Origin: Mytilisepta virgata
Lineage: Eukaryota; Mollusca; Bivalvia; Mytilida; Mytilidae
Reading direction: 5' to 3'
Length of the DNA: 64,000 nt
NCBI GenBank assembly: GCA_028015205.1
Contig: CM051514.1
Span: 2,418,001 to 2,482,000 of the forward strand
Numbering within the stretch: position 1 is the first letter of the stretch; every line of letters starts with the position of its first letter. Positions 1 to 64,000 of the stretch are shown here, in pieces. A program made the position numbers and the translations under genes. A model generated the notes under the pieces. It saw nothing but the letters and a program-made list of their open reading frames with translations. It made no database searches and had not been told where the DNA came from.

Positions 1-1500
1 TATATATGGAAACATTCTATGAAGTTTCAAGGATGTGGATGAAAAACTGTAGGAGGAGTTGATTTCACAAAATAGGTACCCTCTATTGAAGATGTCATTA
101 AAAACGACTAAGTTCCAAAGTTTGGAAAATTGGGAAATAATTCCTGAAATAATTCCATAAAGTGAGGTGCACATCTTCAATATATATAGAAACATTCTAT
201 GAAGTTTCAAGGATGTGGATGAAAAACTGTAGGAGGAGTTGATTTCACAAAATAGGTACCCTCTATTGAAGATGTCATTAAAAACGACTAAGTTCCAAAG
301 TTTGGAAAAATGGGAAATAATTCCTGAAATAATTCCATAAAGTGAGGTGCACATCTTCAATATATATAGAAACATTCTATGAAGTTTCAAGGATGTGGAT
401 GAAAAACTGTAGGAGGAGTTGATTTCACAAAATAGGTACCCTCTATTGAAGATGTCATTAAAAACGACTAAGTTCCAAAGTTTGGAAAAATGGGAAATAA
501 TTCCTGAAATAATTCCATAAAGTGAGGTGCACATCTTCAATATATATAGAAACATTCTATGAAGTTTCAAGGATGTGGATGAAAAACTGTAGGAGGAGTT
601 GATTTCACAAAATAGGTACCCTCTATTGAAGATGTCATAAAAAAACGACTAAGTTCCAAAGTTTGGAAAATTAGGAAATAATTCCTGAAATAATTCCCTA
701 AAGTGAGGTGCAAATCTTCAATATATATGGAAACATTCTATGAAGTTTCAAGGATGTGGATGAAAAACTGTAGGAGGAGTTGATTTCACAAAATAGGTAC
801 CCTCTATTGAAGATGTCATTAAAAACGACTAAGTTCCAAAGTTTGGAAAATTGGGAAATAATTCCTGAAATAATTCCATAAAGTGAGGTGCACATCTTCA
901 ATATATATAGAAACATTCTATGAAGTTTCAAGGATGTGGATGAAAAACTGTAGGAGGAGTTGATTTCACAAAATAGGTGCCCTCTATTGAAGATGTCATT
1001 AAAAACGACTAAGTTCCAAAGTTTGGAAAAATGGGAAATAATTCCTGAAATAATTCCATAAAGTGAGGTGCACATCTTCAATATATATAGAAACATTCTA
1101 TGAAGTTTCAAGGATGTGGATGAAAAACTGTAGGAGGAGTTGATTTCACAAAATAGGTGCCCTCTATTGAAGATGTCATTAAAAACGACTAAGTTCCAAA
1201 GTTTGGAAAATTAGGAAATAATTCCTGAAATAATTCCCTAAAGTGAGGTGCAAATCTTCAATATATATGGAAACATTCTATGAAGTTTCAAAGATGTGGA
1301 TGAAAAACTGTAGGAGGAGTTGATTTCACAAAATAGGTACCCTCTATTGAAGATGTAAACGACTAAGTTCCAAAGTTTGGAAAAATGGGAAATAATTCCA
1401 TAAAGTGAGGTGCACATCTTCAATATATATAGAAACATTCTATGAAGGTTCAAGGATGTGGGTGAAAAACTGTAGGAGGAGTTGATTTCACAAAATAGTA
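1..1500. repeat. 180-bp tandem array, about 8.5 units
   Basis: Units start near 1, 181, 361, 541, 722, 902, 1082 and 1262 and are over 95 percent alike by eye. One unit (1262-1420) is shortened, and the last is cut after CACAAAATAG. The array runs off the left edge. Open frames inside it are periodic artefacts. The same family recurs at 16569-17600. Confidence 0.97.
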
Positions 1501-1605
1501 CCCATTTTCCCCGCCCGCCCGCCGCTGCCGCCCGCCGCCCGCCCGCCCGACATTCACCATACTATAACCCGGATTTGCACTGTGGGCAACCCGGCCAAAA
1601 ATACT
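1501..1605. repeat. GC-rich (CCGC)n tail with hairpin closing the 180-bp array
   Basis: A CCCG/CCGC microsatellite (about 1509-1550) is followed by ACATTCACCATACTATAACC and then an inverted repeat in which CCCGGATTTGCAC faces GGGCAACCCGG. The same tail closes the second array at 17600-17705. The layout of array, microsatellite, ACCAT and hairpin resembles the 3' ends of bivalve pearl/Helentron-like non-autonomous elements. Confidence 0.8.
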
Positions 1606-2331
1606 GAAAAAAGTTAATAACATATGAACTTTCTCCCGAAACGAGCCCCCAATTTCCGTTACGCCCGAAATCACCTTTTAAATTGTAGCCAACAAAAGAC
1701 ACAAATCAATAATGAAATTTAACAAGATTTATTATATACAAGTTCACAAAAATATTACACAAAATAAAATGTCAACTTAACTGTTCAAAATCTTATGTCT
1801 TTTCTGAATCCGGAATTCTTTTCGTCACTGTTGCGGGAATCCAAATGGAATATTATATCCAAACAGTCACAATCTAGTATGATGTAAGTAAAAGTGTGTC
1901 AAGTATGATGTGTCAAACGTAAAAAAATCCAACAGCTGAGAACACAAATATGTTATTGTCTGGTCCAATACGTTCTGCTCTGAAAGTCTAACTTTCTTGT
2001 CCGTATATATACTGTAGAACGAAAACTTCTGGAATACGGTAGAAGTCTCAATTACACCAGAATTATTATGTAAGTCAAATAGAAAGTTCTAGTCATTCCA
2101 TCAGTATCTATTATTGTTCCAGTGATTTCTAAACTGCGCAGTTATAACATTATTTGGTAAACACTATAAAACAAATTAGACCAAGATAAATAATATAATA
2201 ATTACAATACCATAACATCATATCAACTGTCAGAGTGAGAATTAGATAAGACTTGATATCAACTTGATTTATTATTAATTTGGATATAATAAGAAGCAAG
2301 CCTTTGGAAAGTATTTTATTAAATCCAAACT
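1606..2331. other. AT-rich intergenic or intronic DNA with no recognised feature
   Basis: No open frame resembling a protein, no array and no clear inverted repeat was found. It may belong to the LARS2 intron following exon L. Confidence 0.5.
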
Positions 2332-3510
2332 AAACCAGAGGCTCCCAGGAGCCTGTAACACTCACCTGATAGTGCATTGCCTATTACATATAGCGACCAG
2401 TTCCCACAGGGTTAAAAGTTTGGTTGAAAGATTGGGTCAACAGACAGAATTCTGAAAGAGGACCATCTAAGGACCATTATTGCTAAGTTTGGTTCCAGCC
2501 TCTCGGTAGTTTCAGACAAGAAGATTAATAAATTTTTCATAGGATCAAAGTTTAACTATGTTCGGCTGTGGCAGCCATCTAGGTTGACAGTCCAGGTCAT
2601 CCGAGACAATTTTGAAAGAGGACAATCTAAGGACCATTGCTCAGTTGTTTCGGACAAGAGGATTATTTAATGAATTTTCCCATAGGGTCCTATGTTAAAC
2701 TTATTTCAGCTGTGGCGGCCATCTTTGTTGACATTCCGGGTCAACATACCCAATTCTGATAGAGGACCACCTATGAACCATTTCTGTCAAGTTTGGTTCC
2801 AATTGGCCAAGTGGTTTCAGACAAGAAGATTTATTCCCATAGGCTCCAATGTTAAACTATATTCGGCTGTGACAGCCATCTTGGTTGATCGTCCGGTTCA
2901 TCAGACACAATTCTTAAAGAGGACCATCTAAGGACTATTGCTGCTAACTTTGGTTGCAATTGGCTAAGTAGCTTCAGACAAGAAGATTTTTAAATGAATT
3001 TCCCATAGGGTCCTATGTTAAATTAAGTTCGGCTGTGGCATCCATCTTGATTGATCGTCCGGTTCATCAGACACAATTCTGAAAGAGGACCATCTAAGGA
3101 TTATTGTTGCTAAGTTTGGTTGCAATTGGCTCAGTAGTTTCAGACAAGACGATTTTTAAATAAATTTCCCATAGGGTCCTATGTTAAACTAAGTGTGGCT
3201 GTGGCAGCCATCTTGCTCGGAGGTCGGGGCCATCAGACACAATTTTGAAAGAGGACCACCTTATGACCATTCCACCACAGTTTGGTTCTAATTGGGCAAG
3301 TAGTTTCAGACAAGAATTTTATGTGAATTTCCCTTAGGGTCCTATGTTGAACAGTTACGCTGTGGCGGCCATCTTGGTCAGATGTCAGGTCCATCGGACA
3401 ATTTTGGAAGGGGACTACCCAAGGATCATTTCAGCAAAGTTTGGCAGAGATTGGCATAGTAGCTTCAGAGAATATTTTTAAAATTTTGACCCCCCCCCCC
3501 CCTCCCCCCC
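2332..3510 (+). repeat. Family-A tandem element (GCTCACCTG family), right-truncated at poly-C
   Basis: The left end has the family hairpin GAGGCTCCCAGGAGCCTGTA followed by ACTCACCTG. About six diverged units near 160 bp follow, each with TCCTATGTTAAA, GGCxGCCATCTTG and GTTTCAGACAAGAAGATTTT. The right end lacks the usual CAGGTGAGCT terminus and stops at a C tract (3490-3512). The 43.1-kb copy also stops at a C tract. Confidence 0.85.
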
Positions 3511-3704
3511 CCACCTTTTTTCGGAAACAATCAAAATATACCAATTTTCCTACAATATCAAACGTTGACCAATCAAATGGACAAATTTTTCATATCCCAA
3601 TGTACATGATGTTATACCAAATTATCCTAAAAGTCCTAGAATTAGTTAATACCAGTCAAACATAAAAGAATTACAGTATAAACCAATTCTGATGCACACC
3701 TTAC

Positions 3705-3758
3705 CTTGGCATATTTACAAACTTCCTCTCTAGCTTTTTCCCTTGTCAAATCAGTAAA
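3705..3758 (-). CDS. LARS2: LARS2 exon L, end of CP1 (FTDLTREKAREEV)
   Basis: The exon has 54 nt, 18 codons, phase 0 to 0, with acceptor TTTATTTCAG and donor AAG|GTAAGG. It encodes FTDLTREKAREEVCKYAK, matching human FTGMTRQDAFLALTQKA. The next block, expected to read WLISRQRYWGTPIP, is not found in bases 1-3700 on this strand, so the gene continues off the left edge. Confidence 0.88.
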
Positions 3759-4005
3759 CTGAAATAAACCATTATGGAATTTTACTCTTAATGAATATTC
3801 ATTATTTACTTGCAACCTCAATTCAATTGATGACCATGTAAGTGAAATGTCTAGTAAACACTCGTAAGATTCTGTCAATTATAAGAGCTGTGAACAAACT
3901 ATTTGCAATAAATGTGCTATAGACAGTTACATATACATGAAAGCATCTGGTCTGAAAAATTTTTTCATAAGTTCAAATGTACTTCAAATCTTTCTTTAGT
4001 TTAAA

Positions 4006-4153
4006 TTCTGACATATTCAGGTTAATTCGTGAATTCTGACACATTCAGGTTAATTCATGCATTCTGACACATTCAAGTTAATTCATGAATTCTGACACAT
4101 TGAGGTTAATTCATGAATTCTGACACATTCTGACATATTCAGGTTAATTCATG
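4006..4153. repeat. 28-bp minisatellite, about five units
   Basis: The unit reads roughly ATTCTGACACATTCAGGTTA plus ATTCATGA, with point variants and one partial unit. It lies in the intron between exons K and L. Confidence 0.85.
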
Positions 4154-4443
4154 ACTTTTTTTACTCTAAGTTGACTTTTAAGTATACCTTAGATGATTAA
4201 GATTTCAAATAAACCAATGGGTATATTGTCTGGACTGTTGAAATGCATCAACTTCTGACACAAACCAGCTTAAAATGTCCGCTGTTCCATTATAAATGTC
4301 TATACAGAAAAGTAACAAAACAAATGGTTTCTATGAACTTCCTTGTCAGATCATCTTAGACATAATATGGGCCGATAAAAATCTTTATTATGACATTCGA
4401 AAGTGATGTCTCTATACATACATAAGGACAAAATAAAAGAATA

Positions 4444-5290
4444 ATGTGTCCATGGGACACGGATGCCCCCGCTTATAAATATACAAGAGTCAATGTACTA
4501 ATTCAAACCTACTGACGTTATGAGTAATAGTCATGGAGTGCACAAAACAGCAAATTTGGCAATTTTCAATTTATGAAGGGGCATAACACAAGAACAATGA
4601 ATGTAACGCCACTCAAATTTGAAATGATCAGTGTTTGGTGGTAATAAACATTGTGTATAAGTTTCATAACATTTGGTTGAGGCAAACAGCAAAATTGGAA
4701 ATTTTTCAATGTATAAAGGGGCATAACTCAAGAATGGTAAAAGTGGGCCACCCAAATTCGAACTTGATCTGTGTTTGGTGGAAATAAGTATTTTGTATAA
4801 GTTTGTTAACATCTGGTTGAGGCAAAGTAAAGTAAGATTGTGGAAACAGCAAATTCAGCAATTTTTCTATTTATAAAGGGGCATAAGTCAAGAACAGTGA
4901 AAGTGACACCACCCAAATTTGAACTTAATCTGAGTTTTGTGGTTATAGGCATTGTGTATGAGTTTCATAACATTCAGTTGAAGCAAAGTAAAGTTATAGT
5001 GCGGAAATTGCAAATTTGGCAATTTTTCGATTTATAAAGGGACATAACTTGAGAAGGGTAAAAGTATCCCAAATTGGAACTTGATCTGTGTTTGGTGGTA
5101 ATAAGCATTGTGTATAAGTTTCATAACATTTGGTTGAGGCAAAGTAAAGTTAGAGTGCGGAAATGGCAAATTCGCAATTTTTCCATTTATAAAGGGACAT
5201 AACTCCAGATGGTGATTGTAACACCACCCACGTACAGACAGACAAGGATAAGCATTAATGCCCCCTTCGCCTAGAGGCGAGGGCATAATA
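4444..5290 (+). repeat. About 158-bp tandem element with hairpin tail, five units
   Basis: The left end holds the palindrome TGTCCATGGGACA. Units recur near 4571, 4713, 4870, 5030 and 5187 around TTATAAAGGGGCATAACTC. The right end has ACGTACAGACAGACAAGG, then a hairpin (GCCCCCTTCGCC facing GGCGAGGGC) before ATAATA. It sits 39 bp from exon K. Open frames on either strand are array artefacts. Confidence 0.88.
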
Positions 5291-5328
5291 AAAACTGCTT
5301 TTAAGATACTTGTACAATGTGTTTTTAC

Positions 5329-5432
5329 CTGACCAGAGTTTACAAGTTTCCCATCAGAATCAATTACTTCTTTGAAGTTGAAACCAAATTTCTCTGCTGT
5401 GTCACGATCACACTGGCAAATACTTGGAATCC
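5329..5432 (-). CDS. LARS2: LARS2 exon K, conserved editing-site Asp region
   Basis: The exon has 104 nt: two bases completing Gly, then 34 codons ending in phase 0. The acceptor is TTCAATCAG and the donor CAG|GTAAAA. It begins IPSICQCDRDTAEKFGFNFK, equivalent to VPGHDQRDYEFA in E. coli. The Asp of QCD aligns with the universally conserved Asp that holds the substrate amino group, while the preceding His-Asp pair is lost. It ends SDGKLVNSGQ. Confidence 0.92.
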
Positions 5433-5801
5433 CTGATTGAAAAAATTTAAACCATAACAAAGATCTGTTTAGAACAGTCTTAAAAATGAGGCTTAAAAAT
5501 TTCTGTATCCCTTTTTTTTGGGGGGGAGGGGGGGGGGGGGGTCCCCAAATAAGCATGGAAAACCCAGTGTGGCAAAGGGAACAAGTTCTACTTTAAATAA
5601 ATTCAGTATGGATTCTTTGAAAACTACTTCTAAACAATGTAAACAATATCATGTTTGGTTGTTCAAAATTCGTTAAACCAAGGGGGCATTTTCACACAGC
5701 TTATCCTACATTATCCTTTATTCAATCCAATTTCTGGTGATTTGATAATCATGACATATTTGTTGAAAATATTTTTCCCAGTGAATCAGACTATGAATTA
5801 C
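5433..5801 (-). other. LARS2 intron J-K (369 bp) with a poly-G tract
   Basis: This is the shortest intron seen. Bases 5519-5541 are a G-rich tract (GGGGGGGAGGGG and onward) on the plus strand, so the pre-mRNA carries a C tract. Nothing else was recognised. Confidence 0.8.
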
Positions 5802-5906
5802 CTAAATGTGAATCACATTTTTCATGAAAGTCTACCCTGTCTGATATAATTAGTGGTATTCTGTCTCCTGTTATAGGGTGTACACAGTGTAATGATATAG
5901 GTAGAC
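5802..5906 (-). CDS. LARS2: LARS2 exon J, CP1 beta-strand exon (HPITGDRIP)
   Basis: The exon has 105 nt: two bases completing Gly, 34 codons, then one base. The acceptor is TATTTTTCAG and the donor TTAG|GTAATT. It encodes LPISLHCVHPITGDRIPLII and then SDRV...CDSHL. This matches the family block HPLTGEEIPV (E. coli) / LTQQEVPVVI (human), followed by the strand that ends DSxxGIP. It has no initiating ATG of its own and was found by looking for the family motif. Confidence 0.9.
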
Positions 5907-7799
5907 CTGAAAAATACAGGCATAAATTATTTATCTAATATGTGAATTTTCACAATAATGACTAACTATCTTTCATACAGAGGATAGGGGAATTCCACTC
6001 GAGAGGTCACATTTTTCTGTCAGGTTCTAATTCCCTGATCCTACATCCTTCTGTATGAATGATAAATTTTCTTTCATTACAGGCTGTAAAAAATTAAATA
6101 GATTGAATATAAGAATGGCCGCCATGACAGAAAAAAATCTTGTTACAAAACGATGGATTCTGGAGAAATACTAACATCATAATCGGAAAAATCATATGCA
6201 ATTTGGTATAAGACTTGAAATTGAATTCTAATGAGAATCATGTATTAGTTTTCTTTTTATAAGCAATTTCTTTTTGAAATTTTCCATCCAAATCCAGGAT
6301 GGTTGATGTTATCTTGATATTTTAACATTATGACGACGACGAAATATACTGTGACGTTACCTTTTGTGCCACATGATGTAAGACTATAATAATTAGTCAT
6401 GGTCTAAAATGTGAAATGGGACAATTCCACCCGAGGGTTCACATTTTCCAGTCAGAAATGAGGATTGCCAAGTTTCTGATAGAAAATGTGAACCCAAGGG
6501 TGGAATTGTCCAGTCCCACATTTTTTTCCATGACTGATTATTTTTCTCACATTTCTCGGTCGAATATTTAAAGAAATGCCGCCATGAGATGAAAATGCGC
6601 TCTATTAAACTAGACAACCTAGTGCAAAATAAGTTACATATTTGAATGCATTTTGGTTTTGTACCAAAGGTACAAAACTTTAAAAAGATATCTTTTAGGT
6701 TGAGCTTCAGGGATTTCCAAATTGAAGCGATGTTAATTTCGATGTTGTCATACCATTTGTGCAAAGTTGTGTGTTTTCTGGCATTCTAGCATTGTGACGT
6801 GATGTTTTTTTGCATTGTTACGTCAAGGTAGGTCATGTGATGTGAGATGCATGAATCTCACACCGGTGTCTCACACGGAATATGACTGTCCCAAACACCT
6901 AGAAATGTGAGAAAAAGATATTCCACATGGGTGTCTTACACCAACAAACCTTGTTTTAAACTGCTCGTAATGAGAGAAAAATCAATACAATCTTTGCTTA
7001 TCATGAAAATGTCCATCTTTACCTCAGAAACAGTAACATTAATTTACTGTCCAGCCTCCTTAATTTTTATAAAATTTAGATAATACAGAAATGATTTTTT
7101 CAAAATAATTTAAATTTAGAATGACTTTTCATTCATTGGTCAAAATAAATGAAGAAAAATGTTTGTGAGCTAATTCAATAATATTTTCACACAGCAATGT
7201 AAAAACCTCATGCAAAATCTAACCAGAAACATGAATTAAGTACAATACTAATGTAATGTAAGAACTTAACATTAGGAAAAACTATCAATAAAACAAAGTA
7301 TTGAAGAGTGAGTAATATCCCTTGCAGAATTATATAACTGTAAATTAAGAAATTTTTAGGTGAATTTATTATAGCAAGTCTTCCTTAGCAGATAATATTG
7401 TGAGATTAATTAATGCGATTGATAGATTGCAACTGAAAATGACCCCAAAAAATGTACATTATAGTTCTGTGACAATGATAAGGACACATTGGGGGAAATT
7501 ATCAGAACTGATTCTAGCATTAGCCATATTTACATGTAGATTTATCATCCCACATGTAAATATGGTAAAAAACAACCAATTGATAGTTACTTTAAGTTAT
7601 TTTGTCATATTTTTAATTTAACCATCATTATTACATACTTGTTAACTTGGTATTCGACATCAGCTTGTCAAAAATTCAAAAACAACAAATCCCAAATAAA
7701 TATAGTGTTGAATGTTTGACACTATTGTTTCAGTGGCAATTGAGTGTTTATCTTGTTTTGGGACTGTTTGTAGAATGTCACATGACCAGATTTAATTAC
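5907..7799 (-). other. LARS2 intron I-J
   Basis: Apart from the inverted repeat described separately, the intron holds palindromic bits near 6840-6905 (GTGAGATGCATGAATCTCAC) and AT-rich DNA. Short open frames at 6393-6764 and 7400-7621 show no protein features and cross the repeat or have unbiased codons. Confidence 0.7.
6392..6541. repeat. Long inverted repeat (two arms of about 60 bp)
   Basis: The left arm (about 6392-6456) starts ATTAGTCATGG and contains GGACAATTCCACCC. The right arm (about 6477-6541) is its reverse complement at roughly 85 percent and ends CCATGACTGATTA. The loop is about 20 bp. The transcript in either direction would fold into one long imperfect hairpin. A related single arm lies near 5990-6030. 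Confidence 0.85.
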
Positions 7800-7827
7800 C
7801 TTCCCCAGTTCTTTCTCTGTTCTGATC
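7800..7827 (-). CDS. LARS2: LARS2 exon I, 28-nt microexon
   Basis: The acceptor tract TTATTGTTTCAG is followed by 28 nt and donor AAG|GTAATT. It reads DQNRERTGE plus one base (G). Sequence alone is weak, but phase supports it twice: exon H ends in phase 0, and exon J begins with two bases needing a one-base donor. With it, the spacing between SPQHR and the HPITGDRIP strand comes within two residues of human LARS2, as I recall that protein. The microexon contributes a charged surface loop. About 40 bp upstream its acceptor tract is duplicated imperfectly (TATTGCTTCAG). Confidence 0.75.
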
Positions 7828-7894
7828 CTGAAACAATAAAAACAAAGCATATATGTAAAGGTTTGATCCTGAAGCAATACAAACAAAGTATATA

Positions 7895-8365
7895 CAGTTG
7901 AATCTCGTTATCTCGAAATCGCTCGAGTTGAAATTTTGGTTTTGTCGAACTTTTTTCTGGTCCCAACCAGGCAATAGTATAATTTATATATTTTAATTCT
8001 TTTTATCTCAAAATTTGATGAGTCGAAATTTCGGTTGTGTCAAAGTGATATTATGTACACAGGAAATATAATTAGTGCAAATATAAACTTGTTATGTCGA
8101 ATTTATTCATTATCTGTACAGGTGAACCACCAAATTTTTACAAGTGTCAAACAATACATAGGAAATCGATAATGGGAATATATTATGTTAATTATTTTTC
8201 GATAACAATCTTGTTTAGACTTAAATGTTTTATTATGTTATTATAATTAAACAATAAATCGAATTTTGTGATAAAAATTACTTTTACATCTTTTCTTACA
8301 ATATGTGGTCGTCCTATTTATTCATACTACTTTCGTTTGAAAATTCGGATTATGTTAATAAGGCG
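7895..8365 (+). mobile_element. Probable pogo/Tigger-type MITE, one clear end
   Basis: The TA-flanked start CAGTTGAATCTCGTTATCTC is followed by TCGAAATCGCTCGAGTTGAAA, a terminal pattern common to Tigger-like elements. The matching right end is degenerate (near 8340-8370). No transposase frame was found. Confidence 0.5.
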
Positions 8366-8654
8366 TGACTTGATGAAAAAGAATTTATAAAATCAATATT
8401 GGTCAACATGAAAGGATTATCAGCTTGTGATTTCAATCAAATTGTGATTAACCCTTTAGCATTTGCACAGTTTTTGACAAAAAATCATGAACAATTAAAG
8501 GTCTATTTGTTCCAAGAACAAATAGGAAGGTCTTTCCCGGTATCTCTTTTGATTCTCTATTAAAATAACTATGGTTGCTAAGAACTTTTTCATCTTGTAA
8601 AATGTTGCTATAGTTCTTTAAATGACCTTGTATCCACCAAGTACTAACTTTACG

Positions 8655-8935
8655 ACAAACAGGATGACTTTGACTTTCCAATCATCAACTTCCCATTTTT
8701 GAGCGGCAATATTCCAGAAGCGCCGGCATATGGAGTATATATTTCACAACTCATACGTTATTCCAGAGCTTGTGACATATACATTGACCTCCTGGACAGA
8801 GCCCTGCTTCTGACAGAAAAGTTGCTTTAGACAGGGGTACGTTGCTCCTAAGCTGAAGTCATCCTTATTAAAGTTTTATGGGCGTCATCATGACTTGGTT
8901 GACAGGTATGAAAAAACCGTTTCCCAAATGAAATA
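8655..8935 (+). pseudogene. Reverse transcriptase C-terminal fragment of a bivalve retroelement
   Basis: In one frame the plus strand reads DDFDFPIINFPF, then AYGVYISQLIRYSRAC and DLLDRALLLTEKLL. It then continues with a stop and frameshifts in a segment that should read as a GRHHDLVDRY-like motif. I recognise this C-terminal signature from retroelements abundant in bivalves and amphioxus; I would guess Penelope-like. The downstream 8936-9230 segment is its 3' untranslated tail, and the same tail lies inverted at 35141-35460. Confidence 0.65.
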
Positions 8936-9179
8936 GACCTGTTCCATTGATATTATCCCTTCCGCATATCGGATTTGACATGGATAGCATGGCGGGTGTC
9001 CTGCAGGAAGCAGAGACTGCTTACTCTTCCGGAGCACCTGAGTCTACCCCCGGTTTTTTGGTGGGGTCCATGTTGTTCATATGTTTTTAGTTTTTAATTC
9101 TAGTGCATGTATTGTTTTGGTCTTGTCTTCGTTGTTCTCCAGAGTTTGTCAGTTGTTACGATTTTTCTCTCCTTCGAAT

Positions 9180-10255
9180 ATCCCTTTGGTATTTCTTGAC
9201 TTTACCTATTGACCAAATATGGTTGGTTTATGTATTGCAGTTGCTGAGAATGGATATTATCTCAAAACGTGAAACAAGTCAGTCAAAGCATGAAATAGAG
9301 GTCGAAGGTGAAGTGTCACATGTTAAAGTGGTATATACAGTGTACTAAGAACTTCTATCAACCAAATACTGAGGGTCTCGTTACAAATGTAATACAGCAG
9401 TTGCTGAGAAATAGACTAAATCATGAAAATGTGTATTAAGTCACTCAGGCATGAAATTGAGGTCAAGTTCAGCTGACAGGTGTTAGACTGGCATGTTTCC
9501 ACTAAGAACTACCTACAGACTAAATATGATGGGCCTAGGTAATACAGTTGCTGAGAAATGGACTAAATCTAAAAAATTTATCACAAGTCACCTAAGCATG
9601 AAATTGAGGTCAAAGTCCAGAGACAGATGTCACTAAGAACTATCTATTGACCAAATATGGTGGGTCTAGGTATTAAAGCTGCTGAGAAATGGACCTAATC
9701 TTGAAAATTTACAAAGTCACTCAAGCATGCAACTAAAGACAGTTGTCAGACTTGAATGTACCCACTAAGAACTATCTATAGACCAAATACGGTGGGTCTA
9801 GGTATTACAGTTGATGACAAATGGACTTAATCATGAAATTTGGATGAAAGTAACTCAACCATGAAATTGAGGTCAAGGTCCATAGACAAGTTTCAGACTG
9901 GCATGTACCCACCAAGAACTATCAATAGACCAAATACGATGGGTCTAGGTATTACAGTTTCAGAGAAATGGACTTAATCGTGAAAATGTGACACAGGTCA
10001 TTCAAGCAAGAAATTGAGGTCAAGGTCAGAAGGCATGTGTCAGAATGACATGTACCCACCAAGAACTATCTAATGACCAAATATGGTGGGACCAGGTATT
10101 CTAGTTGCTGAGAAATGGATTTTACATTTATGTTTATGAAGTCAGTTAACCATGAAAATGAGGTCAGGGTCACAAGACAAGAATACTGTGACAAAGCTAT
10201 CTGTGGACCATAAATCTTAATTGTAGGTATTATATGTGCAAAGTTATTAAAGTTT
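9180..10255 (+). repeat. About 150-bp tandem array, seven diverged units
   Basis: Units recur around GGTCTAGGTATTACAGTTGC, then TGAGAAATGGACTTAATC, TGAAATTGAGGTCAAGGTC and CACTAAGAACTATCTAT. No microsatellite or hairpin closes it. It abuts the exon-H array on the left of LARS2 exon H. Confidence 0.85.
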
Positions 10256-10269
10256 TAAAAAATTAACCA

Positions 10270-11516
10270 ATACTGCTACCTACCATCTTATATAGTGGGC
10301 CATTATATCTGTGTTGTGATAGTACAATATGGGATATACCATACAAAGCTCCAGGATGTTCTGTAAAGACTGACAATTACCTACCATCTTATATAGTGGG
10401 TCATTATATCTGTGTTGTGATAGTACAATATGGGATATACCATACAAAGCTCCAGGATGTTCTGTAAAGACTGACAATTACCTACCATCTTATATAGTGG
10501 GCCATTATATCTGTGTTGTGATAGTACAATATGGGATATACCATACAAAGCTCCAGGATGTTCTGTAAAGACTGACAATTACCTACCATCTTATATAGTG
10601 GGCCATTATATCTGTGTTGTGATAGTACAATATGGGATATACCATACAAAGCTCCAGGATGTTCTGTAAAGACTGACAATTACCTACCATCTTATATAGT
10701 GGGTCATTATATCTGTGTTGTGGTGATAGTACAATATGGGATATACCATACAAAGCTCCAGGATGTTCCTTAAAGACTGACAATTACCTACCATCTTATA
10801 TAGTGGGTCATTATATCTGTGTTGTGATAGTACAATATGGGATATACCATACAAAGCTCCAGGATGTTCTGTAAAGACTGACAATTACCTACCATCTTAT
10901 ATAGTGGGTCATTATATCTGTGTTGTGGTGATAGTACAATATGGGATATACCATACAAAGCTCCAGGATGTTCTGTAAAGACTGACAATTACCTACCATC
11001 TTATATAGTGGGTCATTATATCTGTGTTGTGGTGATAGTACAATATGGGATATACCATACAAAGCTCCAGGATGTTCTGTAAAGACTGACAATTACCTAC
11101 CATCTTATATAGTGGGCCATTATATCTGTGTTGTGGTGATAGTACAATATGGGATATACCATACAAAGCTCCAGGATGTTCTGTAAAGACTGACAATTAC
11201 CTACCATCTTATATAGTGGGTCATTATATCTGTGTTGTGGTGATAGTACAATATGGGATATACCATACAAAGCTCCAGGATGTTCCTTAAAGACTGACAA
11301 TTACCTACCATCTTATATAGTGGGTCATTATATCTTTGTTGTGGTGATAGTACAATATGGGATATACCATACAAAGCTCCAGGATGTTCTGTAAAGACTG
11401 ACAATTACCTACCATCTTATATAGTGGGTCATTATATCTGTGTTGTGGTGATAGTAAAATATGGGATATACCATACAAAGCTCCAGGATGTTCTGTAAAG
11501 ACTGACAATTACCTAC
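10270..11516 (-). repeat. Tandem array of 12 partial copies of LARS2 exon H with its splice donor
   Basis: Seen on the minus strand, each 101- or 104-bp unit holds exon sequence from GTCTTTACAGAACATCC to ATAAGATG, then the donor GTAGGT and a short spacer. Copy ends fall at 10280, 10381, 10482, 10583, 10684, 10788, 10889, 10993, 11097, 11201, 11305 and 11409, and the parent exon ends at 11517. The 101-bp form lacks one CCA codon and is concentrated at the far end. Every copy keeps the exon frame internally, but unit length is not divisible by three: reading through the first donor meets a stop (TGG TAG) formed at the second donor. The first 12 codons of exon H and its acceptor are not repeated. 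No unit can splice in phase after exon G. Confidence 0.95.
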
Positions 11517-11639
11517 CATCTTATATAGTGGGTCATTATATCTGTGTTGTGGTGATAGTACGATATGGGATATACCATACAAAGCTTCAGGATGTTCTGT
11601 AAAGACTGACAATGGATCTTCCATACTTTCCTCTTCATT
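11517..11639 (-). CDS. LARS2: LARS2 exon H, CP1 threonine-region exon; parent of a 12-copy tandem array
   Basis: The exon has 123 nt, 41 codons, phase 0 to 0. The acceptor is TTTTACATAG and the donor ATG|GTAGGT at 11516. It starts NEEESMEDPLSV and includes FTEHPEALYGISHIVLSPQH, which aligns with the human FTLK...TATPEAIYGTSHVAISPSH region. In editing-competent LeuRS this is the threonine-rich peptide that hydrolyses mischarged tRNA. Here, as in human LARS2, the threonines are mostly replaced. A second possible donor four bases on (TAG|GTAATT) would break the phase to exon I. The last roughly 100 bp of the exon plus intron start are repeated 12 times to the left; the copies have Gly where this exon has Glu (HPGAL against HPEAL). 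Confidence 0.93.
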
Positions 11640-11964
11640 CTATGTAAAACAGAAGAAAGTATTTCATATTTCCTGTACAATAGTCTCATTACTTTACTTG
11701 CTGTTACATAGTTGTCCATTCTACTTCTGATTGAGATAGATTCTGATTGAAGAAATAAGCTGTCAAACTGACAACAACTTGGTATATCTCAGATGATCAG
11801 CTGTCCACATTTTTCGCAAAATTATCATCCAAATTTTCCAATGAAACAAAAATATTTTCTGCTTAATTCATGTTAAAATACATGATAAACTTTGAACATT
11901 TATTTATGTATGTATATTACTAGAATTGTTGCTTGTTATGACTAAAAATATGGCCTTAATGAAA
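11640..11964 (-). other. LARS2 intron G-H, part next to exon H
   Basis: This is unique AT-rich intron sequence with a polypyrimidine acceptor tract (11642-11660 complement). Nothing else was recognised. Confidence 0.7.
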
Positions 11965-12535
11965 ATAAGAACAAGATTGCTACACATAGCCATATGTCCC
12001 CCGCTGCAGAGAACAGTCGAAGCTCCATAGGATCAAGTACATGTGGTGACTAACAATCCTACAAAATTTGAACGAAATCTGATCAGCGGTTTAAGAAGAG
12101 TTGCGTCCACAAAGTGTTCCTATAGTGTCAAATACAGGAAAAAGTTAAAAGTCACACAACTCTCATAAAATTTGTCAAATCAAAATGGTGGTGTGAAAGA
12201 ATCAAGTACATATGGTAACTAGCAATCCTACAAAATTTTAACAAAATCCTATCAGCGGTCTCAGAGGAGCTGTGTCCACATAATGTTCCTATAGTGTCAC
12301 ATGCACAAAAATGTTAAAGTCCCATAACTCCTGTAAAATTTGTCAAATCAAAATCTTAGTGCGATAGGATCAAGGAACATGTGGTAACTAACAATCCTAC
12401 AAAATTTGAACGAAATCTGATCAGCGGTCTCAGAGGAGATGCATCCACAAATAACCGTGACAGACGGACAGATGGACGGATGCAGACCATTACTAAGTTC
12501 CTCCGTCGCATTGCGGAGGGGGACAATAAACATCA
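11965..12535 (+). repeat. Pearl-like tandem element, three units of about 165 bp plus tail
   Basis: Units share CTAACAATCCTACAAAATTT, GAACGAAATCTGATCAGCGG and ATAACTCCTGTAAAATTTG. The end carries a GACAGACGGACAGATGGACG microsatellite, then ACCATTACTAAG and a hairpin (CCTCCGTCGC / GCGGAGG) before GGACAATAAAC. The same tail order occurs at 37490-37612. Confidence 0.9.
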
Positions 12536-12604
12536 CTTTGTACAATTGCAATTAGTAATGGCTAACATACACATAGTTTTGAAATGGGAGAACTCAAGGA
12601 CCAT

Positions 12605-13392
12605 TTCATCATAGTTTGGTTTGACAACTGCTATCAAGGATGAGGACATCAAGGAGATGGAATCCATCTCTGTGTGCCCCGCCGTAAATAACTTGTGGTC
12701 AAAGGAGTTTTTGACCTTGACCTTTGACCCAGAGATTTACACAATAATCATGACACCCCTTTTGACACTGGTGAATAACCATGCCAAGTATCTTCACTTA
12801 ACTTCAAACCATTCTCAAGTTATAGAGCGGACACAATCTTTACCATAGGACATGGGGTTCTCAACTTTGACCTAAGTTTTTGACCTTGACCTTTGACCTA
12901 TATAGTAGCACATGCATTGTGACACACCCTCGGGTGCTAGTGAATATTCATGCCAAGTATAAACTTTGAAATCATAAAGATTCTCAAGATATAGAGTGGA
13001 AATGATTTGTTACGGACATATGGGTTCCAATTTGACTTCAGTTATTGACCTTGACCTTTGACCTAGAGATTTGCACAATAATCGTGACACCCCTTTTGAC
13101 AGTGATGAATAACCATGCCAAGTATCTTCACTTAACTTTAAACCATTATCAAGTTATAGAGCGGACATGATCTTTACCATATAGGACATGGGGTTCTCAA
13201 CTTTGGGCTTGACCTTTGACCTACAGAGTTGTACATACATTGAGACACACCCTCTGGTGCTAGTGAATATCCATGCCAAGTATAAACTTTAAAATCATAA
13301 AATTTCTCAAGATATAGAGCAGATATGATTTGTTACGGACAGACTGATCACTATAGGGCAACCACCACCAAGTGGCGGGGCCCTAAATAAGA
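12605..13392 (+). repeat. About 150-bp tandem element with GACCTTTGACC units and hairpin tail
   Basis: Four to five units alternate around TTGACCTTGACCTTTGACC and CATGCCAAGTAT. The tail reads ACGGACAGACTGATCACTAT followed by a hairpin (AGGGCAACC ... GGGGCCCT) and AAATAA. Each unit carries AGGTCA-type half sites, which may simply reflect array ancestry. Confidence 0.85.
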
Positions 13393-13549
13393 TTTACAAT
13401 AACAATAAAGATGGAGTTGACCTATCTTCTTACTATGACTTGTTCATGTATCCATGTACATAGTACTGATTTACCTCTCTAGGGAATATCTTTCTTATAT
13501 TATCCACACATACAAAGCATACTATCAGCAATTTTTAATCTTATTACCA

Positions 13550-15655
13550 TTATATTATACCACTGTATAGTAAACTTATTATCAGTACATTGTATGCATA
13601 GTAAACTTATTACCAGTATATTGTACTATGGCATAGTAAACTCATTACTGGTATATTAATCGTGCTACTGCATAGTAATATTATTACCAATACATTGTAC
13701 TACTGCATAGTAAACCTATAACAGTATATTGTACTACTGCATAGTAAACTTATTATCAGTACATTGTATGCATAGTAAACTTATTACCAGTATATTGTAC
13801 TACTGCATAGTAAACGCATTACTGGTATATTTATCGTGCTACTGCATAGTAATATTACAGTGGAACCCCTGAAAATTGCCCCTCTTAAAACGGGATTCCT
13901 CTATAAACCAAACTTTTACTTTCGGTCTGGAATTTTTGCCTATATATTCAAGTAAAAAATCCTCTGAAAACCGGACCCTCTGAATTCCGAACACTGGCCA
14001 TACTTTCAGGTACAAAACATATATATTCTTGTCAAATTAACCTCCAGAAACCGGCTGAAACAATGTATTACCTGGAAAATCAGTGAACCTTTATACATTT
14101 CATCCGTAATCGATCGATCATTGACATCATTAAACTAAATAACCATTTTGAATAAAGGTGTGAAAGTCATAAATCAAACAATAATCAGGCATCAATAAAA
14201 ATGTCGGATTGAAATTAAAAACAATTAATTGTATTAAAATAATATGCGCGTGGTACATGTACATATGTAAGTACATGGCACAATTTTACAACATCGTTAT
14301 AATACATTGTAACGCACTTCCGGTTTCACTCTCCGGATCAGATACGTCTTTTCAGGAACCTCCTAAAACCGTACCCTCTGAAAACCGGCCGATTTCTCCT
14401 GTCCCATGGCTGTTCGGTTTACAGAGGTTCCACTGTATTACCAATATATTGTACCACTGCATAGTAAACTTATTACCAGTATATTATGCTACTACACAGT
14501 AAACTTATTACCAGTATATTGTACTACTGCATAGTAAATGTATAACCAGTATATTGTATGCATAATAAACGTATTACCAGTATATTGTACTACTACATAG
14601 TAAACTTATTACCAGTATATTGTATGCATAGTAAACTAATTACCAGTATATTGTGCTACTGCATAGTAAACTAATTACTAGTATATCATGCTACTGCATA
14701 GTAAACTTATTACCAGTATATTGTGCTACTGCATAGTAAACTTATTACCAGTATATTGTGCTACTGCATAGTAAACTAATTACCAGTATATTGTGCTACT
14801 GCATAGTAAACTAATTACTAGTATATCATGCTACTGCATAGTAAACTTATTACCAGTATATTGTGCTACTGCATAGTAAACTAATTACCAGTATATTGTG
14901 CTACTGCATAGTAAACTAATTACTAGTATATCATGCTACTGCATAGTAAACTTATTACCAGTATATTGTGCTACTGCATAGTAAACTAATTACCAGTATA
15001 TTGTGCTACTGCATAGTAAACTAATTACCAGTATATCATGCTACTGCATAGTAAACTTATTACCAGTATATTGTGCTACTGCATAGTAAACTAATTACCA
15101 GTATATTGTGCTACTGCATAGTAAACTAATTACCAGTATATTGTGCTACTGCATAGTAAACTAATTACCAGTATATTGTATGCATAGTAAACTAATTACC
15201 AGTATATTGTGCTACTGCATAGTAAACTAATTACCAGTATATCATGCTACTGCATAGTAAACTTATTACCAGTATATTGTGCTACTGCATAGTACACTAA
15301 TTACCAGTATATTGTGCTACTGCATAGTAAACTAATTACCAGTATATTGTGCTACTGCATAGTAAACTTATTACCAGTATATTGTGCTACTGCATAGTAA
15401 ACTAATTACCAGTATATTGTGCTATTGCATAGTAAACTAATTACCAGTATATTTTGCTACTGCATAGTAAACTTATTACCAGTATATTGTGCTACTGCAT
15501 AGTAAACTAATTACCAGTATATTGTGCTACTGCATAGTAAACTTATTACCAGTATATTGTACTACTGCATAGTAAACTTATTACCAGTATATCATGCTAC
15601 TGCATAGTAAACTTATTTACCAGTATATTGTGCTACTGCATAGTAAACTTAAGTA
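13550..15655. repeat. 35-bp minisatellite, roughly 45 units, interrupted by a MITE
   Basis: The unit is CTACTGCATAGTAAACTTAT plus TACCAGTATATTGTG. A shorter variant lacks CTAC (TTGTATGCATAG). Variants TATATCATG and TAAACTAATTA recur in a regular order at about 14700-15250, which suggests higher-order duplication. The array ends 18 bp from LARS2 exon G. Repeats abut without spacers, so it is not a CRISPR. Confidence 0.95.
13858..14435. mobile_element. 578-bp TA-flanked MITE (Tigger/pogo-like) inside the minisatellite
   Basis: Both ends read CAGTGGAACCYCTG, inverted, with TA duplicated on each side (13856-13857 and 14436-14437). Removing the element restores a normal minisatellite unit. Interior CCTCTGAAAACCGG motifs repeat in both orientations. 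No transposase frame is present. Confidence 0.9.
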
Positions 15656-15672
15656 TTCAGTAAACTGTTTAC

Positions 15673-15786
15673 CTTTAAAACAAAATCAAGTCTTGTTCCT
15701 GTACATTTTCCAATCCATTCTTTTTGTATATCTATAATATCTTTCCAGTTCTTTTTATTGACATTCTCTAAACCATCATACAGGGA
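15673..15786 (-). CDS. LARS2: LARS2 exon G, CP1 editing-domain entry (WIG motif)
   Basis: The exon has 114 nt, 38 codons, phase 0 to 0, with acceptor ATTTTTAG and donor AAG|GTAAAC. It begins SLYDGLENVNKKNWKDI and continues to EWIGKCTGTRLDFVLK, matching the family pattern of a W-rich helix, then (H/N)WIG and a beta strand. It lies between the 35-bp minisatellite, which ends about 15655, and the 161-bp array to the right. Confidence 0.94.
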
Positions 15787-16019
15787 CTAAAAATACCATA
15801 ATATATTGAAGTACCCTTTTGATTTTTATGTATAATTCAAATACTGTATGAAAGGTTACGTCTGCAAATTTCTAATTTACACTTACGTTGCAAACTTCTT
15901 TCATTGGCAAAAATTCAATTTGGCTGAAATTTCTTTCACTGTTAATATGATATAGCTTAAATTCAAATTAAAACAAGAGGCTGTCGATTGACAGCAAACC
16001 GGATTTTCCTGCAACAAAT

Positions 16020-16360
16020 GACCTTTGCATGGAAACGACGACTTGAACTGCCTTTTTTCAATTTTTTAGAACCATAACTCCTGAACGGTGAAAGTGAAAA
16101 TCGTCAATATCGGAACGGTGAAAGTGGAAATCGTCAATATCGAACATGACCTCCATTTTGTCATCAGTAACAACATATTAAAATTTGAAAAGCTTTGGTT
16201 GAACAGTTCATAAGTTATCACACAGACACCACTGGGAAAGCCATTTTTCAATCTTTCAAGAACCATAACTCCTGAAAGGTGAAAGTGAAAATCGTCAATA
16301 TCGAACTTGACCTCCATTTTGTCATCAGTAACAACATATTAAAATTTGAAAATGGGCCAA
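16020..16360 (+). repeat. 161-bp tandem array, left part (two units)
   Basis: Units carry AAGCTTTGGTTGAACAGTTC, CATAACTCCTGAACGGTGAA, AATCGTCAATATCGAAC and CCATTTTGTCATCAGTAAC. The array is broken at about 16360 by the 180-bp element and resumes at 17702. Confidence 0.9.
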
Positions 16361-17705
16361 AGACACAAATGGCCGGGTTGCTGGGTGTTTACTGTAGTGG
16401 TGACAAAGGTGATTACAAGATCATATTGCACATTGGCAGTCATGAATATTTATATAGACAAAATCAGACACATTGTATGTTGGTGTACGAGCACAGAGGC
16501 AGCCATCAATTTAATTAGAAATAGGTGAACTAAGCAATATTTGATTTGATTACATGTTGATAAACACATGTTTGGAAAAATGGGAAATAATTCCATAAAG
16601 TGAGGTGCACATCTTCAATATATATAGAAACATTCTATGAAGTTTCAAGGATGTGGGTGAAAAACTGTAGGAGGAGTTGATTTCACAAAATAGGTACCCT
16701 CTATTGAAGATGTCAATAAAAAACGACTAAGTTCCAAAGTTTGGGAAAATGGAAAATAATTCCTGAAATAATTCCATAAAGTGAGGTGCACATCTTCAAT
16801 ATATATAGAAACATTCTATGAAGTTTCAAGGATGTGGGTGAAAAACTGTAGGAGTTGATTTCACAAAATAAGTACCCTCAATTGAAGATGTCAATAAAAA
16901 ACGACTAAGTTCCAAAGTTTGGAAAAATGGGAAATAATTCCTGAAATAACTCCATAAAGTGAGGTGCACATCTTCAATATATATAGAAACATTCTACAAA
17001 GTTTCAAGGATGTGGGTGAAAAACTGTAGGAGGAGTTGATTTCACAAAATAGGTACCCTCTATTGAAGATGTCAATAAAAAAACGACTAAGTTCCAAAGT
17101 TTGGAAAAATGGGAAATAATTCCTGAAATAACTCCATAAAGTGAGGTGCACATCTTCAATATATATAGAAAAATTCTATGAAGTTTCAAGGATGTGGGTG
17201 AAAAACTGTAGGAGGAGTTGATTTCACAAAATAGGTACCCTCTATTGAAGATGTCAATAAAAAAACGACTAAGTTCCAAAGTTTGGAAAAATGGGAAATA
17301 ATTCCTGAAATAACTCCATAAAGTGAGGTGCACATCTTCAATATATATAGAAACATTCTATGAAGTTTCAAGGGTGTGGGTGAAAAACTGTAGAAGGAGT
17401 TGATTTCACAAAATAGGTACCCTCTATTGAAGATGTCAATAAAAAACGACTAAGTTCCAAAGTTTGGAAAAATGGGAAATAATTCCTGCAATAATTCCAT
17501 AAAGTGAGGTGCACATCTTCAATATATATAGAAACATTCTATGAAGTGTCAAGGATGTGGGTGAAAAACTGTAGGAGGAGTTGATTTCACAAAATAGGTA
17601 CCCATTTTCCCCGCCCGCCCGCCGCCACCCGCCCGCCGCCACCCGCCCGCCCGACATTTACCATATTATAACCCGGATTTGCACTCTGTGCAACCCGGCC
17701 AAAAA
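16360..17705 (+). mobile_element. 180-bp-array element inserted in the 161-bp array
   Basis: The left segment (16360-16568) is single-copy and starts with a small hairpin (GGCCAAAGACACAAATGGCC). Bases 16569-17600 are about six 180-bp units, closely matching 1-1500. Bases 17600-17705 repeat the CCGC tract, ACCATATTATAACCCGG and hairpin tail. Flanking 161-bp sequence continues on both sides, so this is one insertion of about 1.34 kb. Confidence 0.85.
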
Positions 17706-18316
17706 GCTTTGGTTGAACAGTTCATAAGTTATCACACGGAAACCACTGGAAAAGCCATTTTTCAATCTTTCAAGAACCATAACTCTTGAACGGCGAAAAA
17801 GAAAATCGTCAATATCGAACTTGACCTCCATTTTGTCATCAGTAACAACATATTAAAATTTGAAAAGCTTTGGTTGAACACTTCATAAGTTATCACACGG
17901 ACACCACTGGGAAAGCCATTTTTCAATCTTTCAAGAACCATAACTCCTGAACGGTGAAAGTGAAAATCGTCAATATCGAACATGACCTCCATTTTGTCAT
18001 CAGTAACAACATATTAAAATTTGAAAAGCTTTGGTTGAACAGTTCATAAGTTATCACACGGACACCACTGGAAAAGCCATTTTTCAATCTTTCAAGAACC
18101 ATAACTCTTGAACGGTGAAAGTGAAAATCGTCAATATCGAACTTGGCCTCCATTTTGTCATCAGTAACAACATATTTAAAATTTGAAAAGCTTTGGTTGA
18201 ACAGTTCATAAGTTATTGCACGGACACTGTTTGGCAGCCGCGCGTCCGCCCGCCCCCCTGCCCGCCGAACATCACCAATTTAATAACCGATATTTTCCTA
18301 TGAAAATCCGGTTAAA
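17702..18316 (+). repeat. 161-bp tandem array, right part, with GC tail and hairpin
   Basis: Four units as at 16020-16360 are followed by CGCGTCCGCCCGCCCCCCTG, ACATCACCAATTTAATAACC and an inverted repeat (AACCGATATTTTC / GAAAATCCGGTT). This is the third array in the window to end in a C/G-rich tract, ACCA and hairpin. Confidence 0.88.
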
Positions 18317-18479
18317 AAGGAAAAAAATACATACTGAGAACAACTATTAACGGTACTACGTATAATTATATATATTTTTAACTTCAGTTGTTCAAGCAAC
18401 CAAGAAAATTACATCTTTTTTTTATGAAGTTTTTATATCTAATACATATGCTATAAGGAAAAGCTCCACTGTCCTCTAC

Positions 18480-18623
18480 CTTGGCATAAGCTGTAGTTCT
18501 AATAAACCACTGACGAAGATATCTTTTCTCGACCTTGGCTCCTGACCTCCAAGACTGACCATGTTCGTCAATTTGTTCGTTTGCTAATACTGTTTGATCA
18601 ACTGGGTCCCAGTTAACTGGTCC
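18480..18623 (-). CDS. LARS2: LARS2 exon [16 protein letters not shown] block and start of CP1
   Basis: The exon has 144 nt, 48 codons, phase 0 to 0, with acceptor TGTACAG and donor AAG|GTAGAG. It encodes [17 protein letters not shown], then [17 protein letters not shown] and TTAYAK. Bacterial LeuRS carries a cysteine zinc knuckle here (C-P-N-D ... C-W-R-C). In this protein those cysteines are D, Q and S, as largely in human LARS2, so no zinc knuckle is expected. The [10 protein letters not shown] segment is where the editing domain departs from the catalytic core. Confidence 0.96.
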
Positions 18624-20145
18624 CTGTACAAACATAAATATTCAGAAATGTTTGCCTACATTTATTACTGTGAATCCTCGATAACAGACAATATCGTGAG
18701 ATTAATTTAAGTAATTGTTATATTTTATGCAATAGAATATACAGTGAAACCTGTTTTTAATAGTCACTGCACATGACAGGTGATCTTTTAATCAAGGTTC
18801 AGCTGGAGCAGCAAATCTGGATTTTTCGTTTCCCGTCCAGAAGATATTTTTTATGTGAAAAACAAAAAACATGGCAGTTCTTTGAAATGACAATATTTTT
18901 TTTATCAAAATAGACCATTTATAAACAAAATGACTGAATACTTCAAAGACATCTAAGCACAACCAATAACTTAAGATTACCTGAAAGTCAATTTTTTTAA
19001 CAAGTCTGGAAAGAAAAATGGCTGCTGAATTCAGGCAAATGTTCAAAATGAGAAAACCTTTATATAGCCACTGACTGCGGTTACTGCTGCTTCAAGTTGA
19101 ATTAACTGTTAAAAGGGGCAAAATAACTGCTAAAACAGGTGTCCGATTAACTAAGGTAATGTTTAGGACATATTTGACTGTACCTAACAGAAATCAAAAT
19201 AATATGTCGTTTTTGAGATATCGATTTCTCGGGATCCCAGTATTTATTTTATGATGTTCTTTTACTTTTTTATGCACTTCTATATTTCCGGTTATTGATT
19301 TTGATAGGCACCCTTTTTAAACGTCTGTTTAAAATAGTTTAGAGTTTGTATTTTTCTTTAAAAAAATCAATAGGAATGACAGACAATTGCAGAAAGTGGG
19401 GACATTATATTTTATAATGTGAAGGTTTTCAGAAATTGTTTATTATCGTGTTAATCGGACTATTCATAGACGTTGAAAAACGTACACTTCAGATTAAAAA
19501 ATCATTATTATAACGGTATATTTGTTCTTGAAAATGAATTTCTTTAAAATATAATAAAATAATCTAATGAAAAAATATTGTTTCATAGCAGAATCTTAAA
19601 GAATTAAATCGAAAAGGATTGATTTGCTCTACGCTTCAAAGCGTAATTGATGTTATGCCTTAAATTTTATCAGAGTCACGTGATAAAATTTAGGAACTTG
19701 CAAAAATATAGTATACAATTTTGAATCCCGGAAAGGGCATATTGGATTGTCATATTCATCCTGTCCAAACAAGTGGTTTCAAGTACCGGTAGTTTTTGAT
19801 CATCAATGTGTGTGACAATAATGTTCTGCTTGTTAATTCTATGTTGTGAAGTGTCAATTTCCAAACAAGAAAGTAAGCCAAACAAAAGAGTTATTCCACT
19901 TTATTGGTAAGAATACACTGAGAAGTTAATAAAAAAATTTTTTTTTTTAATTCTTGAACACACGCGCACAAAATATAAATGAAATAAAAAATTCATTGAA
20001 GATTTTTAAAATTTATGTGTACAGTAAAAGTTATAGACCTCTGAAAACAAGTACAACTTCCAGGGAAGGGAAATAATTCCTCCAAATATCAGTTTGAAGA
20101 GCCAAAGCTTTGGAAAAAGGATAATTATATGTTATATACGATTAC
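18624..20145 (-). other. LARS2 intron E-F, AT-rich, with MITE-like remnants
   Basis: ACAGTGAAACCTGTTTTTAA near 18740 faces CTAAAACAGGTGTCC near 19130, which suggests a decayed MITE. At 19661-19693 a perfect 12-bp inverted repeat (TAAATTTTATCA ... TGATAAAATTTA) brackets GAGTCACG. Nothing coding was found. Confidence 0.6.
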
Positions 20146-20235
20146 CTCCTTCTGATAAACCAAGCCCGCATCATACATCTTCAGGAAAATAAACTGTGAC
20201 CATTTATAATACGATGGATCACATGTGGAAATCTC
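20146..20235 (-). CDS. LARS2: LARS2 exon [13 protein letters not shown] segment
   Basis: The exon has 90 nt, 30 codons, phase 0 to 0, with acceptor TTTAAAG and donor GAG|GTAATC. It encodes [17 protein letters not shown], then the helix leading to GLVYQKE. This is the conserved E(I/V)xTxxPxYYKWxQ block that precedes the CP1 insertion in LeuRS. It connects directly to exon F, with no residues missing relative to the human protein. Confidence 0.95.
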
Positions 20236-20529
20236 CTTTAAATTAGTAAGAAATTTAGTTACCACACAGAAAGTGTAAAGAACAAAAGGTCTAGTGTTAA
20301 ATATTTACAATTCTTACAGCAAATTGAGAATTTAGGTTGTACAAATAACTAACTTTATTTTTTTGGAGGGGTATAATCATAATTTTAAATGAGTCATGTG
20401 ATATATAATGTGAAACTTTACAGACATGTAAATCAATCAAAATATATATTAATGCTCTCATGTTGAAAAATTGCATTAATTTAAAGTTATTTATTTACAG
20501 TGAATTGGGAAACAAGTTATAGCAACATA

Positions 20530-20828
20530 TACTAATCCCTCGCCACTTGCAGGTGCAAGAGCGGCCCCTGTAGCGGCATTTATGCTACTCTTTTTCGACA
20601 TCTACAGAGGACTCTTGAATGTGCTAAGTGTGTTGCTCTCCCTTAACACGTGACAGCCATTTTTCGTCCCCATCCGACGGACTAGCATCGTTTATTGAGA
20701 CCATCCTTGCAAATGTGGTCAATAGGGCCTCGCAAATTTGATCCCTGAAATTTTCATCCCGAATGGGAATCGAACCAGGGACCTTTGGCTTCGTAGTCCG
20801 ATGTGCTAACCACTACACCACGGCGCCT
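20530..20828 (-). mobile_element. tRNA-headed SINE
   Basis: Read on the minus strand from 20828 it begins GGCGCCGTGGTGTAGTGGTT and AGCACA (A box), then GGTTCGATTCCC (B box) about 45 nt on. The head resembles tRNA-Arg(ACG) around GGACTACGAAG. The 5' and 3' acceptor arms do not pair, so it is not a tRNA gene. A body of about 220 bp of unrelated sequence follows. The exact 3' end and target duplication were not resolved. Confidence 0.8.
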
Positions 20829-21532
20829 TTGCATTAACTACCATGTACTCATTCATCAATTTGGGAACCAACATAAAAATTCCATATCTGAGAATCTACA
20901 ATTCACTTTAAATATATTTTAGGGTATGATCCTTCAAAGGTTGTTGCTAAGACATAATTTTAATCCCCAGCTCAGTTACTAGTATTTCTATACTAGCCTG
21001 AAATTGATACTTATAAAATTTACTGATACAAAAATGTAAAATTTGCATATACTAGGGATTATCTCCCTCGTGCATAGCTCTGCCCTTAGACGGTTTTGGC
21101 TTTACCCTTTCGGTCATTTTTGCATTTTTGAATTTGCTCTTCAACCGTTTGGGTTATTGTTTTGGTTTCAATATTTTATGCCTTGAGCACAACTGATGAG
21201 TCGTAATTTGACGAAATGTGCACATCTTGTGCATCAAAATTGGTATCAAAGAATTTAGTTTAGATACCTGTGTTGGAATTTTCAGTACTTAAATTTTGAC
21301 TTGTAAAGCTATGCTGACTTTGTTTTTCTGATAATCTGGTTTTGGCTGTTTGGTTGTATTGCTTAAAATGTTTTGGTGCTTTATAATCCAAGGCTTTCCA
21401 AATTTTGGTCACTAGCAAACCTTATGAAGGGTATTGCAGAAATGTGCATTGCACGCAAGAAATTTAGTACAAAAATGTACAGAAGTATATTTTTGTAACA
21501 CCATTTGAACAAGCCATTGCTGTCATACTCAC
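20829..21532. other. LARS2 intron D-E, retroelement remnant with ribozyme-like core
   Basis: Bases 21086-21262 hold a bivalve retroelement tail containing CTGATGA (21193-21199), a 3-bp stem, GAAA (21213-21216) and a TGTGCA/TGTGCA arm before ATC. See findings. The rest is AT-rich with no coding sign. Confidence 0.5.
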
Positions 21533-21593
21533 CCTATCCCAATTAAAACTACACTGTAATTCTTCTAACTGAGATCTCATGCTTTCTATATTA
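21533..21593 (-). CDS. LARS2: LARS2 exon D, short exon ending NWDR
   Basis: The exon has 61 nt: one base completing the split serine, then 20 codons ending in phase 0. The acceptor is ATTTCAG and the donor AGG|GTGAGT, a strong consensus. It encodes SNIESMRSQLEELQCSFNWD and then R, matching the family pattern of an amphipathic helix followed by FSWDRE. Its length agrees with exon C, which leaves two bases over. Confidence 0.92.
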
Positions 21594-21784
21594 CTGAAAT
21601 TTATAATAAAATACATGTTTCTCTTTAAGACATTTGTTTGAGAGAAGACAGGAACTAAGTTAACTGACGAGATGAAATCGACGAAATGTGCACATTTTGT
21701 GCATCTAAATTGGTATCAAAGAATTTTACTTCTATCAATATCCAATTAAAAAACTATACGAGAGAAAATGGATATGGAGTAAAA

Positions 21785-21966
21785 TGTCCAGATGACATCC
21801 TCCCATCTCTAAAATGTCAAGATGACATCCTCCCATCTCTAAAATGTCCAGATGACATCCTCCCATCTCTAAAATGTCAAGATGACATCCTCCCATCTCT
21901 AAAATGTCCAGATGACATCCTCCCATCTCTAAAATGTCAAGATGACATCCTCCCATCTCTAAATTG
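21785..21966. repeat. 30-bp tandem repeat, six units alternating two forms
   Basis: Unit forms differ at one site (GTCCAGATGAC and GTCAAGATGAC) and strictly alternate, giving a 60-bp higher-order period repeated three times. Because 30 is divisible by three, both strands stay open. The predicted peptides are artefacts. It lies in LARS2 intron C-D. Confidence 0.95.
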
Positions 21967-22261
21967 AACAGACCAAAAATAGCTAGTGGTCCCCACACAA
22001 TCTTCAATGAGTTGGAATCCCAACACCATGTGGCATGCCCTAAATGCCATTTATAAAATCTACATCTGATCATATATTTCTACTTTTCCTGTTGTTCAGT
22101 ATGGATACATGATTAATATCTGACCTACTTCAGGATTTCTTGTTTTCAAATTTGTCATCAAATTTTATTTGATGTGTAACCATGTCTCAACTCACTTCTG
22201 TTCATACAATAACACCATTAAAAGTCAATTCTAAAATAGGCTTCAAATTCCCAATGTATTA

Positions 22262-22363
<102 letters not shown>

Positions 22364-22437
22364 CTAAAAAGGAACAGTACTTGTCAAACTTAAGGCTCCT
22401 ATGAGCATGTGTCCTTTAATCTGTGAAATGTATAATA

Positions 22438-22538
22438 CAGTTGAACTTCGATAGCTCAAACTCAAATTTCTCAAACACCACCGATGGCTCCAACCATTTT
22501 CAAAGTCTTGTCAATTTTCCCATCATTTTCATGTTAAA
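22438..22538 (+). mobile_element. Left half of a MITE split by a family-A element
   Basis: The TA-flanked CAGTTGAACTTCGATAGCTC resembles the end at 7895. The sequence resumes after the inserted family-A element at about 23607 (TAATTTCTCAAACAATAATT, then TCGAAAACTAAAAGTTTGG). Confidence 0.65.
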
Positions 22539-23606
22539 CTAGAGGCTCAGTGGGCTGAACCTGTATCGCTCAACTGACAAAATGTACTAAATTAAAGACA
22601 ACGTCCCCGACCCCGACAAAAAATCTTCACAAATTTAAATATGGTGCTTCTAAAAATATCTACAGTCTATAAGAAGATTTACTGGATGTAAAATATGTAT
22701 TAATATGATAAAATGTGACTTAGGGCATGCTAAAACATTAAAACATTCTAAAACATACCATCTGAAATAGGGTCCAATGTTAAACTATGTCCTGCGCTGG
22801 CAGCCATGTTTTTAAACAGATCGCAAAAAAAATTATAAATCTTTGTGAGGGACATTTCATGCATCATTCCTGTAAAGTTTGGTTTAATTCTATTTAGTAG
22901 GTTCAGAGAAGATGATCCTTAACATATTTTCCCATAGGGTCCAATGTTAAACTATGTCCTGCGCTTGCAGCCATGTTTTTTGGCGGATCGGAAAAATTTC
23001 TACAATCTTAGTAAAGGTCCTTCCATACATCATTCCTGTAAAGTTTGGTTAAGTTTGCTCAAGTAGTTTCAGAAAAGATGAAATATAACATGTTTTCCCA
23101 TAGAGTCCAATGTTCAACTATGTCCTGCGCTGGTAGCCATGTTTTATGTCGAATCGGAAAAATTTTGGCAATCTTAGTATAGGACTTTCCATACATCATT
23201 CCTGTAAAGTTTGGTTAAATTTGCTCAAGTAGTTTCAGAGGAGATGAACTTTAACATGTTTTCCCATGGGGTCCAATGTTAAACTATGTCCTGCTCTGGC
23301 AGCCATGTTTTTTGGCGGATCGGAAAAATTTCGGCAGTCTTAGTAAAGGACCTTCCATATATCATTCCTGTAAAGTTTGGTAAAATTTGCTCAAGTAGTT
23401 TCAGAAAAGATGAACTTTAACATGTTTTCCCAGGGTCCAATGTTAAACTATGTCCTGCATTGGCAGCCACCTTCCATACATCATTCCTGTAAAGTTTCGT
23501 TTAATTTGCTCCATTGGTTTTAGAGGAGATGATCAATATGTGAAAGTTTACAGACGACGGATGACGGATGGACAACGGATGCCAAGTGATGGCAGGTGAG
23601 CTAAAA
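22539..23606 (+). repeat. Family-A tandem element, six units
   Basis: The left hairpin end is GAGGCTCAGTGGGCTGAACC, then GCTCAACTG. Units share CCCATAGGGTCCAATGTTAA, TATGTCCTGCGCTGGCAGCC and CATCATTCCTGTAAAGTTTG. The tail is ACAGACGACGGATGACGGAT and the right end GGCAGGTGAGCTAAAA. It is inserted in the MITE at 22438. Confidence 0.9.
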
Positions 23607-23827
23607 ACCCTAATTTCTCAAACAATAATTTCTCCAAAAGTCGAAAACTAAAAGTTTGGTCCCATCAATGATAAAATTATGTATTTACCATTGAAAACTC
23701 AATAATTAAAAAGACAAGCATGTTACTTAATACTTACAGGCGTGATAAAAATAGATTAGTTGTACAGTTCGATGTTATACAGATTTCATAATTATTGTTT
23801 TAATTATTTTGATAAATAAACACTCCA

Positions 23828-24040
23828 AGGGATAGGTCAAATCTGCTCCAAAATTAACATACCTACCGGATATTGAAAATATACATAAATATATTTGTAC
23901 AAAATGTCATTCAGATATTTACAGTAATAAATGTGTATTTTAATCAATTGTTTTATGAAATGAAGTACTACAAATTAAAATCAGCCATCTTGCCGACAAA
24001 GATATAGGTGGTGACGTCACGACCTACAAAATCTATCCTA
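23828..24040. repeat. Dispersed repeat, copy 1 (second copy 53828-54020)
   Basis: About 200 bp shared in direct orientation at roughly 85 percent, including CAAATCTGCTCC, TGTTTTATGAAATGAAG and GTGACGTCACGAC. There is no coding potential. Confidence 0.85.
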
Positions 24041-24214
24041 AAAATTAGGACTTTTCCACAGTATACTACCATTTACATATGGCCGTTATATGATGGAAAC
24101 GGGTTGATAATTACAAAATTATAATGACTATATCACATGTTGGTTATTAATTCCAACTTCAGTAAACCACATTAACCAAATATATTCATATGTAAAGATA
24201 AATCTTAATTAGAA

Positions 24215-25693
24215 ACTAGAGGCTCTCAAGAGCCTGTATCCCTCACATGGATTTAACTTGTTAGTTTAAGTGTAGCAGTTATCTTGGCTAGTTTTCCATA
24301 GGTTTAATGTTAAACAAAGTTAGGGTGTGGTGGCCATCTTAGTTGACATTCAAGTTTATCAAACACAATTCTGAAAGAGACCATTGCTGGTATTAGTTTG
24401 GTGTCCAAATGGCCAAGTTTAAGGTATGGTGACTGCAAATTAAATTTTCCCAAATAGTCCTATGTTGAACTAAGTTCAGCTTTGGTGGCTATCTTGATTA
24501 ACAGGCCAGGTCAGCGGACACAATTATGAAAGGGGAACATCTAATGACCATTGTTGCCAAGTCTTAGCCAATTGGTCTCAGATCAGAATATCTTTTTAAT
24601 GAATTTTCCCAAAGGGTCCTATGTTTAACTAAATTCAGCTGTGACGGCCATCTCTGTTGACATTCCGGGTCATAGGACATAATTCTGAAAGAGGACCACC
24701 TAAGAACCATTTATGCCAACTTTGGTTACAATTGGCTAAGTCGTTTCAAACAAGAAGATTTTTTAATGAATTTTCCCATAGGATGCTTTGTTTAAATAAA
24801 TTCAGCTGTGGCGGCCATCTGGGTTGACATTCTGGGTAATGCTGAATTTCAGAATGGCACAAAAAACATCCATTTTATTAGGAACCATTATCTGATCATT
24901 CAGGCATAATATTACTTCTATCTGTCAAACGGTTTCTGACAAGAAGATGTTTGTATTTATTTCCCATATGATCCTATGTTAAATGTATCTTGTGGTGGCG
25001 GCCATCTTGGATTTCAGATTGGCACAAAAAACACAAGCTTTATAGACAGCCATGTAAGGATCATTCTTGCAATATAACAATTCAATTGCTTTTGTAGTTT
25101 CAGAGAAGAAGATTTTTTAAATTTCAGCCAATCAGAGTGCATAAATGGCCTTGGCAGCCATGTTTTTGAATTTGGGATCTGCACAAAAAACATCGATTTT
25201 GTTAGGGACCATCATCTGATCATTCAGACATAATATTACTTCTATCTGCCACAAGGTTTCTGACAAGAAGATGTTTGTATGTATTTCCCATAGGATCCTA
25301 TTTTAAATGTATCCTGTGGTGGTGGCCATCTTGGATTTCAGATCGGCACAAAAACAAACTTTGTAGAGGACCATGTAAGGATCATTCCTGCAATATAACA
25401 ATTCAATTGCTTTTGTAGTTTCAGAGAAGATTTTTAAAATTTCAACCAATCAGAGTGCATAAATGGTCCTGGCAGCCATGTTGAATTTTGGATCAGAACC
25501 AAAAACATAAAATTTGTAGAGGACCATCCAATAAACATCCCCACCAAGTTACGATTCAATTGGCCAAGGGGTTTTGGAGAAGAAGATTGAAATGTGAAAA
25601 GTTAACGGATGGACGTACTATGAGGGCTGACGGATGACGGACGCAAAGTGATGACAATAGCTCGCATGGCCTTTTAGGCCAAGTGAGCTAAAA
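24215..25693 (+). repeat. Family-A tandem element, longest copy (about 1.5 kb)
   Basis: The left end is AGAGGCTCTCAAGAGCCTGT and CCCTCACATGG. Eight or nine units follow, with GGCGGCCATCTTGG-type cores and two sub-families that alternate in the second half (CAGACATAATATTACTTC and CAATATAACAATTCAATTGC). The right end has GACGGATGACGGACGCAAAG, GCATGGCCTTTTAGGCCAAG and TGAGCTAAAA. Confidence 0.92.
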
Positions 25694-26370
25694 ATGAGCA
25701 ATTAATATAATTGTACCCCAGTTCAGAACATCGAAAGAATATTAACAAATATGGTAAATTCTCACAAATAACGCTAAATAGTACATATTTTGCAATTCGA
25801 AAATAAGTATGAGTTTATCCTTGAGGTGTAATTAACAATATACCTGTAAACTAAATCTGTGAGACCCCCTAGTGTTTACTGCTAGATAAAACATTAATTG
25901 AAATTATATTGAATATTGCAATTATTTGTCATTAACCTATCTGACTGTGAAATAACTTCTCACCTGTTATCCATAAAATCACAGCATTGTGATAGTCAAT
26001 GATTTTGTCAAGTTGGACGTGTCATAACAACTCACTAAACTAATTTTAATATTTCAATTAATTAAGTAGTTCGTAAATAATACACAATCACTCCAGGTTG
26101 TAGAAAACTTAAGAAAAATATAGAATTTCAGGTCTACCCCAAAATCAAGATTAAGTATGCAATGGTTTCTGAATCATAATAAATATTTTGAAATTCACTG
26201 TCAAGGGGTTCTGCCTTTTTCTTTGAGAGTGAACAATAAAATCAGGGGGTCCAATCTAATTTGGTAAGTGCTAAGAAAAATGGTGGATTCGAAGCGGACG
26301 AAAAGTAAAAGGAGAGTAATCTTAGTGTCATATTGTCAAACTGCTTGATTTATGTCTAATAAAATTATTA
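25694..26370. other. AT-rich intron B-C sequence, nothing recognised
   Basis: No array, hairpin or coding pattern was seen. Confidence 0.5.
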
Positions 26371-26390
26371 CGTTTCGACTTCCCATTTTT

Positions 26391-26612
26391 TCAGGGAAAC
26401 GCATGGATAGTCAGTTTGTTTAAAAAGCTTTTGAAGGTAAACCTGGGGAGGATACCGGAAAAATTTGGAGCATCGAACAATTTTAGTTGCGTATCTGTAT
26501 TTGTTTGCAGAGTTTCAACATTTTTTCGCCTGAAAAATATTGCATTCCACAGATAAATGTATAGAATATCTAATTCATTTGGAGTTACCCATTTCTTAGC
26601 CATATCATAACA
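26391..26612 (-). other. Unidentified 70-codon ORF, left member of an inverted pair
   Basis: Starting at 26603 it reads MAKKWVTPNELDILYI and later RRKNVETLQTNTDTQLKLFDA, with no stop for 70 codons. About 165 bp around its start match 30858-31025 in opposite orientation at close to 88 percent. I do not recognise the family. It may be the N-terminus of a decayed transposon protein. Confidence 0.45.
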
Positions 26613-28280
26613 TTAAAACTTTATACATTACATGCGGTGTACATTAAAATGAGATGTGCATTTTTTAAAGGCATATGTCTTGATAATGATTTGATCGGCG
26701 TTTTTAATAAAATGTAGCACTTGAAACAATAATTTATTATTTCATCAAACTTTTGATAATTGTGATCTCTTATGGTTTAAGGTCGAAACAACTTCAGTTT
26801 AACTATCCACCAAACAGACAGAATTATATGATCATAATCAAGAGACATATTTTAAATGAGTCATTGAAGAATATAAATAATTTCAAAATAATATTTTCTT
26901 AAATAAATGCTTTTTTAATTTCAGAAATTGTAAAAGTTGATTCTGGACATATGAAAATGCTTCAAACTATAATATTAAAAACTTAATTTGCGAATATAGA
27001 AAAAAATTGAAACATTTATCAAAATGACAAAAAAAAAACAAACACCAACAATATATTCTAAATATTAATTATTTTTTTAAATAAATATTTTATCATTAAT
27101 ATATATTGATTTTTTTAGATGAAAAATGTTTATGATATAAAATCTTTTATGAACATTTGAAAATAAATTACTTCGATCATATATTTTACTAGATATTTAA
27201 AACAAAGATAAAGATACCATTTACTAAATACACATACTTTTTCATATTAATTTACAATTATTTATCAATGTTTAAAAAAAAAAATTAAACTCTTCAGTAA
27301 CTTTGTCATACACCAAAACCATCGAATTACACATAGAAAATTTCCTGGGTTCAAGAAATATAAAAGTAAAATATAATTTTCAAATCCCTTTAAGATATAA
27401 ACATGCCTTGGTATAAAAAAGGGACATATATATATATGTATATAGGTGTAAAGAAAATGACATCTTTTATCACCAACCAAATATAGATCGATGGAAAAAA
27501 TATACTAAATAGATTCCAAAGCCTATTGGTCATGTAATAAGTACACCTGTTAAACTGACTAATTCCTTGTCTTTCTCACTATTTGCAAATGCAAAATCCG
27601 CATTCCACGATCATATATACAGAAAATTGTATACAGAACTGACGAGAAACAATAACACTGCAGAGGTGCCTTTAGTGTGGTAAAGGAATGTCAATGCATG
27701 CTCCACAGAAGCAGTGGAGGGGTGATCGCTCTAATAAATTGTACATAGGGTCATTATTCGAAGATTTTTTTTTACATAAATATAATAGCATTTGATTACT
27801 AAAACCCAAGAAAATATCTCGGAAAAAAAACAAAAAATTAAAAAAATAAAATATAAGCACATAAAAAACATACAAAACGGAAATAGGAAAAAAACGCACA
27901 AAAAATTAAATCATATTTGCATTTTACACCCAAGTAATTACAAACAAACGATATAGTGACAAGAAAAAAAACCCCAAAACAATCATGGCAATATCAATAT
28001 TGTTACATGTAATAGGCCTTTGACCGACACGCTTCATGAAGTCAGAAATCTCAGACAAAAGTTCTTTTTGAGCATAAAGAATAGTTTTTTATTTAATTAA
28101 TAGTGAAATCCAAAATGATTATTCAAATATTACAGAACAATTGTTTCCGTAAAGTTAAATTCAATTTACAATGTGGAAAAATGTTGTTCTTCATCAACAT
28201 CAACACAATTTTTACAGTCTATTCTCTTTACACAACAATAAATAAAACTAACATTTTCATGATTTTACTCTATTAAGGAC
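26613..28280. other. AT-rich intron sequence, nothing recognised
   Basis: Long A/T runs are present, and a small TATATATATG repeat near 27428. Open frames at 27265-27480 and 27672-27899 are F/Y/K-rich readings of A/T tracts. Confidence 0.6.
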
Positions 28281-28299
28281 GGCCACTCTGCTGACTTAT

Positions 28300-29350
28300 G
28301 TTTATTTGTTTTTAAAGAAATTGTATCTTTCTATATGTAATGCATGGCAGTCCTGTGTTTGCCTGTTAATTTTAGCTATACGCATGGTGTTTGATAGAGT
28401 TAATCATCAGACTTTATCGCAAAAATTACTGCAGACAGACATTTCAGTCTTTATTGTTCGTTTTCTTATGTTATGGTTTGATATCCAGATATATTGTATT
28501 CAGAAGGGCGAATCATCACTTCAATTGAATTTAATGTATGTAATGGTGTATACATAAGACAAGGAGTTATCTTGTAACCCTATCTATTTATTACTTTTTT
28601 ATTAATGATCTGAACAAAGAGTTATATGGAGCCAATGTTGGTTGTTTTTCAAATGGAATACCACTAAATAATTTTATTTATGCAGATGATATGTGTCTAT
28701 TAGTCCATCAGTTTCAGGTTAGAGAAAATTATTAATTAATATATCTTTAACTGGATTTCCAACATTTTGATCTCAAGCATTGCTGATGAGTTGTCAGTCA
28801 ACGAAATGGCCATACAGTGCATCAGAGTTATTTCGGTATTTTGTGATACATTTTATTATCCATATGCGAAAGCTTTGATAACGAACACGATATATTGTTT
28901 ATATAAAAAAAAAATCTGTTTGTATGATTTTTAAGACAAAACTTTCAAAGATTTATAGCATTCTCAAGTTTTATTTAAATGGAAATTTGTTGGAATTTGT
29001 TGATGAATTTAAGTATCTGGGTCATATGATATGTAATGATTTAAATGAGGATTTTGATATCAAAAGACAGTATCAAAGCATTTGTAGAAAGGTGAATTTG
29101 CTGAAAAGTAAATTCAATACATGTTCATTTGATGTTAAAATACAGCCTCTTGAATCTTATTGCATACATGTAAATGTTTATTGTGTATCATTATGGTCCA
29201 ACTGTGGAATATCAATCGTCTCTAAACAAAATGAAAATAATGTATAATATTGATTTCAGAATATTGGTGGGTTTCAATGTAGCAATAGTGGTATGTTTGT
29301 CAGAAATGATGTAAGATGTTTTCAGGAAATGAGACGTAAATCTACCTGTC
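28300..29350 (+). pseudogene. Decayed non-LTR retrotransposon reverse transcriptase
   Basis: Bases 28381-28557 read FDRVNHQTLSQKLLQ, an RT domain segment. A new frame carries YADDM near 28677-28695, the catalytic Asp-Asp box. Bases 28924-29247 read FKYLGHMICNDLNEDFDIKR, the thumb/connection region of LINE RTs. There are several frameshifts and stops between blocks. It lies inside the 10.7-kb LARS2 intron on the opposite strand to the gene. Confidence 0.8.
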
Positions 29351-29910
29351 GTGTATAAACGTTTTCGATTGTCTGATGATAAACTTTATCATACCCAGAA
29401 AGGATTAAAGGCCTACAAACAAACAATAATAAAACATCAAAAACAGAATCAAATCTAACTATATATTAAGTTCGCTTTCCTCAGTAACAAAGACTTTTTG
29501 ACGAAGGAACTGACGTAAAGCATAAGATTTTCATCTGTTAATAGTAGGTTAAGTTTGGATTTATTGATAATTAACTTGTTCTTACTATTCTTGGTAATGA
29601 TTTATGGTATTGGGACAAAAATATATCATGCTTACCTTCAATCAAGATCAGAGAGTCCATATAATTGTTTAACACGTCATTAATAACTTAAATTTCAACT
29701 TATAATTAATTGCACATATTTCATATGTTCCGTAAAACACACATACATTCCAACTTTCACACTTATATCATTGAGCATAAAATCAGCCAGGGAAAAGCTT
29801 AGTGTATTTAACCAATTTTCACCAGAAAATAGCAAACACCCCTATTTCCAAGTAATAGGTATGCCCAGCTTTGTGGCAGGAAATGTTTACCTTTGAACCC
29901 TTAAATTCAG
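29351..29910. other. AT-rich intron sequence, nothing recognised
   Basis: No repeats or coding signs were found. Confidence 0.4.
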
Positions 29911-29914
29911 GAGT

Positions 29915-30700
29915 TGGTGATATATAAGGCGACTGAAACCGTGTTCAGTCAGTCAGTGTGTTCTGTTGATGACTTAGGATTTACCCCTGTGTATTACCTT
30001 GGATCTAAGTGATAAACTGTATGGTGAAAAGTGAGTATTCCATATGGATTGTTTGTGGTAAGCAAATTGATAGTGAAATATTCGGCTTTTGGATTATTGT
30101 GGCTACATTGTGTTGTAGCAGTTTGCAAATAGTCATTTGGTAGTATATGGAGGCAGTTTGCCAGTTTTCCTTTACTGTGTTAATAATTCCATTTGCAGTG
30201 TTTCCCTTCAACTTGTACATGCAGTTTATTGTGATTAACTTATTTGACATATTTGTGTAGAATTTTGACCGCTCGGATAATTTATATTTTTGAAGTTAAG
30301 TGATAGTGCAAATTGCTAGGTAGCAAATTGCCCATTTTGAATTCTAGTGCAGTGTGAAGTGTATAGTTCTTGTTCAGTGCGCATATTATTTAACCTTTGA
30401 AATTAATTCTACAATAGAATAATATTGTTGAAGTTTTAGTGTGCTTTTGATAGTCAGTTTATAAGCATATAGTGTCTGGAATTAATTGGGTACGGACCAG
30501 AAGTGCCCCGTACACGTTACAGTATAATTCGTCTCTACTCAGAAAATAGTATCATGAGAATTATATGAACTTTGATATTTATTGGTGTTTTGATTCTTCA
30601 TTTTTCATCTTGTATATTGTAAAACTATATATTTGTCATATTTGTATATATATATGGACTATCTATGTCTGAAATAAATGGTGATTATTATCATTACTAA
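29915..30700 (+). promoter_or_regulatory. Possible LTR-like promoter/terminator unit
   Basis: GATATATAAGGCGACTGAAA is a TATA box followed 30 bp on by GTGTTCAGTCAGTCAGTGTG, an arrangement common at LTR transcription starts. An AATAAA lies at about 30672, about 750 bp downstream. No second LTR, primer-binding site or gag/pol was seen, so it could be a solo LTR or simply AT-rich DNA. Confidence 0.35.
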
Positions 30701-30857
30701 ACTTAACTGTTTGGTAGTTGTTAAGAATAAATTATTGTTTGGATAAATATCTATGGAACTGCTTCTAAAATAATTAAATGTCTGTGATATTAAGCAGTTA
30801 AGTTAGTGCACATACCAAAATCTAACTGTACACTGCCTTGCACATACCAAAAAGTGT

Positions 30858-31098
30858 TAATGTTATGAAATGACTAAGAAATGGGTAACTCCAACTGAAT
30901 TAGATATTCTATACATTGGTCTATGGAAAGGCAATATTTTTCAGTCGAAAAAATGTTGAAACTCTGCAAACAAATACTGATACGCACCTGAAAATGTTCG
31001 ACGCTCAGTTATTTTGGTATCGTTCTTTACCGATTGATCAGAGTCTGTTCTGTGAGTATGAAGAAATAAGATCTGATCGAATAATTTTTAAACATTGA
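30858..31098 (+). other. Right member of the inverted ORF pair, frameshifted
   Basis: It starts MTKKWVTPTELDILYI at 30869, changes frame near 30930 and continues RKNVETLQTNTDTHLKMFDA. It is oriented away from the left member at 26391-26612, with 4.3 kb between them holding the RT remnant and the LTR-like unit. Confidence 0.45.
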
Positions 31099-31799
31099 AT
31101 ATCTTTATTTAATTTGTTATGTAATTAATTTTCTTTATGAAAAAAAAAACATTCCCTTTAGGCCTGCAAATCTTTTAGAAAATGTATGCCCATGATGTGT
31201 CATTTTCTTATTATGACTTTGTGGTTTTAGGACTCCACCCACATCGATTGTGGCTCCACCTATAAAAAGATGGCTGACCGCCAAGGATCAAATTATTTTT
31301 GGATCCATATTCAATACCTTATTGAATTAATAAAACACATGAAAACTTTCTAGGGGATATGATTATAACATGGTTGCAGAATTTTTCCTAAAACTTGCAC
31401 TTTAATGGTAATAATCAGTTGTACCAAATTGTATATGGTATGGGACTAGAAATTTCCATTCTTGAACAAACTTCAGTGCAAACTCAAAATACTGGTAACT
31501 CAAACAGATTTCGAGTCATCAAAGTTTAATTAAATAAAACTTACATGTTTTAATAGCACCTTAAGGGTTTGTACATTTTTTCATCATAAAAATAAATGAC
31601 TTTTTTTTTTACATTTTTCAAGGACCTCAACGTTCATGACCATGTTGACCATGCAGTTGTGTGATTACATCATGCTTCATCTATTTTCGAAAAATTTTTG
31701 GATTGTTGAATTATTAACTTTCAACCTTCGCCTGTCTATATTTGTTCATACTTAAAACTACAAATAACAAGAAAATTTGTCTATAGGATTCCCCACCAT
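31099..31799. other. AT-rich intron sequence, nothing recognised
   Basis: No array or coding pattern was found. Confidence 0.45.
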
Positions 31800-32065
31800 A
31801 AAAACAATATAGGTGATGCTGAACTGCGTTGTACTATATAAGAGGACTGTAGTGGTGCAATATTATTGACATATTACCATAGGTTTCTGAGAAATTAACC
31901 TGATCGCAAAACTTAACCAAAGTCACTGAAGCTTGAAATATAGGTCATAGCGACCCAAAAGTTGCTGAACTGCATTGTACTATACAAGAGGACTGTAGTG
32001 GTGACATATCATTGATATATTACCATAAATTTCTGAGAAATGAACCTAAATGCAAAACTTAACCA

Positions 32066-32241
32066 ACCGGTGGAGGGGTGTGTTCGATCTAAATTGACAA
32101 CGATTGCCAATTTTCCTACCGAAGATCGGTGGTTCTCTCCGGGTACTCTTGCTTCCTCTAACAATAAAAAGTGGCTGCCATGAAATAGCCAAATGTGCTG
32201 AAAACGGCGTAAAACCCCAAATAAACAACAAACAAACAAAC
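32066..32241 (+). mobile_element. SINE copy 1 in array unit
   Basis: The body has TTGCCAATTTTCCTACCGAA, CTCTCCGGGTACTC, CGTAAAACCCCAAATAAAC and an (AACA)n tail. It is flanked by a direct repeat AAAACTTAACCA (32054-32065 and 32242-32253). The body resembles V/Meta-type SINEs of bivalves. No clear tRNA head remains. Confidence 0.8.
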
Positions 32242-32398
32242 AAAACTTAACCAAAGTCACTGAAGCATGAAATGTAGGTCATAGCTAACCAAGTATTGCT
32301 GAACTGTGTTGTACTATACAAGAGGATTGTAGTGGTGAAATATCATTGATATATTACTATAGGTTTCTGAGAAATGGAGCTAGACGCAAAACTTAACC

Positions 32399-32558
32399 GG
32401 TTCGACTCCAATCTTAATTGACAAGGATTGCCAATTTTCCTACCGAAGCTCGGTGGTTCTCTCCGGGTACTCTGGCTTCCTCCAACAATAAAAACTGGCC
32501 GCCGCGAAATCGCCAAATGTGCTGAAAATGGCATTAAACCCCAACTAAACAAACAAAC
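32399..32558 (+). mobile_element. SINE copy 2 in the next array unit
   Basis: It is about 85 percent like copy 1 and sits at the same point of the unit, with flanks AAAACTTAACC and AAAACTAAACC. It begins GGTTCGACTCC, a B-box remnant. The shared site means the SINE was duplicated with the unit. Confidence 0.8.
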
Positions 32559-32642
32559 AAAACTAAACCAAATCGGGACGTACGGACGGACAAGGGTAAA
32601 CTATATGCCCCAACCACATTCGTGGCGTGGCATAAAAATTGT

Positions 32643-33217
<575 letters not shown>

Positions 33218-34409
33218 TTAACCAAGGTTTAATTATTACTATTTTGTTAAAATGTCTTCTGATTTCTAACTTCTAACTTTCTCTCTACATCAACAACAAC
33301 CCCAAACTTCTCTCATACTCAACAAGACATTGTTATATAAATTGATTTTTCTGCATATTAATTTGCTTAAAGGCATGGTATAATATTTGGGTTGTCATGT
33401 AGTACCACACTTGAGAAACAAGTTACCGTAAAATTCGGAGATAAATCTGCACCATACTTTAAGCCGCACTGCCATTTTTTTTATAGAAAATTTGATTTTG
33501 TACACAGAAAAGCCGCACTGGAAATAAAGCTGCGGCTTAAGAAATAAACGGTTAGATCGCCAGTCACGGTCAATATCTATTTAATAATGAATGTTCTTTT
33601 TAAGAAGAATTTTTAATAATAGAAATAATTTAATATATATCTAATAAAATGATTTTAATTTTAATGAAATATGCCATCTTCCCCTTTGAAATGTTTGTCC
33701 TCGATAGCTTCCCTGACAGCTTCCTGGGCTTGAATTGGTTGTTTTGTTAACTGTTCATAAAACTGTTTATAAATCCTTCATCTGGTTTTATTTCAATCAT
33801 AACTGAATACATAAATTATCACTCAGGCTTTAATTAATGGTCTTGATTGTCTTAATTAACTGTTTTTGAAGTCGGCCTCTCAAACAAAATGGCAGATTAT
33901 CACCTGCGGCCCCGATCATGCATATCAATTTTCAATGTCTTGTTCGTTTCAAATTTTGCAAATAAAGATGTAATAATTAATTAAAATTATAAGAGTATCT
34001 AGATAAAACATCAGTAATGCCAATTTATCAGATCCGATCGAAAGAATCAGATTTCTTCCTTATTTCAAGATTTGACCTTTTCGTTATCTCATTTCAATAA
34101 ACGTCCCATATATGGAGGCCTCAAAAGGGGAAAACAAGTAGCGGACGTGTGTAGTTCTCATCTGTTCATTAAAAAATTAATTTTTTACTTCTTCACATGT
34201 AAATGAATTGGTTAGGATGTATCAGGATGTTTTTAAAGATAAATACCGTATCATCTGATCATGGCGCCAATCAGTGTTGTTAAATTGTAGGAATGAAGTT
34301 CTTCAATAATTACCAAAATAAAAGACGACACAGGTGTAAAAAATGCTTTACTGAATAAAACAGAAAAGAATCTTCACAATGACAAGTCAGTTTTGGTAAT
34401 GCAGAGAAA

Positions 34410-35010
34410 TACATTGAATTATTTTCAGCTGAATAAATCTTTGGACAAGCCATGGTTTATACACTTGGTATAGGTTTGCCTCAAATGTTTTTAAAGAAGC
34501 TGGTTTGGATATATCAGATTTCGGTAAATTTGATAAGTCTTTTAAAAGTATAAAATTTTCATTGGTCACACATGAAAACAACAAATGTATTTTTTAAATA
34601 AATTAACATATTTTACTGAAAGTTCAAAGCTATTTCTTTATAGTAAACTTAAAGCAGAAATTAAATTAGAGAATTACCTTTTGCTTAAATCAAGTTTTAA
34701 AATAAGACAACTTATAACCAAATTTAGGGTTAGTGACCATCCCCTGGCAATTGAAACAGGTCATTATAAAATGTTCCAAGAGAAAATAGATTGCACTTTT
34801 TGCAATAAAATCGATGATGAGTTTCATTTTTTTTATTGAATGTAAACAAAACTTATTATTAAGAGACCAACTGTTTTCTACGGTATCTAATACTGTTCCA
34901 CCACTTAGTAGAGATCAGCCACTCAATCAACTGAAAACACTTCTGAATCCAAATATTGAACTTTTACTGGAAATGGCTGAATTTTTAAGCAATTTATAGA
35001 ATTGCGAAAA
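34410..35010 (+). pseudogene. LINE C-terminal end with zinc-knuckle
   Basis: Bases 34585-34840 read LRKxRxxxHxLxIETG-like sequence (RQLITKFRVSDHPLAIETGH) then CTFC, about 8 residues and HF. A one-base slip in a T run moves the last Cys (ECK) into the next frame, 34814-34999. This CxxC-H-C module ends many CR1/L2-type LINE ORF2 proteins. One frameshift and upstream decay make it dead. Confidence 0.75.
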
Positions 35011-35140
35011 TGAGGTCCATGTCGGTCAAAGTTCTCCACTTCATCTAGACATATTCTGTTATTGTATTTTATATAATATTATGTTCTTATGTGTTTTGTT
35101 TTGTGTTTGCTTGACCCATATGGTTGTAAGTAAAGTCAAG

Positions 35141-35460
35141 AAATACCAAAGGGATATTCGAAGGAGAGAAAAATCGTAACAACTAACAAACTCCAGAGAA
35201 CAACGAAGACAAGACCAAAACAATACATGCACTACAATTAAAAACTAAAAACATATGAACAACATGGACCCCACCAAAAAAACGAGGGTAGACTCAGATG
35301 CTCCGGAAGAGTAAGCAGTCTCTGCTTCCTGCAGAACACCCGCCATGCTGCCTATGTCAAATCCAGTATGAGGAAGGGATAATATCAATGGAACAGGTCC
35401 ATTTTCATTTGGGAAACAGTTTTTTCATACCTGTCAACCAAGTCATGATGTAACTTTGCA
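35141..35460 (-). mobile_element. Retroelement 3' tail, inverted copy of 8860-9210
   Basis: It shares CTTCCTGCAGAACACCCGCC, CTCCGGAAGAGTAAGCAG and ACTAACAAACTCCAGAG with the reverse of 8.9-9.2 kb at about 90 percent. No coding part remains. A distant relative lies at 48780-48990. Confidence 0.8.
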
Positions 35461-35639
35461 AATAAAATTATTATTATATATTATTTCTGCGACCGCAAAT
35501 CGAGCTTTCTTTTTTTTTTTGATATCATTGAAATTGGAAACAAAAAAATAAAAACATATATAATCCCCACCTTATTATAAGCCGCGGGAAGATTTCCAGA
35601 GGAAAAAAATATTGGCTTTTACTCCGAATTTTACGTATT

Positions 35640-36157
35640 TATATTACAAAACATATATCCCACATTTCTTACATGCAAAGCACAGGTTTGTTTAAATATG
35701 GTAACTTGTAAGAAACATGGTATATATACATTTTACATGGGATAATGTGCCAAAATCCTGAAATCAGAAAAAATTTTGTAATATAACTCCATCAAATTCT
35801 GAAAAAAATTAAAGAAAATGGATTTTCTGTGAATTTGAATACCAATCCAAAGGTAGCTTCAGGGTAAGTACTCAATTTTACAATGTTAATAACACACACT
35901 AAAAAAAATGTCATTCCTTTTGTCTGTTTAGTTGAAGTAACATTATTGCAGGTAAGCACTCCATATCCATTTTCCTCACATTGGTTCTAGTAACTATTGG
36001 ACTTACAGTGTGGTGCAAGCTTATTCTAAGTTTTGAAGGTTTCATTGTGAATTTAACAAGACTAATTGCTAATAGTGCCAAGAACTTTCCACCATTTTCC
36101 TTACTAGTAAGAAAATCATTATGATGTCACATGTGAATAACAATATTTTACCTTTAC
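35640..36157. other. LARS2 intron A-B, nothing recognised
   Basis: AT-rich with no arrays. Confidence 0.6.
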
Positions 36158-36250
36158 CTGAGATTTTTCTCTCTTCGTATTTTCTTCCTGGATTTTGGGA
36201 TTCCAGAACTTTTCTATTTCTCTACTTGTTTTTCTGTCATATTTTGGTGG
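36158..36250 (-). CDS. LARS2: LARS2 exon A, N-terminal Rossmann lead-in
   Basis: The exon has 93 nt, 31 codons, and starts and ends in phase 0. The acceptor is a T-rich tract ending ATAATCAG and the donor is CAG|GTAAAG. It encodes the lysine-rich helix before the HIGH strand (REIEKFWNPKIQEENTK), matching the human segment RKDVEKWWHQRIKEQ from my memory of the family. The frame stays open upstream to an ATG at 36382, but that stretch is hydrophobic and unlike a targeting peptide, and a good acceptor intervenes, so an upstream exon is more likely. Confidence 0.85.
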
Positions 36251-36690
36251 CTGATTATATAAAAAAAATATTAAATAATCGAACAGCGTTCCGAAGTCCC
36301 CCGCCACTGGAGCATCAGAAACCCTTGGACAAGTGAAACATAACAAAATTTTCTCAAAGAGAGAGAATAGAAGGACAAACAATTTGTGGTTATTGCTAAA
36401 GTTTTTTACAAGTTAATGAGTGGTATGAAGACATTTATACAATATGGGTATAGTGTTGAAATCTTATTTTACCATGTGTATTAAGAATTTATACAAATGT
36501 ACATTTACTCCTTTTCAATAAACAGAAATGCTTTGATCAAAAGTATTCCGCCTAACAAACTCTTAAAGACAGTATTTTTCAATTTTATAAGTTTCGATAG
36601 GAGTTTATGTATAAAACCTCCCTTTAGGTCCAAGTGTATAAATATTATTCCAATGCAAGGAGAATATAAATTTTCTAGAACACTTAGATG
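36251..36690. other. Sequence upstream of exon A, nothing recognised
   Basis: It holds the T-rich acceptor of exon A. No targeting-peptide exon was found. The reading frame upstream of exon A encodes a hydrophobic stretch that I regard as intronic. Confidence 0.5.
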
Positions 36691-37612
36691 AACATTTTGT
36701 CAATTGTCAAAGTTATTGAGGGGCATAACTCCTACAAAAATATTTCGACATGACTCATCTTCGAACTCCCTGGAGGTATCATTGAGTTAAAGCTACTGTA
36801 TAAATATTATCCAAATCAGTCAAGAAATAAATTTGCTAGAGCGCTTACATGAAAATTTCGTCAATTTTCTAAGTTATTAAGGGGCATAACTCCTACAAAA
36901 ATATTTCGACATGACTCATCTTCGAACTCCCTTGAGGTATCATTGAGTTAAAGCTACTGTATAAATATTATCCAAATCAGTCAAGAAATAAATTTGCTAG
37001 AGTGCTTACATGAAAATTTTGTCAATTTTCTAAGTTATTAAGGGGCATAACTCCTACAAAAATATTTCGACATGACTCATCTTCGAACTCCCTTGAGGTA
37101 TCATTGAGTTAAAGCTACTGTATAAATATTATCCAAATCGGTCAAGAAATAAATTTGCTAGAGCGCTTACATGAAAATTTTGTCAATTTTCTAAGTTATT
37201 AAGGGGCATAACTCCTACAAAAATATTTCGACATGACTCATCTTCGAACTCCCTGGAGGTATCATTGAGTTAAAGCTACTGTATCAATATTATCCAAATC
37301 GGTCAAGAAATAAATTTGCTAGAGCGCTTACATGAAAATTTTGTCAATTTTCTAAGTTATTAAGGGGCATAACTCCTACAAAAATATTTCGACATGACCC
37401 ATCTTCGAACTCCCTTGAGGTATCATTGAGTTAAAGCTACTGTATAAATATTATCCAAATCGGTCAAGAAATAAATTTGCTAGAGCGCTTACAAGGTGGA
37501 CGGACGGACGGACGGACGGACGGAAGCACGGACGGACGGACGGAAGCACGGACGGACGCCCGGCATTACCATATCCCCCGCATCGCGTTGCGGCGGGGGA
37601 CAATAAACAAAT
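36690..37612 (+). repeat. Pearl-like tandem element, five 156-bp units with (ACGG)n and hairpin
   Basis: Units are nearly identical (about 97 percent) around AAGGGGCATAACTCCTACAA, TATTTCGACATGACTCATC, AATAAATTTGCTAGAGCGCT. The tail is an (ACGG)n tract at 37497-37558, then CATTACCATATC and a hairpin (CCCCCGCATCGC / GCGGCGGGGG) and ACAATAAAC. This is the cleanest example of the shared tail module. Confidence 0.95.
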
Positions 37613-37750
37613 TATTCCTATGACATTTGCATTGGCCAAAATCAGAAAATTGGGTTAAAATTTAAATTTGCAATTGGAATATATCAGAATAAAAATTGTC
37701 AAAATCTAGATATTTGGCAAATTCGGAAACGTTCAGATATGTATTTATGA

Positions 37751-38553
37751 ATTAGAGGCTCAGAGGGCTGAGCCTATATTGCTCACCTGGCATGAAAGCC
37801 CTTTTTATTGATGTACCTCAAAGAGTGAAGTCACTTCTCCCTATCATTATGAAGTGTGGTAACTTTTTCTTTATCAAGGTCCTTCTACTTACAGGTCAGC
37901 ATATTCTAAAATTTAGCAGTTCTGCAGAAGATTTTTGCATGTATTTCTCATAGGGTCTTATGTTAACTAAAGTTGTCTGCTGGTGGCCATCTTGAATGAG
38001 GGATTGGCACCAAAGTCACTACACCTGGTCAGCACCTTGTGAGGAACATTCAGGCCATGTTTGGTTTCAAGCATTACTGCAGTTCGGTATATTTTTGTTA
38101 CATGCCATAGACATTTTCTGTTAAGTTTGGCTCTATTTGGCCAAGAACTTTCAGAACATTTTTTTTTAAATCAACCACTCAGAAACTCTTGGCGGCCATG
38201 TTTTTCACCCGATCTGGACAAAATGAGGAAAGTTTGTAAAGAACCTCCCCTAAGATGCTTCCTGTCAAGTTTTGTTCCATTTGGCCCGGCAGTTTCAGAG
38301 GAGAAGATTTTTAAAAACTCAGCCAATCAGAAACAACAATTGCCCATGGCGGCCGTGTTTGTTATCCGATCGGGACGAAATGAGCAAACTTTATAAAGGA
38401 CCTTACATAGATGCTTCCTGCAAAGGTTAATTCCATTTGGCCCAGTGGTTTCAGAGAAGAAGATTAAAATGTGAAAAGTTAACAGACGGACAGATGGAAG
38501 AGGATGCCAAGTGATGATAAAGGTCACATGGCCTTTGGCCAGGTGAGCTAACA
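37751..38553 (+). repeat. Family-A tandem element
   Basis: The left end is AGAGGCTCAGAGGGCTGAGC with GCTCACCTGG. Units carry GGCGGCCATGTTT and GGCCAAG..TTTCAGA. The right end is CACATGGCCTTTGGCCAGGT and GAGCTAAC. Confidence 0.9.
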
Positions 38554-40319
38554 AGAGAATGTGACTGTAAGACACAGATGCCTCATCCGCCTGAACACAG
38601 AATTGCTATCTATTATTTACATGTATGACTGAGAATATTTTAAACATATGAAAATTTCATAATATATAAGTTTTATTACTTGAAAAATAATGAATTCACA
38701 GTTATAAATTTAGTGTCTGTCATAAGGACCTAAATGGTAAAATTAAATAGAATCCTTCAAGCATTTAATATTGGTCATGTCAACTTCTATGTTGATGATC
38801 TGTGTTGGACTAAAAAATATGACTGAAGTTGTAAAATATCATTCATTGAATATATCATCACAGGTTTTTGAGAAATGACTAAAATACAAACAATTAAAGT
38901 CACTCAACCATAAAATATCTGTCACAGTATACTTTAATGTATTGTACTATAGACTGTGAAATATCATTAATACATTACCATAAGTTCTTTAGCAATACAT
39001 CTAAATGCAAAAATGTAATCAAAGTCAATCAAGAATAAAGTATAGGTCTTGGCGACTTAAATGTTACTGTGTTGTCTTGTACTATATAAGATGTTTACAC
39101 CTGTGAACTATCAGCGATATATTATGACCTCTTTACAATTTCTACGATTTTACCTTGACATGGATTTGAGCTCTGTCATAAATAGATTCTTTCTTTTCAT
39201 TTATGTCCATAATACGTCATGTACGCTATTATTCTATGTAATCTTTGTAACCTGTGAAGTACCCTTTCAGAGTTGCCATTACAAGTTGAACGTACCACAA
39301 TGTCATTATTACTATACGCTTTTCTGTATTCATGGCATGATATACCCTTCTGGGACAGAAATTGTTGCAACTCTGGTACAGTTTTTGTCGCAAAATTTAC
39401 CGGGGCTGCTATATTGTTACTGTTTCTATGCCTAACAAAACGTCACGTGATACGTCATTCTTTACCTCCGTAGCAAAGAGCATCGATCTCGAAAAAGTCA
39501 TATTATTTAGGTCCATAACAAAAAAACCTTTTTGGTCTTGTTAGCTGAAGAGCTGGCAGGATACATTCAAATTTTGTTCAGGACTCGTACATCAGAAACC
39601 AGTAGTAGGAGAATGTCCTTACAATCTTTAAAATTTCTATTTGATAATCTTAAATTCTAAAATTCTCATAAAATCTGTTTTCTAAATCTTTATAGCTGAA
39701 CTCCAAGTGTCAATATCAATGAAATGCATTTTACAATTAACATTACCCAAACTTTTGTTAAACTGTATATATTCCTGGCTACCACTATGCTGTTTGGTCC
39801 AAATTCACAAACTGATCCAAGATTGGTCCTCAGATATTTTGTTACACACCAATTCACTGGCAGTCGAAACTTCATTATTCTAAGCAAAATAGACATTATA
39901 ATTATGTTTACAATAAAACAGACGTATATTCTACTAGTGGATTAGTACATACTTTTATACAATTAATAGTGACTACTGTTTTATTATTTCTGGTTAGTTT
40001 ATATGTCAATAAAAGAATTGGCTTAAACTGGAATTATAACCATGTTATCATAAATGTATATATATTTCTTCAAATTGACAAATTTTAATGTAAAAATTAA
40101 TTCATTTTCATTATCTTAATAAAGTATACAAAAACGAGTAAGTCTCCCAAACAAAGTAACTGATATCTTGAATGCCTTACATTGTATTCAATAAATTATT
40201 TGTTTTTCAGAGACTGAAATGGCCAGGGGAATTGTTCCTATTAAGTTTATGCATACTTAATGGAGAGGTTACTTGAAATCGTGATATGGGTATTTTTTGT
40301 GACCCAAGTTTTACAGTCA
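38554..40319. other. Mostly unrecognised; degraded array near 38780-39110
   Basis: Two or three decayed units related to the 31.8-kb array (TTGTACTATATAAGATG, CATTACCATAAG). The rest is AT-rich with no coding sign. The 124-codon open frame at 39061-39435 crosses the array remnant and has no domain I recognise. Confidence 0.5.
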
Positions 40320-41278
40320 TAGAAGTAATATTATGCCTGGATGATCAGATAATGGTTCCTAATAAAATGGATGTTTATGGTGCCGATCCGAAATTCAGCA
40401 TGGCTGCCAGGGCAACTATGCACTCTGATTGGCTGAAATTTTAAAAATCTTTTTCTCTGTAACTACAAAAGCGATTGAATTGTTACATTGCAGGAATGAT
40501 CCTCACATGATCCTCTACCAACTTTGTTTTTCATGCCAATATGAAATCTAAGATGTCTGAAACTACAGAGCAAGTTGGAACCAGAAATGTCCTTAATTGG
40601 TCCTCTGTCGGAATTGTGTAGATAACCCAGAATGACAACCAAGATGGCCACCACAGCCAAACTAAGTTAAACAAAGGACCCATAATGGGAAAATTCATTA
40701 AAAAATCTTCTTGTTTGAAACCACCTAGCCTATTGGAACCAAATTTGGCAGAAATGATCCTTAGGTGGTCCTCTTTCAGAATTATGTCCTATGACCCTTA
40801 ATGTCAACAAAGATGGCCGTCACAGCTGAACTTAGTTTAACATAGGACCCTTTGGGAAATTCAATAAAAAATATTCTGATCTGAGACCAATTGGCCAATT
40901 GGGACCAGACTTAGCAACAATGGTCATTAGATGCTCCCCTTTCATAATTGTGTCCACCTATCTGGCCAGTCAATCAAGATGGTCACCAAAGCTGAACTTA
41001 GTTTAAGATAGGACCCTATGGGAAAATTTAATTTGCAGTCACCATACCTTAAACTTGGCCATTTGGACATCAAACTAATACCAGCAATGGTCTCTTTCAG
41101 AATTGTGTTTGATGCAACTAAGATGGCCATCACACCCTAAGTTTGTTTAACATTGAACCTATGGGAAAACTAGCCAAGATAACCATGATAACTGCTACAC
41201 TTAAACTATCAGTCCTCCTGAAGGTGGACAAGTTAAATCCTGGTGAGAGATACAGGCACTTGAGAACCTCTAGTTTAT
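40320..41278 (-). repeat. Family-A tandem element, inverted
   Basis: Same family read on the minus strand: the left hairpin end (complement of GAGAACCTCTAG and TGGTGAGAGATACAGGC) lies at 41235-41277. Units carry AAGATGGCCxCCACAGC on the plus strand. The far end at 40320 lacks the CAGGTGAGC terminus. Confidence 0.88.
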
Positions 41279-41329
41279 TATTTTTATTTAATGAAACCGA
41301 ATGCATTCATTACACCATACAATAAAATC

Positions 41330-41988
41330 AGTTCTCTTAACGGTTCAAAAATATTGGGATATAGGTCAAGAAGATGTTTATATGTATTTCCCATAGAATC
41401 ATATGTTAAATGTATCCCGTGGTGACTGTCATCTTGGATTTCAGATCGGCACAAAAAACAAACTTTATAGAGGACCATGTAAAGATCGTTCCTGCAATAT
41501 AACAATTGCTTTTATAGTTTCAGATTTTTTAAATTTCAGCCAATCAGAGTGCATAAATGGCCAGGGCAGCCATGTTTTTTAATTTCAGATAGCACCAAAA
41601 ACATCCATATTGTTAGGCACCATTATCTGATCATTCAGGCATAATATTAATTCTGTGAAACGGTTTCTAACAAGAAGATGTTTGTATGTATTTCCCATAG
41701 GATCCTATGGTAAATGTATCCAGTGGTGGTGGCCATCTTGGATTTCAGATCGGCACAAAAAACATAAACTTTGTAGAGGACCATGCAATGATCATTCCTG
41801 CAATATTACAATTCAATTGCTTTTGTAGTTTCAGAGAAGAAGATTTTTTAAATGCATAAATGGCCCTAGCAGCCATGTTGAATTTTGGATCAGAACCAAG
41901 AACAAAATTTGTAGAGGACCATCCAATGAACATCCCCACCAAGTTTGGTTTCAATTGGCCATGGCCTTATAGGCCAGGTGAGCTAAAA
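41330..41988 (+). repeat. Family-A tandem element, left-truncated
   Basis: Units match the second half of 24.2-25.7 kb (GGATTTCAGATCGGCACAAA, CAATCAGAGTGCATAAATGG). The right end is CCATGGCCTTATAGGCCAGG and TGAGCTAAAA. Confidence 0.88.
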
Positions 41989-42079
41989 ATATCTGAATTC
42001 CATATTCACCCAATAAAATTAAATCTATCTATCAAGAAGACAACTATTAATTTCTTTTCAACACAAGAACACCTACAAA

Positions 42080-43088
42080 CAAGAGGCTCAGTGGGCTGAG
42101 CCTGTATCGCTCACCTAGCCATTTTGTTTCACGGACCGGGAACATTTATGCAAACTTTGTAAAGGACCTTCCATAGATGCTCCATACCAAAAATCAGTTC
42201 ATTTGGCTTTATGATTTCAGAGAAGTTTTAAATTTCCACCAATCAGAACATGTAAATGCTCATGGCAGCCATTTTGTTTCACGGATCGGGATAATTTATG
42301 CAAATTTTGTAAAGGACCTTCCATAGATGTTCCATATCAAAAATCAGTTCATTTGGCTTTATGGTTTCAGAGGAGAAGTTTTACATTTTGACCAATCAGA
42401 ACATGTAAATGCTCATGGTTGCCATTTTGTTTCACGGACAAAGAAGACTTATGCAAACTTTGTAAAGGGCCTTCCATACATGCTTCATACCAAAAATCAG
42501 TTCATTTGGCTTTACGGTTTCAGAGGAGAAGAAGTTTTAAATTTCGACCAATCAGAACATGTAAATGGTCATGGCGGCCATTTTGCTTCATGGACCAGGA
42601 TGATTTATGCAAATTTTGTAAAGGACCTTCCATAGATGCTCCATAACAAAAATCAGTTAATTTGGCTTTACAGTTTCAGAGGAGAAGAAGTTTTAGATTT
42701 TGATCAATCAGAACATGAAAATGCTAATGGCGGCCATTTTTTTTTACCGACCGGGATGATTTATGCAAACTTTCTAAAGGACCTTCCATAGATGCTCCAT
42801 ACCAAAAATCAGTTCATTTGGCTTTACGGTTTAAGACGAGAAGAAGTTTTAAATTTGGACCAATCAGAACATGTAAATGCTAATGGCGGCCATTTTGTTT
42901 GACTGCCTGGCATGATTTATGCAAACTTTGTAAAGGATCTTCCATAGAAGCTTCAGGCCAAGTTTCAGTTCAATAGGTCCAGGGGTTCCAGAGGAGAAGA
43001 TGAAAATGTAAAAGTTTACAGATGGACGGACGACGGACGCCAAGTGATGACAAAAGTTCACATTGTCTTTGGCAAGGTGAGCTTAAAA
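42080..43088 (+). repeat. Family-A tandem element, six regular 155-bp units
   Basis: The left end is AGAGGCTCAGTGGGCTGAGC, GCTCACCTAG. Units carry GGCGGCCATTTTGTTTCACG, GTAAAGGACCTTCCATAG and AAAAATCAGTTCATTTGGC. The tail has GATGGACGGACGACGGACGC and the right end CAAGGTGAGCTTAAA. Confidence 0.92.
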
Positions 43089-43091
43089 GAC

Positions 43092-43970
43092 TAGAGGCTC
43101 TCAAGAGCCTGTATCGCTCACCTGGATTTAACTTTCCACCTTGAGCAAACCTAAAAATTTAAGTGTGGCAGTCAATTTGACTGGTTTTTCTATAGGATTC
43201 TATGTTAAACTAATTTCAGCTGTGGCAGTCATCTTGGTTGACAGTCCACGTCAACGGATACATTTCTAAAAGAGAACCATCTAAGGACCATTTCTTCTAA
43301 GTCTTGTTCCAACTGGCTAAGTGGTTTCAGAAAAGAAGATTTTTAAATGAATTTTCCTATAGTGTCCAATATTTAACTAAGTTCAGTGTGGCAGCTATCT
43401 TGGTTGACAATCCGGGTGATCAGACATATTTCTGAAAGAGGACCTCCTAAGGACCAATGCTGCCAAGTCTGGCTCCAATATGTCAAGTGGTTTCAGACAA
43501 GAAGATTTTTCAATGAATTTTTCCATAAGGCACTATGTTAAACAAAGTTCAGGTATGGTGGCCATCTTGGTTGACAGTCTGGGTCATTGCACAAAATTCT
43601 GAAAGAGGACCATCTAAGGACCATTGCTACCAAGGCTTAGTGGTTTCAGACGAGAAGATTTTTGGTTCACAGTACACGAAATCAGACACATTTCTGAAAA
43701 AGGTCCTCCTAACGACCAATGCTGCCAAGTCTGGCTCCAATATGTCAAGTGGTTTCAGACAAGAAGATTTTTCAATGAATTTTCCCATAGGGCCCTAAGT
43801 TAAACTAAGTTCGGCTGTGGCGGCCATCTTGGTTAACAGTCTGGGTCATTGGACATATTTCTGAAAGAGAACCTCCTAAGAACCATTACTGCTAACTTTG
43901 GTTCCAACTTGCCTTGTAGTTTCATATAAGAAGATTTTTTAAATACACCCCCCCCCCCTTTTTTTCGATT
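43092..43970 (+). repeat. Family-A tandem element ending in a C tract
   Basis: The left end is AGAGGCTCTCAAGAGCCTGT, GCTCACCTGG, 13 bp after the previous element. Units carry GGCGGCCATCTTGGTT and GTTTCAGACAAGAAGATTTT. It changes at a C/T tract (43947-43966), as does the 2.3-kb copy. Confidence 0.88.
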
Positions 43971-44184
43971 TTTAGTAACAGCAGCCATGTCGGTTGTAAG
44001 TCGAGGATGCTGGACATAATTTCGGAAGGGGGCCACCCAAGGACCATTCCACCAAAGTTTAGTCTCAATTGGTCCAGTGGTTTGAGAGAAAAGGTCTTTA
44101 AAGGAAAGTTTATAATTGCCCGGGGAATGGAGGTATCCGTCGTAAAAAATCAAAAAAAGACTGAGATCCTTGAACATTTTTATA

Positions 44185-45475
44185 CGCCTGTCAAAATTTT
44201 GACGGAACATATTATGGTATACAAATGTCCGGCATCTGTCTGTCCATCTGTCCGTCCGTCATGCCGTCTGTCATAAACATGTCGCGGCGTAACTTGAGAA
44301 TGACTCGTCCAATGACTTGTCCAAATAATCTCAAAAACGATTTATGATTATTGCTTAAAACTTTACACACTTCTGAGTTATATTAATCTAAAGATCTGTA
44401 TACTTTTTGGTGATGATTCAAAATTTTATTTTAGAGTTACTGAGTTTTTTGTATAAAAAAGGGGGGGGGGGGGGGTTTTCACATGTTGCACCGTATCTCA
44501 AAAACGATTTATGTTTATTGCTTAAAACTTTACACACTTCTTAGTTATATTAATCTAAAGATCTGTATACTTTTTGGTGATGATTCAAAAATTTAATTTT
44601 AGAGTTTTTGAGTTTTTTTGTAAAAAAAAAGGGGGGGGGGGGGGGGGTTTCACATGTCGCGCCATATCTCAAAAACGATTTATGATTATTGCTTAAAACT
44701 TTACACACTTCTTAGATATATTAATCTAAAGATCTGTATACTTTTTGGTGATGATTCAAAATTTTATTTTAGAGTTTTTGAATTTTTTGTAAAAAAGGGA
44801 GGGGGAGGGGGGTTTCATCTCAAAAACAATTTATGATTATTGCTTAAAACTTTACACACTTCTTAGTTATATTAATTTAAAGATCTGTATACTTTTTGCT
44901 GATGATTCAAAATTTTATTTTAGAGTTATTGAGTTTTTTGTAAAAAAAAAAAGGGGGGGAGAGTTTCACATGTCGCGCCGTATCTCAAAAACAATTTATG
45001 ATTATTGCTTAAAACTTTATACATTTCTCAGTTATATTAATCTAAAGATCTGTATACTTTTTGGTGATGATTCAAAATTTTATTTTAGAGTTATTGAGTT
45101 TTTTGTAAAAAAAAAGGGGGGTTTTCACATGTCGCGCCGTATCTCAAAAACAATTTATGATTATTGCATAAAACTTTACACACTTCTTAGTTATATTAAT
45201 CTGAAGATCTGTATACTTTTTCGTGATGATTCTTTATTTTATTTTTGAGTCATTGAATTTTTATTGAGCTTTTTGGTAAAAAAGGTAGTCTTTTTTGGTC
45301 ACATTTCGCGCCGTATCTCTATTGCTTAAAAGTTTACACGGTTATGTTTTGCCGGGTTTCCATATACATCCCACCAGCAGCTCCACTAAATAAAGGAGGA
45401 TTCCAAAAACATTTATTTTTTTTTTACAAGACGACGGGCGTATCAAGCGCTCATGGCGCAGCTGTTTATTTAAAA
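44185..45475 (-). repeat. About 165-bp array with a long A/G homopolymer in each unit
   Basis: Seven units share CATCTCAAAAACGATTTATG, TTGCTTAAAACTTTACACAC and TATACTTTTTGGTGATG. Each ends TTTTTTGTAAAAAA followed by a G run, the G runs being 6 to about 18 long. On the minus strand the tail is a hairpin (GTCAAAATTTTGAC) with a GGAC-type tract. The family also occurs inverted at 47290-47574. Confidence 0.9.
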
Positions 45476-46339
45476 TGTCATTATGTCTGCCCATTATCTA
45501 CATCTACCACATAGTGACCACCTTCAACTTATTGAAGATTACATGTATGTCACAGGAGCCAGACATAGATTAATCAATTTGCAATTTGAAAATATAATCA
45601 AGAGTTCTAAACAAAAATTATGTACAGAAAAAAAACCAAACTCAGAATGTATGAATAATATTGATATTTAGATATGGCTAATTATAATCTTCATGTACGT
45701 GTAATTGGAGCGAAAAGCCTTTGAGTAAATCATATAAATTATACATGTATATCATGAGTGAATCTGCATAATACGTGTTGGCAGCGTGTTTGGAAAGATT
45801 CAATTGTCCCAGATCTGTTATTTTTCTGCACATCGTCACTCGTTCGTATACAGATCTCTTCATTCAATAATTGCTCCTGTATTAGTTGGAAAAGTATATT
45901 TTGGCAGCCTTTTGGTTTGCATTGGAATAACCAATTTTATTTTTCAAATTTTCATTCATTATTGGCTAGTCCTGGTTTCGTATTAGACATTCAGATGTCT
46001 TGTTTACGTTTTTCATTTTCCCGGTCGTAATTTTGAACTTTGACATTGAAGTTTTCAATGACATAAGCTAATTAGTGTCAGCTTGATCTAGCTTAAGGGC
46101 AATTAACACCTGTTTAATCACTTTTTAATGGCATCGGGGACTGATTGTAATCAATAAAGGGAATGATGTATTCTTTTGATCATAAGCGACAATTAGGTCG
46201 TTCACGAATTTCACGAAATTTCAACATGTTAAAAAATATAGCATCTCGGCTGAAACAGATAGCATCTCGACAAATTGGATAGGATCTCAGCGAATTCTGA
46301 TAGCGTCTCGGTTCCGAGATGCTAAAAGGGCCAAGGGAA
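45476..46339. other. Single-copy sequence with a 26-bp degenerate repeat
   Basis: Bases 46240-46322 hold four degenerate units of AGCATCTCGGNNNAANNNGA. The remainder, including open frames at 45483-45671 and 45758-46030, shows no recognisable protein. Confidence 0.5.
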
Positions 46340-46782
46340 CAAGAACACTGGATGCTTTCTGTCAAGTTTCGTTACATTTAGCCAAGCTATTTCAGAGGAG
46401 ATTTTTTTATATCAACCAATGAGAAACAAGAATTCCCCATGGCGGCCATATTTGTAGTCATGAGAAAACTTTATAAAGGACCTCCCATATATGCTCCCTG
46501 TCAAGTTTTGTTCCATTTGGCCAAGCAGTTTCAGAGGAGAAGATTAGTGAAAACTCAGCCAATCAGAAACAACAATTGCCCATGGCGGCCATGTTTGTTG
46601 TCCAATCGGGACTAAATCAGCAATCTTGATCAGGTTCTTACATAGATGCTTCCTGCCAAATTTAATTCCATTTGGCCCAGTGGTTTCAGAGGAGAAGATT
46701 AAAATGTGAAAAGTGAACGGACGATGGATGCCAAGTTGATGACAAAACCTCACACGGCCTTTGGCCAGGTGACCTAAAAATC
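46340..46782 (+). repeat. Family-A tandem element, short, left-truncated
   Basis: Three units with CATGGCGGCCATxTTTGT and AGTTTCAGAGGAGAAGATT. The tail is ACGGACGATGGATGCCAAGT and the right end CGGCCTTTGGCCAGGTGACC. Confidence 0.88.
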
Positions 46783-47144
46783 ACAAGCATTACAAGAAAA
46801 GCTTTAAACCATTATTTAATACAAACCTGACTTGATTTATTTGGAACATAATAAAAGATTTTCCTTAGTTTTTCAGTTATACTTGACCTTTCAGTTTTAG
46901 TGATTAACCATCAACATGAAAAGCAACAATCATGACAATCAAAGCATTGTTCCTTTTTTAAATATGCATACATGTACATATACCCAGTGTGTGTCTACTC
47001 AGTACTGTGTGGAATTATTATTATAATAAAATACAAAGTACAGAGAAAATAATGTTATATTCCATTTCTTAAGAAATTAATATTTAAAAACATAATATTT
47101 ACTGTTATGATTTCATAGGAATAAATACACCTTTTACTTTCTGG

Positions 47145-47280
47145 GCAATGCTAAAAAAAAAAAAAATCTGATTCGACTTGGTACGAAAAAAAAGAATTTG
47201 GTTTGATTGTAGTCGAAAAAAAAGAATTTGGTTTGATTGTAGTCGAAAAAAAAATAAAATTGTGTCCATACCTTGAAAAA
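47145..47280. repeat. 34-bp repeat with poly-A, three units
   Basis: The unit is roughly AATTTGGTTTGATTGTAGTC followed by GAAAAAAAAG. It lies just left of the inverted array tail. Confidence 0.85.
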
Positions 47281-47289
47281 AAATTTTCA

Positions 47290-47574
47290 AACCAATATTA
47301 ATAAACAGCTGCGCCACGAGTGCATGATACGGCCGTCGTCTTGTGAAAAAAACATAATAAAGTCCCGTACCTCAAAAAGTTTTAATCTTATTTTCACCAA
47401 AAAGTATACAGATTGTTTGACCATCATAAGAAACAACTATGTTAAGTTTCGTGAAATTTGGATAAGTTGTTCTCAACTTACGGCGCGACATGTTTACGAC
47501 GGACAGACGGACAGATGGACATTTGTATACCATAATACATCCCATCAAAATTTTGACGGGCGTATAAAAAAACC
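47290..47574 (+). repeat. Single-unit copy of the 44.2-kb array family, inverted
   Basis: It starts CTGCGCCACGAGTGCATGAT and ends ACGGACAGACGGACAGATGG, ATTTGTATACCATAATACAT, hairpin TCAAAATTTTGA and CGGGCGTATAAA. It has the same termini as 44185-45475 but one unit, so it may show the ancestral form. Confidence 0.85.
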
Positions 47575-48700
47575 ATAACCCAATAAGCCCAATGAAATGT
47601 TTTAAGGGCATATGATACAGTTTCAATCTACTATTGATTTTTCTTTGAGATTTGGCGTATTGGTTGTTTTTTCACCTACCTTTCTAAAAATACAAGGATA
47701 TTACACCTTCACATGCTGCTTTTTGAGATATTTAAGGTTCAATTTTTGGGATTTTTACTAAAATTGTGCAAATATCGTATTTTCACCTATTTAGATAAAA
47801 ATCATTTACTTTCTTGTTTTAAAAGATAAATACATCGGATTTTTTGCATAAGATAAAGAAAACGAATATCTCTCTCTTCCGATAAATATAATTTAGATGA
47901 TTTTGTGCTAAAAGTTCTTGTCATTTTTTCAAAATATGTGATATATTACCAAAAACTTTGAATTTAGTCACGATACATCAGTGTATAAAAAAAAAATCTG
48001 CTATTAATAATTTAATCTACAAATCACATAATGTTGTCCTTATAATTTGCTATCGAATGCAGTTTCGAAATTAAGGGGTCCACGATTTCATTTTTTAGAT
48101 ATTTTGAAAAATTTGTCGACTTTTTAGGCATTGGTACAACTTTTGATTTTAAGCATGAAATGACCTGCCACCATAACGCAAAATGGATATTCGCATGGTC
48201 CCGATTCCACCGTGGACAAATAAAAGGATTGGAATGACTCTCTTTGTAAAGAATTCCTGATCAAATTATGTTTTACAACAATTTGGCTTATTGCATCTTA
48301 TGTGTTAAATGTCCTGTCTCCAATGGGACATAATTCTGTGGAATGCGTTACCTTTGCAAAAATATATTTTTTTTATAAAATTGTTTTTTCCATATATATC
48401 TGGAGATATAGTGACAATTTTCGCCGATTATTGAACTTCTGTTTCTATCCAAAGCAATACAGATATTTTAACGTATATGACTAGTGTTTCTCGGCATATA
48501 TATGTCTGATTAGTATTTGTAAATCACCATAAATTAGGAAGTTCTAGAAATAAATTCTGTAATTTCATTTTATTAAATGATGTACAAAAATGTAAATGTA
48601 TCTTCATGATACATGGAAGTTGTACACTGTTATCTCCTCACAATATTCATGCACCATTTGAACTAAGAGATTTTACAACTACATTCATGTCAATGTATCG
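47575..48700. other. AT-rich sequence, nothing recognised
   Basis: No arrays. The open frame at 48302-48484 has no recognisable domain. Confidence 0.45.
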
Positions 48701-48779
48701 TAATCTTTGTCTATTCAAAAAGGGAAAACTTTCCGCCCTGAAACCCATTAAAACGCCACCCTTTAGAGTAACCTAAAGC

Positions 48780-48990
48780 AGGTACTGCTCATGCTTCCGG
48801 AGCATTTGAATTCATCCCGGTTTTTGGTGGGGGTCCTCCTACTCGTTTCTGTGTGTATTTTTTAGTATTTTGTGTTAATTATTTGTTGTTTGTCATTGAC
48901 TGTCGTCTTTTTGGTGTTCCTGATCGTGTTTTTTTGTCCAATGATTCCCCTCTCTTGCGAACCGTTTAATGACGTAGCGTTATTTTCCGC
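48780..48990 (+). mobile_element. Retroelement 3' tail, distant relative of 8.9 and 35.3 kb
   Basis: It shares CTCATGCTTCCGGAGCATTT, CCGGTTTTTGGTGGGGTCC and the TTTTGTTT-rich run that follows. No coding part. Confidence 0.6.
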
Positions 48991-49014
48991 GAAAAGGAGA
49001 CGTAGAAAGAGTTA

Positions 49015-49500
49015 TAATATCAAAAATCTGTGCTAATGTATATAGTAAATGGTCTTGTTCCAGAGTATCTATTTTTACAAACTGCAAGTGAAGTTCACAA
49101 TTATAATCTGCGATCTTCAGTAAATGATGATTTGTTCTTACAAAGACCAAATACAAATTTTTATAAAAAAATCCTTTCAGTATTCAGCAGTTAAAATTTG
49201 GAATGATTTGCCATATTGCATAAAAAATTTGGAATGATTTGCCATATTGCATAAAAATTCCCGAAATATTAACATCTTTAAGGAACATTGTTTTAAATAT
49301 TTCCTTAATGGAGTTTAAGGAAAATGTACTATATCTTATTATATACGTTTATTATATACTGTTTATAATTTGTTGATTGTTATTATGTGAATGTGTATTA
49401 CTATGAATGTGTATGATTTTATTAATGGATGTTTGGAGGGCCTCAATGAAAATTAGATTAAGTCTTATTGAGTAACCCTCGATAAATAAAGAATTTACTT
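49015..49500 (+). pseudogene. LINE ORF2 C-terminal end with 3' tail
   Basis: Across two frames it reads LMYIVNGLVPEYL, YNLRSSVNDDLFLQRPNT and KIWNDLPYCIK, then a hydrophobic FLMEF end: the typical terminus of jockey/CR1-like ORF2. A 31-bp segment around TTTGGAATGATTTGCC is tandemly duplicated (49195-49255). The tail ends AATAAAGAATTTACTTACTT with short TTAC repeats. Confidence 0.75.
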
Positions 49501-49559
49501 ACTTACTGCTTACTTACTTACGAATCAGCGACGTTACGGGAAAACGTTGTTCCGCGAAA

Positions 49560-50240
49560 AGTTCTAGTTGGACGTTAGCGACGCGATTATCTCCCCTGTA
49601 ACTGTATCATATGACCTTTTAAAAGTAACATTCATCGATGCCGCTATATACCCTAGTAACCGCTGTAGGTCATTCGACGAACCCTATTTCCATTTCTTGA
49701 AAAACGGGGATACACCTCAAAACCAAAACAGTGACACTATGATGGCACGTGGCTTTTTTTTTCATCAAAGGGATGTAACTCCACGGGTGATGCGGTAAAT
49801 AAGTAATAGTTGAACATCGAGTGAGAAGACAGTGTCAACTTCTAATTTAAAAAAAAAAACAAATCACTCTATTTCTAACATCAGGAGTTTCTGTAAAAAC
49901 GAAACGAAGATATTTCAAGTAATAACTTTTTATATCGATTTGTGACTTAAAAAAATAAAAACAATAGAATAATCAAAACAAACATATAACAATTACATAA
50001 CCTATTATTATATTAATTTCTCTTATGATGGTAGGTTGTTATCTTTCTCGCGCGATGAATTATTTGTCATCTAATTCCCCATCATATGCCGTAGAAAAAA
50101 ATATCTACGACCCACCACCAGCTGTTCAAAGACACCTGCAATGACTCTATGTGACGGAGGATTTGAAACATATTACAAAGAAAAACAGAAAGAAATATCA
50201 CAAAAAGGGACATATACATATATATAGCATGGTCAAAAGC
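49560..50240. other. Single-copy sequence, nothing recognised
   Basis: Slightly higher GC at 49560-49800, with no supportable exon. A LARS2 first exon was looked for here and not found. Confidence 0.4.
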
Positions 50241-50244
50241 CTTG

Positions 50245-51950
50245 ACAAATGCAGAGTGGAATTACACAATTGGGGGGGGGGGGGGGTACTAATGCAGCCT
50301 ATCTTATGATAGCCAGTCACAAGCTTGGATAAATACAGAGTGGACTTTCAAATGGCCCGGATCTAAGGGTGCTCTCGTACAGATCCAATCTTTGCCTAAC
50401 GAAAATCGAACACCACTAGCAGCAGAAGTGTAAAACCGAAATGAGCACATAAGTATAGTCATGAGTAGCGATGATCAGCAAAGAGCAGCATAGAGATAGG
50501 ACAGAGCAAGAGATGAACAGTGATGAGCAAGAGAAGAGCAGTGATGACAAACAGAATCAAACAGCAGGTGCAGCAGTAGCAGCGAAAACAGCGACAAGTA
50601 GCACCAAAAAAACTGAAATGAGCACGTGAGTATATAGTCATGATTAGCGATGAACAGCAAAGAGCAAGAGAAAAATAGCAATGAGCAAGAGAAGAGCATC
50701 GATGATGAATAGCAACCCAGCAGCAGGAGCAACAGCAGCAAAAACAACGACAAGTAGCCCCAATAAACTGAAATGAGCACGTGAGTACAGTCATGATTAG
50801 CGAGAACAAGCAAAGAGCGAGAGAAAAATAGCGATGAGCAAGAGAACAGCATCGATGACGAATAGCAACCAGCAGCAGAAACAGCAGCAGCGGCGAAAAC
50901 AGCGACAAGTCAGTAGCACAAAAAAAAAACGAAATCAGCACGTGAGTATAGTCATGATTAGCGATGAACAGCAAAGAGCAAAAGAAAATCAACGATGAGC
51001 ATGAGAAGAGCAGCGATGACGAACAGCAACAAGCAGCAGGAGCAGCAGCAGCGAAAGCAGTGACAATTAGCACCAAAAAAAAAAACAAACAAAATGGGCA
51101 CGCGAGTATAGTCATGAGTAGCGATGAACAGCAAAGAGCAGTGAAGAGCGGCATGGAGCAAGAGAAGAGAATCGAAGTGCATCATAGAGCAATGAAATGG
51201 ACCACCGTTACTAAGGCGGTTGCTAAAGACACACCTCGATTGACCTAAAGGGACATAATCCAATCCTCCCTTTGGTCCTCCCTTGAACGAACGGAAAACA
51301 TAACCCGTGGTGTAAAGCGCAGGAAAAGGAGGAGACAATCCAGCAGTACCTCTGTACTTCGTATACTCTCGGACTTCGACAGTGAGAGTATCAGTCCCTA
51401 GAGACTCGATGCGATACCCTTACCCTATACAGACCGATAAAAGACGCAGAGACGACCGTGAAGCGCTGGAAATACAATCCGAGTTCTGGTCAAGCATAGC
51501 AAATCCGGGTTCCAGCACGTGACTTACGTCACTTCCGTAATCAAATATTGTGGAAATGGCTGAAAAGTTATCTCCCCTTGTATTGATGGAGGAGAATTAT
51601 CTCCCTTTGAACTTTCGGTTCCTCCTACACACTGATGCGTAGACGACAAATCTGGGTCCCAGCACTTGACTGACGTCACTTCCGTAAACAAATGACGCGG
51701 AAATCCATCACTTCTGGTTGGGCATGCGCGCAAACCACTTCCGTGTACTTTCTGTTCCGGTAACGCATGCACGGTCGGCACATCCGGGTCCAGGCACGTG
51801 ATGACGTCACTTCCGTAAACAATTGGCGGGAATACCCACTTCTTCCGGTTGCACATGCGTGCAAACCACTTCCGGGTATTTCCAGTTTCGTTACGTGCCT
51901 TACTGTTTCGGTGATGTCACTTCCGGTGACGTCTTATCCGGCATCTCCTC
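50245..51950 (+). mobile_element. Partial inverted relic of the Polinton-like family
   Basis: Bases 50300-50345 match the reverse of 58378-58425 (TCTTATGATAGCCAGTCAC, GGATAAATACAGAGTGG). Bases 50368-50390 echo the promoter-flank segment GTGCTCxCGTACAGxTCC. Bases 51500-51950 match the reverse of the left terminal repeat at 56913-57130, including TCTCCCCTTGTATTGATGGA. So this is an end fragment in the opposite orientation, in which an array (50440-51180) occupies the place of coding sequence. Confidence 0.7.
50440..51180. repeat. About 160-bp purine/CAG-rich tandem array, 4.5 units
   Basis: Units share GTCATGATTAGCGATGAACA, GCAAAGAGCAAGAGAA, AGCAGCAGGAGCAACAGCAG and CGACAAGTAGCACCAAAAAA. Reading frames on both strands (up to 231 codons of Ser/Leu/Cys-rich peptide) are low-complexity artefacts. 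Confidence 0.9.
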
Positions 51951-52650
51951 AAATGCCAAATAAACATAATATAGATCTTGATTAGAATTTACATATAACT
52001 ATTTAGTTCTTGGATAGAAATAACAAAATGAACTAGAGATCTTTGAAATAATTTACATAACTATAGATCTTGGATCTAAAATATTAACAGTAAGCAGATT
52101 ATTTTGTTTCGATATATAATGTCAACATGATCTAAGAGAACATGCAGAAATTTTGTAAATTTGTATAAAGTTTAAGATTATGTAGAGAAAATCTAGAAGG
52201 ATGCAATAGACATAACATTTTCAGTTACTTGGATCAAGAAATCATGAAGCTTGCTTAATGTATCTAAGAATCCAATGTTACACATGAATGTATCTCATTT
52301 CACAAAGAGCGTTTATCATAGAACTACTGAGCTCAAGTATATATTGGACTGACGACAGGAGGCATTTAGTTTCATTTCGTATCATGTTTATTATTTGTAA
52401 GTTTTTGTTGTTTTAAAGTTAATTGTATGTTTGCCATTGGCCCTTAGTTGGGCGTAATAAGAGCAATAAAATTGATTGATCTAATTCTAAATTACATTGT
52501 TTACATATACGAGTTTCCCGTTTTTATCTTGTTGTATCTTTCTCTGTCAATTTCTAGGAAGTGGTCACTATTTCTCATTTTGCACATTACATATACGGTC
52601 AAATTAAGATCGATTATGTTCTAGACAAATTAATTCTGGAGAGTAATTTT
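51951..52650. other. AT-rich sequence ending in a LINE-like 3' tail
   Basis: Bases 52380-52480 contain TTTGCCATTGGCCCTTAGTT, GGGCGTAATAAGAGCAATAA and AATTGATTGAT, a 3' end typical of CR1-like LINEs. No coding part was identified. Confidence 0.5.
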
Positions 52651-52654
52651 GAGA

Positions 52655-53400
52655 CTAGGAGACTTTAAATTTGTCTACAACATAATCGGTTTTAATTTGA
52701 CCGTATATAATTATTTTACAGCTTTCTGGGAGCGATTTTAATTTTTTAAAGAATAAATGTTCATAATTATTTTTAAGCATTTTTTGGGGGGTGGGGGGGG
52801 GGGGTATTTTTACCAACTGATACCTTATTTGTAGTATAATCCACTTCCATAACATCATTTACATCTAAATTATTTAATTTGTATATATTTTTAACGTATG
52901 AAAACCAATATAATGTACCAATTGAATTCAGGTTTTTATGCTCAACAGTCGTATGGTTTAATCGTCTTATTAATTTTTCTTTCTTATTAAGCAGCACAAA
53001 TCGTTCAGAGTCGTGCAGAGAGTGGAATAAATCTTAACACAGATTATTATTAATTTACGATCCAACAGAAAGTATTCTTCATTTTAAATTCCATTACAAA
53101 ATCTACATAACATATCTTTTATTGAAATCTAAAATAATATCTGCCCCTCTCAATTTCAAATGAGTGGTCAATAATGACAAGGATTTAAATATTAATACTA
53201 CAATTTAAATCCTTGATAATGATACGTAATTTGGTGAAGCATTTCGGATGGAAAAGTTATGACGAGATAACTAAAATTTTCTATCAAAATCGAGTTCTAT
53301 TTTTTGTAGCGTTCCACTTTTTTATAATCAAAACTTTGTATTTTATTTTCCAAAAATGTTTTATACTTTTGAATATGATGCAAATGAGCCCATAATGGGA
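52655..53400 (-). other. Unidentified AT-rich remnant with a perfect hairpin
   Basis: An open frame of 74 codons at 52773-52997 is not recognised. A C/G tract lies at 52785-52803. At 53178-53215 two perfect 13-bp arms (CAAGGATTTAAAT / ATTTAAATCCTTG) flank a 12-bp loop. Confidence 0.4.
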
Positions 53401-53827
53401 TCACCGAACTCGTTTCCTGTTATTTTATCTTTTAATGTTCGACAAAAGTTTTATATAGCTATTAACATCTTTTAGCTAAATATTCAGCTTCTGGAAAAGC
53501 TGAACAGGAATGGGCTTTCCCATCCTAGTTTCTACTGTAATATCGTGAATAAATATGAAATTTTATATAATCCCGTAAAAAGTCCCCTTTCTGCACTTTT
53601 ACACTGGCTTTAAATAAAGTTTTATATATATCCATGTAAATTATTTCAGAGTTGTTTGTCGCAATATAGGCTTGACAGCTATTTACTACATTCACTGGCA
53701 GTACTGGACTTTCCTTGCTTTATTTATTTTTTTTTTAATATGAGTAATCTGAAACTTCATTTTTATTATTTAAAAATTACATCGTCTACTTTCCTACTTG
53801 AATTTTGGAAAATAATGGGTTTCTAAA

Positions 53828-54020
53828 GGAATAGTCCAAATCTGCTCCAGAATTAACATACCTATTGCAAATATAACTATATATGTTTGTACAAAACGTC
53901 ATTCCGGTATTTACAGTAATTAAATGTGTATTTTAACAAATTGTTTTATGAAATGAAGCACTAGATAGTCGGCCATCTACGTAGGTTGTGACGTCACGAC
54001 ATACAAAATCTATCTTAAAA
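53828..54020. repeat. Dispersed repeat, copy 2 (see 23828-24040)
   Basis: A direct match to the first copy, including GTGACGTCACGAC and ACAAAATCTATC. Confidence 0.85.
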
Positions 54021-54619
54021 TTAATGAGTTAATTGCCATTTATTGCAATATATTTCAAGTTTATTTAGGCTGTTATGCAAACCCACTCGCTGATTAAATC
54101 AAAAAATTTATCTACAAAATAGAAGACAACTCAATTAAGTTTTTTATTAGTTCAACTGAATAATTATTTAAACCCAAGAATTCTTCGTTTATATCATCAA
54201 TTGATATATACATAAAACAATGAAGGCTCAGTGAATCCCCATGTCATATTTTCCCTTAATTGTGCGAAATTTTTGTTCATCCTTTAGAAATAAATATTTC
54301 GTTCGTTAAAAATAACTATTTCGTTCCCCAGAAATAACATTTAGTAACAAGAACAATTAAAATAAATATTTCGTTCGCACGAGCCATTATTTTGTTATCT
54401 TAGTCGTTTGCCCGAGCCATTATTTTGTTATCTTGATCGTTCGCACGAGCCATTATTTTGTTATCTTGATCGTTCGCGAGAAAAATTTTCGTTCCAATTG
54501 AATGAATTTAGTGTAACGAAATCCGAACGAAATACATATCTTACGAACGGAATAACTTTATGTGTGAACTTTTGTACGAGCGAAGTTTTATTATTTCGAG
54601 AGAACGAAATATTGGCTAA

Positions 54620-56860
54620 CTAAATAAGCACTGTGGGTAACTTCTTAACAAGATGCATACCACCTGTAGATGCACAATAAGGTTTTAGAATTTTGATTTT
54701 CTAAAATTGGGGCCCACATGGGTTGAACTCCTAAAATTTGGAATTCAAGCTTGTGAACTCTAAACTCGTCTTTCATTTTTCAATTTATGCATTTTATTTC
54801 TATACAGTATTGTCATTCACCATATGCAGATGCGCAGTAAGGTTTTAGAATTTTAATTTTCTGAAATTGGGACCCACAGGGGTCGAATTTCGAAAAACTG
54901 TCAATTTAAGGTTGTCACATAAACTCGTCTTTCATTTTACAATTTATGCATTTTATTTCTTTACGGTATTGACATATATCTCAACTTGTTCGATTCGCTC
55001 GTGTATGTAACAACGTATTTGATTTTAACGAAAGAAATCTCTGTATTACTGAAAAATTATTACACCAGGGATTTCGATATCACAACCTAGTCAAAACTTT
55101 TACTAAATATTATCATCCGTACAAAGACCTCATTCGTAAATATAAATCAACGTGAAAACAGCTTATATGTTCAGGTATTTCACAACCCATCTTTTGTGAT
55201 AATATTCTATACAAAGCACAAAAATGTCGTCATTCACCTGAAAAGCTAATCAATCCTTTAAACAGACTTATCAACAAGTGATATAGTTACGATACTGTTG
55301 TCAAGTCATTAAAGATGGCATTTTTGGAATTAATATTGATTCACTGATAAGGTATTTGCATCGGAAATAAACACATTTATTCGAAAACCAGTTGTTGGCA
55401 TGATACTGGTTATGTTCTTCTCATATAATTTATGATGGCATGATACTAAACCCCTAACGGGTGGGATTGTGGCTGATTTTCTATATGATATAGACATACA
55501 TTTTCGATCAGTTTAATTGAGGCCTGGAGCTGGCATGTCAGTAACTGCTAGTAGTCCTTTGTAAATATATATCGATCATTGTCATTTTGCTTAGTTTCTT
55601 CCTAAGAATGGTTATATTCTATACAAAGCACACAAATGTCGTCATTCACCTGAAAAGCTAATCAATCCTTTACACAGACTTATCCACAAGGGATATTGTT
55701 AAAATATTAAAGATGGATTTTTTTGGATAGGGTCTTTGTATCTGAAATAAACACATTTAATCTAAAACCAGTTGTTGGCTTGATACGGGTTATGTTCTTC
55801 TCGTATAATTATCCCCGCACTTTCGAAGAAAATTCGGGGATATAACGATTGTTTCCGTCCGTCCGTCCATCCGTCCATCCGTCCGACTTTTGTATTTAGG
55901 AATTTAAATATATTATGGTTGCATGGAACCTGTGGTTGCGCAATAAGGTTTCTGAGTTTCGATTTTCTAAACAAGGGGCCCACAGTGTTTGAACTCCTAA
56001 AATTTTGATTTCAAGCTTGTGACCTAAACTCGTCTTTCATTTTTCAATTTATGCATTTCAGTTCTAAACAGTATTGTCATGCAGCATATGCAGATGCGCA
56101 ATAAGGTTTTAGAATTTTGATTTTCTAAAATTGGGGCACATAAGGGTCGAATTTTTAAAAAACTATCAATTTAAGCTTGTGACATAAATTCGTCTTTTGG
56201 TTTTCAATTTATGCATTTTATTTCTATACAGTATTGTCAAACACCATATGGAGATGTGCAATAAGGTTTAAGGGGTCGAAATTAGAAATTTTCAATTTCA
56301 GCTTGTGACCTTAACTTCTGTTTCATTTTGCTTATATATAGTATTGTCCTACACTATATTTAATTGCACAATAATGATTTAAACTATCGATTTTTAAACC
56401 GGGGGCTCACTCAGGTCAAATTTAAAAAAAATTGTCAGTTTAAGCTTGTGAACTAAGGTTTTTTTCATTTTTCATTAGGTTTATTGATTTAATCATACCC
56501 GCAGTAGTGTTGCATATATCCTGTAGATGCGCTTTAAGGTTTAAAATTTTTGATTTCGCTCAACGGATGAAATGTGGGACCGAAAACGAGCGAATTATTA
56601 TAATATGCTTGTGACATCAACTCCTCATTCATTATTGATGCAAGGCTTCTACATTCATTATAGAATGATGTGATGTAAATGCGCAATAAGGTTTTAAAAT
56701 TTTGATATCTTTCGTGGAGCGAAATTTGGGATCGAAAATGAGCGATATTGCAAAATATGCTTAAAACATCAATTTTTGAAGCATTTTTTATTCTAGGCTT
56801 CTAGTTTCTTCATAGGTAAATTTCCATGGTGTAAAGATGGAAAGACAGGTTTCAAAATTT
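54620..56860 (-). repeat. About 165-bp tandem array, split by a retroelement and then by the Polinton-like element
   Basis: Units carry GCGCAATAAGGTTTTAGAAT, TTTGATTTTCTAAAATTGGG, AAGCTTGTGACxTAAACTCG and ATTTATGCATTTTATTTCT. The minus-strand tail is at 55803-55890: a hairpin (TCCCCGCACTTTCG / AATTCGGGGA) and (CCGT)n. Array sequence CTAGGCTTCTGGTTTCTTCA resumes at 61866, right of the Polinton-like element. Confidence 0.85.
55010..55800 (+). pseudogene. Retroelement C-terminal fragment plus 3' tail, partly duplicated
   Basis: Bases 55030-55155 read RNLCITEKLLHQGFRYHNLV, then YHPYKDLIRKY, the C-terminus of a bivalve retroelement protein. The tail has TTGAGGCCTGGAGCTGGCAT. Bases 55613-55790 repeat 55205-55440 (AAAGCACAxAAATGTCGTC, AACCAGTTGTTGGC). 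Several stops are present. Confidence 0.7.
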
Positions 56861-56912
56861 TCATTTTCGCTTAATTGACGAAATAACAAAAATTGTCAAA
56901 ATATGAATGTGT

Positions 56913-57130
56913 CACCGGAACCGGAAGTAACATGACCGAAACCTGAAGTACCCGGAAGTCAGGCACATGCGCAACCGGGAGTGATGGGCTTTCCCGCCGT
57001 TTGTTTATGGAAGTGACGTAAATTACGTGCCGGGACCCGGATGTGTCGTCGGCGCATGTGTAGGCGGAACCGGAAGTCCAAAGGGGGTTCCTCCATCAAT
57101 ACAAGGGGAGATAATTCAAAACTTCAGTGC
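56913..57130 (+). repeat. Left inverted terminal repeat of the Polinton-like element
   Basis: Its reverse complement matches 61683-61835 over about 145 bp at roughly 85 percent (GGCACGTAATNTACGTCAC, CTTCCGGGTACTTC). It is GC-rich, unlike its surroundings, and carries ACTTCCGG, TGACGT and CACGT motifs. The inner edge carries CTCCATCAATACAAGGGGAG. Confidence 0.85.
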
Positions 57131-57342
57131 AATTGGGAGATAACTTTCCCCGCCAGGATTTTTCCCATATTCCCCAACAACAATACAAGAGGGAGGTAAT
57201 TTTCCCAGCCAGGATTTTTCTCATATTCTCCTCCAATCATACAAGGGGAGATATGGATGGATGGATGAATTGTTGTTTAACGTCCAGTGGCAAGGGCAGA
57301 GAGAAAAAAAACTGATCTGCATTTAAAGAAGGCTGTCAACTG
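57130..57342. other. Subterminal repeats of the Polinton-like element
   Basis: CAGGATTTTTCCCATATTC and CAGGATTTTTCTCATATTC recur with ATACAAGGGGAG three times, then GATGGATGGATGAATTG. No coding sign. Confidence 0.6.
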
Positions 57343-57920
57343 TCAACATTCGAAGCAAACCATTATGATGGCTTCAAATGCAGGCTGCATTAACTTTTTT
57401 TGTGATAAGTCTGGTCCATTTGGTTGACATTCACTGCAAAACAGGGCACTTTCCACGTTCTGGTGGGTTACTGAACAAGGTACGGTTTTCTTCAACTCGG
57501 GAACGAGTTCTGGGGTGACTTTGTCCATCTCGTTTAATTTTTCATACTGTTGAAAATCCAAACTCACTCCTTAGTCAGTTGGATGTAGCCGTTCGTTCAG
57601 AGGCGATAGAGAGTAATGGTGAACATCTAACTTTAATTCCGGGCTCTGTGCCGTGATTTACACGTTTCCCCCGAGGTGTTGTGTAGGGATGCGTATCTGT
57701 TGTGATCCAAGAAATGAACGGCCTCGTCGATATCGCCCAAGGTATACTAGTATTGGAGTTGTATCCAGCGAAACAGTGGGAAATACACTTCCATCCTCCC
57801 GTCAGTCAAGGTGATTCCCTCCTTTTCAACCTTTAGGTGTAAGTTACCTCCCAGATGAAAGCTGGACTCTTCCGGGAAGCAGATTTCCGTGTCCTCTTTG
57901 TCGGGATCGGTCAAGACTCT
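57343..57920 (-). pseudogene. Broken ORF, possibly PC4/p15-like DNA-binding protein
   Basis: An upstream frame (about 57920-57750) reads PEESSFHLGGNLHLKVEKEG and GRMEVYFPLFRWIQ before a stop. The last part, 57343-57567, holds ELVPELKKTVPC then CSECQPNG, a C-terminal Cys motif. I associate both with PC4-like proteins of invertebrate PolB elements, from memory. Frameshifts and stops separate the pieces. Confidence 0.4.
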
Positions 57921-58064
57921 AGCAGATCGTCCCTCCTATTCACCTTCAGGGCGTGACAAAAACCGTTAAATGCATCTGGGTAGTAATTGCAGTAAGGCAC
58001 GTGTACGCATCTTCCTGGTTGGTTGATGAGAAATGAATTCTCTCTGGTCCTCGTCCATTATGCC

Positions 58065-58200
58065 TCGTTGTACCAAGACATCGACTACTTGTCTTGTCTG
58101 TGCTGTGGTTGCATCTCGACGTCTTTACCGTTCGAAGGAATAAGACAAAGTGAGAGGTTTCGTGTATATATATAGGCAGAACACGGACGTGATAGAAAGC
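58065..58200 (-). promoter_or_regulatory. Viral-type TATA promoter 2
   Basis: TATATATATA at 58065+... precisely 58165-58174 is preceded on the minus strand by GTGTTCTGCC and followed by AACCTCTCACTTTGTCTT (58142-58159). The same arrangement sits before the zinc-finger gene at 61071-61104. It would drive the PC4-like ORF. The first downstream ATGs open only short frames, so the leader is decayed. Confidence 0.65.
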
Positions 58201-58461
58201 ACCCAAGGTTTCCGCCAATCAGAGATCCAAGACAGCTCCTGTTGCAACATGTCGAGTAGGCTGCATGACGTCATAAAAACATAGCGGCCCCCACGGTTCG
58301 TGTTGCAACATGGCTAGTAGGCTGCATGAAACATGGCGGGGAATGCGGACCTGTGAAAGAGCAAGCGGTGCTCATATGTGTCACTCTGCATTTATCCAGG
58401 CTGATGACTGGCTTTCATAAGATAGCATAACCCCTCGCCCCCTCCTTTTTTTAACGAGTCG
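58201..58461. other. Spacer between protease gene and promoter 2
   Basis: A duplicated segment (CGTGTTGCAACATGGCTAGT and TTGCAACATGTCGAGTAGG) and GCGGACCTGTGAAAGAGC, echoing 61259-61280. Bases 58378-58445 recur inverted at 50300-50345. Confidence 0.6.
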
Positions 58462-58891
58462 TTACACAAATCTATTTACAGTGTCCGTGGCCTCTTTTGG
58501 ATCCTCCAATAGTCTAGTGATATCCATCATGGCATGTCCCATACTCCGATGTATCAGATAAAAAATGCAGTGCTGGCCGCACACCGTTGAACCTTCTTCT
58601 TGTACCCTGACCGTGTTGTATGTCCACATTCGACAATGTCGATTCATGAAGTTAAGGTAAGCGATCGAGTGAGGTGGTATGCCTGTAGGATCGTAGTATT
58701 CTTCCATGGAATTGGCATCGATGTATATAGTTATCCAATGTTTTCCCTCTGGACTATCTGGATCCCTGTTCCCCACCAAGGCCGAAGGCACGTTCATGTG
58801 TCTGGGTAATTGTTTCTGGCGTACACTCTTTAAACACCGATCTCGTCCGAGGATGATCGTTAAAGACGCCTTCGATCTCTAAAGTGTTCAT
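58462..58891 (-). pseudogene. Adenain-like cysteine protease (C5-type), one frameshift
   Basis: This kind of enzyme processes virion proteins in adenoviruses and Polinton-like elements. In the 111-codon main frame (58462-58797) the expected catalytic set is visible: His20 in GKHWITIYID, Asp36 in EYYDPTG, Gln66 and Cys73 in STVCGQHC. The Gln-to-Cys spacing of seven matches adenain. The natural start is probably ATG at 58891, whose A is shared with the capsid-like stop (TGATG). That frame runs about 25 codons and shifts near 58815-58830 into the main frame. Normal proteases of this group are about 190-200 residues; this one would be about 143. Confidence 0.8.
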
Positions 58892-59160
58892 CAGGCACTG
58901 TAATCAAACAGCACTTGTCTATTTCTGTCTATTTCGATGACGTTGTCGAACTCTGCATACAAAACCACGTTGATGGTAGCAGGAAGTGCTTCGGCAAAAT
59001 GAATTTCTAAACGTAAGTTGCCTTGTTTTATGAGTTTTGTGGGTTGAAAGGTACCCACTTCAGACATATCGGGAGTCAAATCGAAGCCAAACAAGGTGTC
59101 GCCTTTAGAGAAGTCGTCTCTGGAGATCGCGTTTCCTTCGGTAATTAAATCCAAAAATGT
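58891..59160 (-). pseudogene. C-terminal fragment of a capsid-like structural protein (F54H12.2-like)
   Basis: Bases 58891-59154 encode 87 residues including FSKGDTLFGFDLTPD, GNLRLEIHFAEALP and VVLYAEFDNVIEIDR. I recall this ending from proteins annotated as F54H12.2-like in invertebrate genomes, linked to Maverick/Polinton elements; a capsid role is inference. Its N-terminal part is gone: upstream the sequence abruptly becomes polymerase in another frame. Its stop overlaps the protease ATG by one base. Confidence 0.6.
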
Positions 59161-59700
59161 CCAAAAATTTCAACTTCGTCTTGATACGCATGAAATTGTT
59201 GTTGCGCTTCTTGGTATACTTTATCTGGTGACTTTCCACCAGACTACTGAAGAAATCTATCTTTATGGCGTTCACTTCGTATTTCCCGGTGTTGAAGCCA
59301 ATCACAGGTAATTCTTGGAGATGTCTTTCCAGTTGCTGTTTCAACTTGTACAGGTGATGTTTCGTTTCCTGGCGCTCTCGCTCTTCGTCGTCTGTATTCT
59401 TCCAGGTCCCGGTCCAGTCTCCCTTGGATCTCTTCAAAAACACCAGCATACCTGTGCATCAGTAAGCGAAAGGCTTTGTCACTGATTTCTTTCAAATGGA
59501 TCAAACACGAATCAACGGTTTCACTGCTATCGCCTTCGGACACGAAACAAACTGGCTCTGTAAACTCCGGTACGTTTGAACACACGGCGACGCTGAGCAA
59601 AACTTGCTGGCTGGTCTATTCCAATTTTTCCGAACTTGGTTTGTCTGTAGGTTGAAGCATCGCCTCTATATCATAAGTGGCTCTGTACGGGTAATATCTG
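59155..59700 (-). pseudogene. PolB 3'-5' exonuclease segment, frameshifted and truncated
   Basis: Exo I is visible as D-I-E at 59664-59672. The frame 59244-59600 carries the linker helix ending in an Arg-rich run. The overlapping frame 59105-59449 carries PVIGFNTGKYEVN, an Exo II-like motif with Glu where Asp is usual, and then KKRNNNFMRIKTKLKFLDI. The text ends at the junction with the capsid-like fragment near 59160. Exo III and all palm motifs are missing, so it cannot polymerise. Confidence 0.72.
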
Positions 59701-60450
59701 TCTTCTACCGGGACTTGGATACCTTCGTCCTCCAAACTTTCAAACACGGTCTGCTGTGTATGGTACACGTATATTTGTAGAGGACGTTACCGGTAGAGGT
59801 TCTCTCGTGTCTGTGTAGGTGCCCTACATGCTTCCACAACTGGTCACATTTGGAACATAGGTAACTGTGACTGTATTTCTCCATGTCGCTGACATAACTG
59901 AAATGGTTGTCGTACAAATTCAGGTTCATGGTGTCCTGGAAATTGTAGGGAGAACGTCGTACCAATCTCGCTGCTATGTCGCCGTCTTCTGTCTCTTCAA
60001 ATCGTACACACAGATGTTTAGTTGGAACAGTGGTTCGATGTACGCCAAATCGTCTAAACTTATACCTTTGAAATCATCACCGGACATTTCTATTTTCTGC
60101 AAATATTGACGATGGCAAGTACTTCTACGTCTTTCACGGGAGCTCCACGGTGGACGGCCAAACACTGGAAAAACACAAGTTGTCATCATATGGCCCATTG
60201 GATCCAGCAACCAGTGCGATGACACCACGGTTTTTCAAAATAAAGTCTGGTAACACGACTCTGGTTCCACCGTGGCTTTTGTCAGTAAATGCACCACCCA
60301 CTTGGTATCTGGTCTCTGCTGCCGGATAAACTCCAAAATGTCGTGACGGCTCAATTCTTCCAAAACCTTCTCTAGGTTTTCTTTCCTAATCAGGTGTGGT
60401 ACGTTGAAAAATCGGGCGTTGTTCTGGCTGGAATGGAAGTATCTTAGTTC
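59701..60450 (-). pseudogene. PolB N-terminal region, several frames
   Basis: Bases 59705-59965 read RRSPYNFQDTMNLNLYDNHF then CSKCDQLWKHVGHLHRHE, a Cys2-His2-type knuckle. Bases 59974-60228 and 60230-60450 hold further blocks in other frames (GDDFKGISLDDLAYIEPLF; IRQQRPDTKW-type text). At least four frameshifts are needed to connect them. Confidence 0.65.
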
Positions 60451-61047
60451 TCAGGTCTCTACGTTCCTCAGTACAAATCCAAACGACACGTTGATCTTGA
60501 AGGCCGTGGTCTGAAGTTCGAAAATGTGGCGAACCATGTCAGGAAAGGTGGCGGTTGTAATCTCGTTCAACGAAAAGTTGAACCGATCCTGGACACGGTT
60601 GCCGGTATTTTCTTCTGTATGGATGGACTGCCAGTGTCTCAAGTACAAAACCCTGGTATCGGGATCTTCTGGCAAAACGTCTGGTTGAAATGGACTGGTT
60701 GGACTCTCAGGTGGCGACATCGTCCTGCGTCTTATAGCACTAGGGCCAGGTAGTGGCGATGCTGGTCTCTTGACTGGTTTCGTCATCCTGGGCTTGGCAT
60801 CTGGCTTGGTATGCAACAATCTGTGACGAGCAAGGTTGTCAATTCTGTTAAAATACTGCCAACAGTCTGGACACGTCAGGGTGTACTGAATGGGACTCCT
60901 GGTGGCGATTCCGGTCGTCGGCCCTGACAAACTCCTTTCCACATACCTTGCAGGAATACATCTGGGACGAAGCAGCTTTGTCTTTTGGTGGCGAAGCAGG
61001 TTTCTCTTCTCGGTAAAAGTCTTACCGCACTTCTCGCAAGAGAACAT
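60451..61047 (-). pseudogene. Zinc-finger start of the polymerase gene
   Basis: The ATG at 61047 opens a 198-codon frame. C2H2 finger 1 (CEKCGKTF...RH) and finger 3 (CPDCWQYF...HRLLH) are in this frame. A middle finger (CKVCGKEF...RHQESH) lies in a different frame at about 60890-60960, so two compensating shifts surround it. A Pro/Ser-rich linker follows, then DRFNFSLNEITTATFPDMVR, typical of the N-terminus of PolB-element polymerases as I recall them. A consensus TATA lies 50 bp upstream. Confidence 0.7.
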
Positions 61048-61049
61048 GG

Positions 61050-61140
61050 TCGTTACCTTTTCAAAGGCTCAAGACGAAGTGAGAGGTTGTGCACTGTATA
61101 TATAGCCAGAACGCGGGCGTAAGAGAGCACCCCGATGTCT
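61050..61140 (-). promoter_or_regulatory. Viral-type TATA promoter 1
   Basis: TATATATA at 61097-61104, preceded by GCGTTCTGGC and followed by AACCTCTCACTTCGTCTT (61071-61088), 25-50 bp from the zinc-finger ATG. The downstream block differs from promoter 2 at one base in 18. Confidence 0.72.
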
Positions 61141-61620
61141 TCGCTCACGGTCGCGTTCCTCGACATGTTTCAATCCGTTTTCTAATGGAAATTTCCACTG
61201 AAAATTTCCATGGCGTCACATTAACGGTATTGCGTAATCCAACATGGATGCCTCCACGAACGCGGACCTGTAAGTGAGCACTCTCTCCGGAAACGACCGA
61301 ACATTTACGAAGAGTGAAAAATTGCTTCGAAGAAGTCTAAATGGTTCTGAATGTTGGCGAAAACACCCGAATGTTGGCGAAAAAGCCAGAAATGCTTAAG
61401 AATTATTAAAATAATTAGAATTTTTTTACTAAATGGTTCCAAAGACGTACAAATACTTCTGAAGGTACATCAGAATAATTAAAATAATTATAAATTGTTT
61501 ACTAAATGGTTCCGGAGAAAATACTTCAGAATAATTCAAATTAATGAAAAATTAGAAAAAAATTATATAAATATATTACGACTTGTTAAAAAATTAATTA
61601 AAATATAATAATAATAATAA
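61141..61620. other. Polinton-like element, right subterminal region
   Basis: Bases 61255-61285 hold GCGGACCTGTAAGTGAGCAC, matching the flank of promoter 2. Bases 61380-61620 are AT-rich with a duplicated AAATGGTTCC / TTAAAATAATTA segment and (TAA)n. Confidence 0.55.
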
Positions 61621-61624
61621 TAAT

Positions 61625-61840
61625 AAAATGGCGGGAAAATCCATCACTTCCGGTTGCGCATGCGCACAAACCACTTCCGTGTCCGCCTACACATGCGCAG
61701 ACCACACATCCGGGTCCTGGCACGTAATGTACGTCACTTCCGTAAACAAATGGCGGAAAATTCATCATTTCCGGTTGCGCATGCACCTAACTTCCGGGTA
61801 CTTCCGTTGACGTCACTTCCAGCTCCTCTCAAATACGACT
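61625..61840 (+). repeat. Right inverted terminal repeat of the Polinton-like element
   Basis: Pairs with 56913-57066 in reverse and, in the same orientation, with 51640-51945. GGCGGAAAATTCATCATTTC, CACTTCCGTAAACAAATGG and TTGCGCATGC are tandemly repeated inside the terminus. Confidence 0.85.
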
Positions 61841-62039
61841 TGAACTGTCCCCATATACTAATTACTAGGCTTCTGGTTTCTTCATAGGTAGATTGTCCAT
61901 GAAGGACAGATGCAAAAAAAGATGCTCAACACACAATATTAGACCCATGGCATATAGGAAGTATTATAAGTATCAAAATATGCTGTTGTTTTTTTTTTTT
62001 TTTTTCATTTAAAGCAAAAATGTAAATACATTTTCTGAC

Positions 62040-62545
62040 CCAGCTCTATTGAGACACATGAATTAACACTGTTAGTTAACCTTTTATTTTTTTACTTCAG
62101 GCAGTTCATCCCTTTAATTTATAATTAAAAGATATTGATCCCAGCTCTAATGAGACATTGTTAGTTTATCACTTTAATTTTTTTTAAAGATGTTGGTCCC
62201 AGCTCTATTGAGACACACGAATCCACATCGTTAGTTTCTCAAAAGTCTTTAATTTAAGATGTTGATCTCAGCAATGTATCCCTTAAATCCAAAATAAAGA
62301 TATTTATGACCAGCAGTTTAATTCTTTTAACTTTAAAAAAAACAGATGTTGATCCCAGCTCTATTGAGACAAATGAATCAACATTGCTAGTTTCTTTCTT
62401 TCTTTAATTAAGATGTTAATCCCACTGAGCAGATGAACACTTAAATCCAAAATAAAGAAGTTAGTCCCAGCTCTGTTGAGAGACATGAATCAACATCGTT
62501 AGTCTATGACTTTAATTTTTAAGTAAAGATGTCGGGGATTAACAT
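62040..62545. repeat. About 85-bp tandem array, six diverged units
   Basis: Units share GATGTTGATCCCAGCTCTAT, TGAGACACATGAATCAACA and TTAGTTTCTCACTTTAATT. Spacing is irregular. Confidence 0.88.
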
Positions 62546-62654
62546 AAAGATCTTTGATCCTAAAATAAACTTTGCATGGTTTATTTTAACTCGGGGTAAG
62601 TTTTGTCCTTAACACTAAATTTGCATCAAAATCATCACTTGGATGAAACACATG

Positions 62655-63250
62655 TGGGGGTGCAGGTATAACTGTCGTCTCCGACAGTACTCTTGTTTCT
62701 TTACAGAATGACTGCATACTATTTTTGGATGGGAATAAGGTTTTATGTTTTTGACTATAGGTAAGTTGCCCAACTACTTACAGGGGGTGCGGGGATCACT
62801 GTCGATTCCGACAGTCAAGATTTCTAGGTTTGACTATAGATAAGTTTCCCAACTACTTACAAAGGGTGCGGGGATCACTGTCGATTCCGACAGTACAGAT
62901 TTCTAGGTTTTACTATAGGTATGTGCCCCAACTACTTACGGGGGTGCGGGGATCACTGTCGATTCCGACAGTACAGATTTCTAGGTTTGACTATAGGTAA
63001 GTGGCACAACTACTTGCAGGGAGTGCGGGGATCGCTGTCGATTCCGATAAAACTAGAAGTACTGTGGGCAGAGCTCAAAAAATGTATATCCTCTGCTATG
63101 GCTAATATAACATAAAGAAAAAAACTATTTTTGGATGGGAATAAGGTTTTATGTTTTTGACTATAGGTAAGTTGCCAAACTACTTACAGGGGGTGCGGGG
63201 ATGCACTGTCGATTCTGACAGTACAGATTTCTACAGAGGGGTGCGGGGTG
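62655..63250. repeat. 78-bp tandem array with an invariant hairpin
   Basis: Units carry TTTGACTATAGGTAAGTTGC, CCAACTACTTACAGGGGGTG and CGGGGATCACTGTCGATTCC plus GACAGT. The ACTGTCG/CGACAGT stem occurs near 62670, 62802, 62878, 62956 and 63208 and is degenerate in the 63035 copy. TTTTTGGATGGGAATAAGG occurs at both 62726 and 63128. Confidence 0.9.
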
Positions 63251-63279
63251 TTTGTATATGTAAACCCAAAATTCATTCT

Positions 63280-63745
63280 GATAAAAAAAAATAAAATAAA
63301 AGGTGCATAATGGCAATGTACACTGAGGATTCACTGAAAGTTTCACAGATATCCATTCACTGGTTTAGGAGAAGTTGCGGACGGGGCATGCTAAGTCCAT
63401 GTTTGTCTGTGGAAAAACCAAAAATCATTCTGATTAAAAAAGTAATATAAGTAGTGCACAATGGCAATGTATACTAAAGATTCCCTTAAAGTTTCACAGA
63501 AACCCATTCACTGGTTTAGGAGGAGTTGCGGACGGAGTATGCCTACCCCCTTACATTACCATATTATGAAGAAGTGGCAAAGTCCGTGTTTGTCAGTAGG
63601 ACACCCAAAAAATCATCCTGATCAAATATGAAATAGGTGATGCAGAATGCCACTTTTTACTGAAGATTCTGTGAAAGTTTCAATGAAATCCATTCATTGG
63701 TGTAAGAGTAGTTTTAGTAAATAGGACGGACTAACGGAAACACCA
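63280..63745 (+). repeat. About 170-bp tandem array, three units
   Basis: Units share AAATCATTCTGATTAAAAAA, GTGCACAATGGCAATGTA, GTTTCACAGAAACCCATTCA and GGAGTTGCGGACGG. One unit carries CCCCTTACATTACCATATTA, the ACCATA motif of the shared tail. The end has AGGACGGACTAACGGAAAC. Confidence 0.85.
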
Positions 63746-64000
63746 CGGGGGATATAATTAACTGTAAGTTAAACAAGCCGGTGATTAATTTAAACATAAC
63801 TACAGCTTTATAAGTGAATATGTAATTAAATTTTTTCGTGCACTATCGAAATCCGTCAAGGGTTTTAAGAGAAAGTGCGTTCAAAATGAACATGGACTGA
63901 AGACCTTTAAAACTGAGTTGTACCCGAGTGTGTTTTAAAAAAAGTTTTAGTGAGATAATTGCCTCCCTTGCTTAAATGGTTGTTACGGCCTCAGTCCAAA
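63746..64000. other. Right edge, nothing recognised
   Basis: AT-rich sequence without repeats or coding signs. Confidence 0.4.

Follow-up and report, generated by a model that had tools for sequence, protein, structure and literature searches.

The gene for mitochondrial leucyl-tRNA synthetase (LARS2) of the bivalve Mytilisepta virgata contains a tandem array whose first unit is the end of one of the gene's own exons together with its 5′ splice site. This array most likely belongs to a recurrent and donor-biased class, proposed here, of short tandem arrays that begin in this way. A second array of the same kind lies in LARS2, tandem copies of two donor words are in excess genome-wide, and probable exon ends are found at the start of many other arrays. 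The arrays are probably minisatellites that were seeded at donors and whose copies are tolerated since exon definition keeps the original donor in use.

The exon H array and its host gene

Protein-to-DNA alignment places the first half of LARS2 on the minus strand of the window, the whole stretch of 64,000 nucleotides analyzed here. Among the best 120 of 7996 scored homologs, the top match was the LARS2 protein of Mytilus trossulus (P0001; 75% identity over 98% of the query). Residues 1 to 907 of P0001 align piecewise from window coordinate 39875 down to −40679, in the window and 50 kb of neighboring contig, with one short piece being weak (E 0.42). When spliced, 23 exons yield one uninterrupted frame of 826 codons, and each of the 22 introns separating them is of the GT..AG type. 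This model shares 72% identity with P0001 residues 1–828 over 831 aligned positions; it excludes the last coding exon, which was placed by tblastn only, and its last six residues are spurious. The HMGH and KMSKS motifs are both present in the model, and the gene is apparently intact. The features are as follows, all on the minus strand.

39747..39875: first coding exon of LARS2, from the ATG (alignment and splice model)
36250-36152, 33190-33062, 22363-22272, 21593-21533, 20235-20146, 18623-18480: further LARS2 exons (alignment and splice model)
15673..15786: exon G (alignment and splice model)
14436..15651: 35-bp array of 35 copies, starting 22 bp behind the exon G donor (TRF and inspection)
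11517..11639: exon H (123 nt), with which the editing domain begins; both ends are in phase 0 (homology and splice model)
10277..11613: tandem array of the exon H end and 5′ splice site, 13 units including the parent (TRF and unit alignment)
10277..11509: the 12 intronic copies (2–13) of this array, each with the donor GATG|GTAGGT (unit alignment)
7800..7827: probable micro-exon I (28 nt, DQNRERTGE|G), an in-frame link between H and J (splice-site scores and open frame)
5802..5906: exon J (alignment and splice model)
5329..5432: exon K (alignment and splice model)
3705..3758: exon L (alignment and splice model)
down to −34161: ten more LARS2 exons beyond L, outside the window (splice model)
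down to −40679: C-terminal piece of LARS2, outside the window (tblastn only)

Exon H is translated as NEEESMEDPLSVFTEHPEALYGISHIVLSPQHRYNDPLYKM. Searched by itself, the exon finds LeuRS chains in the PDB (best E 0.0029), together with a weak match to the bacterial LeuRS family model (E 0.0073). Its acceptor scores 8.8 bits and its donor ATG|GTAGGT 7.8 bits (all splice-site scores were computed from consensus frequency matrices), and the flanking introns measure 4,033 and 3,689 nt.

TRF reports a single array at 10277-11613 with a period of 104, 13.0 copies, 97% matches, and a score of 2485. With its head-to-tail units of 101 or 104 bp, the array has the form of a minisatellite, and the 13 near-identical 104-bp units exclude a chance origin. 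An exact 32-mer of the unit occurs nine times in the 1.03-Gb assembly, counting exact matches only, and every occurrence lies within the H array. The unit consists of 97 nt from the end of exon H and 7 nt of the intron (GTAGGTA), whereas the original prediction had put the copied piece at roughly 80 bp. It had also stated that the acceptor and the first 12 codons are not copied. Indeed, the true acceptor is missing from the copies, but the missing part of the exon is its first 26 nt, which corresponds to 8 codons and 2 nt.

Only 10 of the 104 unit columns vary. The donor GATG|GTAGGT is kept in 13 of 13 units, and all 12 downstream copies differ from copy 1 by a GAA>GGA change (Glu to Gly) and a synonymous C>T, the parent unit alone retaining the Glu. 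Copies 1–7 and 9 are 104 bp long, and copies 8 and 10–13 are 101 bp long, with CACCACAAC reduced to CACAAC. Thus, the predicted 13-fold amplification of the exon end and donor inside an apparently intact LARS2, the uniform donors, the common Glu-to-Gly change, and the 3-bp length difference among copies all reappear in the TRF result, the unit alignment, and the open 23-exon frame. Further variants are TTTACAG>TTTAAGG in copies 4 and 9, GAC>GGC in copies 5, 10, 11, and 13, and one private change each in copies 2 and 3. Copies 4-5 carry the same variant pair as copies 9-10, which fits the duplication of a five-unit block. The predicted expansion from one capture, with variants spreading later, is supported.

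The last unit passes directly into intron sequence (GTAGGTAGCAG), and the simplest history is therefore a tandem duplication followed by growth. In this simplest history, the breakpoints would lie 26 nt inside exon H and 7 nt inside the intron. At the unit joints, the present-day sequence exhibits no microhomology with either flank.

Splicing of exon H

Exon J requires one base from the preceding exon, and the donor GATG|GTAGGT ends a codon. In the intron, 10 AG..GT segments with a length of 3n+1 nt exceed the score cut-offs, and the best of these is the 28-nt segment at 7827-7800 (acceptor 12.4 bits, donor 9.1 bits; 21.5 in total versus 14.2 for the next independent candidate). The model with this micro-exon yields YKMDQNRERTGEGLPISLHCVHP, which fits the variable loop of four mollusc proteins; it is consistent with the phase-0 donor GATG|GTAGGT, and the frame stays open through the micro-exon. 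Just before the micro-exon (window 8002-7795, minus strand), two similar versions of one local sequence are found, perhaps a small duplication.

A second possible donor (GGTAG|GTAATT) is located 4 nt downstream of the first. It scores 7.6 bits, compared with 7.8 bits for the first, in 12 of the 13 copies and 3.3 bits in the last. The +4-nt donor of copy 1 joins exon H directly to J in frame. We rejected direct H-to-J splicing as the sole model, because it is in frame only via the +4-nt donor and because the 28-nt micro-exon explains the phase with the ancestral donor. Judged by splice sites and reading frame, splicing through the micro-exon and direct splicing via the +4-nt donor are both possible.

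Donor 1 gives an open frame, donor 2 a frame shift with a stop in exon J, and donors 3–13 a TAG at the second donor, with the stop 76 residues from the start of H (the exon G and J boundaries used in this test are off by 1–4 nt). Both unit lengths, 104 and 101, equal 2 modulo 3. In addition, an acceptor-like sequence (TCTTTACAG, 8.0 bits) is retained in 10 of the 12 intronic copies. The earlier claim that only the first donor gives a clean frame agrees with the premature stops from donors 2–13. The description of thirteen equivalent donors holds insofar as they are identical from −3 to +6, but it overlooks the second possible donor 4 nt downstream.

According to a minigene study (PMC9225289), the upstream one of identical donors is favored when the flanking introns exceed ∼250 nt, and the downstream one when they are short. 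By this rule, and given the long introns on both sides of exon H, donor 1 is expected to be the donor used. The suggestions that the array titrates U1, tunes output through unproductive splicing, or makes polymorphic transcripts are unsupported; the same minigene work predicts that the first donor wins (PMC9225289).

Donor arrays elsewhere in LARS2 and in the genome

A second exon-end array in LARS2 (Q) lies ∼35 kb from exon H and outside the window, behind the exon with KMSKSKYNGVDPQ that ends at −23675. It comprises ∼15.5 copies of a 35-bp unit (AAAATATAATGGTGTTGGCCCACAG|GTAAGGCTAT), formed by the last 25 nt of the exon and the donor GTAAGG. A scan of the 3 kb next to the boundaries of 24 LARS2 exons turned up boundary copies after 2 of the 24 3′ ends and ahead of none of the 24 5′ ends; several of the boundaries used are off by 1–4 nt, and the outermost two, the first 5′ and the last 3′ one, do not correspond to splice sites. 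Of 48 control searches, each directed to the opposite side of the exon, one matched.

The 35-bp array behind exon G was not counted as an exon-end array, as it is donor-adjacent but not exon-derived; most of its units carry CTG|GTAAT. Another 8.6 copies of its unit are found at 13536-13831, and the start of intron G (GTAAACAGTTTACT) is like the array unit (GTAATAAGTTTACT) at 12 of 14 positions. Several tandem arrays of ∼160–182 bp also recur in introns, for instance at window 1-1503 and 16584-17603, and two of them share one type of unit. Unlike the short arrays, these avoid exons within LARS2.

Genome-wide, we counted word triples, i.e. three copies spaced by 20–50 nt, in the 109 contigs of the assembly; such counts score copies rather than arrays, so long arrays weigh more. 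The donor word CAGGTAAG forms 623 triples, compared with 126 for the reversed word. Single occurrences number 28,223 versus 19,997 (ratio 1.41), and the triple excess per word is ∼3.5-fold after this word-frequency correction. If the surplus of 8,226 words represents real donors, there would be an estimated ∼0.060 triples per donor as compared with 0.0063 per background word, a ∼tenfold difference. A second donor word, AAGGTAAG, forms 861 triples versus 245 for its reversal (raw counts, without single-word correction). No excess was seen for the one acceptor word tried, TTTTCAGG, with 95 triples versus 226 reversed (again raw, without single-word correction). Sorted by eye, the 95 acceptor-word triples fall into 24 unit types and one dispersed 47-bp family. 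The unit of this family (TTTTCAGGGAATAAATTTATTC...) stands in tandem at 13 dispersed places, e.g. C13:102624712-102625048, and is perhaps part of a mobile element.

We inspected 19 arrays, namely all 15 among the CAGGTAAG matches listed and 4 of the 13 further ones among the AAGGTAAG matches listed, the latter chosen for many copies. The 15 CAGGTAAG arrays have different units and come from contigs C1–C3 and the first 14.6 Mb of C4. An exon end was assigned where an open frame, preceded by an acceptor, runs up to the first donor. At 11 of the 19 arrays a probable exon end forms the start, and six of these exons have protein homology.

L045: PRMT6 (protein homology)
L046: VWA domain (protein homology)
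L050, G000:C2:3121000-3128000: PBX/extradenticle homeodomain (protein homology)
L057: type I phosphodiesterase, which we take to be ENPP-like (protein homology)
L061: ARMC8 (protein homology)
L062: EGF exon, its acceptor outside the stretch taken (protein homology)
L049, L052, L056, L058, L063: open exon without homolog

PDB matches of L063 and L058 appear spurious and were not used. No convincing exon was found at the other eight arrays of the 19 (L047, L048, L051, L053, L054, L055, L059, and L060). For L054, which combines an open frame and an acceptor but lacks a homolog or other support, no exon end was counted. The unit measures 104 bp at H, 35 bp at Q, and 23–52 bp, or composites thereof, at most of the others. 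Regarded as unusual in the original prediction, the LARS2 H array is in this genome one among many similar arrays.

Two of these loci exhibit further peculiarities. The PBX exon at L050 encodes KCQITVSQ, where its PDB homolog has KCGITVSQ, and the changed codon is near the start of the repeat unit; a conserved homeodomain residue may thus have been replaced with array sequence through gene conversion. At L049 (G000:C1:32360500-32368000), the first several 33-bp units hold the frame open and would be translatable if unspliced.

Probable origin and tolerance of the donor copies

At exon H, a 104-bp tandem duplication would have spanned the 3′ end of the exon and the 5′ splice site and seeded a minisatellite, which then would have grown and homogenized to 13 units. 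The copies, lying in the intron, would be removed with it. As a 123-nt exon between introns of ∼4.0 and 3.7 kb, exon H would be recognized by exon definition, which would favor the donor nearest to the exon's own acceptor; donor 1 would also be transcribed first. The copies would then be nearly neutral. Duplication of an acceptor, in contrast, would place decoys upstream of the real acceptor, where they would be transcribed first, which may explain the absent acceptor excess.

Tolerance by exon definition and transcription order explains how copies survive behind a donor, but not why donors exceed other words. Tolerance alone predicts no donor excess, and because the ∼3.5-fold excess remains, a mutational or selective donor bias is left unexplained. 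We put forward tentatively that 5′ splice sites are preferred seeds for tandem amplification, perhaps via transcription-linked or U1/R-loop-linked breaks close behind exons. The survivors would form a natural donor-competition experiment, some of them perhaps acting as U1-binding enhancers of exon definition, with on the order of a hundred arrays for a single donor word, a figure extrapolated from 15 arrays in ∼138 Mb.

A serious alternative, which we consider less likely, is that short tandem repeats concentrate in the exon-flanking DNA of this genome; the donor would simply be carried along, and copies of coding interiors and acceptors would be selectively lost. Within LARS2, 6 of 12 short-period arrays lie ≤100 bp from an exon, on both exon sides, compared with 2.47 expected (p 0.018), and none of 24 long-period arrays does, compared with 6.25 expected. 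This test concerns one gene and assumes uniform placement over the gene span including exons, several of whose boundaries are off by 1–4 nt. With a looser copy cut-off, however, the short-period result weakens to 6 of 18 arrays (3.18 expected, p 0.076), and the single acceptor word tried gave no genome-wide excess of triples. Far less probable still is an assembly artefact, with a single true exon H multiplied during assembly: the copies carry distinct substitutions and come in two lengths, and similar arrays with different units are found at many places in an assembly of 1.03 Gb in 109 contigs.

Alternatively, selection might maintain the arrays as U1 snRNP platforms, which would reinforce the authentic donor or protect long introns against premature polyadenylation (telescripting). 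The donor excess that persists after word-frequency correction and is absent for one acceptor word would suit this proposal, as would the conservation of the donors, which exceeds that of the remaining unit in 10 of 11 arrays by 0.002 to 0.10, an advantage inflated by the nine arrays that were motif-selected. At H, which was found without the donor motif, donor identity is 1.000 versus 0.978 for the rest of the unit, and the 9-mer is intact in all 13 units; as so few columns vary there, this invariance means little. The Q array, likewise found without the motif, has a donor 9-mer identity of 0.933 versus 0.908 elsewhere, but its copies are decaying: only 7 of the 15 retain the complete 9-mer, which is also the value of the median window, and 13 of 15 retain the GT. 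Of the nine motif-selected arrays, eight have a donor more conserved than the remaining unit, the smallest margin being 0.002, and L049 shows the reverse (0.806 versus 0.870). We rejected donor conservation in these nine as proof of selection, since motif selection biases the result. Overall, the copies give no clear indication of being under selection, which is not to say that selection is absent, and we judge U1 platforms to be improbable. A regulatory switch, in which some transcripts use donors 2–13 and nonsense-mediated decay lowers LARS2 output, appears quite improbable as well. Every one of these donors leads to a premature stop, the donors are identical from −3 to +6, and the 8.0-bit pseudo-acceptor recurs in most copies. 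However, with long flanking introns cross-exon proximity favors donor 1 (PMC9225289), and similar arrays are found in unrelated genes.

Seeding at donors with tolerated copies, the reading we prefer, has partial counterparts in known systems. Similar to minisatellites and VNTRs, the arrays feature head-to-tail units, unequal copy lengths, and variants spread between neighbors; here, however, a gene feature, the exon end and 5′ splice site, sets the unit, and the pattern repeats in unrelated genes. Tandem exon duplications and mutually exclusive exons, too, stem from tandem duplication of exonic sequence within one gene, whereas the H copies lack the acceptor and the first 26 nt of the exon, and their units break the frame. 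We therefore rejected tandem exon duplication for the H array, as the acceptor is uncopied, 104 and 101 nt are not multiples of three, and donors 2–13 give stops. Recursive splice sites consist of a polypyrimidine tract and YAG directly joined to GTRAG. The H junction was rejected as such a site because GATG|GTAGGT has no AG before the donor; this applies to the H array only.

Intron gain in the potato RdRp gene reportedly involves a tandem duplication that crosses an intron–exon boundary (PMC4974935). Both in this case and in the AGGT model of Rogers, the duplicated piece holds splice-site sequence and can cross an exon boundary; in our arrays no new intron is evident, and the copies, up to dozens, stand behind the original donor in an existing intron. 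Several identical donors behind one acceptor are also the arrangement in studies of competing 5′ splice sites (Reed and Maniatis; the minigenes of PMC9225289), but LARS2 H is natural and has 13 sites. Among the titles and abstract openings listed by a literature search, we recognized no report of exon-end or donor-seeded arrays.

If confirmed in RNA, many loci with identical donors competing behind one acceptor would allow exon definition and cross-exon proximity to be examined beyond minigenes. Which splice-site duplications an animal tolerates could be read from the donor/acceptor asymmetry, and the PBX case suggests that array sequence may be copied back into a conserved coding exon. At such loci, annotation pipelines may also misplace exon ends.

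Elsewhere in the window, at ∼57–61 kb on the minus strand, broken open frames match the C2H2 zinc finger (PF00096, 2.3e-09) and, below threshold, an adenovirus-type endoprotease (PF00770, 0.021). These broken frames suggest a Maverick/Polinton-like relic.
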